The notes under the pieces: generated by a model
The model's database searches: none
What the model saw: the letters and a program-made list of their open reading frames with translations, nothing else
What the model was told of the DNA's origin: nothing
Source: Ardenticatenales bacterium
GTDB lineage: Bacteria; Chloroflexota; Anaerolineae; Promineifilales; Promineifilaceae
Direction: 5' to 3'
Length of the DNA stretch: 46,907 nucleotides
NCBI GenBank assembly: GCA_020634575.1
Contig: JACKBM010000056.1
Span: forward strand, 1-46,907
Translations under genes and position numbers: made by a program
Part shown: piece after piece, positions 1 through 46,907 of the stretch
Position numbering within the stretch: the stretch's first letter is position 1
Layout of the letters: every line of letters begins with the position of its first letter

Positions 1-11
1 CAAACCCTCTC

Positions 12-266
12 CTAAGCAGTAATGGCGGCTTTGCGTTCGATGAATTGGACGATGGCGTTGATGGTTTTGAAGTTTTTCAGCGTGATCTCGCCCGGTTTGA
101 TCTTGATCCCATTTTCGCCCTCCAGGTGGCTGACGAGGCGGACGACGTCGAGCGAGCTCAGCAGGCCGCTCAACAGCAGATTGTCATCGGGCGCCAGGGC
201 CACCGCGCCCTTGTCCTTGAGCAGGTTGTTGGTCAGGTAATCGGTCAATTGGCTAATGTCAGTCAT
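12..266 (-). CDS. acyl/peptidyl carrier protein
   Basis: An 84-residue carrier protein, the usual length for a stand-alone acyl or peptidyl carrier protein. The phosphopantetheine attachment serine is probably Ser38 in GLLSSLDVVRLV, where the common D-S-L has become S-S-L-D. The rest fits a four-helix carrier fold ending in a helix with IVQFIERKAA. It lies 12 bases after the adenylation gene on the same strand and is the last member of a three-gene run. The likely role is to hold the amino acid activated by that enzyme as a thioester so the dehydrogenase-like protein can act on it. Fold and carrier role are read from the sequence; the substrate is inferred only from the neighbours. Confidence 0.88.
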   Translation of the reverse strand: MTDISQLTDYLTNNLLKDKGAVALAPDDNLLLSGLLSSLDVVRLVSHLEGENGIKIKPGEITLKNFKTINAIVQFIERKAAITA

Positions 267-278
267 AACTCTCCCTAA

Positions 279-1901
279 TCAATCAGCAGCCTGTCGCAAG
301 GCCGTTTCGCGTTCCTGGCGGGCCAGCTCTTTCAGGGCCCGCCGGTTAATTTTGCCGCTGCCAGTGCGCGGGAAACTGTCGCGCAGATGGATGGTCGCCG
401 GCACGGCATAACTGGGCAGCCGCTCGGCGAGCTGCCGCCCCAACTGCGTCACATCAGTCGCGCCCTCCGTCTGCAACAGGACCGCCGCCTCTATGCGCAG
501 CTCATCCTGTTCATCCTCAAGCAGGTAAACGGCCGCCTCAGCCACGCCGGCAAGCTCGGTCAGAGCCGCCTCAATCTCGTCCAGCTCCACGCGGAAGCCG
601 CGGATTTTGATCTGGCGATCTTTGCGCCCCAGAAAATCCAGCTCACCCTGCTCGTCCAACCGGACGATGTCGCCGGTCCGGTAAAAAATCTTCTCAAACG
701 GGGAGCCGGGGAACGGCCGCTGGCGGTAGTAGCCCGCCTCCGTCAGCTCAGGTTGCTGCCAGTAGCCCTGCATCCGTGTCGGCGCCGCGATGAGCAATTC
801 ACCGCTCTCGCCCGGGGCCACTTCGTTGTCGTCCATGTCGACCACCAGGCTGTCGGCGATCGCCCACGCTCTGCCGATGGGCACGTGGCGCTCTTCGTAA
901 GCGTTGGGCAGCGGCGGCACATGGAAATAGCTGCATTGGTTGACTTCAGCCGGTCCGTAGACGTTGCTAAAGCGGGCATTGGGCAGCAGGGCCATCAGCT
1001 CGCGCAGATGGCGCGGCGAAAAGGGTTCGCCGCAGAATTTGACCCAGCGCAGCGCCGACAGATCCCGGTTTTCCAGGTCGCCGCGGAATAGCAGTTCGGT
1101 CAACGCCGTCACCACCGAATACCAGATGGTGATGCCCTCATCCTGAATCAGCTCGGAGAGGCTGGCGGGCAGCTTCATATACTCTTCCGGGATGATCAGC
1201 GTCGTCGCCCCAGCCAGCGGCCCGGCAAAATAATCGAAGGTCGAGACATCAAAATGGGTGGGCGCGTGGTTGCCGAGGATGTCACCCGGGCCTACGCCAT
1301 AGACATGCGCCGACGCTTTGGCGTAGCTCAGACCACTGCGGTGGGTGTGCATGATCCCTTTCGGCTTGCCGGTTGAGCCCGAGGTGTACATGATGTAGGC
1401 GAGATCGTCCTCCATCAGGCCGGGAATGTGGGGCGTCGACTCTTTGGCGGAGGCAAACAGCTCAGTCCAGGCGATGAGGCGGCAGTTGGTCAAGTCGACC
1501 GGCCGGTCCGGCCCAATCAAACTCAACAACGGCAACCCGCCCGCTAATAACTCCGCCAGGAGTGGCAGCTTGCTGTTCTGGGTAATGAGATGCTGAATGC
1601 CGCAATCCCGCACCAGTAGCTCGACCCGCGCCGGCGGTGAACTGGGGTCAATCGGCACATAAGCCGCGCCGGCTTTCATGATGCCGTAGATGGCCAGGGC
1701 GCTCTCCAGGCTCTTGTGCAGGTAGATGCCGACCCGGTCCCCCTTGCGCACGCCCAGCTCGATCAGCAGGTTGGCCAGCTGGCTCGTTCGCTGCACAAAC
1801 TCAGCATAGGTCAGGCCGGGCTCGTCGGTGCGAAACGCCATCTGGTCGGGCAGGCGCTCGGCGGACTGTTCGATGGTGTGGGTCAAGAGAAAATGCATCA
1901 C
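279..1901 (-). CDS. stand-alone amino-acid adenylation enzyme (ANL superfamily)
   Basis: A 540-residue adenylate-forming enzyme of NRPS/DltA type. Visible core motifs: YTSGSTGKPKG (A3, about residues 172-182), VYGPAE (A5, about 315), YRTGD (A7, about 405), the KIRGFRVEL hinge (A8) and GKINRRAL with the C-terminal catalytic lysine (A10, about 518). Asp in HFDVSTFD (A4) is the residue that normally binds the substrate alpha-amino group, so an amino acid is more likely than a fatty acid. It would load the amino acid on the carrier encoded just downstream. Stand-alone enzymes of this class next to a carrier and an acyl-CoA-dehydrogenase-like protein are known from prolyl-to-pyrrole pathways (PltF/RedM type), and DltA is another relative. 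Which amino acid is used cannot be told by eye. Confidence 0.88.
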   Translation of the reverse strand: MMHFLLTHTIEQSAERLPDQMAFRTDEPGLTYAEFVQRTSQLANLLIELGVRKGDRVGIYLHKSLESALAIYGIMKAGAAYVPIDPSSPPARVELLVRDCGIQHLITQNSKLPLLAELLAGGLPLLSLIGPDRPVDLTNCRLIAWTELFASAKESTPHIPGLMEDDLAYIMYTSGSTGKPKGIMHTHRSGLSYAKASAHVYGVGPGDILGNHAPTHFDVSTFDYFAGPLAGATTLIIPEEYMKLPASLSELIQDEGITIWYSVVTALTELLFRGDLENRDLSALRWVKFCGEPFSPRHLRELMALLPNARFSNVYGPAEVNQCSYFHVPPLPNAYEERHVPIGRAWAIADSLVVDMDDNEVAPGESGELLIAAPTRMQGYWQQPELTEAGYYRQRPFPGSPFEKIFYRTGDIVRLDEQGELDFLGRKDRQIKIRGFRVELDEIEAALTELAGVAEAAVYLLEDEQDELRIEAAVLLQTEGATDVTQLGRQLAERLPSYAVPATIHLRDSFPRTGSGKINRRALKELARQERETALRQAAD

Positions 1902-1907
1902 GTTCTC

Positions 1908-3107
1908 CTAAAGCCCTAACTGGCTGGCGACGATGTTGCGCTGGATATCCGAGGTGCCGCCATAAACGGGGCCGCCCATCGCATCACGCAAATCCCGCTC
2001 CAGCCCGGTCGCTGAGAGGAAGCCGCGCCCGCCATGAATCATCATCAGATCCTGGCTGTTCTGGATGAAGCTTTCCGCCATGTAGATGTTGGCCAGGGAA
2101 GCGGCCATCGTAGCCGTCTCGTCATTCTGAATCTGCCAGACCGCCTTGTAGGCCAGCAGCCGGGCCGCTTCCAGCCGCAGCTTCATCTCAGCCACGCGAT
2201 GAGAGACTGCCTGGAAGTTACCAATCGGCTGGCCGAACTGCTGGCGCTCCTGGGCGTAGGCGACTGCCTGTTCCAGTTGGCGCTGCATGATGCCGAGCTG
2301 GCCAGCCAGAATAGCCGCTCGCTCGATGTCCTGGGAGACGGCAAAAACTGCCGCCCCGGAACCTTCATCGCCGATGAGGTTACCGGCCGGTACAAAACAA
2401 TCTTCCAGTATCAACTCCGCAATCGGCACGGTGCGCAGCCCCATTTTGGGCATGTTGGCTGTTACCCGCAGGCCGGGCGTGTCGCGCTCAATCAGGAAAA
2501 GCGAGATGCCCCATTGACCCAGGGCTGGGTCCGCCGTGGCAAACACCAGGAAGAAGTCAGCCACGGGGGCAAAGGTCAGCAGCGCCTTGTGCCCATTGAG
2601 CCGGAAGCCGCCCTCGACCTCCGTCGCCGTGGTGCGCAGGCTGAAGGCATCGGAGCCGGAGCCAGGCTCGGTCATGGCGTAGGCGCCAATCAGCTCGCCG
2701 GTGCAGATGCCGCGCACATTTCTGCTTTTTGCGCCTCGCTGGCGGCGCTTGAGCAGCGTGGCCGTGACGCTGACAAACTGGGCGTTGATAGCAAAAGTCA
2801 GGCCGTTATCCTGGCAGCCGTATGCCCACCCTTCCATCACATGCAACATCGTCAGCAGGTCGTGGCCGCTGCCGCCGTATTCGGGCAGGACCGCCAGGCC
2901 GATGCAGGCCAAAAAGGCGGCAGCATGGCTCCAGGCCTCACGTGAGTGGCAATGCAGATCACGTGCGACATCGCCGAATCTGTCGTTCTGAGCAAAGGCG
3001 ACAACCTCATCGTACAGTTTCTGCTGTGCCGAGGACCAGCTAAATCCATCAGATTCGTCCTCTCTACTCATTCCAGGCGCAGCCACTGTTTGTGACCACG
3101 AAATCAC
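1908..3107 (-). CDS. acyl-CoA dehydrogenase-like flavoprotein (possible aminoacyl-carrier dehydrogenase)
   Basis: A full-length (about 399 residues) FAD acyl-CoA dehydrogenase fold. GELIGAYAMTEPGSGSDA is the FAD/substrate loop, and ERQQFGQPIGNFQAV and GGRGF are typical C-terminal motifs. The usual C-terminal catalytic Glu is missing: the loop reads VYGGTSDIQ. A Glu is present in DIERAAILAG, which matches the catalytic position of isovaleryl-CoA dehydrogenase and of PltE-type prolyl-carrier dehydrogenases. With the carrier and adenylation genes this suggests oxidation of a carrier-bound aminoacyl group. The longest reading starts at a GTG at 3107; an ATG at 3071 (MSREDESD) is an equally good start because the conserved part begins after it. 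About 10 residues at 2725-2748 look altered by paired frameshifts. Confidence 0.85.
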   Translation of the reverse strand: MISWSQTVAAPGMSREDESDGFSWSSAQQKLYDEVVAFAQNDRFGDVARDLHCHSREAWSHAAAFLACIGLAVLPEYGGSGHDLLTMLHVMEGWAYGCQDNGLTFAINAQFVSVTATLLKRRQRGAKSRNVRGICTGELIGAYAMTEPGSGSDAFSLRTTATEVEGGFRLNGHKALLTFAPVADFFLVFATADPALGQWGISLFLIERDTPGLRVTANMPKMGLRTVPIAELILEDCFVPAGNLIGDEGSGAAVFAVSQDIERAAILAGQLGIMQRQLEQAVAYAQERQQFGQPIGNFQAVSHRVAEMKLRLEAARLLAYKAVWQIQNDETATMAASLANIYMAESFIQNSQDLMMIHGGRGFLSATGLERDLRDAMGGPVYGGTSDIQRNIVASQLGL

Positions 3108-3277
3108 CGTAAAGCAGTTGATTACAGCATCGGCAAAGAACTTATGACCGGCGGTGTCAGCCCATCAGCCGCCGGGTAATAAAGCGCCTGGATATCAGCC
3201 GCGCTCAGCCCGCCTCACGCATATACTCGCCCATCCCCACGAAGCGCACCCCATTGGCCGCAGCAGGAACGCTTAGT

Positions 3278-4639
3278 TCACGCTCCGGCAAACAGGTCCG
3301 CCGCCTCAAATTGAGTCGTCCAATCGGTGGCCTCAGCCTGAGCATGAAAGGCGTCCGGGAAGACCGGCGGTGCTGGCATCAGCGTCTGAGTCCCTTTTTC
3401 CTGGGCATTCACCACAAACTCCCTGAGCTGTTCCAGCAAGATGAACATGACCTCATCATTGCTTTCCTCGTAGAAGACAAAGGGTTGGGCAGGCGGGATA
3501 TCCTCCTGCGGCGGGGATACGGTTGGAGCGACAACCGGTTCCGGCGCCAGAAAATTGCGTAACAGGGCTACCGAGAGAATGTGGCTACGCAGCAGGCGGC
3601 GTGGTTGATACCATCCAATCCCCACAACGCCCATGGGCCCAGTCTTGGCGTACATTACCAATCGTAGTCGCTGATAATCCTTCATCCCCATCCCGATAGA
3701 AGTAAAGTGAGAACTCATCGGAAGCATTGACGATCTGAAAATCGTTAATGAAATCAAGGAAAATGATGATCTATCTGGCACAAAGGCATCCTCGTAGAAT
3801 GCCATAGATTGACATAGAGATAGAACGGCAGCGCCATAATCCGGAAATCCGAGCAGCAGCACTTCACGTTATTCTTATGGATGTTAAGTTAGGCAGCGCT
3901 TGGTTTGGAAACCGCTTAACGACTCCTCCGCCGGTACCTCCAGCGCCCGCACGACCTGATCGCCGATCAGGGCAATCCGATGTTCGCCTTCCGCCAGCCG
4001 GAAATCCGCTGCATGGTAGCCATATCTGTTCGCCATCGTATCGACGGTAACATCCGGCCCGGCGAAGTAGATGCGATCAAAAGGCGCCATCGTGGTCAAC
4101 GTAGTCGTGATCGAGGGTAGCAGCCCGGCCAAAGCCAGCAATTGGGCCAAGAGTTCCCACGACCACAAAAGTGGCGGCACAAAATAGACGAGGGCCGCGG
4201 CGCGCAGACCAGGTTTGGGCGGACCGTCCCTGTTGTGCAACAGCACCATCGCACCGAATATGATCATGAAGAGCAGCAAAGCTGTCACAACGCAGGCAGG
4301 TTGAGCCAGGTCGTGGCGGTAAACATGTGCCAGAAGTGCGACGATAGAGCAGCGGTCAGCCCGAGGAGGAAGACCAGCCGGTTCGCCACCTGTCCAGCAC
4401 CCTTACGTAGCGATCATCATTGGGGCGCCACAACAGGCTGGCCCAGCCCAGCAACAACACCCACATCCCAATCAGCGCCACCATGTGGATGATTGAGAAC
4501 TTGCCAGGATCGGATCACCGTAGCCTCAAACTGATGACATTCACGGAAGCTGGAATCAGCAATAACAGCGTCACCACCACAAACGGGAGGTAACCGGGTT
4601 TTCGATGCGCTCTTCAGGCGTATTCAGGTTTTCTAACAT
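3278..4639 (-). pseudogene. decayed membrane-anchored SGNH-hydrolase-like protein
   Basis: One ancestral gene can be pieced together on the minus strand across several frames. It starts near an ATG at 4639 (MLENLNTPEERIENP), passes through several hydrophobic segments (VVVTLLLLIP, MVALIGMWVLLLGWASLLW, VTALLLFMIIFGAMVLL), then a loop, then an SGNH-like segment with HRIALIGDQVVRALEVPAEES, where the expected GDS reads GDQ. Downstream, the frame that looks real (NDFQIVNASDEFSLYFYRDG, about 3690-3750) is not the open one. It ends with VFYEESNDEVMFILLEQL and a region around 3400. At least four frame changes are needed, so the gene is dead. Its nearness to the carrier/adenylation/dehydrogenase genes may mean it once belonged with them, as DltD-type SGNH proteins do. 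Confidence 0.7.
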
Positions 4640-5262
4640 CGACTATGGCCTCGCAAGTGATCTGCTGGATTAGATGCGCAGAACGAGAATGACGCCGTCA
4701 ATCAGCGCATCACACCGCCAAAAGCGAACCATCATCTTGCGCTCGCTGCGGATGGCCTTCATGCAACCAGGCGCCGATGACATGCAGTCGCTGGCGGTCG
4801 CCGCAGAGAAAACCAGTGATGTGGGCGGCAGTCAACCCCACCTATTGGTCAGATCAGGGAGTTTCGCATACCATGCGCATGAGCCATGAAAAAGCCGAAA
4901 AGCCGCTGATACGACAGTTTGCCTATCCATTCCGCGGCAAATTTCCGCGATAAGCCAGAATGCCGATGCCCAGGATTCGACAGAACCGGTAATACCATAT
5001 TCGACCAGCAGCGAATTGGGCGCCGGCGATGCCCGAAAGCTGAACCCAGAGCCATCATGCCTACAAAGCAGCCGTCGGCACGGTCAGATAGCACGTTTGC
5101 GCGATCTGGGCGCTTAAAGCCACAATAGCCATCATGGCAAAGCAGATGTTCAATGCCAAGCGGGGATAGGAAAAAGCGGAAGAATCCCCACCCCATAGGT
5201 AATGCAGCGTAGCACCGACTAATGGCAAGAAATAGCAGCGGCGCCGAACATGATTTCTCCAA
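4640..5262 (-). pseudogene. decayed membrane-protein remnant, family not recognised
   Basis: No intact reading frame. On the minus strand, fragments with membrane-protein character can be read in changing frames, for example WGGDSSAFSYPRLALNICF and MMAIVALSAQIAQTCYL near 5110-5190, broken by TAG and TGA codons. The open frame from 5262 to 4849 mixes real and shifted segments and should not be taken as a protein. I cannot name the ancestor; a polytopic membrane enzyme is the most that can be said. The decamer ACCGGCCGGT, common elsewhere, is absent here. Confidence 0.4.
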
Positions 5263-5659
5263 TGAAGATTAGTTGGTTTGCCCTACAGGGCGTGAACCGT
5301 GAACGACCAACAGTGAACAGGCAGAATAGGACTGACCGGTTGGCGGCACAAGTAAACGCATAATATTAAGTTTGGGCAAAACAACACTGGTATTGCTTGC
5401 CAGTAGATTCTCGTAATTGTCTGCCTTTTTCACCTCCTGCTTGCTCTCTATTTCCGTGGCTCAACACCTGAATCATAAACTGGACACCGACCAGCAAAAC
5501 AGGCGTTACCGACCATGGCATCATAAAAACCTGTTGCTTTAGCGGACCAATCTGGCAGGGCTGACTTGGGCTTCCCTACAACGGTTGTCACGCTTAGCGA
5601 TGTCCGGGATAATCTCAGGACCTATTCTTCATCTCTTCTTTAAACTGCGCGGTTGAGCC
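5263..5659. other. gene-free stretch at the end of the relic region
   Basis: About 400 bases without any reading frame I can support. The stretch is less GC-rich than the flanking genes and contains no clear hairpin terminator, promoter or repeat that I can defend. It is best seen as a continuation of the decayed DNA to its left. Confidence 0.5.
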
Positions 5660-5809
5660 ATGGATGTTAATCCAGCGGCCACAGATCTGGCTAGGAGATG
5701 TTGGCTCGTATCGGCGCTCTGGACGCAACTTTACCCCGCCATCGACATCGCCGCCCGCCTGGCCGATCTCATTGGCGGGTTTGTGCCGTCGCCCGGTTAC
5801 CAGGGTTAG
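5660..5809 (+). pseudogene. C-terminal gene remnant (49 codons) before the GNAT gene
   Basis: A short frame beginning at an ATG at 5660 and ending at TAG 5807-5809 reads with good codon character over its second half (QLYPAIDIAARLADLIGGF). It stops 10 bases before the probable start of the acetyltransferase, the spacing expected for a gene in the same operon. It is probably the surviving tail of an upstream gene lost in the relic region. The family is not recognisable from so short a piece. Confidence 0.35.
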
Positions 5810-5819
5810 ACGGCGAGAG

Positions 5820-6839
5820 ATGGGCGATGGCATGAATGGCGTCCAGATTTTGGCCTACACGCCGGAATGGTGGCCTGCTTATCAAACCCTGGCCCGCCAC
5901 GCCTTCCGGCCCCCGGTTTACCAGGATCGGCCGGCCCTGCTCCGCTGGCTTTACGAGGAAAACCCCTATGCCCCCAACGGGCCAACCGACCTGACGCTGG
6001 CCGTCACCGACACCGGCCAGGTTGCCGGCTGCATCCATAAACTCTGGATTCCCTGGCAACTGGGTGGCACCTATCATACGGTGCCGGCGCTGGGCAACCT
6101 GGTCGTGCTGCCGGCGCAGCGGCGCCAGGGGATCGGCCGGGCGCTGCTGGCCCATCATTTCCAGCGCGAGCCCTACGTACTTTTGCCCAACGCCGCCCCC
6201 GGCACCGACCAGGTCTACCTCGATTTTAACTGCCAGCGGCTGGCCGCCAGCAGAGAGCGCCGCCTGCTCACCCCGTTACGGGCTGGCTGGCGCTGGTTGA
6301 GCCGGCGGATTGGCCGGGCAAGTAACGCCATTTACCTGCCGGCACAGCCCGGCCAGCAGAGTTGGGAAGGCTATCAGCTGACAGCACAACCTGAGGCCAC
6401 GCTCCTGGGTGATCTGGCCGCCCAGCTAAATGGGCGCCCTGGCTGGGCCCGGCCCCATTGGGATGGCGCCGGTCTGGCCTGGCGCTTTTTTCACCCGCTG
6501 GGGCCGCGCTACTGGTTGTTGTACCGGCCGGTCCCCGCCGGTCTTGCCTTCGCGGTGCTTTCCCTGGGTCCCCGCCGCGGCTACAACATCGCCCGTTTGG
6601 TCGCCTGGGAAACAGCCGGCGCTGAGGCGATTCTGGCGGCGGCGAACCGTTTGGCCCGCCGCCTGGGTGCCCACTTTATGCTCAGCTACGCGGTCGCTGA
6701 GCGCTTTCCCGCCACCGCCCCTACCCTGCCGCAAACCTTCTTCTACGCCCAGGACGGCCAGCGCCTGCCCGGCTACAGCCTGCAAGGCGACGCCGCCGAC
6801 GTCGGTTTTGAAGCCTATCCGCCGGAAACCAGCGCATGA
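5820..6839 (+). CDS. GNAT-family N-acetyltransferase
   Basis: About 339 residues with a GNAT acetyl-CoA binding core: ALGNLVVLPAQRRQGIGRAL carries the R/Q-x-x-G-x-G/A loop (about residues 92-111). The C-terminal half, with a second partial alpha/beta repeat (WARPHWDGAGLAWRFFHPLG), resembles the long GNAT proteins found near exopolysaccharide genes. The open frame extends upstream to 5664, but that extension is compositionally poor and overlaps a remnant gene. ATG 5820 (or 5832) preceded by GGCGAGAG is the better start. The last four bases overlap the polysaccharide deacetylase start (ATGA), so the two are translated together. A role in modifying a cell-surface sugar is inferred from that pairing. 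Confidence 0.78.
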   Translation: MGDGMNGVQILAYTPEWWPAYQTLARHAFRPPVYQDRPALLRWLYEENPYAPNGPTDLTLAVTDTGQVAGCIHKLWIPWQLGGTYHTVPALGNLVVLPAQRRQGIGRALLAHHFQREPYVLLPNAAPGTDQVYLDFNCQRLAASRERRLLTPLRAGWRWLSRRIGRASNAIYLPAQPGQQSWEGYQLTAQPEATLLGDLAAQLNGRPGWARPHWDGAGLAWRFFHPLGPRYWLLYRPVPAGLAFAVLSLGPRRGYNIARLVAWETAGAEAILAAANRLARRLGAHFMLSYAVAERFPATAPTLPQTFFYAQDGQRLPGYSLQGDAADVGFEAYPPETSA

Positions 6840-7759
6840 ATCAGACCATGGCAAATCGGGTCCAGGCTACGTTCACCCTCAGTTTTGACTGCGAGGGCCG
6901 ATGGGGTATGGCCGATCACCTGACGCCAGGCCTGTCTGCTCAGCTAACCAACGCCGCCCTTAACGACGTCTACCGGCAACTCCTGGCGCTGCTGGCGCAA
7001 TACGATTTGCCGGCCACCTTCGCCTTCGTCGCGGCGCACACCCTTTCCCCGGCCGAATACCACGCGCATCCCGAACTACTCCCCCCGTTGACTGGCCCGG
7101 CCCAGCAATGGCTAAACCCCATCCAGCAGACCCTTGATCGTGGCGAGGTCGATGGCTGGTTGAACCCGGAGGCGCTGGCCCTGGTGGCCACGGCTGACCG
7201 GCACGAGATCGCCAGCCACAGCCATCGCCATATCCCCGGTGACCGGCTCGACGAAGCCCAATTTGCTGCTGAACTGGCGCGCGCCAATGAGGTGGCGGCC
7301 TTGAAGGGCGTGCGCTGGGAAACTTTCATTTACCCGCGCAACCAGATCTGCTACCCGGAATTGCTGGGACCCGGTATCCTTGCCTATCGGGGCCGGCCGG
7401 CCTACGGTCACAGCCGGCCCCTGAATTTATTGCACGAGTTTAATTTGTGGGCTGGTGGCGAAACGATGTCGGCGGCCAGCCCACTGGTGCTACCGGCCGG
7501 TCACTTCCTGAACTGGCGCGCCGGCCCACGGCGGTTGGTGCCCACCGCCGTGACGGTACGACGCTGGCGCAATATGCTGGCCAGGGCCATGGCCTACGGC
7601 CAGAGCGTCCATCTGTGGAGCCATCCCCACAATTTTCTGACCGGCCGGCGCCAATTTGAGCTCCTGGTTCGGATTCTTGACCTTGTGGCGGCCGCCCGGG
7701 CAACCGGCCGGTTGCGCCCCCTCACTCAACGCGAACTGGCCTTGAAGGCGACCAATTAA
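6836..7759 (+). CDS. polysaccharide deacetylase (NodB homology domain)
   Basis: A 307-residue carbohydrate esterase 4 family protein. Motif 1 is LSFDCEGRWG (Asp for metal and catalysis, near residue 18). Motif 2 is HEIASHSHRH with the H-x-x-x-H zinc ligands near residues 123-132. FIYPRNQ follows as motif 3, and the C-terminal LWSHPHNF carries the late His. There is no signal peptide, so it would act in the cytoplasm or be membrane-associated through partners. Members of this form deacetylate N-acetyl sugars in surface polysaccharide pathways. The ATGA overlap with the upstream acetyltransferase shows a shared transcript. An ACCGGCCGGT decamer occurs twice within it, at 7492 and 7703. Confidence 0.88.
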   Translation: MNQTMANRVQATFTLSFDCEGRWGMADHLTPGLSAQLTNAALNDVYRQLLALLAQYDLPATFAFVAAHTLSPAEYHAHPELLPPLTGPAQQWLNPIQQTLDRGEVDGWLNPEALALVATADRHEIASHSHRHIPGDRLDEAQFAAELARANEVAALKGVRWETFIYPRNQICYPELLGPGILAYRGRPAYGHSRPLNLLHEFNLWAGGETMSAASPLVLPAGHFLNWRAGPRRLVPTAVTVRRWRNMLARAMAYGQSVHLWSHPHNFLTGRRQFELLVRILDLVAAARATGRLRPLTQRELALKATN

Positions 7760-8141
7760 GGGTCAATTTCGCACAAAATGATCAAAAACTACAGAAAACT
7801 ACCCATATTGCCCGATTTTGGTGGGTCAAACTATTTCCTTAAGGGAGAAGTTGTGCTTAAATATCTTCAAAGTGCACCTGAAACGGGCTAATTTTTTGTT
7901 TTAGTTGCACAAGTTTGTATCCACATGCCAGACATGTGGTGTTAATGGGAAGGATTTCGGAAGCAACTTTTGAAATTCTTCAGGAGTGCCTGGCAAGGCT
8001 TTTTTGGATCGCTGGATAATGGCTCACTGGTGCGATGACGGGCTGCGCAACCGTTGTCAACACATATGGAATGCCCTCGTCCGCGGGACGTGGGGCTGTT
8101 GTCGCTGGACTCCTTTCTATTCACATTAAGGAGACTGTACT
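7760..8141. other. intergenic region upstream of the RRM gene, with an inverted repeat
   Basis: About 380 bases without a gene. It is AT-richer than the flanks and probably contains the promoter and a long 5' leader of the RNA-binding protein. A small inverted repeat CCACATG-ccaga-CATGTGG lies at 7921-7939 and could be an operator or an RNA hairpin. The only firm signal is the Shine-Dalgarno AAGGAG at 8128-8133, eight bases before the GTG start of the next gene. Long leaders are common for cold-inducible RRM genes, but no known RNA family was recognised. Confidence 0.45.
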
Positions 8142-8429
8142 GTGAAGAAAATCTATGTCGGCAACATCCCCTGGTCCACGACAGAAGAAGATCTGGAAGA
8201 TTTCTTCTCAAACTACGGGGCCGTCCATTCCGTTGCTATCGTCACTGATCGGGAAACCGGCCGTTCACGCGGCTTCGGTTTCGTCGAGATGGATGATGAC
8301 GCCGCAGACGCGGCTGTCGCTAATGGCGATGGCCAGATGCTGGGCGGTCGGGCCTTGCGCATTAATGAAGCCCATGACCGTCCCCGTGGCGGTGGTGGCG
8401 GCGGCGGTGGCCGTGGTCCTCGTCGCTAA
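8142..8429 (+). CDS. RRM-domain RNA-binding protein (glycine-rich tail)
   Basis: A 95-residue protein made of one RNA recognition motif plus a Gly/Arg tail. RNP2 is IYVGNI (residues 4-9), RNP1 is RGFGFVEM (near 44-51), and the tail reads RPRGGGGGGGGRGPRR. Small bacterial RRM proteins of this kind bind single-stranded RNA and are often cold-induced, as in cyanobacteria. The start is GTG, set by the strong AAGGAG eight bases upstream and by RNP2 beginning right after it. A perfect Rho-independent terminator follows at 8458-8487, so this is a single-gene transcript. Confidence 0.93.
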   Translation: MKKIYVGNIPWSTTEEDLEDFFSNYGAVHSVAIVTDRETGRSRGFGFVEMDDDAADAAVANGDGQMLGGRALRINEAHDRPRGGGGGGGGRGPRR

Positions 8430-8457
8430 TACGGCGAATTAACATTGCCTGAAATGA

Positions 8458-8487
8458 CGGGTCCACGCTCTGTGGACCCGTTTTTTT
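8458..8487 (+). terminator. Rho-independent terminator of the RRM gene
   Basis: Perfect 9-bp stem CGGGTCCAC / GTGGACCCG with loop GCTCT followed by seven T. It lies 28 bases after the RRM stop codon. Confidence 0.93.
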
Positions 8488-8574
8488 GTTCCTGGACACA
8501 GAACATATGTTCTGATACAATGCCTTTCCTGCCAGAGTTCTTACACAAAAAGAGGGTAAGAGAGAAGGAAGATC

Positions 8575-8916
8575 ATGGCGAAATATTTGATTTCATTTCC
8601 CAGTGCTGCAATGACCGTCACCGGCAATGAGCTGGAGGTGGTCGGTCAGGCCGCACGTGCCGTGATACGTGAGGCAAAGGCAGCGGGTGTTTACGTTTTC
8701 GGCGGGGGTATTGATGAAACGGTACCCCCTGTTCTGGTTTCAGCCAGTGGCGTAGTGGCCGAGGGTGGCTACCCGTGGGCGCCACCGCTGGACGGTGGTT
8801 TCACGATCCTCGAGCTGCCTTCAAGAGAGGAGGCCATTGCCTGGGCCGGGCGTATCGCCCAAGCGTGCCGCTGTGACCAGGAGCTGCGCGTATTCTTTTT
8901 TGATCCCGAATCCTAA
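8575..8916 (+). CDS. YCII-related (DGPF) protein
   Basis: A 113-residue protein of the YCII-like alpha/beta ferredoxin-type fold. The N-terminus MAKYLISFPS, the middle GGIDETVPPVLVSASG, and LDGGFTILELPSREEAIAWA match the usual layout, with the family's DGPF-type turn read here as LDGGFT. The fold is often linked to ECF sigma factors and to small-molecule dehalogenase-like chemistry, but the function of this member is unknown. Start ATG 8575 is preceded by GAAGGAAGATC. It lies 20 bases before the DUF6157 gene, so the two probably form an operon. Confidence 0.8.
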   Translation: MAKYLISFPSAAMTVTGNELEVVGQAARAVIREAKAAGVYVFGGGIDETVPPVLVSASGVVAEGGYPWAPPLDGGFTILELPSREEAIAWAGRIAQACRCDQELRVFFFDPES

Positions 8917-8936
8917 TATCGTCTTAGGGGAGCTAA

Positions 8937-9350
8937 ATGAGTTATCAGAACACCTTTATTCAAATTGCCCCGGATTCCAACGCCGCCAGCGGCACGGAAC
9001 CAACCCCGCGTGGTATGCAGAAGACCGTGCCGCTCTGGGAGTTTGAACTGCTCAGCCAGCATCCCTATGAGTTTACGCGCGACGAGCTGCTGTTCCGCAT
9101 CCATCTGGAGCGCCAGGATTTAATGGCTCTGGACGAAGCGGAAAAAGAGCAGGTGCGGGCCGAACTATTCAGCAAGCCACACCCCTGTCTGCGCGCCTCT
9201 GCCCTCCCCAAACGCTACGGCTGGGGTGTCCACCACGATGCTGAGGGTCGCATCGCCATCTATGCGGTTGATTCAGCCGAGTACGCCCGCCTGAGTGACC
9301 CGGCCAACGGCCTGCAGCAACTCAAAGCAATGCGCAGCTCACGCAAATAA
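8937..9350 (+). CDS. DUF6157-like conserved protein
   Basis: 137 residues, soluble, no signal peptide. The N-terminal NTFIQIAPDSNA, then YEFTRDELLFRIHLER and a Trp-Gly turn in YGWGVHHDAEGRIAIY, match my memory of DUF6157, a family of small cytosolic proteins of unknown function. A Shine-Dalgarno AGGGGAG lies just before the ATG. It follows the YCII gene by 20 bases and is followed by a hairpin at 9359-9378. No function can be assigned. Confidence 0.7.
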   Translation: MSYQNTFIQIAPDSNAASGTEPTPRGMQKTVPLWEFELLSQHPYEFTRDELLFRIHLERQDLMALDEAEKEQVRAELFSKPHPCLRASALPKRYGWGVHHDAEGRIAIYAVDSAEYARLSDPANGLQQLKAMRSSRK

Positions 9351-9358
9351 GCCACCTT

Positions 9359-9378
9359 GCCTGTTCTAAAGAACAGGC
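9359..9378 (+). terminator. hairpin after the YCII/DUF6157 pair
   Basis: Perfect 8-bp stem GCCTGTTC / GAACAGGC with loop TAAA, nine bases after the stop codon. There is no T-run after it, so termination would be weak or the hairpin may only protect the mRNA end. Confidence 0.5.
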
Positions 9379-9557
9379 CCATCACCTGTCCCATTTACCC
9401 GGCCCCCCTTGCCCCCAGGGCCGATTCGCCCTGCCCTTCTCCCGGCTAAACTTTCCTTAAGTCTGATAAAGAGAGCTGGTTCTGCCCACCAAGGCAGAAC
9501 CAGCACAGCAGAAACTTCCCGTCACGCACTGACGAGAAAGTAGCCTGGGAGAAGCAC

Positions 9558-10265
9558 ATGAACGAAAAAAATCCAAGCAAAAATATCCTGATTACCGGCG
9601 CCTCACGTGGTTTGGGGCTGGCCCTGGCCCGGGCGTTGGCCGCCCGTGGTTGGCAGCTGCTCATTGATGCCCGCGGTAAAAGCGGTCTGACCGCCGCCGC
9701 CGCTGAGTTGGCCCAGCAAACCACCGTCATCGCCCTCGCCGGTGACATCACCGACCCGGAACACCGCATCGCCCTGGCCCAGGCGGCCAGGCAGCTGGGC
9801 GGATTAGATGCAGTTGTGAACAACGCCGGCATCCTGGGCCCAAGCCCGCAGCCCGCTCTACATAATTACCCGCTCGATACCTTACAGGCTGTTTTTGAAA
9901 CCAACGTCCTGGCGCCCCTGGCCATTCTGCAGACGTTGCGCGGCCAGTTACGCCCCGGAGCCCGCGTCATCAATATCAGCAGCGACGCAGCGGTATCAGC
10001 CTACGAAGGCTGGGGCGGTTATGGCGCCAGCAAAGCGGCGCTGGAGCAGGCGACGGCGGTTTACGCGGTCGAGAACCCGGAGCAGCGGGTGTATTGGGTA
10101 GACCCGGGCGACATGAACACAGCCATGCATCAGGCCGCCTTCCCCGGCGAAGATATCAGCGACCGGCCGGAGCCCAGCGCCGCCGTCCCCGGCCTGCTGG
10201 CGCTGTTGGAGCAGGAGCTGCCTGGCGGTCGTTATCAGGCCCAACAAATGCCACGCTTCGCATAG
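9558..10265 (+). CDS. short-chain dehydrogenase/reductase
   Basis: 235-residue classical SDR. The NAD(P) motif TGASRGLG (about residues 12-19) has Arg after Ser, which tends to favour NADPH. NNAG is at about 90, Ser in INISSDAA near 139, and the catalytic YGASK near 155-159. The C-terminus with WVDPGDMNT replaces the usual PG-x-V/I-x-T. Start ATG 9558 has GGGAG upstream. The substrate is unknown. About 165 bases separate it from the QueA-like gene, so joint transcription is possible but not shown. Confidence 0.88.
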   Translation: MNEKNPSKNILITGASRGLGLALARALAARGWQLLIDARGKSGLTAAAAELAQQTTVIALAGDITDPEHRIALAQAARQLGGLDAVVNNAGILGPSPQPALHNYPLDTLQAVFETNVLAPLAILQTLRGQLRPGARVINISSDAAVSAYEGWGGYGASKAALEQATAVYAVENPEQRVYWVDPGDMNTAMHQAAFPGEDISDRPEPSAAVPGLLALLEQELPGGRYQAQQMPRFA

Positions 10266-10430
10266 CGGGGCAAAGGTTATACCTGGAAAAACACATATGT
10301 ACATAATAACTAGGCATAACGTACTCACTTCGCATAGTTTGTAAAAGCTATCACCAAATAACAAATACACATAGATTATGTCATCTTATTACGACAAGTT
10401 GTTCGGACCTTACTTATTGGGAGATTTGCG

Positions 10431-11495
10431 ATGATACCAACGACCATTGCCCCTGTTCTGGATTTTGACCTGCCCCCCACCCTGGAAGCAGGCCAGCCGC
10501 CCGAAGCACGCGGCCTGGCTCGGGACGCCGTCCGCCTGCTCGTCTCCTACCGGAGCGACGATCGCCTCGTCCACGCTGAGTTCCGTGACCTGCCCTCCTT
10601 CCTTTTGCCCGGCGATCTGCTGGTCATCAACACCAGTGGCACTTTGCCGGCAGCCCTGCCCGTCTGGAGCCAGGCTGGCGTTTCCATGCGGCTACATCTC
10701 TCCAACCGGCACGCTGACGACCGCTGGGTTGTCGAGTTGCGCAAGCTGGCCGAGAACGGCGAGACCACGCCCTACTTCAATGGTGAGCGTGAGATGCATT
10801 TTTCGTTACCGGCCGGTGGCTATCTCACCCTACTCGACCCGCTGCCCGGTCAGGCTGCTGGCAAAACCCGGCTCTGGCTGGCCGCTTTCCATTGGCCGTT
10901 GCCCTGGCGCCGTTTTCTCCAGCTTTATGGCCAGCCCATCCGCTACAACTACGTCGGCCAACCCTGGAGTATCGACTATTACCAGACCGTTTTTGCCCAC
11001 CACTATGGCAGCGCCGAAATGCCTTCGGCCGGTCGCGGTTTTACGCCACGGTTGATCAGCCGCCTGGTCGCCCAGGGCATCCAGTTCGCCCCGGTGACAC
11101 TTCATACCGGCGTTGCCAGCCTGGAAGCGGATGAACCGCCTTACCCGGAATGGTTTGAATTGCCGCCCGCCACTGCCCAACTCCTCAACCTGGCTCATCA
11201 GCATGGCCGTCGCATCATCGGTGTCGGCACGACGGCGGTGCGCGCGGTTGAGTCAGCGGTGAATAGCAGCGGCCTGGTCGAGCCCGCGCGCGGCTGGACG
11301 GACCATCTCATCACCCCGGCGACGCCGCCCCATATCATCAATGGGCTGTTGACCGGCCTGCACGAACCGCGCGCCACCCACCTGGCCATGCTTGCCGCCC
11401 TGGCCGATGCCCGGCATCTCGAGCTTGCCTACACCGAGGCTTTGGCCGAAAAATATCTCTGGCACGAGTTCGGCGATTTGCATCTATTAATATAG
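10431..11495 (+). CDS. QueA-like S-adenosylmethionine:tRNA ribosyltransferase-isomerase paralog
   Basis: 354 residues with the QueA fold. Visible equivalents of the conserved blocks are LLVINTSGTLPAAL (normally VxNDTRVxPARL), the YQTVFAHHYGSAEMPSAGRGFT block, LHTGVASLEADEPP, GVGTTAVRAVESA and the C-terminal HEFGDLHLLI. It differs at several positions from canonical QueA (TSG for NDTR, SAGRGFT for TAGLHFT). It therefore belongs to the divergent QueA-like group seen in actinobacteria and Chloroflexota, whose substrate may not be queuosine tRNA. The stop lies four bases before the next gene's ATG, suggesting coupled translation with the propeller protein. Confidence 0.82.
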   Translation: MIPTTIAPVLDFDLPPTLEAGQPPEARGLARDAVRLLVSYRSDDRLVHAEFRDLPSFLLPGDLLVINTSGTLPAALPVWSQAGVSMRLHLSNRHADDRWVVELRKLAENGETTPYFNGEREMHFSLPAGGYLTLLDPLPGQAAGKTRLWLAAFHWPLPWRRFLQLYGQPIRYNYVGQPWSIDYYQTVFAHHYGSAEMPSAGRGFTPRLISRLVAQGIQFAPVTLHTGVASLEADEPPYPEWFELPPATAQLLNLAHQHGRRIIGVGTTAVRAVESAVNSSGLVEPARGWTDHLITPATPPHIINGLLTGLHEPRATHLAMLAALADARHLELAYTEALAEKYLWHEFGDLHLLI

Positions 11496-11499
11496 GAAG

Positions 11500-12483
11500 A
11501 TGAACGAACTACTTACCATCGCTACCGCTAAGGGCCTTTACCTGGCTCAACTGGGCGCCGCCGGCTGGCAAACCTGGCGCCATACCCTGGTTGGCGTGCC
11601 GCTCACTGCGGTGATCGCCCGCGAAGGGTTTATCCTGGCTGGCGGGCGTGACGGCATCTGGCGGTCCGGCGACTACGGCGACAGTTGGGAAGCAGTCAAC
11701 GAGGGACTGGCTGAACGCCACGTCCGTTGGCTGGCCTACCACCCGGACATCTCTGATTTCGAGCTGGCGGGCACTGAACCGGCCGGATTGTTCATCTCCC
11801 ACAATGGCGGTGACCAGTGGCAGGCCCGGCCCGAGGTCGCCCAACTGCGCGATCGCCACAACTGGTACCTCCCCTATTCTCCCGCCGCCGGTGCCATCCG
11901 CGGCCTGGCGGTGCGCGGCGATCACCTTTATGCTGCCGTTGAAGTTGGCGGCCTGCTCCGGTCGGTTAATCGGGGCGCCAGCTGGCAACTGGCGGGCGGC
12001 AGCAGCGGCCAGCCGGGCCAACGCGGCACCGCAGACCAGATCGACGCTGATATTCACGACATCGTGCTTGCCGGTCAGAACCCCCTACACCTGCTGGCAG
12101 CCACACAAACAGGGCTATACGAATCGCGGGATGGCGGCGACAGTTGGCGACGGCTTTATGGGCCGGCTTACTGCCGCGCGGTCTGGGCTGATCCGGACCG
12201 GCCGGATCACCTCCTTCTCGGCCCAGCCTACGGCGTTGACCGGAACGGCACCATCCAACACAGCCAGGATGGCGGCCAAAGTTGGAGTGACGCCAGCCAC
12301 GGCCTACCTACCCCCTGGCCCCGCACCATGGTCGAACGCTTCTACCAGGTTGGCAGCCAGCTCATCGCTGTCCTCTCCGATGGTAACCTATTGCAGAGCC
12401 ACATCGGTGTCTGGCAATGGCGGCCGCTGCTGCCCGATATTGCGCAAGCCCGCGCCGTCTGGTCGCTAACCCTGAACCCGTAA
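11500..12483 (+). CDS. Asp-box (BNR/sialidase-type) beta-propeller protein
   Basis: 327 residues built from repeated Asp-box turns (S-x-D-x-G-x-T/S-W): SGDYGDSWE, SHNGGDQWQ, SVNRGASWQ, SRDGGDSWR and SQDGGQSWS. These mark the blades of a beta-propeller like those in photosystem II assembly factor Ycf48 or sialidase-like proteins. No sialidase catalytic residues or signal peptide are evident, so it is probably a cytoplasmic scaffold or binding protein. It is tightly linked to the QueA-like gene upstream. Confidence 0.82.
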   Translation: MNELLTIATAKGLYLAQLGAAGWQTWRHTLVGVPLTAVIAREGFILAGGRDGIWRSGDYGDSWEAVNEGLAERHVRWLAYHPDISDFELAGTEPAGLFISHNGGDQWQARPEVAQLRDRHNWYLPYSPAAGAIRGLAVRGDHLYAAVEVGGLLRSVNRGASWQLAGGSSGQPGQRGTADQIDADIHDIVLAGQNPLHLLAATQTGLYESRDGGDSWRRLYGPAYCRAVWADPDRPDHLLLGPAYGVDRNGTIQHSQDGGQSWSDASHGLPTPWPRTMVERFYQVGSQLIAVLSDGNLLQSHIGVWQWRPLLPDIAQARAVWSLTLNP

Positions 12484-12561
12484 TCTGTCACAAACCGCCA
12501 ACACCATTCGTCTTCATATTAGATAGTCAACACTAGCGGCCGTTTGGCCAGGAAATATGAG

Positions 12562-13893
12562 ATGAAAAACGAAAGGATTGACAGTGAACAGGATGCAGAT
12601 GTCATAGTGATCGGCGGCGGGCTGGCAGGGCTGACAGCGGCTTTGGCGCTGGGCCAGGCTGGCCGGCAGGTCATCTTGCTGGAGAAAGCCGCAGCCCTGG
12701 GGGGCCGAGCGGCCAGCCAGCAAAAAGAGGGTTATACCTTTAATCTGGGTCCACACGCCCTGTATCGCAGCGGCGCTGCCTTTCAGCACTTCAGCGAGAT
12801 CGGTTTGTCACTGGCCGGTGGCTTGCCCAACCAGCAGGGCGCGCTGGCTCTCACTCAGGGCGCACACTACCTGCTGCCAGCCGCCCCAGCCAGCTTCCTA
12901 AAAACCCGGCTGCTCTCAGCCGGCGAAAAGTTACAGGTCGGCAAGGCATTGCTAAGGCTGATGCGGGACAAGCCAGCGGCGTATGCCAGCATCAGCATCA
13001 GCGCCTACCTGGATGAGCTCGGGTTGACCGGCCGGTGCCGCGCCTTGCTCGAGACACTGAGCCGCATCAGCACCTATGGCAACGCCCCGGACCAGATGAG
13101 CGCGGAGATCCTGCTGCATCAATACCAGATTTACAACAGTGGCAATGTCCTCTACCTGGATGGTGGCTGGCAAAGCCTCGTCGCTGGACTGGTCAACCTC
13201 ATGACGGCGCTGCCTGTGACCATCCGGCTGCGGGAGCGGGTGGTGTCGCTGGCTGAGACAGCTGCCGGCATTGAATTAGCGTTGGCCGACGGCAGCCGGC
13301 TGCTGGCCGGCGCAGCCATCCTGGCCGTTGAGCCGGAAATCGCGGCCGAGCTGCTGCCTGAGGCGCCGCTTCTGACGGCGGGCCAGCCAATCTTGGCCGC
13401 CAGCCTGGACGTTGCCCTGCGCCGCTTGCCGGATGCGAGCTTTGCTTTTGCGGCCGGGCTGGATAAGCCCTACTATTATTCAGTGCATACGGCGGCAGCG
13501 GATCTGGCACCGGCCGGTCACGCCCTTATCCACATCGCCAAATACCTGGCACCCACAGGACCCGAGGCGATGGCAGATGAGGCAGAATTGGAGACGTTGC
13601 TGGATCAGTTGCAGCCCGGCTGGCGCGCCGAGCTCGACCACAAGCGCTTCCTGCCGCACCTGCGCGTGGTCAGCCGCCTGACGACAGCGGCAAACGGCGG
13701 CCTGGCCGGCCGGCAGCCGGTCACGATCATTGGCCACGACCGAATTTTCCTGGCCGGCGACTGGGTCGGCCCCGAAGGTTGGCTCGCCGATGCCTCCATC
13801 GCCAGCGCCCTGGCTGCCGCCCGCGCCGCTGAGGGGTTGGCTAACCCGTCGGGTTCGGCAACCCGACGGGTTAGCCAACCTGTTTGGAGTTGA
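12562..13893 (+). CDS. FAD-dependent amine-oxidase/phytoene-desaturase-like oxidoreductase
   Basis: About 443 residues. The dinucleotide-binding motif VIVIGGGLAGLTAALALGQA comes near the N-terminus, followed by LLEKAAALGGRA. The C-terminal FAD motif is RIFLAGDWVGPEGWLADASI. This layout fits NAD(P)/FAD oxidoreductases of the phytoene desaturase/protoporphyrinogen oxidase family. ATG 12562 with AGGA eight bases upstream is preferred over the TTG at 12544. The end of the gene runs into a perfect palindromic repeat (13835-13880), so the last 19 residues or so are repeat-derived. The TGA stop overlaps the ATG of the ECF41 sigma factor; oxidoreductases are among the genes usually paired with ECF41. 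Confidence 0.85.
   Translation: MKNERIDSEQDADVIVIGGGLAGLTAALALGQAGRQVILLEKAAALGGRAASQQKEGYTFNLGPHALYRSGAAFQHFSEIGLSLAGGLPNQQGALALTQGAHYLLPAAPASFLKTRLLSAGEKLQVGKALLRLMRDKPAAYASISISAYLDELGLTGRCRALLETLSRISTYGNAPDQMSAEILLHQYQIYNSGNVLYLDGGWQSLVAGLVNLMTALPVTIRLRERVVSLAETAAGIELALADGSRLLAGAAILAVEPEIAAELLPEAPLLTAGQPILAASLDVALRRLPDASFAFAAGLDKPYYYSVHTAAADLAPAGHALIHIAKYLAPTGPEAMADEAELETLLDQLQPGWRAELDHKRFLPHLRVVSRLTTAANGGLAGRQPVTIIGHDRIFLAGDWVGPEGWLADASIASALAAARAAEGLANPSGSATRRVSQPVWS
13835..13880. repeat. palindromic repeat, family A copy 1
   Basis: Perfect 21-bp arms (13835-13855 and 13860-13880) around loop CGGC; the core reads GGTTGGCTAACCCGTCGG. It sits inside the last codons of the oxidoreductase gene. 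A related copy with 24-bp arms is at 39082-39135. Confidence 0.9.
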
Positions 13894-14786
13894 TGATGCT
13901 GGATCACACCACCCTCTTTCAGACACACCGGCCCCACCTGTTTGCCATCGCCTACCGGATGCTGGGCACGGTGATGGATGCGGAGGACCTGGTGCAGGAG
14001 AGTTACCTGCGCTGGCAAAAGCTCGACCTGTTGGAAATCGAAACCCCGAAGGCGTTCCTGACCACGCTGATCACCCGGCTCTGCATTGATTTCCTGCGCA
14101 GCGCCCGGGTGCAGCGGGAAAGCTACATCGGCCCCTGGTTGCCCGAGCCCATCCTGAGCGAGCGGTTGCCGGGGGTCGATGACGATGTGGCCCGGCGCGA
14201 ATCGGTATCGGTCGCCTTCCTGTTTCTGCTGGAACAATTGAAGCCGGTTGAGCGGGCCGCCTTCCTGCTGCGCGAGGTGTTTGATTACGATTACGCTGAG
14301 ATTGCCGACATCCTGGACAAGGCGCCGGCCAATTGCCGGCAGATAGTCAGCCGGGCGCGCCGCCAATTGAGCGGCAGCCAGCCGTCATGGCGATTGGACC
14401 GGCCGGTCCCCGATCAGGCTCATCTCACCCTGTTGGAGCAATTCGTCAACGCCTGCGCCACCGCCGACCTGCCGGCCCTGCGCTCGCTGCTTCAGGAAGA
14501 TGTCGTGCTCTGGTCTGATGGCGGCGGCAAAGCGATGGCCGCTCGCAAACCCATCCATGGTGCCACGCCGGTCGCCCGCTTCCTGCTCAACCTGCCCCGC
14601 TTCGCCCCGGCCGACTTTGCCTTCCGCCTGAGCCATGTCAACGGCCGGCCCGCCCTACTCCTCTACGACGGTCAGCGGCCCATCTCAGTCATCACCTTTG
14701 CCGTTCTTGCGGGCAAGATCAGCCAGTTCCAAAATATTCTGAACCCGGACAAGCTGGGCCAGATCCCGGCGTTGGCGGCGCTATAA
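13893..14786 (+). CDS. ECF41-type sigma factor with SnoaL-like C-terminal domain
   Basis: About 297 residues. Region 2 is FAIAYRMLGTVMDAEDLVQE near the N-terminus, region 4 is ERAAFLLREVFDYDYAEIAD plus NCRQIVSRARR. The SnoaL-like extension carries the ECF41 marks WLPEP, DGGGK and NPDKL. In this group the C-terminal domain controls sigma activity instead of a classical anti-sigma factor (established for ECF41). Start choice: TGATGATG gives ATG 13893 or 13896 with GGAG at 13886-13889. The overlap with the flavoprotein stop indicates coupled translation and points to the flavoprotein as regulatory partner. Confidence 0.9.
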   Translation: MMLDHTTLFQTHRPHLFAIAYRMLGTVMDAEDLVQESYLRWQKLDLLEIETPKAFLTTLITRLCIDFLRSARVQRESYIGPWLPEPILSERLPGVDDDVARRESVSVAFLFLLEQLKPVERAAFLLREVFDYDYAEIADILDKAPANCRQIVSRARRQLSGSQPSWRLDRPVPDQAHLTLLEQFVNACATADLPALRSLLQEDVVLWSDGGGKAMAARKPIHGATPVARFLLNLPRFAPADFAFRLSHVNGRPALLLYDGQRPISVITFAVLAGKISQFQNILNPDKLGQIPALAAL

Positions 14787-15368
14787 GGCACATTGCGCCA
14801 ATGGCGATGAAACGAGAAGCCAATTGAACCTGGCACATAGACGGTCAAGGTCCAGAAACATAGCCAAGGACGTCATCTCGAGCGCACCTCACTCGGCTGA
14901 TGCACCTCACTTGACGGAGCGAGAGACCCCTAGTCCCCTAGCCACTGCCCTGGCCCACGCCAGCTGAGCGCTGGTTAGGCCGTACGCTCCCTGGGCTGCT
15001 GTCAGCGACCGGCCGGTGCCACTATTGGCCCAAATCGGGATCTCTCGCCCTCTTTAGCTTGACACTTGGCCCGACCAACGAGGCTGCTAAGGAACAAGGC
15101 GGAAATGGCGTGCGGTCTGAGGTTCGTAGTAAACGCTTTAGCGTTCCGCGTGCACCCCTTTTGGTGGTGGCGACGTGTCGACCAACAGCCGTCTTGATGA
15201 TCACAAAAGGCTAAAGCCCTTTACTACAAACCTGACTTCGCACTGCAAATCTTGAACCAGTTTCTTACCTTATTGAACGCGGTCCCCGCGTGGCACTTCT
15301 CAGGGTAACGTCGGAAATTTATAAAAAACGACCTCCGAACAAGCCTTACAGGCAACGTTAATTTACTA
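14787..15368. other. intergenic region with imperfect inverted repeat
   Basis: About 580 bases without a gene. A pair of imperfect arms, TTCGTAGTAAACGCTTTAGCG near 15122-15142 and its partner GGCTAAAGCCCTTTACTACAAA near 15207-15229, suggests a roughly 110-bp REP- or MITE-like palindrome. An ACCGGCCGGT decamer is at 15008-15017. No gene or terminator with a T-run is seen in the rest. The right end carries the ArsR promoter. Confidence 0.5.
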
Positions 15369-15397
15369 TTGACTTAATTAAGCAAACACTTTATAAT
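15369..15397 (+). promoter_or_regulatory. consensus sigma-70 promoter of the ArsR operon
   Basis: TTGACT (15369-15374), 17-base spacer, TATAAT (15392-15397). Transcription should start about 15404, essentially at the ATG at 15405. Confidence 0.85.
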
Positions 15398-15404
15398 GCT
15401 CGGC

Positions 15405-15719
15405 ATGGATGTTTTTGCCGCTCTGGCTGAGCCCACGCGCCGTCGCATTGTCGAGATCCTGGCTGATCAGGGGCAGTTGCCGGCGTCCGCCATCTATGAA
15501 CAATTTGATTCATCGGCGCCCGCCATCTCCCAACACCTGAAAGTGCTGCGTGAGGCCAATATCGTCACCGTGCAAAAGCAGGCCCAGAAGCGCCTCTACC
15601 GGATCAATGCGGATCAGATCAGCGAGCTTGAGCGCTGGGCTCGCGATACGGTACGCCAGTGGAGCAATCGCTTCGACCGCCTCGACGAGCTGCTGCAGAA
15701 ACCGGCCGGCTCAGATTAG
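15405..15719 (+). CDS. ArsR-family repressor of an SRPBCC operon
   Basis: About 104 residues, a single winged-helix domain: MDVFAALAEPTRRRIVEILA, then recognition helix SSAPAISQHLKVLREANIV and wing QKRLYRINADQI. No metal-binding cysteines are seen, so this is the non-metal ArsR class usually paired with an AHSA1/SRPBCC gene, as here. An ATG at 15396 lies inside the TATAAT box and cannot be used from this promoter. ATG 15405 falls on the predicted transcription start, giving a leaderless mRNA. It probably represses its own operon. Confidence 0.9.
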   Translation: MDVFAALAEPTRRRIVEILADQGQLPASAIYEQFDSSAPAISQHLKVLREANIVTVQKQAQKRLYRINADQISELERWARDTVRQWSNRFDRLDELLQKPAGSD

Positions 15720-15781
15720 TCAGCCTCCGTTTACAAGTTGCCCCAAAACTCTGTAATCGCTAATTTGCAAAGGAACTTCGT

Positions 15782-16270
15782 ATGTCAAAGACTCAATTCA
15801 GTATCATCCGCGCCGAGCGCAAGGTCGTCATGGACCGGATATTCGCGGCGCCACGTGACCGCGTCTGGCAGACCATCACTGATCCGCAACTGATTCCCCA
15901 ATGGTGGGGCCCACTCCGCTACGAGACTATCGTGGACGAAATGGATTTAACTGTTGGCGGCGGCTGGCGCTTCCGCAACATTGGCGACAATGGCGAAGAG
16001 CATGTCTTTTACGGCACTTATCTGGAGATCACCGCCCCCCATCGACTGGTTCAGACCTTCAATTATGAACCGATCGGGCCCGGCCACGAAAGTGTCGAGA
16101 CAGCCATGCTGGAAGAACTGGCCGACGGCCAGACCCGCATGACGATGGTCTCCGTTTTCGGCACGCCTGAAGATTTCGAGGGCATGATCGCCACCGATAT
16201 GGAAAGCGGTGCTCGCGAAACCTGGGATCGGCTGGCGGCGCTGTTGGCTCGGGAGGTCGCCCATGAGTAA
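15782..16270 (+). CDS. SRPBCC-family protein (AHSA1-like)
   Basis: 162 residues of the START/Bet v1-like helix-grip fold: VMDRIFAAPRDRVWQTITDP, WWGPLRYET, VGGGWRF and the long C-terminal helix SGARETWDRLAALLA. The fold encloses a hydrophobic ligand pocket; ligands for this subfamily are mostly unknown. ArsR plus SRPBCC is a common pair in which the regulator controls the SRPBCC gene. AAAGGAA precedes the ATG. The stop codon overlaps the next gene's start by eight bases. Confidence 0.9.
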   Translation: MSKTQFSIIRAERKVVMDRIFAAPRDRVWQTITDPQLIPQWWGPLRYETIVDEMDLTVGGGWRFRNIGDNGEEHVFYGTYLEITAPHRLVQTFNYEPIGPGHESVETAMLEELADGQTRMTMVSVFGTPEDFEGMIATDMESGARETWDRLAALLAREVAHE

Positions 16271-16748
16271 GCTGACCACCTTTCTCTGGTTCAATGGCCA
16301 GGCCGAAGAAGCCGCCAATTATTACAAGGAAGTGTTCGGCGCGGTCGAAATCCAGGATATCGCCCGTTTTGGCAAGGAAGCGGCCGAAATGGGTGGCATG
16401 CCCGAAGGCAGCGCCATGATGGTCAATTTCACGTTGTTTGGCCAGCCGTTCGTTGGCCTGAATGGGGGTCCCCAATACAGATTCAACCCGGCCATCTCCT
16501 TCTTCATCAGCTGCGAGACCCAGGCGGAGATTGATCGGTACTGGGAGATGCTCTCGGCCGATCCGGAGCAGGAACAGTGCGGCTGGCTGGTGGACAAGTT
16601 TGGCGTTTCCTGGCAGATTGTGCCGGCGCTACTGGGGCAGTTGATGTCCTCCGGGACGGGCCAACAGTCTGAAGCGGTCAGCCATGCGCTCTTACAGATG
16701 AAGAAGCTGGATATCGCCGGCCTGCAGGCTGCCTTTGACGGCGCCTGA
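16263..16748 (+). CDS. VOC-family protein (PhnB/3-demethylubiquinone methyltransferase-like)
   Basis: About 161 residues. SKLTTFLWFNGQAEEAANYY is the standard N-terminus of the PhnB-like VOC group, with FTLFGQPFVGLNGGP, ISFFISCETQAEID and CGWLVDKFGVSWQIVP following. Despite the historical methyltransferase name there is no SAM site. ATG 16263 overlaps the end of the SRPBCC gene by eight bases, so translation is coupled. The enzyme activity is unknown. Confidence 0.9.
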   Translation: MSKLTTFLWFNGQAEEAANYYKEVFGAVEIQDIARFGKEAAEMGGMPEGSAMMVNFTLFGQPFVGLNGGPQYRFNPAISFFISCETQAEIDRYWEMLSADPEQEQCGWLVDKFGVSWQIVPALLGQLMSSGTGQQSEAVSHALLQMKKLDIAGLQAAFDGA

Positions 16749-16792
16749 GCACCGCTGACAGCAATGGTCAACAGGTCGAGGAAACGTTAGTG

Positions 16793-17212
16793 ATGAAAAA
16801 AGACGCCACCCATGATCCACAAGGGGTAACAGAGCTCATTGCCCAGCTGTCACATCCAATGGCCCAGACCATTGAGGGGATCCGGCAAACAATTCTGCAA
16901 GCCAGCCCGGCAATCACGGAAGGCGTGAAATGGAATTCGCCCAGCTTTTATTGTCAGGGCTGGTTCGCCACCATCAATACGCGCAAAACGGATCGCCTGC
17001 AGCTTGTGTTACATCATGGCGCCAAGATCCGGCCGGGTGCTGAGCTCCAGCAGCTGATCGCTGATCCCGATAAACTGTTGCATTGGGCCTCCAATGATCG
17101 GGCCATGATGACAATCAAAGCAGATGACAATTTCGCCCAGTTACGGGCGCCGCTTGAAAATATCATCCGGCAATGGGCATCTTATCAGCAGGAACTGGCC
17201 GCTGAACAGTAA
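16793..17212 (+). CDS. DUF1801 protein
   Basis: About 139 residues of the DUF1801 (YdhG-like) family: VTELIAQLSHPMAQTIEGIR, EGVKWNSPSFYCQGWFATI, LVLHHGAKIRPG. Start ATG 16793 with GAGGA upstream is preferred to the GTG at 16790. It is the last gene of the ArsR-SRPBCC-VOC run, a combination often seen in soil and activated-sludge bacteria, and is followed by a clear terminator. Function unknown. Confidence 0.85.
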   Translation: MKKDATHDPQGVTELIAQLSHPMAQTIEGIRQTILQASPAITEGVKWNSPSFYCQGWFATINTRKTDRLQLVLHHGAKIRPGAELQQLIADPDKLLHWASNDRAMMTIKADDNFAQLRAPLENIIRQWASYQQELAAEQ

Positions 17213-17241
17213 GCCGGTCTCGCAATTAAATAGTTTGGCAG

Positions 17242-17270
17242 GGCTGCATGGCGTGTCCATGCAGCCTTTT
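17242..17270 (+). terminator. Rho-independent terminator of the ArsR operon
   Basis: Perfect 10-bp stem GGCTGCATGG / CCATGCAGCC, loop CGTGT, then TTTT. Confidence 0.88.
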
Positions 17271-20200
17271 GCTTTGCACGAGACATTGAGCCCGTCGCTT
17301 CGGCAGGAGATGGCGTCGCCTTCCCTCAGAGTGTTCGCCTGTGTTCAGGTCTGGTCAGGGGTGGTTGCCATTCACTCTAGAGCTTCCGCAGCGTCCGGGG
17401 CAACGAGCAGCGTTACCAGGCTGCATAGAGGGGGCCATTTCAATCTGCCAGCAGCGGCAGCAGCGCGTAATGCGCAAACACCGCCCTGATCTGCCGGTCA
17501 TTGCCGCTCTCATTCTGGCTCCAGAGCATGCGCACCTCGGTGCCGGGAATCAGCGGATAATCACGCGAATCCGGCGCCACCTTGCAGACGGGAGTGCCCT
17601 GTAGCGCCATCGCCTTGAACCAAGACATCGTCCTGCGTCGGGCGAGCTGGCGGAAGACAGCGCCTCGTTGGTCAGTTCCGCGTGATACAGCGAGCAAAAC
17701 CCGTTACAACCTGCACCATGGCCGTGGCAAACAGACGATGATCAGGTCCAAATAAAGGCCTGGCGCGCCAGTTTGCCACTGGGTAAGGGACGCACGGAAA
17801 CCCATCATCCTCAAAGGGTAATGTAATGGGCGCGCTGGCGAAGTGGATGACGTCGGGCTGCGCCTGCCGGGACGTGACCAGTTCATGGCCATTCCGGCGG
17901 AGTGAGGGTGTCATCATCTACGGTGACGATGGCGGCTGCCGGGAATTGCGCCCAGGCGGGCAACAACGGTGTGCGAAAGGCCTACGTCACGGCAATGTGA
18001 TTTCAAGACCCTGAGCCTGCCACAGGGGCTGGGGAGATTTGTCAAAGCAGATAACCAGCGCAATCCGGGCGCCATCCAGACGGCAGGATCATGTCGTACA
18101 GCCAGAGAATAAGGCGATCCGGCAAGGCACGTCTGCGCCAGCGCTGCCTCGAAATGATGCGTGGCGGCGCGCTCGGCACTATTATTCCATGCCCACGATT
18201 ATTTCCATTCCGGAAGTGTAGCAACCAATTGGCAGAACCCCTGGTGACCCTGCCGGTAAAGCAGCCCGTTAGCAAGCAAGCCATTCCGCCATGCGCTTAA
18301 GCACGGTATGACCGTACTGGAATCTCACCTTCGAATCCTCCTTAAAAATTGCGGTGATGCTGCGCAGCTTATCTGGCGTCACGCTCTCAGCAACAGTCAC
18401 TCTTATGTGCTGCCGCGCGGTAGGCGGGTTTTTCAACCGCCAGATATTCCACTGGACCTACAAGCTGCAAGTTCCCGCTGGCGCCTAAGAACTGGGCGCA
18501 GACAGCGACAAATTGACGGCTGATGGCCTATTTGCGCCAGCCCATAACTCATTAACCGGTGGTCTGGATGGCGCTGCTGATCCTGGGTTGCACTTGGGAC
18601 TTTTTTTTGGGCGGTGGGACCGGCCGGTCGCACCTTCTGGGACGCTAACATGCGTCCTCAGCGGCAGCTCCTGCTCACCCTGGGCTGCGAAGCCCGTCAC
18701 CGCATCGGCGTCCTGCTCTCCTTCAGCGAAGTGGCATCGGCCTGGGCATCGTTGCCCTGCTCATCTTACCTGCCGACGATGTACGCCTTGTACCTCCAAA
18801 CGGAAACCGCCGTCGACTGCTCGTCATCCGGGCCGGTAGCCCCTTCAACCGTGGAGATGATCAGCGTGTCTACCGGATCCGCGATCTCGAATATCTGGGA
18901 CCAGCTTTCGGGAAGGTTAGGAAGGGTTTTGCCGAGATCGAGGAATTCCCATTCATCGCTGGCCGCCCTCGTCTTTTCCGCAACCCAGCCAGACCGCCAT
19001 TGGCTGACTGCACTCTGGCGTGGTGATGGATGCAGCCGCGCTTATCAGCGCTGCGGTGAATACCGGCTGACCGCGGGTAATCTCTGCATTCACTTGGCGC
19101 TTCCTCATACCAAGCGTCGCCGATTTTTTCGAGGTTCAGCACAACCGGGCACATTTTTTCCCGCGATCGATCAGTGCTGTACGCGAAGAGTTCCGTGAGG
19201 CGGTCGCCGCCTAACTTTCCGCAGCGTCCTATCAAGCCGGATCTGGAACAGGCTGGGCGATTGCCATTGGCGGGTCAATTACGACCGGGTGCTCCTGGCT
19301 GGCGAAAAATATCACCAACGCCCGCTCATCAACTGGATCTCTGACCGCGCTCCAACCGGTAATAAGCGCGAGATATTCGTTTAGGAAGAGTAGCCACGGA
19401 TTAACACGGATTGGCACAGATTTTCTGGTGGAGAAAACGTTTTTGGAGTAAAGACTGGCAGGCCCCAAGAGAGTTGGCCGCAGATTGAATTACCAGGATT
19501 TGCCAAGAGAAAATCTGTAGCGAATCCGCGCATCACTACATCTTTGAGCAAACGAAGTATCTGCAGCAAGAGAAAACAAAAATGTTTCCAGTCCCCATAA
19601 ATGCCTCACCACAAAAAATCCGTGTTGAATCCGTGCCAATCCGTAACAGCTTTCCTACCGGATTGAAGATGGCCGAAGCGCCCGGCGTGTTTTCGGCCAG
19701 GACTGCAGGTCCGCACCATCTGCGCCGGGAGCGCTTCGTGGGCTTCATTATGGTTGAGGGCGACCGCTCAGGTAAAGGCGTGAACGTTCTCGTCTACCTA
19801 TGGGCAACGATGCGGATCTGGGCGCGTAGCATTTTGAGACATGGCGGGTGGCCTCAGCCCAGCCAGGGTTGATGCCAGCAAGGCATCGATGAGATCACTT
19901 AACCGTGATAACAGATCCGGGGCAGGGCGTTTGAGGGAATGGCGATGGCGTGATCCGGGCCAAGCGTCCAGGGCCGCTTGAAAGATCAGCGGGTATGAGC
20001 GATGTTGGGGGCCTGTTCACGGTCCAACCGGCGGTACGAAAAGCGATCTCCCAGCTCAGCCACCGGCACCAAAGGTCCAGCAAAGCTCAGGTGCTGGTTC
20101 CGAAATCCGCGTCCACAGCCCTTAAAGACAAATGCTGATAACAATCACGGCGGAAAACAATACAGTCAGGTATTTTTGGGCAGAATATATATTTCGCCTC

Positions 20201-20689
20201 GCCGGATCATCATGGCGCTAATGATCCCCAGTTTCCCCACAGTAGTCGGTCAACCCTTGACGGCAAACAGACGACCAATAGACCTCCCTACCGGAATCAC
20301 CGCTTGATCGTCGCTCTTAATTGATTGAGGTAGCATTTGGGGCATCATCCAGATTTCCGTCACTAAGGCGTTTGTATGGAAGTAAGCATGACCCGACACC
20401 ATTGGCTGAAATCTAAAGGGGCGCTTGCAAATCACCAATATCAGACAAGCCACGATGCTGCTGGTGCAGAGATCCAGGAGACCTACGCTTCTGCTTGACG
20501 TAACGCCGCCCGTGGTAACGAATGTAAGCCACCTGAACCGCATCATGAGAAAAAATGATTCAACCCGAAATGGGCCGGTTGCTGGAAAAGGTTGAAAGCA
20601 GGGCTGACGCCCTGCCCGCAGGAGCGACGATGCTGCCCCTCATCCATACGACCCGGCGCAACTGCAACCATCTCACCAAAATCCCACCT
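17271..20689. other. 3.4-kb relic region without intact genes
   Basis: No frame here reads as a believable protein for more than a few dozen codons, although gene-like fragments appear on both strands. On the minus strand, DYPLIPGTEVRMLWSQNESG and a few further segments (17440-17697) and DVIHFASAPITLPFEDDGF (about 17800-17860) look like decayed coding DNA. On the plus strand near 18840-19020, RVYRIRDLEYLGPAFGKV looks the same. Families cannot be named with confidence. There is a single ACCGGCCGGT decamer (18619) against roughly one per 1.8 kb over the whole window. A repeat element occupies 19391-19651. Confidence 0.6.
19391..19651. repeat. inverted-repeat element, CACGGATT family copy 1 (about 260 bp)
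   Basis: The left arm near 19391-19426 contains CCACGGATTAACACGGATT. The right arm near 19609-19651 contains the reverse complement type AATCCGTGCCAATCCGT. About 180 bases lie between the arms, with no transposase. The arms match the compact element at 30610-30682. Confidence 0.7.
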
Positions 20690-21897
20690 GAGCCTAACCA
20701 GTCATGCTGGTCCTTGTTTGCCGATTCTTGCGGCGCACCTGGACCGGCCCAACCCAACAACGATTTTGCCGCTGTCATGCCCTTACCTGGAAAAATCGCT
20801 GGATTTGAGCCGCAGGGTTGCCAATTGTTTCCAGGCTGCGATCATGGCCGCCGACCGCTCTGTCGACGAATCTGACCTATGGCATGAGCGCATTGATGTC
20901 AGCCGGCTGTTGCCGAGCTGCGCGCAGAGCTGGTTCCGCTGGTGCAGAACAATCCTGCCGCCGGCCCCGGCCGATGACGGCTATCTCAAGCAACATTTCC
21001 CTGAAGATGAGCAACACCAGTTTGGCGAAATGATCATCAAACGGTTTGGCTATGATTTTGAACACTTTGGTGGCAGGATAAAGGCCATCGTCGCCGCCAT
21101 CGAACTACCGATTGGATGATGCCGCGCATCCTCCCCACGCGCTTCCAGGAAAGCAATCAGGTGACGGGCTGTTCAGCACGCTTCGCGGGGTAAACCACGC
21201 CATGTATGAACGGGCATCGCCCCAATATGGAGGACTGCCGCTGATAGCGGCACTTCCTCCAGTGTCACGAGGCCAATCCGCCTCTCTGGGAAAAATATCG
21301 TCAGCCCGCAGCCTGGAAGCTGGGAGCATTACTATCCGCAGCTCAGGCCGCCTTCCCGTGAATGGGCGCTGTGCCGCTGGACACTTTCCTGGCAACGCCA
21401 TTAACAAGGTCAGCCGTTCCCTCATCCGCACGGATGCGGACGAAGTGACCTACAATCTCCATGTCATGATCCGCTTTGACCTGGAGTTGGCCTTGCTGGA
21501 AGGCAAGCTGGCGATCCGCGACTTGCCCGAGGCCTGGCATGCTCGCTATGAGTCCGATCTGGGGCTGCGTGCGCCCAATGACATCGATGGCGTCTTGCAG
21601 GATGTGCACTGGTACGGCGGCATGATTGGCGGGGCGTTCCAGGGGTATACGCTGGGCAATGTCCTCAGCTCCCTGTTTTACGATCAGGCTTGCCAGGCCC
21701 ACCCGGCCATCCCGGCCGAGATCGCGCAGGGGAAATTTGCCACGTTGCATGGCTGGATGCGCGACAACATCTACCAGCACGGCAGCAAGTTCACCGCGCC
21801 CGAACTGATCCAGCGGGTCACCGGCGGCCCCATGACCAGCGCCCCCTACATGGCCTACCTGCGCGGCAAGTACGGTGCGTTATACGACATTGGCTAA
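20690..21897 (+). pseudogene. carboxypeptidase Taq (M32 metallocarboxypeptidase), inactivated
   Basis: The C-terminal half is well preserved in one frame: RTDADEVTYNLHVMIRFDLE, DVHWYGGMIGGAFQGYTLGN, IYQHGSKFTAPELIQRVTGG. Upstream pieces lie in other frames: PYLEKSLDLSRRVANCF, FPEDEQHQFGEMIIKRFGYD, GDGLFSTL. The zinc-binding HExxH is destroyed: where HEAGHAMYE is expected the sequence reads RGVNHAMYE. Several frameshifts and the loss of the N-terminal part make it non-functional. The ancestor was a cytosolic metal-dependent carboxypeptidase of about 500 residues. Its stop codon overlaps that of the convergent transporter gene. Confidence 0.85.
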
Positions 21898-22739
21898 CTC
21901 TTCCCGTCCCGCCGCGGGCGCAGGTAGATGAACCAGTAGACCAGCCCGACCAGGCCGGCGCCGCCGATGATGTTGCCGATGGTGACAGGCAGCAGGTTGG
22001 CCAAGAAAAAGTTGGCCCAGGTCAGGTTGGCGTAATCTGCCGCGGCGACCTCCAGCCCGCCCCACTGTTTGATAAACAGACCCAGCGGGATGAAGTACAT
22101 GTTAGCCACACTGTGCTCAAAACCAGCCGCCACAAAAGCGGTAATGGGAAAGATGATAGCCAGGATCTTGTCCGTGGTGCTGCGGGCGCTCATGCAGAGC
22201 CAGACGGCCAGGCAGACCAGGACATTACAAAAGACGCCCAGAATCAGCGCCTCGGCAAAGCCAAGGCTGACCTTGGCTTGGGCGATATTCAGCGCATTGA
22301 TCCCCAGCGCCCCGCCCGCCGCTTTGTATTGACCAGATAGAAACATCCCTACGGCAGTTAGCAGCGAGCCGAGGAAATTGCCCACATAGACGATGCCCCA
22401 GTTGCGCAGTAACCGGCCGGTTGACACCTTCCCGCTCGCCCAGGCCATCACAATCAGATTGTTTCCGGTAAAAAGCTCTGCACCCGCCACAACCACCAGG
22501 ATCAGTCCCAGGCAAAACACCAGGCCGCCAGCCAACCGGTTGATGCCATACGTGAGACCACTGCCTCCCGTTGTCACAGTTGTAGCGAATACAGCCCCCA
22601 GACCCACAAAGGCGCCGGCCAGCACCGCCAGCGCCAGCATACGCCAATGTCCCAGTTCCGCTTTGGCCACCCCGGCATTCTCCGCTTTGCGGGCCATTTC
22701 CGCTGGTAGGAGGGCGTCGAATGAGAAAATCTCATTCAT
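21894..22739 (-). CDS. formate/nitrite transporter family channel
   Basis: 281 residues with six membrane segments. FNT marks are GAELFTGNN, the inner motif GVFCNVLVCLAVWL and GFEHSVANMYFIP with the conserved His lining the central constriction. Members are pentameric channels for formate, nitrite or hydrosulfide; which anion is moved here cannot be told. The ATG at 22739 is the only sensible start because the N-terminal amphipathic stretch is complete. It stands alone, with the upstream gene divergent. Confidence 0.92.
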   Translation of the reverse strand: MNEIFSFDALLPAEMARKAENAGVAKAELGHWRMLALAVLAGAFVGLGAVFATTVTTGGSGLTYGINRLAGGLVFCLGLILVVVAGAELFTGNNLIVMAWASGKVSTGRLLRNWGIVYVGNFLGSLLTAVGMFLSGQYKAAGGALGINALNIAQAKVSLGFAEALILGVFCNVLVCLAVWLCMSARSTTDKILAIIFPITAFVAAGFEHSVANMYFIPLGLFIKQWGGLEVAAADYANLTWANFFLANLLPVTIGNIIGGAGLVGLVYWFIYLRPRRDGKS

Positions 22740-22859
22740 GTTTTATACTCCTGAAACTGTCCAGTATGATACGTCGTAATGGTAGCGTGCCCTGCTAACG
22801 GCCAAAAGTAACAGAGGTCGAGGGCTAAACAGACAGATGTCATTTGTGGAGAAACAGGC

Positions 22860-23657
22860 ATGTCGCGAGGCGCCTTCTGGGCCTGGGTATTAATTGTTGC
22901 CGGTCTGATTCTGCTGGCCCAGGAGTTGGGGCTGGTAGCCGTCAGTTTTGGCGCCCTTTTCTGGCCCAGCATGATGATACTTTGGGGTGTCCACCGGCTG
23001 GGCCGGACCTGGCAACCCCGCAAACAGCTACCGGCCGGTCCCAAACCCGCCGCCACCCTGGCCAGCGGCGACAACGCCGACCTGCATATCCCCATCGAGC
23101 CAGATTGTTACAAAGGGGAGATACAACTCAGCCCCGGCGCGGCCCACCTCACCCTTCAGCCAGGCCGAGATGATGGCAATCTGCTCATCGGTAACGTCAA
23201 TACCCCCTATAATCGCCACCAGGAACAGCGTGGCAGCACCCAGCGCCTTCATCTCAGCGCCAAGCGGTCGCATCCGGGCAAATGGGATTTCTGGCTCCAC
23301 CCCACCCTTCCCCTCAAACTCAAACTGGTCCTGGGCAGCGGTACAACCCGCCTCGACCTGACGCCGCTCACCGTTACTCAGCTCACCATTGATCGAAGCA
23401 ACGGCCGCTGTGTGGCGCTACTGCCAGACAATGGCGACACCGTCATTAAGGTTGAAGGCGGCCCCGGCGACCTGACCCTCATCAGCGCCCCGGCCGCCGC
23501 CGTGACCATCAACGCGCCAGATTCCGTGCGCCTGAAACGGGATGAGGCGCGTTTTCCCGGCCGCGATGGCTTTTACCAATCGCCTGGCTGGAACCACGCT
23601 GCCAGCCAGATCTGGATTGATATCGAAGCGGGCGCGGGCACAATCGAGATTCGTTAG
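22860..23657 (+). CDS. LiaF/DUF5668-type membrane protein
   Basis: 265 residues. The N-terminus has two short hydrophobic segments (FWAWVLIVAGLILLAQELG and FGALFWPSMMILWGV), the DUF5668 arrangement found in LiaF-like proteins. After a Pro-rich linker comes a beta-rich domain (roughly residues 75-265) resembling the C-terminal 'toast rack' beta-helix of such proteins. These proteins act in envelope-stress signalling or as membrane scaffolds. No histidine kinase is adjacent, so the role is open. It is divergent from the transporter, with about 120 bases shared for promoters. Confidence 0.75.
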   Translation: MSRGAFWAWVLIVAGLILLAQELGLVAVSFGALFWPSMMILWGVHRLGRTWQPRKQLPAGPKPAATLASGDNADLHIPIEPDCYKGEIQLSPGAAHLTLQPGRDDGNLLIGNVNTPYNRHQEQRGSTQRLHLSAKRSHPGKWDFWLHPTLPLKLKLVLGSGTTRLDLTPLTVTQLTIDRSNGRCVALLPDNGDTVIKVEGGPGDLTLISAPAAAVTINAPDSVRLKRDEARFPGRDGFYQSPGWNHAASQIWIDIEAGAGTIEIR

Positions 23658-24434
23658 CAACTTCTTTGTTGTCGCCAAAACCGGCTTTGAAGGCCGGTTT
23701 GAGACCTTTGGCAAGTAGAATCGGCGCCAATCCACCACTTTTAAGCCCAAAATCAGGCGGAATATGAATGGCAGATGAGCGCAGATGGCCGTTTCGCCCC
23801 AATTTGCCGGCGCATTACGTTTACCCCATTGATCGCCCATCTTGCCCCGGATGGCCTCGTTTCACGCTCCCTTCACGCCCGGAAATTGGCTGTTTTTCAC
23901 CGGCAAATGGGGCGATTGGTTTGGTAAATGCCGGCTGTTGCTGGCCATTTTGTTGACCGGCCGGTTGTTGGCTGCTTACCAGTTCCTCTCCCACACCGTT
24001 TGACAACCCTTTTGTGAAATATTTAACAGATCCCGGTTGGCTCACTTTACATTGATTCTGTTCTGACCAGTGGTCAATTGACCCGGCCCGCCCGCCGATA
24101 AATCGCGCGCCTGCCGGCCTCGCCAGGCTAATCCGCTCCCCCCTTTTGCGCCGCCAATTCCAGACGCCAAACACGGCCCAAATAGGGTCTTTTTTGCGTA
24201 GTTTTGTTGCAGTACCACAACAAAGTGAAGATGCCGTGAACGGTAAATAACGCCACCTGGCCCCTGTAAATCATGTCACATGGCCCCCAAAGGGCGCTTC
24301 CTACACTTGTGACCGTCTGGAAGAAGGCAACGGTTCTGCCAGACACAAAAATGTGCCAACCGGCACAAACGGGTCAAAGTGAGTCATAAGCAACGGTGAC
24401 GCGCCGCGACCCTCACAAACAGGGAGTGTCAACT
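23658..24434. other. long intergenic region upstream of the secreted protein
   Basis: About 775 bases without a supported gene. It holds an ACCGGCCGGT decamer (23956), an inverted repeat TGTGCC-aacc-GGCACA at 24352-24367, and GTCTGG/CCAGAC arms near 24315-24344. The two hairpins just upstream of the secreted-protein gene could be regulatory, but no known riboswitch was recognised. Confidence 0.45.
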
Positions 24435-27113
24435 ATGCAAAGGAAACTACGATTGAAGCATCTATTGCTCTTTGGATTCCTGGCAGTATCTTTAATCGCC
24501 GCCGGCGGCTTTGGCTGGTACAGCTATGCGCAGGCCCAATCCGGCCAGAACATCTACGGCGATTCTCTCCAGGGCGACTGGCTCAACTGGTCCTGGGGAA
24601 CAACAGTCAACTTCAATAATAATGCGCCGGTTCATTCCGGCAGTAGCTCGATGTCGGTCCAGTATAACCACCGTTGGGCCGGCCTCTTCCTTCACACAAA
24701 CAGCGTCCTCAACGCCAATGAATATGACGCGCTTCGTTTCTGGATTCACGGTGGTAGTGAAGGCAAACATCGCATCAGCCTCGCTCTGGTTGGGCCGGAT
24801 AACGCCTTCTCCAACCGGGTGCCGGTAACGACATCACAAGGTAATTGGACTGAAGTGGTCATCCCGCTGTCTGAGTTCGGCGCCATCGAAACCATCACCG
24901 GTATCGTCTGGCAGGACTTTGGTGGCGGCGCTCAGCCGATCTATTATCTGGATGACATCGCCTTTACTTCTGACGGCCCACCCCCGCCCCCGCCGCCGGC
25001 GCAGACCAACATCGTCATCTATGATGATGGTTTGACCAACGGCTGGAGTGACAATGCCTGGGGTACCGCTGCTGACATGGGCAGCAACACAACCGTCCAG
25101 GGTGGCAACAATGCTATCGCCGTCGACTATCAGCAGCTCTGGGCTGCGCTCTATCTGGTCAACAGTAATCCAGTTCAGACCGAATCGGGTATGAAGCTCT
25201 CGTTCTGGATCAATGGTGGTGACAATGGCAATCACCAGCTGCGTGTCGCCCTGACTGACGTCAATGGCGCCTTCACCGGCAACGCCGTCGCCCTTTCAAC
25301 CCAGGCCAATCAATGGCAACTGGTCGAGATCGACCTGGCCCAACTGGGCAGCCCGGCAACCATCGGCGGCATCATCTGGCAAGATACCACTGGCCAGCAA
25401 CAGCCGCCTTTCTACCTGGACTCCATCAGCCTGGTTGGCCCGCAGGCGCCGACGCCGGTCCCAACGGACGTGCCGCCGCAACCGACCGCCACCGACCAGC
25501 CGCCACAACCGACGGCTACCGACGTGCCGCCGCAGCCGACCGCTACCGACGTACCGCCACAACCAACGGCCACCGATCAGCCGCCGCAACCGACCGCTAC
25601 CAATCAGCCACCTGAGCCGACGGCGACGAACCAGCCGCCAGAGCCAACGGCTACCAACGAGCCGCCGCAACCGACCGCTACGGCCGTACCGCCAGAACCG
25701 ACCAACACGCCGGAGCCGCCGCCTCCGCCGCCGCCGAACACAAGTACGTTCTTTGAATCTTTTGATGGCGATCCGGGCCAGCCGACCAGCTTCGAGACGG
25801 ACAACATCGCCTGGACAGTCCACTCACGCGACGCCAATTCGTGGGGCCAGTTGCCGGCTATGGAAGCGGTCCATGGTCCAAACTGTGATGCGCCGCCGGC
25901 CACCCACACGGTGACCAACTACGAAGATACCCATTTCCAATGCCGCAACCATATGATGACTGCTATCAATGGCCCTGGCTACGCGATGGTCTACTTCACC
26001 CCCAACCATATGGTTGACTTCAGTGGCAACGAAGCGGTTATCCGCTGGGATATGTCCACCTACCGTGAGTCACAGCGTGACTGGATGGACGTCTGGATCA
26101 CCCCGTTCGAGCAGCACAACCAGCTCACTCTGCTGAACTGGCTGCCTGACCTGAACGGCCCGGCCCGCAACGCCGTCCATATTGAATTGATGGACATCTA
26201 CAACAACTTCAGCGCCGGGATCATCCGTGACTACAGCGATGACCGCATGCGCGGCAGCGATTATTGGGTTGGCTGGGAGAACTGGCTGACGCCGGATATG
26301 GCTCGCCGGGATACCTTCGAAATCCGCCTGACGCGGGATCGCGTCATCGTCTGGATGCCGGATTACAACCGGGTCTTCCTGGACCGTGAGATCAACCCGC
26401 CGTTGAACTGGTCACAGGGTACGGTGCAGTTTGGCCATCATTCCTACAATCCGAGCAAATCCTGCTTCGACAATGTGAACCCGAACTGCCACGCCGGCAC
26501 ATTCCACTGGGACAACCTGGAAATGTACCCGACGGTACCGTTCACGATGCTCAAGGCCGACCGCCGCGAGACGAGCAACGCCAGTGGTGCGGATGTCTTC
26601 CACTTCAACCGCCAATCGCCGGCCAACTCCTTCTTGCGCTTCACCGCCTTTGCCGGCAACAATCCGGAGATAAGCTGGGATGGTGGTCAGAGCTGGCACC
26701 CGGCGCAGCTGCAGCAGACCGAGACGCTGGAAGGCAATGTCTTCTGGCCCTACTGGACGCCGATACCGGCCGGTGTCACCCAGGTCCAGTTCCGTGGCAC
26801 CGAGCCCTGGTCCGGTGGCTATCGTGTTCGCGACGTCTCCATCTTCTCCAGGACGATCGACGCCGCGACGGCCGAACAATCCCTGGCGATGGCTGAGCGC
26901 GCCGCGGAACACCGCGCCCGCCCCAACTTCGTCAATATCAACCTGGCAGGCAGCTTCTGCACCATCCCGCAGAATAAACCCACCGAGATAACCTCGACGG
27001 CTGACAACCCGTTTGCCGGCTATCGCAACCTGGAGGAGCCCGCCGCCATCGATATTAATCGACGGGTAGCCAACTACCATGGCACCCGCCCGGATGATGA
27101 CAATGATGGTTAA
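24435..27113 (+). CDS. large secreted multi-domain protein with tandem CBM-like modules
   Basis: About 892 residues. The signal peptide is LLLFGFLAVSLIAAGGFGW with probable cleavage after YAQA. Two homologous beta-sandwich modules of about 145 residues follow; compare RFWIHGGSEGKHRISLAL with SFWINGGDNGNHQLRVAL, and IVWQDFGG with IIWQDTTG. Then a 9-residue Pro/Thr repeat linker (25470-25712) and a C-terminal region of about 450 residues that looks beta-rich and lectin- or glycoside-hydrolase-like (YAMVYFTPNHMVDF, RDTFEIRLTRDRVIVW). The N-terminal modules resemble carbohydrate-binding domains. No catalytic motif was identified. ATG 24435 is preferred over 24396 because it starts the signal peptide and has AGGGAG upstream. 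Probably an exported polysaccharide-binding protein. Confidence 0.82.
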   Translation: MQRKLRLKHLLLFGFLAVSLIAAGGFGWYSYAQAQSGQNIYGDSLQGDWLNWSWGTTVNFNNNAPVHSGSSSMSVQYNHRWAGLFLHTNSVLNANEYDALRFWIHGGSEGKHRISLALVGPDNAFSNRVPVTTSQGNWTEVVIPLSEFGAIETITGIVWQDFGGGAQPIYYLDDIAFTSDGPPPPPPPAQTNIVIYDDGLTNGWSDNAWGTAADMGSNTTVQGGNNAIAVDYQQLWAALYLVNSNPVQTESGMKLSFWINGGDNGNHQLRVALTDVNGAFTGNAVALSTQANQWQLVEIDLAQLGSPATIGGIIWQDTTGQQQPPFYLDSISLVGPQAPTPVPTDVPPQPTATDQPPQPTATDVPPQPTATDVPPQPTATDQPPQPTATNQPPEPTATNQPPEPTATNEPPQPTATAVPPEPTNTPEPPPPPPPNTSTFFESFDGDPGQPTSFETDNIAWTVHSRDANSWGQLPAMEAVHGPNCDAPPATHTVTNYEDTHFQCRNHMMTAINGPGYAMVYFTPNHMVDFSGNEAVIRWDMSTYRESQRDWMDVWITPFEQHNQLTLLNWLPDLNGPARNAVHIELMDIYNNFSAGIIRDYSDDRMRGSDYWVGWENWLTPDMARRDTFEIRLTRDRVIVWMPDYNRVFLDREINPPLNWSQGTVQFGHHSYNPSKSCFDNVNPNCHAGTFHWDNLEMYPTVPFTMLKADRRETSNASGADVFHFNRQSPANSFLRFTAFAGNNPEISWDGGQSWHPAQLQQTETLEGNVFWPYWTPIPAGVTQVQFRGTEPWSGGYRVRDVSIFSRTIDAATAEQSLAMAERAAEHRARPNFVNINLAGSFCTIPQNKPTEITSTADNPFAGYRNLEEPAAIDINRRVANYHGTRPDDDNDG
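25470..25712 (+). repeat. nine 27-bp coding repeats (Pro/Thr linker)
   Basis: Nine in-frame copies of a 9-residue unit of the form x-P-P-(Q/E)-P-T-A-T-(D/N). It is the flexible, probably O-glycosylated linker between the CBM-like modules and the C-terminal domain of the secreted protein. Confidence 0.92.
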
Positions 27114-27172
27114 TTAGCCCCAGCCGGCTAACCGACTGAATTTAGCAATCATCCGTTGCAACTTGAAAGAGG

Positions 27173-27202
27173 GCGCGCCCCGGTCAATCGGCCGGGGCGC
27201 GC
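27173..27202 (+). terminator. strong hairpin after the secreted-protein gene
   Basis: Perfect 11-bp stem GCGCGCCCCGG / CCGGGGCGCGC with an 8-base loop, 60 bases after the stop. It is followed by TTCCATTT, a weak T-run. Confidence 0.7.
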
Positions 27203-27344
27203 TTCCATTTCCAGCGGGATTCCGGCATAATAGCCGGGCAGAGTCCCTCGAAAGGTTATTTGGAAATGGTTCCCGCCCGGCTTCACTAGCAGCCGCTTCC
27301 CTGGTCTCACGCTTTCCCGGCCGCGCGGGCTGGAGACATCACAC

Positions 27345-28964
27345 ATGTATGATTACATCATTGTCGGCGCGGGTGCGGCAGGCTGCGTCCTGGCCAACCG
27401 GCTCTCTGCTGACCCTGGCTGCCGGGTGCTGCTGCTGGAAGCGGGGCCAACCGACCGGCGGCGGGAGATCCATATCCCGGCCGCTTTTAGCCGCCTTTTT
27501 CGCTCTTCGCTGGACTGGGGCTATGAGACTGAGCCGGAACCAGCCCTGAACGGACGCCAGCTCTACTGGCCTCGCGGCAAAGTGCTGGGCGGCAGCACTT
27601 CCATCAACGCCATGATCTATCAGCGCGGCCACCCCGCCATCTATGATCAGTGGGCCGCCGCCGGCAATCCCCACTGGCGCTACGCCGACATCCTGCCCTA
27701 CTTCAAAAGAGCGGAAAATCAGACGCGCGTGCGCGATGAATACCATGGCGTCGATGGGCCGATGAATATCGTCGACCCACGCGAGCCCAATCCGCTGTCG
27801 CGCGCCTTTGTCTACGCCGGTATGGCCGCCGGCCTGCGGTCCAATCCTGATTTTAATGGCGCCGCTCAGGAAGGGGTGGGCTTCTATCAGCTAATGCAGC
27901 GGGATGGCCAGCGCCAGAGCGCAGCGGCCGCCTACCTCAAACCCATCCTGGATCGCCCCAACCTGACGATTATCACCAGAGCCCAGGCCATGCGTATCCT
28001 GTTCACGGGCAAACGGGCTGTCGGCATCCTCTATCACAAAGATGGCTGCCTGCACGACGCCCGGGCCCACCACGAGGTCATTCTCAGCAGCGGCGCCATC
28101 AATTCGCCGCAGCTGCTGTTGCTCTCCGGCATTGGCCCGGCCGAATCGCTGCGCCAGCAAGGCATCCAACCGCTGGTGGACCTGCCCGGCGTCGGCCAGA
28201 ATCTGCAAGACCACCTGGCGCTGGGCGTTATCTGGGCCTGCCCCGAGCCGGTCAGCCTGGCCGAGGCGGACTCCACCTGGCAGCTGCTGCGCTACCTGAC
28301 CCTGCGCCAGGGGCCATTGGCCTCTAACCTGGCCGAGGCCGGTGGCTTTGTCCGCACCCAACCCGGCTACGCCGCACCGGATCTGCAATTTCATTTTGTG
28401 CCCGGCTACTTCCGCAATCACGGCTTCGACCAATTCGACGGCCATTGCTTCACGTTAGCGCCAACCCTGGTCCGCGTCGTCAGCACGGGGGCGATCAGCC
28501 TGCGCTCCGCCAATCCACAACATGCCCCCATCATCCAGGCCAACTACCTCTCTGACCCGTCCGAGATGGCCACGCTGGTTGCGGGCGTCCGCCTGGCCCG
28601 CGAGATTATCGCCGGCGCCGCTTTTGACCCCTACCGGGGCCCGGAACTGCATCCTGGCCCGGCCAGCCAGTCAGTGAGCGAGCTGGAAGCATTTGTGCGC
28701 CAGCATGTGCAAACGCTTTATCATCCCGTCGGAACCTGTAAAATGGGTCAGGATCCGCAGGCTGTGGTGGATGCGGAGCTACGCGTGCATGGTGTGATGG
28801 GGCTGCGCGTCATCGACGCCTCGATCATGCCCACCATCGTCAACGCCAACACCCACGCGCCCACGGTCATGATCGCCGAAAAAGGCGCGGACATGATTCG
28901 CCAGCGGACCGCCATTGCCCGCATCCCGGAGCCGGTCACCCTGGATTTGATTCAGGCCGGCTAA
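27345..28964 (+). CDS. GMC-family oxidoreductase (choline dehydrogenase-like)
   Basis: 539 residues, a normal length for the family. FAD motif [17 protein letters not shown] near the N-terminus; GMC signature 1 in [19 protein letters not shown]; signature 2 in [18 protein letters not shown]. The catalytic pair is His near 459 in [10 protein letters not shown] and Asn near 502 in NANTHAP. It oxidises an alcohol using FAD; BetA/AlkJ-like enzymes are relatives, but the substrate is not evident. It lies 27 bases before the amidase, so the two probably form one transcript. Confidence 0.9.
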
Positions 28965-28990
28965 ACAAGTAATAAAAGGAACATTCAGCC

Positions 28991-30604
28991 ATGAGTGACA
29001 CACCGGAAGAGAAGGAACCAGCTATTACCATCGAACAGATCAGCGCCGCTGAAGCGCTCATCGATCTGAACTTTACAGATGAGGAACGGGCGCAAATGCG
29101 CCAGCGTCTCAGCGAGCAGGTGGCCATGTATAGCAAGCTGCGCGATGTGGCGCTGCCTAACCATGTGCCGCCGGCCCAGATCTTTGATCCGCGACCGGCC
29201 GGTATGGCCCTCCCCACCGGTCCGGACATGGTCGGCCTCAGCAAAACCGGCGAGGTTCAACGCCCCGACGATCTGGAAGATGTCGCCTTCTGGCCCGTCA
29301 CCAAACTGGCCCGGCTCATCGAAAGCCGCCAGGTGAGCTCCCTGGAACTCACCGAGATGTATCTGGCCCGGCTCAAAAAATATGATCCCCACCTCCGCTG
29401 CGTCGTCACCCTGACCGAGGAGCTGGCCCGCCAGCAAGCGGCCCAGGCCGACGCCGAGATCGCCGCCGGCAACTACCGGGGCCGCCTGCATGGCATCCCC
29501 TGGGGCGCCAAAGACCTCCTGGCGGTCAAAGGGTACAAGACAACCTGGGGCGCCATGCCCTACAAAGACCAGGTCATCAACCAGAATGCCACGGTGGTTG
29601 AGCGGCTGAATGCCGCCGGCGCCGTCCTGGTGGCCAAGCTGACAACCGGTGCCCTGGCATATGGCGACATCTGGTTTGATGGCAAGACAAAGAATCCCTG
29701 GGATCTGGAGGTTGGTTCCAGCGGCTCATCGGCCGGGCCGGCGTCAGCGGTGGCGGCGGGACTGGTTGGCTTTGCCATTGGTTCAGAGACGCTGGGCTCC
29801 ATCGTGTCGCCCTCCATTCGCTGCGGCACCACCGGGCTGCGGCCCACGTTCGGCACCGTCAGCCGGGCCGGCGGCATGGCCCTGAGCTGGACGCAGGACA
29901 AATTTGGCCCCATCTGCCGCACCGTCGAGGATTGCGCTATCATCTTCGCCGCCATTCATGGCACGGATGGGCTGGATAAAAGCGTGGTGGATGTGCCATT
30001 TAACTACCGGCCGGATATCGACCTCAAATCCCTGCGCATCGGCTACGTCAAGGCAGCTTATGAAGACAGCGCCGAGCCGACCGCCCACGATCTGGCCGCT
30101 CTCCAGTTCTTCCGCAACGCGGGTTTTGAGCTTATCCCGATTGAACTGCCGGATTATCCCTACGACGCCCTGGTACTCAACATCAACGTCGAGGCGGCCG
30201 CCGCTTTTGACGAGCTGACCCGCAGCAACCAGGATGATCTGCTGAAGTGGCAGGAGGATGCCGCCTGGCCCAACAGTTTCCGCCTGGCCCGCTTCATCCC
30301 GGCGGTCGAGTACGTCATGGCCAACCGGATCCGCTCCCTGGTGATCGAGGAGATGGACCAGCTCATGAGCGACATCGACCTGTTTATCTGCACGCCGTAC
30401 GGGGCTAACAACCTGCGCCTGACCAACTTCAGCGGCCACCCCTGTGTTGTCCTGCCCAACGGCCTGGACGAAAACGGCACGCCGACCAACATCGGGGTGA
30501 CAATCACCGGCCGGTTATACGACGAAGGCACCATCCTCGCCTTCGCCCGCCTGTACCAGGAAGCCACCGGCCACCACATCTACCACCCGCCAATGGATTA
30601 TTAG
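28991..30604 (+). CDS. amidase-signature family amidase
   Basis: 537 residues with the Ser-cisSer-Lys triad: Lys near 172 in WGAKDLLAVKG, the Gly/Ser-rich loop EVGSSGSSAGPASAVAAGLV, and GSETLGSIVSPSIRCGTTGL carrying the cis-Ser and nucleophilic Ser. The N-terminal 90 residues form a helical extension that includes IEQISAAEALIDLNFTDEE, typical of aspartyl/glutamyl-tRNA amidotransferase-like stand-alone amidases. No GatB/GatC partner is near, so a small-molecule amide is the more likely substrate. AAAGGAA precedes the ATG. It is co-oriented with the GMC oxidoreductase. Confidence 0.9.
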   Translation: MSDTPEEKEPAITIEQISAAEALIDLNFTDEERAQMRQRLSEQVAMYSKLRDVALPNHVPPAQIFDPRPAGMALPTGPDMVGLSKTGEVQRPDDLEDVAFWPVTKLARLIESRQVSSLELTEMYLARLKKYDPHLRCVVTLTEELARQQAAQADAEIAAGNYRGRLHGIPWGAKDLLAVKGYKTTWGAMPYKDQVINQNATVVERLNAAGAVLVAKLTTGALAYGDIWFDGKTKNPWDLEVGSSGSSAGPASAVAAGLVGFAIGSETLGSIVSPSIRCGTTGLRPTFGTVSRAGGMALSWTQDKFGPICRTVEDCAIIFAAIHGTDGLDKSVVDVPFNYRPDIDLKSLRIGYVKAAYEDSAEPTAHDLAALQFFRNAGFELIPIELPDYPYDALVLNINVEAAAAFDELTRSNQDDLLKWQEDAAWPNSFRLARFIPAVEYVMANRIRSLVIEEMDQLMSDIDLFICTPYGANNLRLTNFSGHPCVVLPNGLDENGTPTNIGVTITGRLYDEGTILAFARLYQEATGHHIYHPPMDY

Positions 30605-30609
30605 GAGTG

Positions 30610-30682
30610 GCCACAGATTAGCACGGATTTAACACGGATTTTCTAAAAAAGAATCCGTGCCAAATCCGTGCTAATCCGTGGC
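30610..30682. repeat. inverted-repeat element, CACGGATT family copy 2 (compact)
   Basis: Arms 30610-30643 and 30650-30682 match almost perfectly around a six-base A-rich loop. Each arm is built from spaced ATTAGCACGGATTT-like units. The right arm ends 10 bases before the deaminase ATG. Confidence 0.85.
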
Positions 30683-30692
30683 AAAAAAAGCC

Positions 30693-31187
30693 ATGACACA
30701 TGAGCCGTTTATTGAGGAGACGTATCGGTTGGCGCGTGAGGCGGTGAAGCGGGGGGACCACCCGTTTGGGGCGCTGCTGGTGCGGGATGGGGAGATTTTG
30801 CTGCGGGCGCATAACAGCGTCCACTCGAGCCATGACATCACCGGCCATGCCGAGCTAAACCTGGTGCGGTTGGCGACCGGCCGGTTCAGCGCCCGCGAGC
30901 TGGAACATTGCACCCTCTACACCAGCACCGAGCCCTGCCTGATGTGCTGCGGCGGCATCTACTGGGCCAATATCCGCCAGGTGGTCTTTGGCGTCAGCTC
31001 AGCGGCGCTGGCGGCGCTCTCCGGCGGCAACTTCGTCATTCCCAGCCCCAGCCTCTTCGCCCGGCTGGAGCCAGTTGTCCAGGTGACCGGCCCAATCCTG
31101 GAGTCGGAAGGGCTGGCCATCCACGCCCCCTACTGGGCCAGCTACGTGCCGCCGGACTGGATGAATCGCCAGCCGTCAGACCCGTAG
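30693..31187 (+). CDS. nucleoside deaminase (CMP/dCMP/tRNA-adenosine deaminase fold)
   Basis: About 164 residues of the zinc-dependent cytidine-deaminase superfamily: HAELN near 51-55 (zinc His and catalytic Glu) and EPCLMCCGG near 79-87 (two zinc Cys). GDHPFGALLVRDG is the usual N-terminal motif. The C-terminal extension is closer to guanine deaminase or TadA-like free-base deaminases than to cytidine deaminase; the exact base is uncertain. ATG 30693 is taken as start; a GTG at 30678 would add five residues encoded by the repeat arm. There is no recognisable Shine-Dalgarno because the palindrome abuts the start. Confidence 0.88.
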   Translation: MTHEPFIEETYRLAREAVKRGDHPFGALLVRDGEILLRAHNSVHSSHDITGHAELNLVRLATGRFSARELEHCTLYTSTEPCLMCCGGIYWANIRQVVFGVSSAALAALSGGNFVIPSPSLFARLEPVVQVTGPILESEGLAIHAPYWASYVPPDWMNRQPSDP

Positions 31188-31193
31188 AATGCG

Positions 31194-32087
31194 CTACGCC
31201 TGGCTCAAACCACCCCGCACCGAACTGCCGATGCCGCCTGCAGCATCCAGCCAGCCCAGCGCCAGCTTGGGCGTGGAGTGAGCAGCGCCCAGGTTGCCGG
31301 CGGCGTCGATCAGGATCAGCCCGGCCATCGAGTTGCTAAACAGGCGTTCCACGTGGTCGATGGCCGCCTGACCGGCCGAGGCTGCGGTTAGGCCCTCCGC
31401 CATCTTGTCACAGGCATATTTTGACAGCAGCGCCCGCATGATGTTCTCACCATAACCGGTCGCCCCGGCCGCGCCGATACCGTTGTGCGCGTAACCGCCG
31501 GCGCCGAAAAGGGGCGAATCGCCAATGCGCCCATCTGGCTTTAGTGCCATACCGCTGGTCGAGGTGGCCGCCGCGATATTCCCGTCAGCATCGATGGCGA
31601 CGGCGCCGACAGTGTCGGCGGTCCGGCCCGGCCGGCTCGCTGCAAAATCAGACCGGGCTTTAGCCGAAATCAATGACTCGTTTTCGACCAGCGGCAGTCC
31701 CAACTCGGCTGCCATGCGATTAGCGCCTTCGCCGACGATAAAGCGGGGCTTAATCTCGGTCATAATCTGGCGCGCCAAGAGAATCGGGTTGCGCACCTGG
31801 GTGACCGCACCCACAGCGCCAAAGTCGGGGCCACGCCCATCGACCAGCAACGCATCCAGTTGCAAGACCCCATCCCGATTCAGACAGCCGCCAAAGCCTG
31901 CTTCAAACAACGGGTTGTCCTCCAGGTAAACCACCGTCTGGACCACAGCCTCAACGGCTGAGCCGCCGCCCGCCAGCACCGCCTGGCCGCGGGCCACGGC
32001 CTCTTGCATGGCCGCCTGAATAGGCGCATCAAAATCATCCGACCAATCCCAGGCGCCGCCATGCGCCACCAGCGTTCCTTTCATCAT
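31194..32087 (-). CDS. isoaspartyl peptidase/L-asparaginase (Ntn hydrolase)
   Basis: 297 residues. The precursor self-cleaves before the catalytic Thr in ADTVGAVAID (about residue 158). AAATSTSGMALKPDGRIGDS and GFGGCLNRDG are family blocks. These enzymes split beta-aspartyl peptides arising from protein damage and hydrolyse asparagine. The start codon overlaps the CDF exporter stop (TAATG), so it is translated from the same mRNA as the metal exporter, an unusual partner for this enzyme. Confidence 0.9.
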   Translation of the reverse strand: MMKGTLVAHGGAWDWSDDFDAPIQAAMQEAVARGQAVLAGGGSAVEAVVQTVVYLEDNPLFEAGFGGCLNRDGVLQLDALLVDGRGPDFGAVGAVTQVRNPILLARQIMTEIKPRFIVGEGANRMAAELGLPLVENESLISAKARSDFAASRPGRTADTVGAVAIDADGNIAAATSTSGMALKPDGRIGDSPLFGAGGYAHNGIGAAGATGYGENIMRALLSKYACDKMAEGLTAASAGQAAIDHVERLFSNSMAGLILIDAAGNLGAAHSTPKLALGWLDAAGGIGSSVRGGLSQA

Positions 32088-32980
32088 TACTCCTCGCAGC
32101 TGTCTGGGGCCATCAGACAGAGTTCATCAGCTCGCTCTACTTCAACCGTCACATGGCCAATGTCGTATTCGGTCACCAAGGTTTGCACTGCCTTTTTGGC
32201 ACGTAAAATGGCCGGCCGGTCCGCCAGCGCCGGCACCACCAGATGGGTGGACAGGACATGGTGTTCGCCATCCAGCGACCAGAGGTGGGTGTGATGAACC
32301 GATTCTACCTCCGAAATGGTCAGGAGTCGGCTTTCCAGGTGGGGGAGGTCGATACCGGCCGGTACCGCCTGCAAAAAAATCGCCGCCGTCTGCCGCAGGT
32401 AGCCCACCATGTTGTACAGCACGTAAAGCGTGATCAGCAGCGACATGATCGGATCCAGAATTGGCAGATCAACGAAGCGCATGACCAGGCTGGCAATCAG
32501 CACCGCCGCCCAACCCAGCACGTCCTCAAACAAATGCCAGGCCACGACCTTTTCGTTCAACGAATTGCCGCTCTGCACCCGCCACGCTGCCAGACCGTTG
32601 ACCAGGATGCCAACCAGGGCAAACAGTAACATCCCGTTCAGATCCGGCTGCTCCGGCGCCAGCAAACGAGGAATGGTTTCGGACAAAATGAAGCCAGTGC
32701 CGGCAATCAGAACCACCGTGTTGAGCAGCGCCGCCAGGAGGGAAAACCGCTGGTAGCCATACGAGAACCGGTTGTCGCCCGCCTTGCCCCCGTAACGGGC
32801 CAGCCCCCAGGCCAGCCCCAACGACAGCGTATCGCCCAGATCATGCAGCGCATCAGACAGGATGGCGACACTGTTCACCCAGAAACCGCCGATAATTTCC
32901 AGGATGGTGAAAGAAAGATTGAGGAAAAAGGCCAGCTTAATGTTGCCGGCCGAATCATGATGGTGATGGTGATGGCTCAT
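32087..32980 (-). CDS. CDF-family zinc/cobalt exporter with native His6 N-terminus
   Basis: 297 residues with six membrane segments and a C-terminal cytosolic metal-binding domain. TM2 carries SDALHDLGD (H-x3-D) and TM5 carries AWHLFEDVLGW (H-x3-D), the tetrahedral zinc site. The protein starts MSHHHHHHD, a natural hexahistidine metal-binding tail. CzcD/ZitB-type proteins export Zn2+ or Co2+ in exchange for protons. It follows the CzrA-like repressor by six bases, so it is almost certainly zinc-induced through the operator at 33290-33315. Confidence 0.92.
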   Translation of the reverse strand: MSHHHHHHDSAGNIKLAFFLNLSFTILEIIGGFWVNSVAILSDALHDLGDTLSLGLAWGLARYGGKAGDNRFSYGYQRFSLLAALLNTVVLIAGTGFILSETIPRLLAPEQPDLNGMLLFALVGILVNGLAAWRVQSGNSLNEKVVAWHLFEDVLGWAAVLIASLVMRFVDLPILDPIMSLLITLYVLYNMVGYLRQTAAIFLQAVPAGIDLPHLESRLLTISEVESVHHTHLWSLDGEHHVLSTHLVVPALADRPAILRAKKAVQTLVTEYDIGHVTVEVERADELCLMAPDSCEE

Positions 32981-32986
32981 GGCTGT

Positions 32987-33280
32987 TTACCCATGCTGAA
33001 CGTGTTCGAGACCACAGTGAAAAACTGTTGCCACGTGGTCGTCGTCCAGCGAATAAAAGATAAAGCGCCCATCGCGCCGGGTCTGCACCAGCCGCAGCTG
33101 GCGCAAGTGGCGTAAGTGATGTGAGGTTGTCGACTCCGAGCTACCGCTCAGCTCAGCCAGCTCGCCCACGCTTTTCTCCCCGCCGGTCAGGGCGCTGATA
33201 ATGCGGATACGGGTGCTGTCGCCTAAGGCGCGAAAGAGTTCGGCGATCTCGGCGGCAGTTTGTTCATCCAGTGGTTCCAT
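32987..33280 (-). CDS. CzrA/SmtB-type zinc-responsive ArsR repressor
   Basis: About 97 residues. Winged-helix core: ELFRALGDSTRIRIISALTG, recognition helix SSESTTSHHLRHLRQLRLV, wing DGRFIFYSLDDDHV. The alpha-5 helix has D-x-H-x10-H-x2-H (DDHVATVFHCGLEHVQHG), exactly the zinc site spacing of CzrA. ATG 33280 with AGGGA five bases upstream is the start; longer readings would run back through the operator. The downstream exporter confirms the role: the apo-protein represses, zinc releases it from DNA. Confidence 0.93.
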   Translation of the reverse strand: MEPLDEQTAAEIAELFRALGDSTRIRIISALTGGEKSVGELAELSGSSESTTSHHLRHLRQLRLVQTRRDGRFIFYSLDDDHVATVFHCGLEHVQHG

Positions 33281-33289
33281 AATTGTCCC

Positions 33290-33315
33290 TATATCTGAAT
33301 AACTGTTCATATATA
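33290..33315 (-). promoter_or_regulatory. ArsR/CzrA-type operator
   Basis: Near-palindrome TATATCTGAA-N6-TTCATATATA, matching the TGAA-N6-TTCA class of SmtB/CzrA operators. It lies between the predicted transcription start and the Shine-Dalgarno of the repressor gene, so bound repressor would block transcription. Confidence 0.85.
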
Positions 33316-33320
33316 CAGGC

Positions 33321-33348
33321 ATTATATTCATTTTTGTCCCCTTGCCAA
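33321..33348 (-). promoter_or_regulatory. promoter of the zinc-exporter operon
   Basis: On the minus strand: TTGGCA (33348-33343), 16-base spacer, TATAAT (33326-33321). The start of transcription would fall at the edge of the operator. Confidence 0.7.
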
Positions 33349-33368
33349 TAGCGCGGCAGCGGATCGGG

Positions 33369-33374
33369 TATAAT
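33369..33374 (+). promoter_or_regulatory. -10 box directly before the TPR gene (leaderless)
   Basis: TATAAT six bases before ATG 33381, so +1 is predicted at the A of ATG. No good -35 hexamer at normal spacing is seen. Confidence 0.6.
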
Positions 33375-33380
33375 GGCGCC

Positions 33381-33914
33381 ATGAGTAAGTATGAGGAAGG
33401 GATGGCTCATTTCCGGGCCGGACAGCACGAGACGGCCCTCCAGGCGCTTGAAGAAGCGCGGCAGCAACGGCCAGACGACGCCGAGGTCCAATGCGCGCTG
33501 GGGATGGCCTATCACGCGACCGGCCGGATCCACCTGGCCATTGACGCCTACAGCGCCGCCATCGCCCTCAATGGCAGCGAACCCTACTACTATCAGTTCC
33601 GTGGCGCCGCCTACTTTGACCAGAACCAGTTCCAGAAGGCGTTGGCCGATTTCAACTATGCCGTCCAGGAAGCGCCCTACAATGACGCTGCCTACTGGGG
33701 TCGCGGCAAAATCCACCTCGCCCTGAACGACCCCAACTGGGCCATCGTCCAGTTCAGCCACGCCCTCGAGCTGGACCCCCACAACCCCACCTACTACGAA
33801 GACCGCGCCCGCGCCTACGAACGCCTCGGCCAGATCGCCAACGCCGCCGCCGACCGCGAATTCGCCGGCCGCCTGTTGCAAGGCTGGTTCAGGTCTTCGC
33901 TGCGCTCAGACTGA
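33381..33914 (+). CDS. tetratricopeptide-repeat protein
   Basis: About 177 residues made of four or five TPR units, e.g. EEGMAHFRAGQHETALQALE, AYHATGRIHLAIDAYSAAIA, AYFDQNQFQKALADFNYAVQ and IHLALNDPNWAIVQFSHALE. TPR solenoids bind peptides or proteins; there is no signal peptide. ATG 33381 follows a TATAAT box by six bases and there is no Shine-Dalgarno, so a leaderless mRNA is likely. The last seven residues or so are encoded by a palindrome (33893-33928) that is also the probable terminator. Confidence 0.88.
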   Translation: MSKYEEGMAHFRAGQHETALQALEEARQQRPDDAEVQCALGMAYHATGRIHLAIDAYSAAIALNGSEPYYYQFRGAAYFDQNQFQKALADFNYAVQEAPYNDAAYWGRGKIHLALNDPNWAIVQFSHALELDPHNPTYYEDRARAYERLGQIANAAADREFAGRLLQGWFRSSLRSD

Positions 33915-33932
33915 GCGCAGCGTAAGACTTTT
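33893..33932 (+). terminator. palindrome overlapping the TPR gene end
   Basis: Stem GTCTT-CGCTGCGCTCAG / CTGAGCGCAGCG-t-AAGAC around a single base, followed by TTTT. It contains the TPR stop codon. It may be a REP-like element acting as a terminator. Confidence 0.7.
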
Positions 33933-33994
33933 GTAACCATTATCACATTTACCTCGTCGGCCGAACCCTTATAATCACTACCTGAGGTAACCCT

Positions 33995-34477
33995 ATGAAA
34001 CAATGGCGTCTATTGATTTTTGCACTGTTAGCGCTTCTGGCGCTGGTCGCTTGCGGCAGCGAGAGTGGCGCTGTGTTGGGCGTGGCAGCCGCTGAGGAAG
34101 CTGACGAGGCCAACGACTTTGTCCCCCAGCTCGATCCTCAGCGCCCCTACCCCGCGCCCGACCTGGCGCTCGTCGGCAACACCGGGCGGCCGCAGTTCCT
34201 GAACAGCTACGCCGACTGGTGAACGACCTGACAGGCCAATAAGCCTATCGTGAATAGGCTTCAGGAACAGTTCGAAGACCGCATTGATTTTTTCCATCTG
34301 AGCGTGGATTTTGTGGAAACCCTGGATGTACGGCAGCAATACAACATGGTGCGCCGTAGCCAATATCAGCTACTGGACCCGGCCGGTGAAACCGCCGTCA
34401 ATTGGTTTGGCCCTCTTTATGAAGAGCAAATGGTCGAGCAAATTGAGGCCAAACTGACCGAATTTGCCACTCAATAA
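33995..34477 (+). CDS. candidate selenoprotein: thioredoxin-fold lipoprotein with UxxU in place of CxxC
   Basis: One continuous frame of 160 codons plus stop if two TGA codons are read through. The signal peptide has lipobox LVAC (LLALLALVACGSES), so it would be an outward-facing lipoprotein. After an acidic linker, the thioredoxin-like domain reads LVGNTGRPQFLNSYADW-TGA-T-T-TGA-QANKPIVNRLQ and continues FHLSVDFVETLDVRQQYNMV and YQLLDPAGETAVNWFGPL, a normal fold. The two TGA (34220-34222, 34229-34231) sit exactly where the redox Cys of W-C-x-x-C belong. A perfect hairpin at 34241-34261 fits a bacterial SECIS. TATAAT (33970-33975) and a GAGGT ribosome site precede the ATG. The alternative is a pseudogene with two nonsense changes at just these codons. 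Confidence 0.75.
34227..34265 (+). promoter_or_regulatory. SECIS-like hairpin
   Basis: Upper stem AAGCCTAT / ATAGGCTT (34241-34248, 34254-34261), loop CGTGA with G at loop position 2. A possible lower stem CCTG / CAGG encloses the second TGA. The loop starts 17 bases after the second TGA and 26 after the first, within the 16-37 range of bacterial SECIS models. Confidence 0.65.
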
Positions 34478-34480
34478 ATC

Positions 34481-34600
34481 GAGGCGCGCCCATCTTCTCT
34501 GAATCCAGGCGCGCCTCCCCCCTTTCTCTCCCGTACAGACGCACCGCTGGTGCGTCTCTGGCGTGCGATTATCGCGTCTCGAAGCCGCGCCACCGCGCGG
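34481..34600. terminator. cluster of hairpins between convergent genes
   Basis: GAGGCGCGCC / GGCGCGCCTC (34481-34490, 34508-34517) is a 10-bp stem followed by pyrimidines and would end the selenoprotein transcript. AGACGCACC / GGTGCGTCT (34537-34545, 34549-34557) and a GC-rich hairpin around 34580-34600 follow and could end the opposing HAD gene. Confidence 0.65.
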
Positions 34601-34602
34601 CT

Positions 34603-35286
34603 CTACAGGCGCCCCGCCAGCTCCCCTAAACTACGCACCTCATACGTGATCGCTAGATCTGCCGGCGCCGCTTTCCCTTCCGGGTTGAACCAGCACGTAT
34701 CCACCCCATAATTCTGGCCGCCCCGCATATCTGACGTCAGGCTGTCGCCGATAATCAGCACATCCTCGCGCGCCGGCCAACCCATTTGCCCAAAAGCATA
34801 GTCAAAATAAGCCGGATCGGGCTTGGCCACGCCAATCTCGTCAGAAATCACCACCGGGTTGAAGCTGTTGGCCAGGGGCGAAGCGGCTAACCGGGGGCGC
34901 TGCACGTGGCTGATGCCGTTGGTGATGAGGGCCAGGTCGTACCGGCCGGTCACGCCCGCTATCAACGCCTCGGCGCCATCCAGCAGGTAATGCCCCTGCC
35001 CCAAAAAGGCAATATACTGATCACTGGTCGCCAGTGGATCTCCCTCAAGCCCAAATTCAGCAAAAAAACGGGCAAAGCGAATGGAACGCAGGTCGGTGAG
35101 CGACAGTTCGCCCTGCTCAAAAGCATGCCAGGCCGCCACATTAATCCGGCGATAGGCCTCAGCGTGCGCCGGCTGAAAATCAATGCCCAACGTCCGGCAG
35201 GTCTGAGCCAGGGCACTTTCCTCGGCCCGGGCAAAGTCAAACAGGGTGCCATCCGCATCAAATAAGAGCCATCTATATTTTTTCAT
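34603..35286 (-). CDS. HAD-family nucleotidase (YjjG-like)
   Basis: 227 residues with all HAD motifs: LFDADGTLFD (motif I, nucleophile Asp), LITNGIS (motif II), KPDPAYFDYA (motif III Lys) and LIIGDSLTSDMRGG (motif IV). The cap and motif order match E. coli YjjG, which removes phosphate from non-canonical pyrimidine nucleotides; that substrate is inferred. On its strand a TAAAAT box lies six bases before the ATG with no Shine-Dalgarno, suggesting a leaderless transcript. Confidence 0.88.
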   Translation of the reverse strand: MKKYRWLLFDADGTLFDFARAEESALAQTCRTLGIDFQPAHAEAYRRINVAAWHAFEQGELSLTDLRSIRFARFFAEFGLEGDPLATSDQYIAFLGQGHYLLDGAEALIAGVTGRYDLALITNGISHVQRPRLAASPLANSFNPVVISDEIGVAKPDPAYFDYAFGQMGWPAREDVLIIGDSLTSDMRGGQNYGVDTCWFNPEGKAAPADLAITYEVRSLGELAGRL

Positions 35287-35356
35287 GCAGGGATTTTAGC
35301 AGAAGCCCAATTAATGGTACGATCCTGGCTGGTACACGCACATTCAGGAGAAATTT

Positions 35357-36532
35357 ATGCGCCAATACTTCACTCGCCGTAACTGTCTGACCGCCTTCGG
35401 CGTCCTGGTTCTGCTGCTGGTCATGCTGGTTGTGGGCGGCGCCTTTGTCATCAACCGCTTTGTCAATATCGGCGCCATTGTCAGTGATGGCGGTGAGGCG
35501 GCGGTGCAGGTACCGGCCGGTTTCTCCGTCAACATCTTTGCCTCAGGCCTGCTCGGCCCCCGCTTCATGGCCGTCGGCCCGGACGGCCACCTCTATGTCG
35601 CCGACCGGCTCAACGACCGCATCATCATCCTGCCGGACCGAAACGGCGACGGCGTAGCCGACGAAACCCTCGTCTTTGCGACCGGCCTCAACCGCCCCCA
35701 CAGCCTCACCTACCACGAGGGGAGCTGGTACGTTGGCGTCCCGGCCGGCATCGTCGTCCTGACGGACAGCGATGGCGACCTGAGCGCGGACAGCAGCACG
35801 ATGCTCATCGACGACTTCCCCACCAGCGGCACCCATAGCACCCGCACCGTCGATTTCCTGCCCGATGGCCGCATGGTGGTCTCCATCGGCTCCAGCTGCA
35901 ATGTCTGCGAAGAAACAGATGAGCGCCGCGCCGCCATCGTCGTTTACGACATGCCGGGCGCCCTCAACGAACGGCTCTACGCCACCGGCCTGCGCAACGC
36001 CGTCGGCCTGGCCGTTCAGCCCGGCACCGGCCACCTCTGGGCCAGCAATAACGGCCGTGACCTGATGGGCGATGATCTGCCACCCGAAACCGTCTATCGT
36101 CTCAGCGAAGGCAGCTTCTACGGCTGGCCGGTCTGCCATAACGGCTACCTGATCGACCCGGACATGGGCAGCCCCGGCAGCTGTGACGGCGTCACCCCAC
36201 CTACCGTCGAAATGCAGGCCCATTCAGCGCCGCTGGGACTGGCCTTTTATGATGCCCAGCAGTTCCCGGAGGAATATTGGGGCGACCTTTTTATCGCGTT
36301 CCACGGCTCCTGGAACCGCAGCGAACCTACCGGCTACAAGGTGGTCCGGCTGGACCTGGTCAGCGGGGTCCCGGCCACTGCGGTTGAGGATTTTGCCACC
36401 GGTTGGTTGGATGGCGCCACTGGCGAAGCAGCCGGCCGGCCGGTTGATGTGGTCGTTGGCGCGGATGGCGCTCTGTATGTTAGCGACGACAAGGGTCACT
36501 TCATCTACCGGATCAGCTACACAGGCGAATGA
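35357..36532 (+). CDS. PQQ-dependent sugar dehydrogenase-like beta-propeller (membrane-anchored)
   Basis: 391 residues. N-terminal signal anchor (FGVLVLLLVMLVVGGAFVI), then a six-bladed propeller of the glucose/sorbosone dehydrogenase type: VPAGFSVNIFASGLLGPRFM, RNAVGLAVQPGTGHLWASNN, GWPVCHNGYLIDP, FHGSWNRSEPTGYKV. Relatives oxidise sugars with PQQ at the outer face of the membrane, but PQQ binding cannot be confirmed by eye. CAGGAGAA precedes the ATG. It is eight bases from the second propeller gene and so shares its transcript. Confidence 0.88.
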   Translation: MRQYFTRRNCLTAFGVLVLLLVMLVVGGAFVINRFVNIGAIVSDGGEAAVQVPAGFSVNIFASGLLGPRFMAVGPDGHLYVADRLNDRIIILPDRNGDGVADETLVFATGLNRPHSLTYHEGSWYVGVPAGIVVLTDSDGDLSADSSTMLIDDFPTSGTHSTRTVDFLPDGRMVVSIGSSCNVCEETDERRAAIVVYDMPGALNERLYATGLRNAVGLAVQPGTGHLWASNNGRDLMGDDLPPETVYRLSEGSFYGWPVCHNGYLIDPDMGSPGSCDGVTPPTVEMQAHSAPLGLAFYDAQQFPEEYWGDLFIAFHGSWNRSEPTGYKVVRLDLVSGVPATAVEDFATGWLDGATGEAAGRPVDVVVGADGALYVSDDKGHFIYRISYTGE

Positions 36533-36539
36533 TTAAGCG

Positions 36540-37481
36540 ATGAAGCGAGCCAAACTGTGGTGGGTCCTGTTTTTCCTGCTTTTACCGGCCGGTTCCGTCC
36601 AGGCCGCACCTGATGATCCGCTGCCCCGGGTCGTCTGCGGCGGCGGCTACATGGCGTTTATCCACGCCGCCGGGCTGGCCAGTCCCGATGGCCTGGCCTG
36701 GGGACCGGACAACCTCGTCTACGTCGCCGAGGAAAGCGCCGACCGGGTCAGCCGCATTGAGAGCAACGGCAGCGTCACTCCATACGGCAGCGGCATCGTT
36801 TCAGTGGAGGGCATTGCCTTTGGGCCAGATGGAACACTGTATGCTGTGGAGGATATCGAGAATGGCCGGCTGGTGACGGTAGACAGCGGCGGCAACGTGG
36901 CTGAACTTGTGGGCAACCTGGCGGCGCCAGAGGGGGTGACCTACCATCCAGACGGCAACCTGTACATCACCCAATCTAACGTTCAGTTCACCAGTAGTCC
37001 GCTGAACTACCGGACAGAGGTCACGCGGGTGACACCGGCCGGTAGCACCACCACCATCAGCCTTGTCCCTTTCACCCGCAGCTACTCCGGCCTCACGGTC
37101 AGCGCCAATGGCCACCTCTACGTGGCCAACGAAGCGGCTGAGGTCGGCCCGGACGCCAGTGTTTATGAGTTGGACCCGACCAATAATGGCAACAGCCCGT
37201 TCGTCAGCGGCATACCCGCCGCAGAAGGGGTTGATTTTGCCAGCGGCAACAGCTTCCCGCTTTACCTGGTCGAAGAGGACCGCGGCAGTGGCGACGGCTA
37301 CCTGCACCAGGTTGATGCGGCCGGCGCGGCGACACAGTTTTGCGCCGGCTTCCTCACCATTGAGGACGTCCTGGTTGCGCCAGATGGCAACATCTACGTC
37401 TCCGAAGACGGCAGCGGCTATGTCATCCGCCTCACCCGCCAACTCGACCACCAGCTTTACGTGCCGCTTGTGATTCACTGA
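36540..37481 (+). CDS. secreted NHL/SMP-30-like beta-propeller (ScyD/ScyE-like)
   Basis: 313 residues with a signal peptide (WWVLFFLLLPAGSVQA). Repeated blades of the form GPDGTLYAVED, HPDGNLYITQS, SANGHLYVANEAA, APDGNIYVSED mark a six-bladed propeller. It resembles ScyD/ScyE-family proteins. The C-terminal DHQLYVPLVIH resembles the short tail common on exported Chloroflexota proteins, which may act in cell-surface retention (inference). Co-transcribed with the sugar-dehydrogenase-like gene. Activity unknown. Confidence 0.82.
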   Translation: MKRAKLWWVLFFLLLPAGSVQAAPDDPLPRVVCGGGYMAFIHAAGLASPDGLAWGPDNLVYVAEESADRVSRIESNGSVTPYGSGIVSVEGIAFGPDGTLYAVEDIENGRLVTVDSGGNVAELVGNLAAPEGVTYHPDGNLYITQSNVQFTSSPLNYRTEVTRVTPAGSTTTISLVPFTRSYSGLTVSANGHLYVANEAAEVGPDASVYELDPTNNGNSPFVSGIPAAEGVDFASGNSFPLYLVEEDRGSGDGYLHQVDAAGAATQFCAGFLTIEDVLVAPDGNIYVSEDGSGYVIRLTRQLDHQLYVPLVIH

Positions 37482-37485
37482 ACAG

Positions 37486-37631
37486 TTTTTGCCGCAGATT
37501 TCGCAGATTTGGGGATGGTTTGTTTCGCGATTTGAACTTACTGTCGCGACAAGAGTAAAAGGCGCTACTACAAAAAATCCCCAAATCTGCGAAAACTTGT
37601 GCTGAGCGTAGCGAAGTAGCTGCGGCAAAAA
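37486..37631. repeat. imperfect inverted-repeat element (CGCAGATT type)
   Basis: Outer arms TTTTTGCCGC (37486-37495) and GCGGCAAAAA (37622-37631). Inner arms CGCAGATTTGGGGA (37502-37515) and TCCCCAAATCTGCG (37578-37591). Innermost arms TTGT-tt-CGCGA / TCGCG-a-CAA near 37520-37552. It lies between the propeller and methyltransferase genes and ends 10 bases before the latter's ATG. Confidence 0.75.
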
Positions 37632-37640
37632 GAGGAAAAA

Positions 37641-38477
37641 ATGACTGAGAATACGAACCAATGGGACGAAGAAACGTCTGAGACCTTTATTGACTATGGG
37701 CGCTACATGGTGCCGGAGCGGGAGCGGCAGATGGCGATAATGGTCGCGCTGTTGCCGGAGCGGACGCCGTTGTCTGTGTTGGAGCTGTGCTGCGGCGAAG
37801 GGTTGCTGGCTGATGAGATTCTACGCGCCCGGCCGGAGGCGATCGTACACGGTTACGATGGTTCCGCCCGCATGCTGGCGGCTGCCGCAACCCGCACCGC
37901 CTGGGCTGGCCCCCGTTTCATCCCGCAAGAATTTGATCTCGGCAGCCCTGACTGGCGCCAGCCCGATTTCCGGCCGGATGCTGTCGTCTCCTCACTCGCC
38001 ATCCACCACCTGGACGGCCCCGGCAAGGCGGCTCTTTACCGCGACCTCTTCCAGCTCATGGCGCCCGGCGGCCAACTCCTCATTGCCGACCTGATCGAAG
38101 CGCCCGGCGCCGCCGCCCAGGCGCTGGCGGCGGCCCAGTGGGACGAAGCCGTCAAAGCCCGTTCCCTGGCCATCGACGGCCACACCGCCGTCTACGACTT
38201 CTTTGAGCGCGACGCATGGAACATCCTGCGCCACCCCGACCCCATGGACATGCCCTCCCCCATCCACGACCATCTCCGCTGGCTGGCTGACGCCGGCTTC
38301 ACGGCAATTGATGTCTACTGGCTGAAGGCCGGCCACGCCATTTATGGGGCCAGAAACCGGCAATGTAAGCGAATTAGCTACGCTATTCCCGCCCGCGATC
38401 GCGAGGCAGTAAACTGCCACGCTACGAACGCGTCCGCCAGATGCGGACTTTGGTTTAACGTCGACCGTCTGAAGTGA
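37641..38477 (+). CDS. class I SAM-dependent methyltransferase with repeat-derived tail
   Basis: 278 residues. Motif I is VLELCCGEGLLADEIL (about residues 54-69), motif II acidic residue in VHGYDGSARML, motif IV DAVVSSLAIHHLDG, then APGGQLLIADLIE. The substrate is unknown. The natural end of the fold is near AGHAIYGARN (about residue 239). The following 39 residues or so are encoded by the palindromic element at 38391-38548 and have no methyltransferase character, so the stop codon has been replaced by one inside the repeat. GAGGAAAAA precedes the ATG. Confidence 0.87.
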   Translation: MTENTNQWDEETSETFIDYGRYMVPERERQMAIMVALLPERTPLSVLELCCGEGLLADEILRARPEAIVHGYDGSARMLAAAATRTAWAGPRFIPQEFDLGSPDWRQPDFRPDAVVSSLAIHHLDGPGKAALYRDLFQLMAPGGQLLIADLIEAPGAAAQALAAAQWDEAVKARSLAIDGHTAVYDFFERDAWNILRHPDPMDMPSPIHDHLRWLADAGFTAIDVYWLKAGHAIYGARNRQCKRISYAIPARDREAVNCHATNASARCGLWFNVDRLK

Positions 38478-38548
38478 GCTTCCAGTCTGCTTTGAGCAGA
38501 CGCGGCCGTAGCGTGGCGCTTGAGCGCCTCGTGATCGCGATCTCGGGC
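38391..38548. repeat. four-armed palindromic element (about 158 bp)
   Basis: Outer arms GCCCGCGATCGCGAGGC (from 38391) and GCCTCGTGATCGCGATCTCG (from 38526). Next arms GCCACGCTACG (38416-38426) and CGTAGCGTGGC (38507-38517). Two inner hairpins GTCCGC-cagat-GCGGAC (38432-38448) and GTCTGC-tttga-GCAGAC (38485-38501). It overlaps the 3' end of the methyltransferase gene. Confidence 0.85.
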
Positions 38549-38667
38549 CACTACTCTCATTTATGTCTTCTGCGTATAGTCATGACAAGACATCAAAAAC
38601 ACCACCAAAATAAGCATTAATTATGTAACCTGCGTGTAGTGATAACCAAACAAAAAAACAGCACAAA
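38549..38667. other. short AT-rich intergenic stretch
   Basis: About 120 bases of AT-rich DNA between the palindromic element and the broken VOC gene. GTAACCTGCGTGTAGTGAT and TCTGCGTATAGTCATGAC hint at a degenerate direct repeat of about 50 bp. No gene. Confidence 0.4.
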
Positions 38668-39032
38668 TTACTCAGACACGCCAGCACCGGCTTCAGCAAT
38701 CAACTCAATCAAGAACCCATCCGGGTTGCGCAGATAGGCTGAGCGACCCCAGTAATAGTCGCGCGGCGGGACCTCGATAATCAGCCCCTGCCCGGCCAGC
38801 TCGGCGCAGGCGGCATCCACATCGGGGACGGCGAAAGCGGTGTGGTTTTCGGGCGGGAGATCGTCGGGACCGGCCGGTTCATACCGCTCATGCAAGAAGA
38901 TCTTCACCTCCCTTGCTGAAAGATCGCGATGTTCCCCCCATCATAATCTGGCTCCCGCCCCAACAACTTGCGGTAAAAAGCCGTCATCGCCGGCACATCG
39001 TCACTGAAAAATGCCATTTCCACCAGTTTCAT
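38668..39032 (-). pseudogene. VOC-family (glyoxalase-like) gene with one frameshift
   Basis: The N-terminal part from ATG 39032 (preceded by GGAGGT) reads MKLVEMAFFSDDVPAMTAFY, then RKLLGREPDY and on to a TGA at 38906-38904. The rest, from KIFLHERYEPAGPDD to YYWGRSAYLRNPDGFLIELI, is in another frame. Adding one G in the GGGAGG run restores QQGEVKIF and a complete VOC protein of about 121 residues. One base has been lost here, or the base call is wrong. The family covers glyoxalase/bleomycin-resistance folds; the substrate is unknown. Confidence 0.82.
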
Positions 39033-39081
39033 ACGTAATCCACCTCCAGCTTTTGCCAACATTTTAGCACAGATGGTCTAC

Positions 39082-39135
39082 GGTGAGGGGTTGCCAACCC
39101 GTCGGTGGGACCCGACGGGTTGGCAACCCCTCACC
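39082..39135. repeat. palindromic repeat, family A copy 2
   Basis: Perfect 24-bp arms (39082-39105, 39112-39135) with loop TGGGAC. It shares TTG-C-AACCCGTCGG with the copy at 13835-13880. Its right arm supplies TTGGCA, which stands 16 bases before TATAAT of the next gene. Confidence 0.92.
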
Positions 39136-39147
39136 CTTCTCTATAAT
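39120..39147 (+). promoter_or_regulatory. promoter of the YfbR-like gene, partly made by a repeat
   Basis: TTGGCA (39120-39125, inside the palindrome arm), 16-base spacer, TATAAT (39142-39147). Predicted +1 is the A of ATG 39154. Confidence 0.65.
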
Positions 39148-39153
39148 TGCGGC

Positions 39154-39732
39154 ATGAGTCATTTCTTTGCCTATCTCAACCGGATGCGCTACATCGAACG
39201 CTGGGGGTTGATGTACAACGTTCACGTCGAAAACATCCAGGAACATAGCCTGCAGGTGGCCGTCATCGCCCATACGCTGGCCATCGTGCGCAATGAGCTG
39301 TTTGGCGGCAGCGTCAACCCGGAGCGCGTCGCGGTGCTGGCCCTCTACCACGACGTCAGCGAAGTGATCACCGGCGACCTCCCCACCCCGATCAAATATT
39401 TCAATCCGCAAATTAACCGCGCCTACAAAGATCTGGAAGAAGTCGCCAATGAACGCATCCATGGCCTGTTGCCGGAAGCGTTGCAGGCCAGCTTCAACGC
39501 CATCTTCTTCCCGACTGAAGCCGATCAGGAACATTGGCTGCTGGTCAAAGCCGCAGATAAACTGGCGGCCTATGTCAAATGTCTGGAAGAGTTGAAATTG
39601 GGCAATCAGGAATTCGCCAAAGCCAAGCACACCACCAAACAGGCGATCGACGACCTGGATCTGCCAGAGGTGCGCTATTTCCTCAAGACGTTCCTGCCCA
39701 GCATGACTCTAACCCTGGACGAGCTGGATTAG
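39154..39732 (+). CDS. yfbR: 5'-deoxynucleotidase, YfbR-like (HD domain)
   Basis: About 192 residues, closely following E. coli YfbR: MSHFFAYLNRMRYIERWGLM, VENIQEHSLQVAVIAHTLAI, LALYHDVSEVITGDLPTPIK, KAADKLAAYVKCLEELKLGN. HD-site residues His in EHSLQ and His-Asp in YHD are present. YfbR removes phosphate from 2'-deoxynucleoside monophosphates. ATG 39154 is set by homology and by the TATAAT box six bases before it; there is no Shine-Dalgarno, so the mRNA is probably leaderless. The AviRa-like gene starts four bases after the stop. Confidence 0.92.
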   Translation: MSHFFAYLNRMRYIERWGLMYNVHVENIQEHSLQVAVIAHTLAIVRNELFGGSVNPERVAVLALYHDVSEVITGDLPTPIKYFNPQINRAYKDLEEVANERIHGLLPEALQASFNAIFFPTEADQEHWLLVKAADKLAAYVKCLEELKLGNQEFAKAKHTTKQAIDDLDLPEVRYFLKTFLPSMTLTLDELD

Positions 39733-39735
39733 CCC

Positions 39736-40488
39736 GTGCCCTATCGCCATGCCAGCGCCGCCGAGGATTACGCCGCCTACGCTGCCGGCCACATCCTCTA
39801 CGCCCGGCCCGGCCAGACCGCCTTCCCTATTCGCTTAACTGATGAAATTTGGGGACGCTGCCTGGCCCTGCGCCGGCAGCTGGACCTGCCTGACAAACTT
39901 CTGACCGTCTTTGACCCCTGTTGTGGCGGCGCCTACCAGCTCACAACCCTGGCCCTGCGCCACGGCGAGCAGATCAGCCAGATTTGCGCGGCCGATGTGG
40001 ACGCGGCGGCCCTGGCGCTGGCCCGGCAGAACCTGGGGCTGCTCACCCCAGCCGGACTGGACGCCCGCGCCCAGCAGTTGAGGGCACTATACGAAGCGCA
40101 TGGCAAGGTTAATCATGTTAAGGCGCTGGCTCATTTGCCCATACTTCAAGCCCGCCAGGCCGCCATCGAACCGTTATCAGTGAACCTGTTTGCGGCGGAT
40201 GGCGGCCAACCAGACCAACTCCTGTCCGGGCTGGCTGGCACAGCCGTTGATCTGGTGTTGAGCGACGTGCCGTATGGTCAGAAGGCCGCCTGGGGCGGAA
40301 GTTTGGGGACGGAACCGGCCGATCCCCTCCACGCGCTCCTCACCGCCCTGCAATCCGTCATCAACCCCCAAACCATCCTCGCCCTGGCCATGAGCAAAGA
40401 CCAGCGCGCCGCCCACCCTGCTTACCGCCAGCTCGGCCGCTTCCAGATCGGCAAACGGCGCATCCAGTTCCTCCAACCCCTCAGCTGA
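39736..40488 (+). CDS. AviRa-like rRNA methyltransferase
   Basis: 250 residues, GTG start four bases after the YfbR stop, so coupled translation. MPYRHASAAEDYAAY, TAFPIRLTDEIWGRCLALRR, VFDPCCGGAYQLTTLALRHG (SAM motif I), AADVDAAALALARQNLGLL and LVLSDVPYGQKAAW match the layout of AviRa, the 23S rRNA guanosine methyltransferase that gives avilamycin resistance. NPPY-type motif IV is replaced by SDVPYG. Whether it modifies rRNA here is not shown. The end overlaps the convergent AraC gene by eight bases. Confidence 0.8.
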   Translation: MPYRHASAAEDYAAYAAGHILYARPGQTAFPIRLTDEIWGRCLALRRQLDLPDKLLTVFDPCCGGAYQLTTLALRHGEQISQICAADVDAAALALARQNLGLLTPAGLDARAQQLRALYEAHGKVNHVKALAHLPILQARQAAIEPLSVNLFAADGGQPDQLLSGLAGTAVDLVLSDVPYGQKAAWGGSLGTEPADPLHALLTALQSVINPQTILALAMSKDQRAAHPAYRQLGRFQIGKRRIQFLQPLS

Positions 40489-41320
40489 TTGGAACCCAAA
40501 GTTCAAAACCGCCCAGACCGCTGACCGGATCAAACGTTTCGCCATATTGCTCAAAGAATGGCGCGTCGGCTAGCTGATGCCCTGAAGCGGGCAGCCAGTG
40601 GCTCCAGATGTAACTCCAGGTTCGGTTGATCGTCGAAACATGATCGGTATGGTCAAAAACCACGTAGCGCTGCGCCGGTATGCGCAATGTCGCCAGTTCG
40701 GCCGGCAGATCAGAAAAGTCGGCTACAGCCACCCCACTGAGGTAATCAATGTGGCCTTCATCGTCGCCGTTGTAGCCCACACCATAGGTTTCATTGCCCA
40801 GCTGCTGACCGATGGCGCCGAGATAAGGCATAAACTGCTGCCATTGCGAGGGAATCTGCGCACTGGCCTCCTCGCCGTAGCGGGCCCGTAAACCAGCGAC
40901 CAGAAACGCCGGGCGCGTTTCAATGCGGGACTCTAACTCAAGATTATCAGCTTGCTTGTTCATACTCATAGCCTCCACCAGGGTGATGTTTCGTACATGG
41001 CGCTGTGAACGAACTGCTTCAGGAGTCACGCCAAATGTCTCCCGAAACGCCCTCGTAAATGCTTCGTGAGAACCGTAGCCGGTATCCAGAGCGGCATCCA
41101 GAATCGAATCATAGGCGCCGGTCGCCAGGTTCGTGGCGGCCATCGTCAGGCGACGTGCACGCAGGTAACGCATGACCGAATAGCCAGTCGCAGTGCCAAA
41201 GGCTCGGGCCAGATGGAAGCGGGAAACGCCAACAACATCTGCGATCTGATCCAATGTCAGCTCTTCCGCATAATGGCTTTCGATATACCAGATGACTCTT
41301 TCGACAAGATTCGTGGTCAT
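40481..41320 (-). CDS. AraC-type regulator with GyrI-like effector domain
   Basis: About 279 residues. N-terminal double helix-turn-helix: ELTLDQIADVVGVSRFHLAR and DAALDTGYGSHEAFTRAFRE, then FGVTPEAVR. C-terminal GyrI-like (SOUL/BmrR-type) ligand-binding domain from about residue 120 to the end, with RPAFLVAGLRARYG and IPAQRYVVFDHTDHV. This is the Rob/BmrR-like architecture, in which a hydrophobic compound switches the regulator. ATG 41320 (GTGAGGCGT upstream) is preferred over 41362. No obvious target gene is adjacent. Confidence 0.9.
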   Translation of the reverse strand: MTTNLVERVIWYIESHYAEELTLDQIADVVGVSRFHLARAFGTATGYSVMRYLRARRLTMAATNLATGAYDSILDAALDTGYGSHEAFTRAFRETFGVTPEAVRSQRHVRNITLVEAMSMNKQADNLELESRIETRPAFLVAGLRARYGEEASAQIPSQWQQFMPYLGAIGQQLGNETYGVGYNGDDEGHIDYLSGVAVADFSDLPAELATLRIPAQRYVVFDHTDHVSTINRTWSYIWSHWLPASGHQLADAPFFEQYGETFDPVSGLGGFELWVPIS

Positions 41321-41465
41321 ACGCCTCACAGCAACAGTTTCAAAGGCAAGCTCAATATACAACGCAGCAACACGCCGTGTTTGATTGAAATTGCTCTTTT
41401 TAAGCTGGCCTGATGCTGGCTTTACCTTTGTGAGTCAGAGCCAACCAGGTGACTAATGGCGAAGG

Positions 41466-41909
41466 TTAATCTTCAACCGCCACGATCGCCTCGATCTCGA
41501 CGCAGACCCCGCCCGGCAACGAACCCATCCCCACCGCGGACCGGGCGTGCCGGCCGATCTCGCCAAACACGTCCACGATCAGGTCGGAAAAGCCGTTGAT
41601 GACCGCCGGCTGCTGGCCAAACTCGGGCACCGCGTTGACCATGCCGAGCACCTTGATCACGCCCGTCACCTTGTCCAGCGAGCCGAGCGTGTCACGCAAC
41701 ACGGCCAACTGATAAAGCGCCACCTGGCGCGCCGCCGCATACCCTTCTTCTACCGTCACCGTGTCGCCCAGCTTCCCCTTGACGCCCGGCGTCTTGCCGG
41801 ACAGATAAATCGTGTCCCCATGCCGCCGCGCATGGACGTAGTTGCCACCCGCGTTTGGGATAGCCGGTAATTCAATGCCCAATTCCTGCAATCGTTGTTC
41901 TGCTGACAT
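41466..41909 (-). CDS. RidA-family protein
   Basis: 147 residues of the YjgF/RidA fold: LPAIPNAGGNYVHARRHGDT, IYLSGKTPGVKGKLGDTV, GSLDKVTGVIKVLGMVNAVP, HARSAVGMGSLPGGVCVEIE. The conserved Arg of the enamine/imine deaminase site is present in HARSAVG, as in RidA, so deaminase activity is plausible. GGAGAAAAATT precedes the ATG. It is divergent from the DUF2071 gene, about 80 bases away. Confidence 0.9.
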   Translation of the reverse strand: MSAEQRLQELGIELPAIPNAGGNYVHARRHGDTIYLSGKTPGVKGKLGDTVTVEEGYAAARQVALYQLAVLRDTLGSLDKVTGVIKVLGMVNAVPEFGQQPAVINGFSDLIVDVFGEIGRHARSAVGMGSLPGGVCVEIEAIVAVED

Positions 41910-41988
41910 AATTTTTCTCCTGAAATAAGATTTGCCGGACTATTGTAACGCTGACAGGATGGCCCGACATTCCGCTATAATGACGGCG

Positions 41989-42741
41989 ATGACGATTCTC
42001 GACCATTCCCCTGCCTGGGCCGCCCGTGCCGCGTTGCGTGACTGGCCGGCTGGCCAACAACACGTGATGTACCAGACCTGGAGCGACCTGTTGTTTCTCC
42101 ACTGGCGCCTGCCGCCAGAGATTATTCAGGCCACCCTACCGCCCGGCCTCTACGTAGACACATTTGCCGGCGACGCCTATATCGGTATCGTCCCGTTCTG
42201 GATGAACTGGATTCGGCCCCGCTACCTGCCGGCCATGCCCTGGGTCTCTTTCTTCCTAGAGACCAATGTGCGGACCTACGTTTTTGATGATAAGGGGAAT
42301 AGCGGCGTCTGGTTTTACTCGCTGGATTGCAACCAGCCCTTCGCCGTCTGGTTGGCGCGGACTTTCTTCCGCCTGCCGTATGAACATGCACAGATGCAGG
42401 CGGTCAACCTGGGCGGCAAGATTGCCTACCAGCTCAAACGACGGGGCGCACAAACCGGGTCACACTTCGCTTATGAACCGGCCGGTCCCACCTTCTTCGC
42501 CGCCCCCGAATCCCTCGAATTCTTCCTGGCTGAGCGCTATCTGCTGTTTGCCAACACGGCCCAGGGGCTGGCCACCGGCCGCGTCCACCACACCCCCTAC
42601 CCGCTGCAAGGGGCCACGCTCACGGCCTGGAATGACGAGCTGCTCAGCCTCGATGGCTTTGCCTCGCCACAACGCCCGCCGGATAACGTCCTGCGCTCAA
42701 CTGGTGTGGACGTGCGGATCTACCCACTCGTCCGCGGTTGA
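41989..42741 (+). CDS. DUF2071 (YqjF-like) protein
   Basis: About 250 residues: VMYQTWSDLLFLHWRLPPEI, VDTFAGDAYIGIVPFWMNWI, FLETNVRTYVFDDKGNSGVW and YFSLD-like segments (WFYSLDC) are standard for DUF2071. Function unknown; some members respond to nitroaromatics. ATG 41989 lies seven bases after TATAAT (41976-41981), without a Shine-Dalgarno. An ATG at 41980 is inside that box and cannot be the start from this promoter. The last 45 bases overlap the convergent small membrane protein. Confidence 0.85.
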   Translation: MTILDHSPAWAARAALRDWPAGQQHVMYQTWSDLLFLHWRLPPEIIQATLPPGLYVDTFAGDAYIGIVPFWMNWIRPRYLPAMPWVSFFLETNVRTYVFDDKGNSGVWFYSLDCNQPFAVWLARTFFRLPYEHAQMQAVNLGGKIAYQLKRRGAQTGSHFAYEPAGPTFFAAPESLEFFLAERYLLFANTAQGLATGRVHHTPYPLQGATLTAWNDELLSLDGFASPQRPPDNVLRSTGVDVRIYPLVRG

Positions 42742-43086
42742 CACATCCTCCACATGCCACAGCCGGCAAAGTAGCTGCCCCATTAGCGCCAGCAGGCTGA
42801 ACACAAGCAGGACAACCAGCAAGGTACGCAAGATACCTCCGAGCGTCACGGCAGCCAACCCATCATCGGCCCAATTGAGCCGATCCCGGTCCAGCCCGCC
42901 GCTTTGCTGGCTGGCGCCGCGGCCCGGGTCACCAAAGGGCGATTGGGCCGGCTCAGAGCCATCAAACACACGCACGCCCAGGATGTGAACGGGCTCGTAT
43001 TGCTCCCACAATACCAGACCGCCCGTGACAAGCAGGGCGGCAGCCACAACCAGGACAGCCGTCCAGAATACGGATTTGCACTTCAT
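42697..43086 (-). CDS. small two-segment membrane protein, paralog 1
   Basis: 129 residues, unrecognised. Membrane segment near 8-28 (VFWTAVLVVAAALLVTGGLV), an outside loop of about 55 residues rich in charged and Gly residues, and a second segment near 88-108 (TLLVVLLVFSLLALMG). Its N-terminus matches the neighbour at 43262-43648 (both AAAL-VTGGL-LW-QY), so the two arose by duplication. It lies downstream of a DUF4405 gene and probably works with it. Confidence 0.75.
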   Translation of the reverse strand: MKCKSVFWTAVLVVAAALLVTGGLVLWEQYEPVHILGVRVFDGSEPAQSPFGDPGRGASQQSGGLDRDRLNWADDGLAAVTLGGILRTLLVVLLVFSLLALMGQLLCRLWHVEDVSTADEWVDPHVHTS

Positions 43087-43261
43087 GGTGCCGCTCCTTG
43101 GTGCTGCCGCGGGCGCATACTCAGTTGGAGGTCATGGGGTCCAGGGCTTGATAGCGACAGGCATGGCCTCTCCGGCGCCAATCAGGCAGCCACCAGAAAG
43201 ATCAAAAACGCCCAACCTTATCCTAGCACTGATCTATGAAGAAATGATGTGATCAAATGCG

Positions 43262-43648
43262 TCAACCGGGGTTGACATCTGTACCGGCCGGTTCAGCCCG
43301 CCGTCGCGACCGCCGGAATCGGCTGATTAGCCTGTCACCAGCCGCAAAACCAAGCACGATGACCGTAATCGGCAATAGTGTCTTCAAGAAGCCGGCCACA
43401 CCAAAAATGCCGGGCGCAAAATCACCGCGGCCCCGGTCCGGGCCACCCCGCTCGCCGGGAAACTCGAAACGGCCCTCCCCTTCTGGCGGTCTCTCCCCCC
43501 GCCGCTCTTCAGGGAAGCGTTCGCCAGGCAACTGCCCAGCCGCCGTTGCCGACGTCCCATACTGTTGCCACAACTTCAAGCCACCCGTCACAATCAGAGC
43601 CGCGGCCAGAATGACCAGGATTTGCCAGAGAGATTTTTTTAACTTCAT
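43262..43648 (-). CDS. small two-segment membrane protein, paralog 2
   Basis: 128 residues. First membrane segment IWQ-like (LWQILVILAAALIVTGGLKL), an Arg/Glu/Pro/Gly-rich extracytoplasmic loop (GERFPEERRGERPPEGEG), second segment (LKTLLPITVIVLGFAAGD). It shares its N-terminus with the paralog downstream. The start overlaps the DUF4405 stop by four bases (ATGA type), so the two are co-translated. No known family recognised. Confidence 0.78.
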   Translation of the reverse strand: MKLKKSLWQILVILAAALIVTGGLKLWQQYGTSATAAGQLPGERFPEERRGERPPEGEGRFEFPGERGGPDRGRGDFAPGIFGVAGFLKTLLPITVIVLGFAAGDRLISRFRRSRRRAEPAGTDVNPG

Positions 43649-44169
43649 GCCGGCGCTCCCTCACGGCGCACCAGCCGCTTGATGGGGAAAAGCACATAGC
43701 GCTTTGTACTGGCGATGATCCATTTCCAATCCAGCGCCAGGTGCAGAGCCACCAGGAAGATCACCAGGTCGGAACTGGTGTGATGGAGCTGGCGCCAGAT
43801 GCGGCTGTTGTCGCCAGCAATGCCCAGTTGCAGCAATGCAACTTCGGAGATCCAGAGGCCGGTCACCACCACAATCACCATGACGATAAACAAGGCCACA
43901 TCAATCAGATAACGCAGCCGCTGCTGATTCGGCAGCCGGCTGAGCAGCCGCCGCGTGACGGCGCTGATCCATTGCCAGTGCAGCATGAGATGGTAAATCA
44001 GGGCAATAGCAAAGGCGATACCCAACCATTCGTGAATGGGCAGCCCGGTAAAGCGGGTGTTCATGTCGATAATAAAGGCGAAAAAGAGCAGGATATCAAG
44101 CCAGTAATTCTTGAGCGTCTCGCTGAGACGGCGTTTACCGGCGCTACGGGGTACGGTGGCAGAACTCAT
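43645..44169 (-). CDS. DUF4405-like four-helix membrane protein (cytochrome b-type)
   Basis: 174 residues with four hydrophobic helices: DILLFFAFIIDMNTRFTGL, WLGIAFAIALIYHLMLHWQW, YLIDVALFIVMVIVVVTGLW and LVIFLVALHLALDWKWI. Histidines in IHEWLG, YHLMLHW, HHTSSD and ALHLALDW are placed as haem ligands would be in cytochrome b561-like DUF4405 proteins. A membrane electron carrier is plausible. It heads an operon with the two small membrane proteins. Confidence 0.82.
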   Translation of the reverse strand: MSSATVPRSAGKRRLSETLKNYWLDILLFFAFIIDMNTRFTGLPIHEWLGIAFAIALIYHLMLHWQWISAVTRRLLSRLPNQQRLRYLIDVALFIVMVIVVVTGLWISEVALLQLGIAGDNSRIWRQLHHTSSDLVIFLVALHLALDWKWIIASTKRYVLFPIKRLVRREGAPA

Positions 44170-44296
44170 CCGGCCATTCTACGATCAAAATATGAAGCAA
44201 TTGTTGAGTGTCCGGCTGCATCTTCGCCCCCGTTCGTTTATACTTCGGCCGTTGCCGGACCTTCTAAACCCAACCGGTTCACCCGAGTAGCCACCT

Positions 44297-46018
44297 ATGA
44301 CCAATGACCGTTCTCTGCCCCGTGTCCTCATCGGTACCGCCATCCACCCCGCCGCTCTGGAGCTATTGGGCGCCCAGGCTGAAGTTGATTACCGGCCGGA
44401 TCTCAGCCAACCCGAGCTCCATCGTCTGGTCGGCCAGTATGAAGCTGCCGTTGTCGCCGCCGGTCAGGCGATCAGCGCGGACCTGCTGGCCCGCGCCGTC
44501 CATCTCAAGGTGCTGGCCCGCCTGACCGCCAACCTGGACCACATCGACATCGTCGCTGCCCAGGAACATGGCATCCACGTCGTCAACTGCCCGGACGCTT
44601 TCAGCGTCGCCGTCGCTGAGCATACCCTGGGATTACTACTGGCTGCCGCGCGCCGTTTGCCCCAGCTGGCACCCGCCAGCTCCGGCCACCTGGGCACTGG
44701 CCTGGCCAACAAAACCCTGGGCATCATCGGCTACGGCCGGATTGGGCGCGAGGTGGCCATCCGCGCCCGCGCCTTCCGCATGAAGATCCTCGTCAACCAG
44801 AAACGGGCCACCCCGGAGCTTGACCTGGACGAGGATATCGCCAATGTCGACCTGCCCGAGCTGTTGCAGCGCGCGGATTTTGTCTCGCTGCACGTCCCCC
44901 ATGCGCCTGAGACCCATCATCTGCTTGGCGCGGCAGAATTTGCCCTGATGCGCCCCAGTGCCATCCTGCTGAACACCTCGCGCGGGCCGGTGGTGGATGA
45001 AGAAGCGTTGCTGGCGGCGTTGGAAACCGGCCGGATCGCCGGCGCCGCCCTGGACGAACTGGCCGCCGCCAGCCTGCCCCCCCTCGCCAGCCACGAGCGC
45101 GTCCTGGTCAGCCCCTTCATCGCCGGCCAAACTGACGACGCCCACCGCGTCGCCTCCCTCGATGTTGCCGAGCAGATCATCGAGCTCCTGGAAGACGTTG
45201 AGGCGGACACCATCCTGCCGCTGCGCGTCGTGCCGCTGGACAAAGTCATGCCCCACGAAAACATCGACCCCAAACGGGTGGAGCGCCTGGCCAATCGGCT
45301 GCGCCAGGAGCAGATCCTGGCCAACCCGCCCATCGTCACCCCGGTGGGTGATGTGTACATGGTGTTGGATGGGGCCACGCGCACATCAGCGCTCAAAGCG
45401 TTGGGCTTGCCACACGCGATCGTCCAGATCAGTACCGCGGCCACCGGCCTGGGGCTGGAGACCTGGTACCACTCCATTCAGGACGTCGCCATTCCCGATC
45501 TGCTGGCCATGCTGGACGCCCTGCCGGAGATCTCCCTGGTCGAGGTCGCGCCGGACAAGGCGCGTGAAGAGATGTTTGAGTACGGGGCGCTCTGCGTCCT
45601 GCATACCGTCAACAACCGCGCCTACCTGGTCCAACCCGCCGCCGGCGTCAACCGGCTGGATGCGCTTAACCATCTGACTGAAAGTTATATCGCGGCCGGC
45701 CGGGTTGAGCGCACCCTCGAGGACGACGTGATGACCCTGCGCACCGAGCTGCCGGGGCTGGCGGCGCTGGTCATTTTCCCAATTTACACGGTGGAACAGG
45801 TGATGCAGGTGACGAAGGGAGGTAGGTATTTTCCGGCCGGTATCACCCGCTTCATCATCCCCGGCCGCATCCTGCGCATCAAGGCCGACATGCGCGTCCT
45901 CAGCAGCAACCGCCCCCTCCACGAAAAAAACCGCTGGCTGCGCAATCTGCTTCTAGACAAGCTCAACGGCAACGAAATCCGTTACTATGCAGAACCGGTA
46001 TACTTGTTAGATGAATGA
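44297..46018 (+). CDS. phosphoglycerate dehydrogenase-like domain fused to SerK/SbnI-like ParB-fold domain
   Basis: 573 residues in two parts. Residues 1-305: D-2-hydroxyacid dehydrogenase fold with an intact NAD site (LGIIGYGRIGREVAIRARAF, about 140-160) and the active-site Arg (NTSRGPVVDEEAL). The catalytic His is missing (SPFIAGQT where PHxAGxT is expected, about 271-278) and the Glu of D-V-x-x-x-E-P is absent (LDELAAASLPPL). Residues 310-573: VVPLDKVMPHENIDPKRVER, then NPPIVTPVGDVYMVLDGATR, matching SbnI/SerK serine kinases of ParB/sulfiredoxin fold; the HE pair matches their catalytic Glu. A kinase regulated by NAD(H) binding is an inference. Context gives no serine-pathway genes. Confidence 0.8.
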   Translation: MTNDRSLPRVLIGTAIHPAALELLGAQAEVDYRPDLSQPELHRLVGQYEAAVVAAGQAISADLLARAVHLKVLARLTANLDHIDIVAAQEHGIHVVNCPDAFSVAVAEHTLGLLLAAARRLPQLAPASSGHLGTGLANKTLGIIGYGRIGREVAIRARAFRMKILVNQKRATPELDLDEDIANVDLPELLQRADFVSLHVPHAPETHHLLGAAEFALMRPSAILLNTSRGPVVDEEALLAALETGRIAGAALDELAAASLPPLASHERVLVSPFIAGQTDDAHRVASLDVAEQIIELLEDVEADTILPLRVVPLDKVMPHENIDPKRVERLANRLRQEQILANPPIVTPVGDVYMVLDGATRTSALKALGLPHAIVQISTAATGLGLETWYHSIQDVAIPDLLAMLDALPEISLVEVAPDKAREEMFEYGALCVLHTVNNRAYLVQPAAGVNRLDALNHLTESYIAAGRVERTLEDDVMTLRTELPGLAALVIFPIYTVEQVMQVTKGGRYFPAGITRFIIPGRILRIKADMRVLSSNRPLHEKNRWLRNLLLDKLNGNEIRYYAEPVYLLDE

Positions 46019-46023
46019 GGTTA

Positions 46024-46088
46024 GTGCGTGGCGCGGCTTGATTTGAGCAGCAGCCCTTTTGGGGGCAAATCCCGCCAGCGCCACGCAC
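46024..46088 (+). terminator. nested hairpin after the fusion gene
   Basis: Outer stem GTGCGTGGCGC / GCGCCACGCAC (46024-46034, 46078-46088) and inner stem GATTTG / CAAATC (46040-46045, 46065-46070). It starts five bases after the stop codon. There is no T-run, so it may be a REP-like element rather than a plain terminator. Confidence 0.7.
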
Positions 46089-46243
46089 CTACCCCTACTA
46101 CGCAATGGTAGTGGGATGGTTGCAGGCGCTCATGTAAAAGTGAGGAATTCGGTGATGCCAATCACTTCGAGTCCAATCGCCTCTCTAAATTATGATCTGC
46201 TTACTCCATAGGAGAATGAATCTTGATAGCTAAGAAGGGTTAA

Positions 46244-46907
46244 ATGAAAATAGAGACTGGTTTTGCCCAAGTAAATGGTTCACAACTGTACTACGAAACA
46301 GCCGGAACAGGACATCCGCTCGTTTTGCTTCATGGTATGGCACTTGATACACGCATGTGGGACGCTCAATTTGAAGTGTTCGCTCAGTATTACCGTGTTA
46401 TCCGCCTCGACTTTCGTGGTTTTGGACGTTCGCCTATCAAGCGTGGCGACACAGTTCATCATTTTGAAGACCTTCACTCATTGCTTACCCACCTTGAAAT
46501 TGAACAAACCCATGTAATAGGTTTGTCATTGGGTGGGAGCATTGCTATCGACTTCACGCTGACTCATTCTGCTTTTGTCAGCAAGTTGGTTCTTGTTGAT
46601 TCAGGTTGTGGCGGCTGGGAATGGTCAGATGAAATGAAATCTATTTTTGCAATATCCCAAATGGCTCGCACAGAAAATCTGCTTGCTGCCAAAAAAGCCT
46701 GGCTTGAATGTTCGCTATTCCAGCCTGCTCAAGAACATGCGGCTGTCGCAAAACAACTTACACAGATTGTTGCGGATTATCAGGGATTGCACTGGCTTCA
46801 TGACGATATCACTATGGAGGGGCCAACACCGCCTGCCTTTGAGCGCCTGAACGAGATCAAAGCACCGACGTTGATCGTTGTGGGTGAACGCGATGTCCGT
46901 GATTTTC
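46244..46907 (+). CDS. alpha/beta hydrolase, truncated by the window end
   Basis: The first 221 codons are visible. Oxyanion HGM in PLVLLHGMALDTRMWDAQFE, nucleophile elbow GLSLGGS near 89-95, and the acid Asp in IVVGERDV at the right edge. The catalytic His lies beyond the window. The family includes 3-oxoadipate enol-lactonase and esterases; the substrate is unknown. AAGAAGGG precedes ATG 46244. The codons are clearly more AT-rich than those of all other genes here, and ACCGGCCGGT is absent, suggesting recent acquisition. Confidence 0.88.
   Translation, partial: MKIETGFAQVNGSQLYYETAGTGHPLVLLHGMALDTRMWDAQFEVFAQYYRVIRLDFRGFGRSPIKRGDTVHHFEDLHSLLTHLEIEQTHVIGLSLGGSIAIDFTLTHSAFVSKLVLVDSGCGGWEWSDEMKSIFAISQMARTENLLAAKKAWLECSLFQPAQEHAAVAKQLTQIVADYQGLHWLHDDITMEGPTPPAFERLNEIKAPTLIVVGERDVRDF

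What the first reader, a model, noticed from the sequence alone, without database searches (positions are those of the whole stretch)
33995..34477. Candidate di-selenocysteine (UxxU) thioredoxin-fold lipoprotein
Seen: a lipoprotein signal, linker and thioredoxin-like domain run in one frame across two TGA codons that fall exactly on the two cysteines of the W-C-x-x-C redox motif (W-TGA-T-T-TGA-Q). Everything before and after is normal coding sequence without other stops or frame changes. Known: bacteria insert selenocysteine at UGA with a downstream SECIS hairpin, and Sec usually replaces catalytic Cys; paired Sec motifs are rare. Inference: an extracytoplasmic selenolipoprotein with UxxU. TGA is a normal stop elsewhere in this window (for example at 13891-13893 and 36530-36532), so general reassignment does not explain it. 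An automated gene caller would split it into two hypothetical fragments.
Basis: partly seen in the sequence, partly recalled or inferred. Interest (0 to 1): 0.95.

Follow-up and report, generated by a model that had tools for sequence, protein, structure and literature searches.

The report
Two-selenocysteine thioredoxin-like lipoprotein
A gene from an uncultured bacterium carries two UGA "stop" codons exactly where its relatives carry the two active-site cysteines of a predicted surface thioredoxin-like protein, and one RNA hairpin conserved just downstream likely makes the ribosome insert selenocysteine at both, a double recoding that appears to have evolved more than once.

Summary
The only internal stops in 33995-34477 are two TGAs, on both Cys of W-C-x-x-C. 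Of 85 distinct family rows read (window included), 60 are UxxC, 12 UxxU and 13 CxxC. All 72 Sec-type rows keep at least 5 of 6 pairs of a hairpin at one fixed offset from the first UGA; 5 of 13 Cys forms do. In 51 Sec sequences the stem covaries (5 of 6 pairs). SelB occurs in 45 of 50 tested genomes with Sec forms and 0 of 8 with Cys forms. Both UGAs lie within the published 16-37 nt of the same apical loop (26 and 17 nt), so one SECIS most likely serves both. A single UxxU clade is rejected (AU p 0.007), which suggests repeated origin from UxxC. Review passages that I read list UxxU for other families and PF00085 thioredoxin only as UxxC. Not testable: the window's own selA/B/C/D (no genome held) and the protein itself.

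The parts
33984..33987 (+). Shine-Dalgarno-like GAGG upstream of the ATG
   Evidence: sequence
33995..34477 (+). complete gene, 160 codons plus TAA, two internal TGA codons
33995..34054 (+). predicted lipoprotein signal peptide, residues 1-20, lipobox ...LVAC (Cys20), by reading
   Evidence: similar N termini in most of the relatives whose starts I read
34175..34474 (+). thioredoxin-fold domain, residues 61-160
   Evidence: PF00085; AlphaFold2 pLDDT block means 95-98 over residues 61-160; nearest PDB folds are thioredoxins
34220..34222 (+). UGA1, residue 76, inferred Sec; TGA in 60 UxxC rows and in all 12 UxxU rows
34229..34231 (+). UGA2, residue 79, inferred Sec; TGA in 12 rows (window included), Cys in the other 73
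34241..34261 (+). SECIS-like hairpin AAGCCTAT-CGTGA-ATAGGCTT: 8-bp stem (conserved core 34243-34248 with 34254-34259), 5-nt apical loop 34249-34253; loop begins 26 nt after UGA1 and 17 nt after UGA2
   Evidence: covariance model hit 63.4 bits at 34220-34270 (the window is in the model)

Best explanation
Window 33995-34477 encodes a predicted thioredoxin-fold lipoprotein whose two in-frame UGA codons (34220-34222 and 34229-34231) stand on the two active-site Cys positions of its relatives and are likely both translated as selenocysteine (U-x-x-U), directed by one conserved hairpin, the likely SECIS, at 34241-34261. Proposed working (inferred): SelB carrying Sec-tRNA binds the CGUG apical loop; the loop starts 26 nt after UGA1, so after the first Sec is inserted and the ribosome has moved three codons, UGA2 is still 17 nt from the same loop, inside the 16-37 nt range, and is decoded by a second SelB-Sec-tRNA round. 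The exported, lipid-anchored product would form a diselenide across the motif and act as an extracytoplasmic selenol/diselenide oxidoreductase. UxxU likely arose more than once from UxxC ancestors by a single Cys-to-UGA codon change, with no change needed in the hairpin. Shown: the reading frame, TGA/Cys exchange, hairpin covariation, spacing, genome co-occurrence in relatives. Inferred: Sec identity, double use of one hairpin, surface location, redox role, direction of change.
For: (1) Alignment: 60 UxxC, 12 UxxU and 13 CxxC among 85 rows. The motif search asked for Cys or TGA at both columns, and no locus examined was dropped for lacking it. (2) RNA: in 51 Sec sequences (47 distinct) aligned without gaps, 96.8% of 282 stem cells pair against 84.9% shuffled, 49 doubly changed cells against 14.5 (0 of 500 shuffles), 5 of 6 pairs change on both sides, and slid controls fall to 10-48%. 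The first 8 Cys forms give 50.0% and no double change. Over all rows, 72 of 72 Sec forms have 5 or 6 of 6 pairs, 5 of 13 Cys forms do. Third codon positions under the loop are frozen: 27 of 27 C and 51 of 51 G, against about 1.2-2.0 bits at most other fourfold sites. (3) The hairpin meets the bSECIS rule printed in PMC13188914 (loop 3-9 nt, stem 4-16 bp, G in the first two loop positions, 16-37 nt spacing; passage) for both UGAs. On 9 UxxU sequences RNAalifold predicts this one hairpin and no other within 105 nt. (4) Machinery: SelB over cut-off in 6 of 8 UxxU, 39 of 42 UxxC and 0 of 8 CxxC genomes tested, Fisher p 6.7e-7 not corrected for kinship; SelA in 5/5, 4/4, 0/6; SelD in 5/5, 4/4, 1/6; tRNA-Sec at 59 bits or more in 5/5, 20/22, 0/6. 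(5) Two database proteins carry Trp at both motif positions (P0044, P0045), as expected if a caller read TGA as Trp: probably two more UxxU genes. (6) Thioredoxin fold predicted with high confidence.
Against: No protein, RNA or selenium measurement. No genome is held for the window, so its own selA/B/C/D are untested; the window itself has no tRNA gene. UxxU genomes G415 and G420 show no SelB at E<=1e-70, and G420 no SelA either; UxxC genome G319 lacks SelB, SelA and a strong tRNA-Sec; UxxC genomes G204 and G455 lack SelB but have SelA. Completeness of these genomes is not told. Single-sequence folding of the window is mostly unremarkable: z -3.25 for 34220-34275, but -1.29, -1.17 and -0.75 for three other cuts. 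The hairpin is not exclusive to Sec forms: 5 of 13 Cys rows keep 5 or 6 of 6 pairs (L077, L151, L180, L182, L184), three of them with CGUG; two of these genomes (G123, G045) also carry a UxxC copy. One hairpin for two UGAs is inferred from spacing and from the lack of a second conserved hairpin.
Confidence: 0.87

Rival explanations
1. Only one of the two UGAs is read as Sec; the other is read inefficiently, by a near-cognate tRNA or mainly as a stop, so the main product is a UxxC-like, mixed or truncated protein.
For: The hairpin sits at the same place in UxxC relatives where only UGA1 exists, so it is tuned to UGA1; UGA2 at 17 nt is near the lower bound of 16 nt.
Against: The frame past UGA2 stays open and family-like in 12 UxxU rows spread over several branches. 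Between the window and three near relatives, bases after UGA2 differ most at third codon positions (16/12/21, 14/10/19 and 11/13/18 over 41 codons), a modest bias that fits translation past UGA2. Apparent repeated origin of UxxU argues that it works.
Confidence: 0.1
2. The gene is a decaying pseudogene, or the two TGAs are sequencing or assembly errors.
For: It is a single contig of unknown origin.
Against: No other stop or frameshift in 161 codons; 11 other genomes share the double TGA; the hairpin is complete, 6 of 6 core pairs and 63.4 bits.
Confidence: 0.02
3. UGA is read as Cys or Trp by a suppressor tRNA or a changed genetic code, not as Sec.
For: Database copies P0044 and P0045 bear Trp at both positions.
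Against: TGA is the stop of 7 of 17 window ORFs checked; the genomic relatives read have Cys or TGA in these columns; a SECIS-like hairpin and Sec machinery accompany the TGAs in most relatives.
Confidence: 0.02
4. Same double selenoprotein, but its job is binding of metals or other soft ligands (for example Hg) rather than thiol/disulfide exchange.
For: PMC13188914 ties several transport-related selenoproteins to metal resistance (passage) and names one UxxU family metal-binding (NF041115). In the window's clade the residue aligned with the thioredoxin cis-proline is Ser or Thr (R-S-Q-Y type), a change that, from memory, favours metal binding.
Against: That residue is not tied to UxxU: UxxU rows L197-L199 have Pro there (by eye) and CxxC rows L001, L003 and L004 have Ser. 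The five UxxU loci L120-L124 share no neighbour gene at E<=1e-8. The window's ArsR-like/CDF pair at 32087-33382 was not followed.
Confidence: 0.15

Closest known systems
Bacterial thioredoxin selenoproteins, PF00085, UxxC (row in the table of PMC13188914)
   Same: PF00085 fold, Sec at the first active-site position, in-frame UGA with bSECIS
   Different: two Sec (UxxU), lipoprotein-type signal; the NCBIfam thioredoxin model is far below cut-off (28.3 vs 96.8 bits for TIGR01068)
NF041057, Rcas_1661 family thioredoxin-like (seleno)lipoprotein (accession listed as DsbG-like, UxxC, in PMC13188914)
   Same: thioredoxin-like selenolipoprotein; from memory the name refers to Roseiflexus, also Chloroflexota
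   Different: different family: 23.3 bits against a cut-off of 190 for relative L069, no match at E<=1e-3 for the window protein; UxxC in that table
Prx-like thiol:disulfide oxidoreductase, PF00578, UxxC/UxxU (PMC13188914, PMC9312934) and the GOS Prx-like 2 family with several UxxU sequences (PMC2398784)
   Same: same kind of UxxC/UxxU variation in a thioredoxin-fold redox protein
   Different: PF00578 scores 16.0 against cut-off 26 here; no lipoprotein or shared-SECIS statement in the passages I read
Other listed UxxU families: NF041115 metal-binding protein, FmdB TIGR02605 (PMC13188914)
   Same: two Sec in a UxxU motif in bacteria
   Different: no match to the window protein at the thresholds used
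Animal selenoprotein L (recalled; seen only in search listings)
   Same: UxxU, thioredoxin-like (recalled)
   Different: eukaryotic 3'-UTR SECIS (recalled); homology not tested

Membership tests
Bacterial selenoprotein (Sec by SelB and bSECIS) | in-frame UGA where homologues have Cys | tested here: met
   85 rows: 60 UxxC, 12 UxxU, 13 CxxC
Bacterial selenoprotein (Sec by SelB and bSECIS) | bSECIS: stem 4-16 bp, loop 3-9 nt, G in first two loop positions, 16-37 nt from UGA | tested here: met
   8-bp stem, loop CGUGA, 26 and 17 nt; covariation; rule from PMC13188914; bSECISearch itself was not available
Bacterial selenoprotein (Sec by SelB and bSECIS) | SelA, SelB, SelD, tRNA-Sec in the same genome | not testable with these tools
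   no genome held for the window; found in most UxxU relatives tested
Bacterial selenoprotein (Sec by SelB and bSECIS) | selenium in the protein | not testable with these tools
   needs 75Se or mass spectrometry
Thioredoxin domain PF00085 | Pfam score over gathering cut-off and thioredoxin fold | tested here: met
   28.3 vs 23.5 bits (Cys for Sec); model and PDB matches
Thioredoxin domain PF00085 | W-C-x-x-C motif | tested here: inconclusive
   W kept; both Cys replaced by UGA-coded residues
Lipoprotein | signal peptide with lipobox Cys | tested here: met
   ...LVAC at residues 17-20 by reading, no predictor run; similar in most relatives read but not L065
NF041057 Rcas_1661 (seleno)lipoprotein | NCBIfam cut-off 190 bits | tested here: not met
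   23.3 bits for L069; window protein not listed
Prx-like UxxC/UxxU, PF00578 | Pfam cut-off 26 bits | tested here: not met
   16.0 bits

The most novel reading that the evidence does not exclude
One SECIS hairpin placed 26 nt downstream acts as a two-shot recoding signal: it reprograms two UGA codons nine nucleotides apart in the same ribosome passage. Because the UxxC form already has this spare spacing, a single Cys-to-UGA change at the second site makes a working di-selenocysteine thioredoxin, and Chloroflexota have made that step repeatedly.
Probability: 0.62. Interest if true: 0.8.

Novelty: new variant of a known kind. Interest (0 to 1): 0.7.

Why it matters
Bacterial SECIS elements lie inside the coding sequence just behind the UGA, so two Sec codons six nucleotides apart can hardly each have a hairpin of their own; this family offers a compact natural test of whether one hairpin-SelB complex can decode twice, with UxxC siblings as ready controls. 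It also shows a lineage in which a second Sec seems to be gained repeatedly and Sec gives way to Cys where the Sec machinery was not found, and it adds a widespread selenoprotein family that gene callers truncate or mistranslate. If the diselenide forms, it would be a thioredoxin-type lipoprotein with an unusual redox couple.

Tried and rejected
Own genome: not held, so machinery was tested in relatives only. Rfam scan of the window gave nothing. Single-sequence folding alone was not decisive; covariation was. SelD hairpins as a spacing yardstick: my script printed the in-frame TGA region for only two of four SelD loci and I could not assign the hairpin firmly, and the family's covariance model found no SelD hit in those four loci, so SelD is not used as evidence. 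A single origin of UxxU was not rejected with 9 UxxU rows (AU p 0.175) and was rejected after three more distant UxxU rows were added (p 0.0074; starred branches force at least 3 changes, parsimony 6; changes may be gains or losses); these three were fetched because they were flagged with two TGAs, and L199 is a long branch, so the number of origins stays open. Conserved operon partner: none shared by the UxxU loci L120-L124; a gene that is F420 ligase-like (PF01996, tested for G002 only; the others by BLAST similarity) lies beside the family gene in G002, G167, G283 and G001 and near it in G003, but not in the window. I considered that loss of the cis-proline goes with UxxU and dropped it (L197-L199 keep Pro). 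The window's species could not be placed closely: one window protein has best matches of 44-63% identity in the family of G002. Phylum search at E<=1e-15: 23 of 400 genomes, none of its 24 newly cut loci UxxU; that threshold would miss distant UxxU rows such as G055 and G372. Of 12 listed rows flagged '2 TGA', 8 were UxxU and 4 (G348, G323, G195, G331) were UxxC plus a terminal TGA. My first view that the hairpin is lost in Cys forms held for the first 8 as a set but not for all 13 (5 keep it). Rows left out of the 85: 17 duplicate loci, L173 (repeat of L074), L200 (UxxC, G195); the more distant hits L005-L053 and places without a locus were not counted.

Full report
WHAT IS THERE. The frame at 33995-34477 starts with ATG behind a GAGG and ends in TAA; inside, the only stops are TGA at 34220-34222 and 34229-34231. 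Read with TGA as U it gives a 160-residue protein: signal peptide with lipobox LVAC (by reading), a linker, then a thioredoxin domain with W-U-T-T-U-Q. PF00085 scores 28.3 bits against a cut-off of 23.5 (Cys for Sec). AlphaFold2 (Cys in place of Sec, 14-row alignment) gives mean pLDDT 85.8 and pTM 0.68 for the whole chain, and block means of 95-98 over residues 61-160, with residues 76-79 at the start of a core helix; the 50 PDB matches shown are mostly thioredoxins or thioredoxin fusions. TGA is a normal stop for 7 of 17 other window ORFs that I checked.

RELATIVES. A protein search found four relatives, all W-C-T-T-C-Q. A DNA-level search of genome contigs gave 53 loci, of which four are near relatives; one of these, L002 from an Anaerolineae MAG (JAIOHM010000068.1), has TGA at the first Cys. 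Whole-genome searches that read through stops then covered 396 genomes of that class, 52 and 98 genomes of two families and 400 of the phylum. Reading the loci gives 85 distinct rows including the window: 60 UxxC, 12 UxxU, 13 CxxC; the residue before the motif is W in 70, T in 11 and G in 4. The UxxU rows are the window, L065 (G354), L066 (G285), L067 (G098), L068 (G256), L069 (G356), L132 (G415), L133 (G420), L134 (G419), L197 (G211), L198 (G055) and L199 (G372). I read as loci only part of the listed places.

DATABASE COPIES. In a second protein search, P0044 and P0045 have Trp at both motif positions (W-W-S-T-W), most simply two further UxxU genes translated with TGA as Trp, and P0047, P0048, P0050 and P0051 (77-84 aa) end exactly at ...A-x-W, that is, where the first UGA would stand.

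THE HAIRPIN. In every Sec-type row a hairpin lies at one fixed offset: 61 of 72 have 6 of 6 core pairs and 11 have 5. Aligned from UGA1, 51 Sec sequences need no gap. On 47 distinct sequences the six-pair core pairs in 96.8% of 282 cells; 5 of 6 pairs show changes on both sides; 49 cells are doubly changed against a shuffled mean of 14.5 (0 of 500 as high); one measure, further pair types, does not exceed the shuffles (9 vs 8.7); sliding the partners lowers pairing to 10-48%. The loop CGUG is present in 61 of all 72 Sec rows, among them all 12 UxxU rows; the other 11, with T-U-x-x-C, have GGUU on the same stem position. Because the hairpin is in coding sequence I checked silent sites: at codons +9 and +10 the third base is C in 27 of 27 fourfold cases and G in 51 of 51, while most other fourfold sites have entropies of about 1.2-2.0 bits (codons +1, +7, +8 and +12 are also low, 0.37-0.85). 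In the first 8 Cys forms the same columns pair at 50.0% with no compensatory change, against a shuffled mean of 53.0. Over all 13 Cys rows, 8 have 1-3 pairs and 5 have 5 or 6: L077 (G292) and L151 (G432), where SelB was not found, and L180 (G123), L182 (G077) and L184 (G045), of which G123 and G045 also carry a UxxC copy. Such remnants resemble the SECIS-like structures in Cys forms reported in PMC1794560 (passage).

MACHINERY. SelB over the NCBIfam cut-off: 6 of 8 UxxU genomes tested (of 11 known), 39 of 42 UxxC, 0 of 8 CxxC; Fisher p 6.7e-7, ignoring kinship. SelB also occurs in 12 of 20 genomes that had no family match, so the machinery does not depend on this gene. SelA: 5/5, 4/4, 0/6; in a second set of 12 it is found in G415, G419, G204, G455, G269 and G458 and not in G420, G319, G432, G460, G007 or G160. 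SelD: 5/5, 4/4, 1/6. tRNA-Sec at 59 bits or more: 5/5 UxxU, 20/22 UxxC, 0/6 CxxC, with weaker hits of 50.6 and 47.1 bits, over Rfam's cut-off of 47, in two CxxC genomes. So Sec forms largely go with the Sec machinery and the tested Cys forms with its absence, with exceptions G420 and G319.

ONE HAIRPIN, TWO CODONS. The apical loop begins 26 nt after UGA1 and 17 nt after UGA2. The published rule is 16-37 nt, loop 3-9 nt, upper stem 4-16 bp, G in the first two loop positions (PMC13188914, passage); both codons meet it with the same hairpin. In nine UxxU sequences RNAalifold predicts only this hairpin within 105 nt. The hairpin is at the same place in UxxC rows, so nothing needs to change when the second Cys codon becomes UGA. 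That one hairpin serves both is an inference from this geometry; no reporter or structure supports it yet.

EVOLUTION. On a tree of 85 rows with the motif columns masked, UxxU needs 6 changes, well-supported branches force at least 3 (gains or losses), and a single clade is rejected (AU p 0.0074); with the first 59 rows it was not rejected (p 0.175). Alignments are short (96 columns) and many forks open. CxxC is also not one clade on the 59-row tree (p 0.00024). Direction of change is not shown by an unrooted tree.

LITERATURE. Read as passages through text search: PMC13188914, PMC9312934, PMC2398784, PMC4959059, PMC1794560. They list UxxU for a Prx-like PF00578 family, a metal-binding (mercuric reductase-like) family, FmdB and a GOS Prx-like 2 family, and PMC13188914 lists PF00085 thioredoxin with UxxC. 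'Chloroflexi' is absent from the main text of PMC13188914 and PMC9312934, and 'Chloroflexota' from PMC13188914. PMC1794560 counted 3 selenoproteins in Chloroflexi in 2006. PMC4959059 reports Sec formate dehydrogenases and Sec translation factors in Anaerolineales single cells, with no mention of thioredoxin. Searches for 'UxxU' with selenoprotein (5 papers), Chloroflexi with SECIS and thioredoxin, Anaerolineae with selenocysteine, Chloroflexota with selenoprotein, diselenide/UxxU/SelL terms (15 listed) and multi-Sec bSECIS terms (15 listed) showed no paper on this family by title or abstract start; most subscription papers are not in that library. NF041057 shows that a different thioredoxin-like (seleno)lipoprotein is already named.

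VERDICT. The finding is real: a di-selenocysteine (UxxU) thioredoxin-fold lipoprotein is by far the best reading, part of a large, mostly UxxC selenoprotein family of Chloroflexota. It is a new variant of a known kind; the most interesting open point, directly testable, is that one SECIS seems to serve two UGA codons. Biochemical role is inferred only.

Noticed in passing
L117, L118, L119 and other SelD places: 9 of 10 SelD matches are flagged with one TGA inside (Sec-type SelD, read in two of them); the tenth, in CxxC genome G274, has none.
   Followed up: partly
L177-L179, L181, L183, L185, L187, L188, L192-L194: Eleven rows with T-U-x-x-C instead of W-U-x-x-C whose hairpin keeps the stem but has a GGUU loop instead of CGUG.
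   Followed up: no
P0044, P0045, P0047, P0048, P0050, P0051: Database proteins of this family with Trp at both motif positions, or ending where the first UGA would be.
   Followed up: partly
L151 (G432), L077 (G292), L180, L182, L184: Cys forms that keep 5 or 6 of 6 hairpin pairs: possible recent Sec-to-Cys reversions; SelB not found in G432 and G292.
   Followed up: partly
L125:5716-6564, L126:5880-6731, L127:3914-4750, L001:4086-4892, L003:3491-4321: An F420-0:gamma-glutamyl ligase-like gene (PF01996 tested on L125; others by similarity) lies beside or near the family gene in these loci, not in the window.
   Followed up: partly
L004: Record is titled Bacteroidetes bacterium, yet its genome falls in the same family set as Anaerolineae MAGs and its gene groups with theirs; the title is probably wrong.
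   Followed up: no
window 32087-33382, minus strand: Cation-diffusion-type transporter with a natural MSHHHHHH start beside a small ArsR-like regulator, judged by sequence only.
   Followed up: no
window 39082-39135: Perfect inverted repeat, two 24-nt arms with 6 nt between.
   Followed up: no
window 25296-25914: Long low-complexity Pro/Gln/Thr-rich linker (PPQPTATD-type repeats) inside ORF 24396-27113.
   Followed up: no
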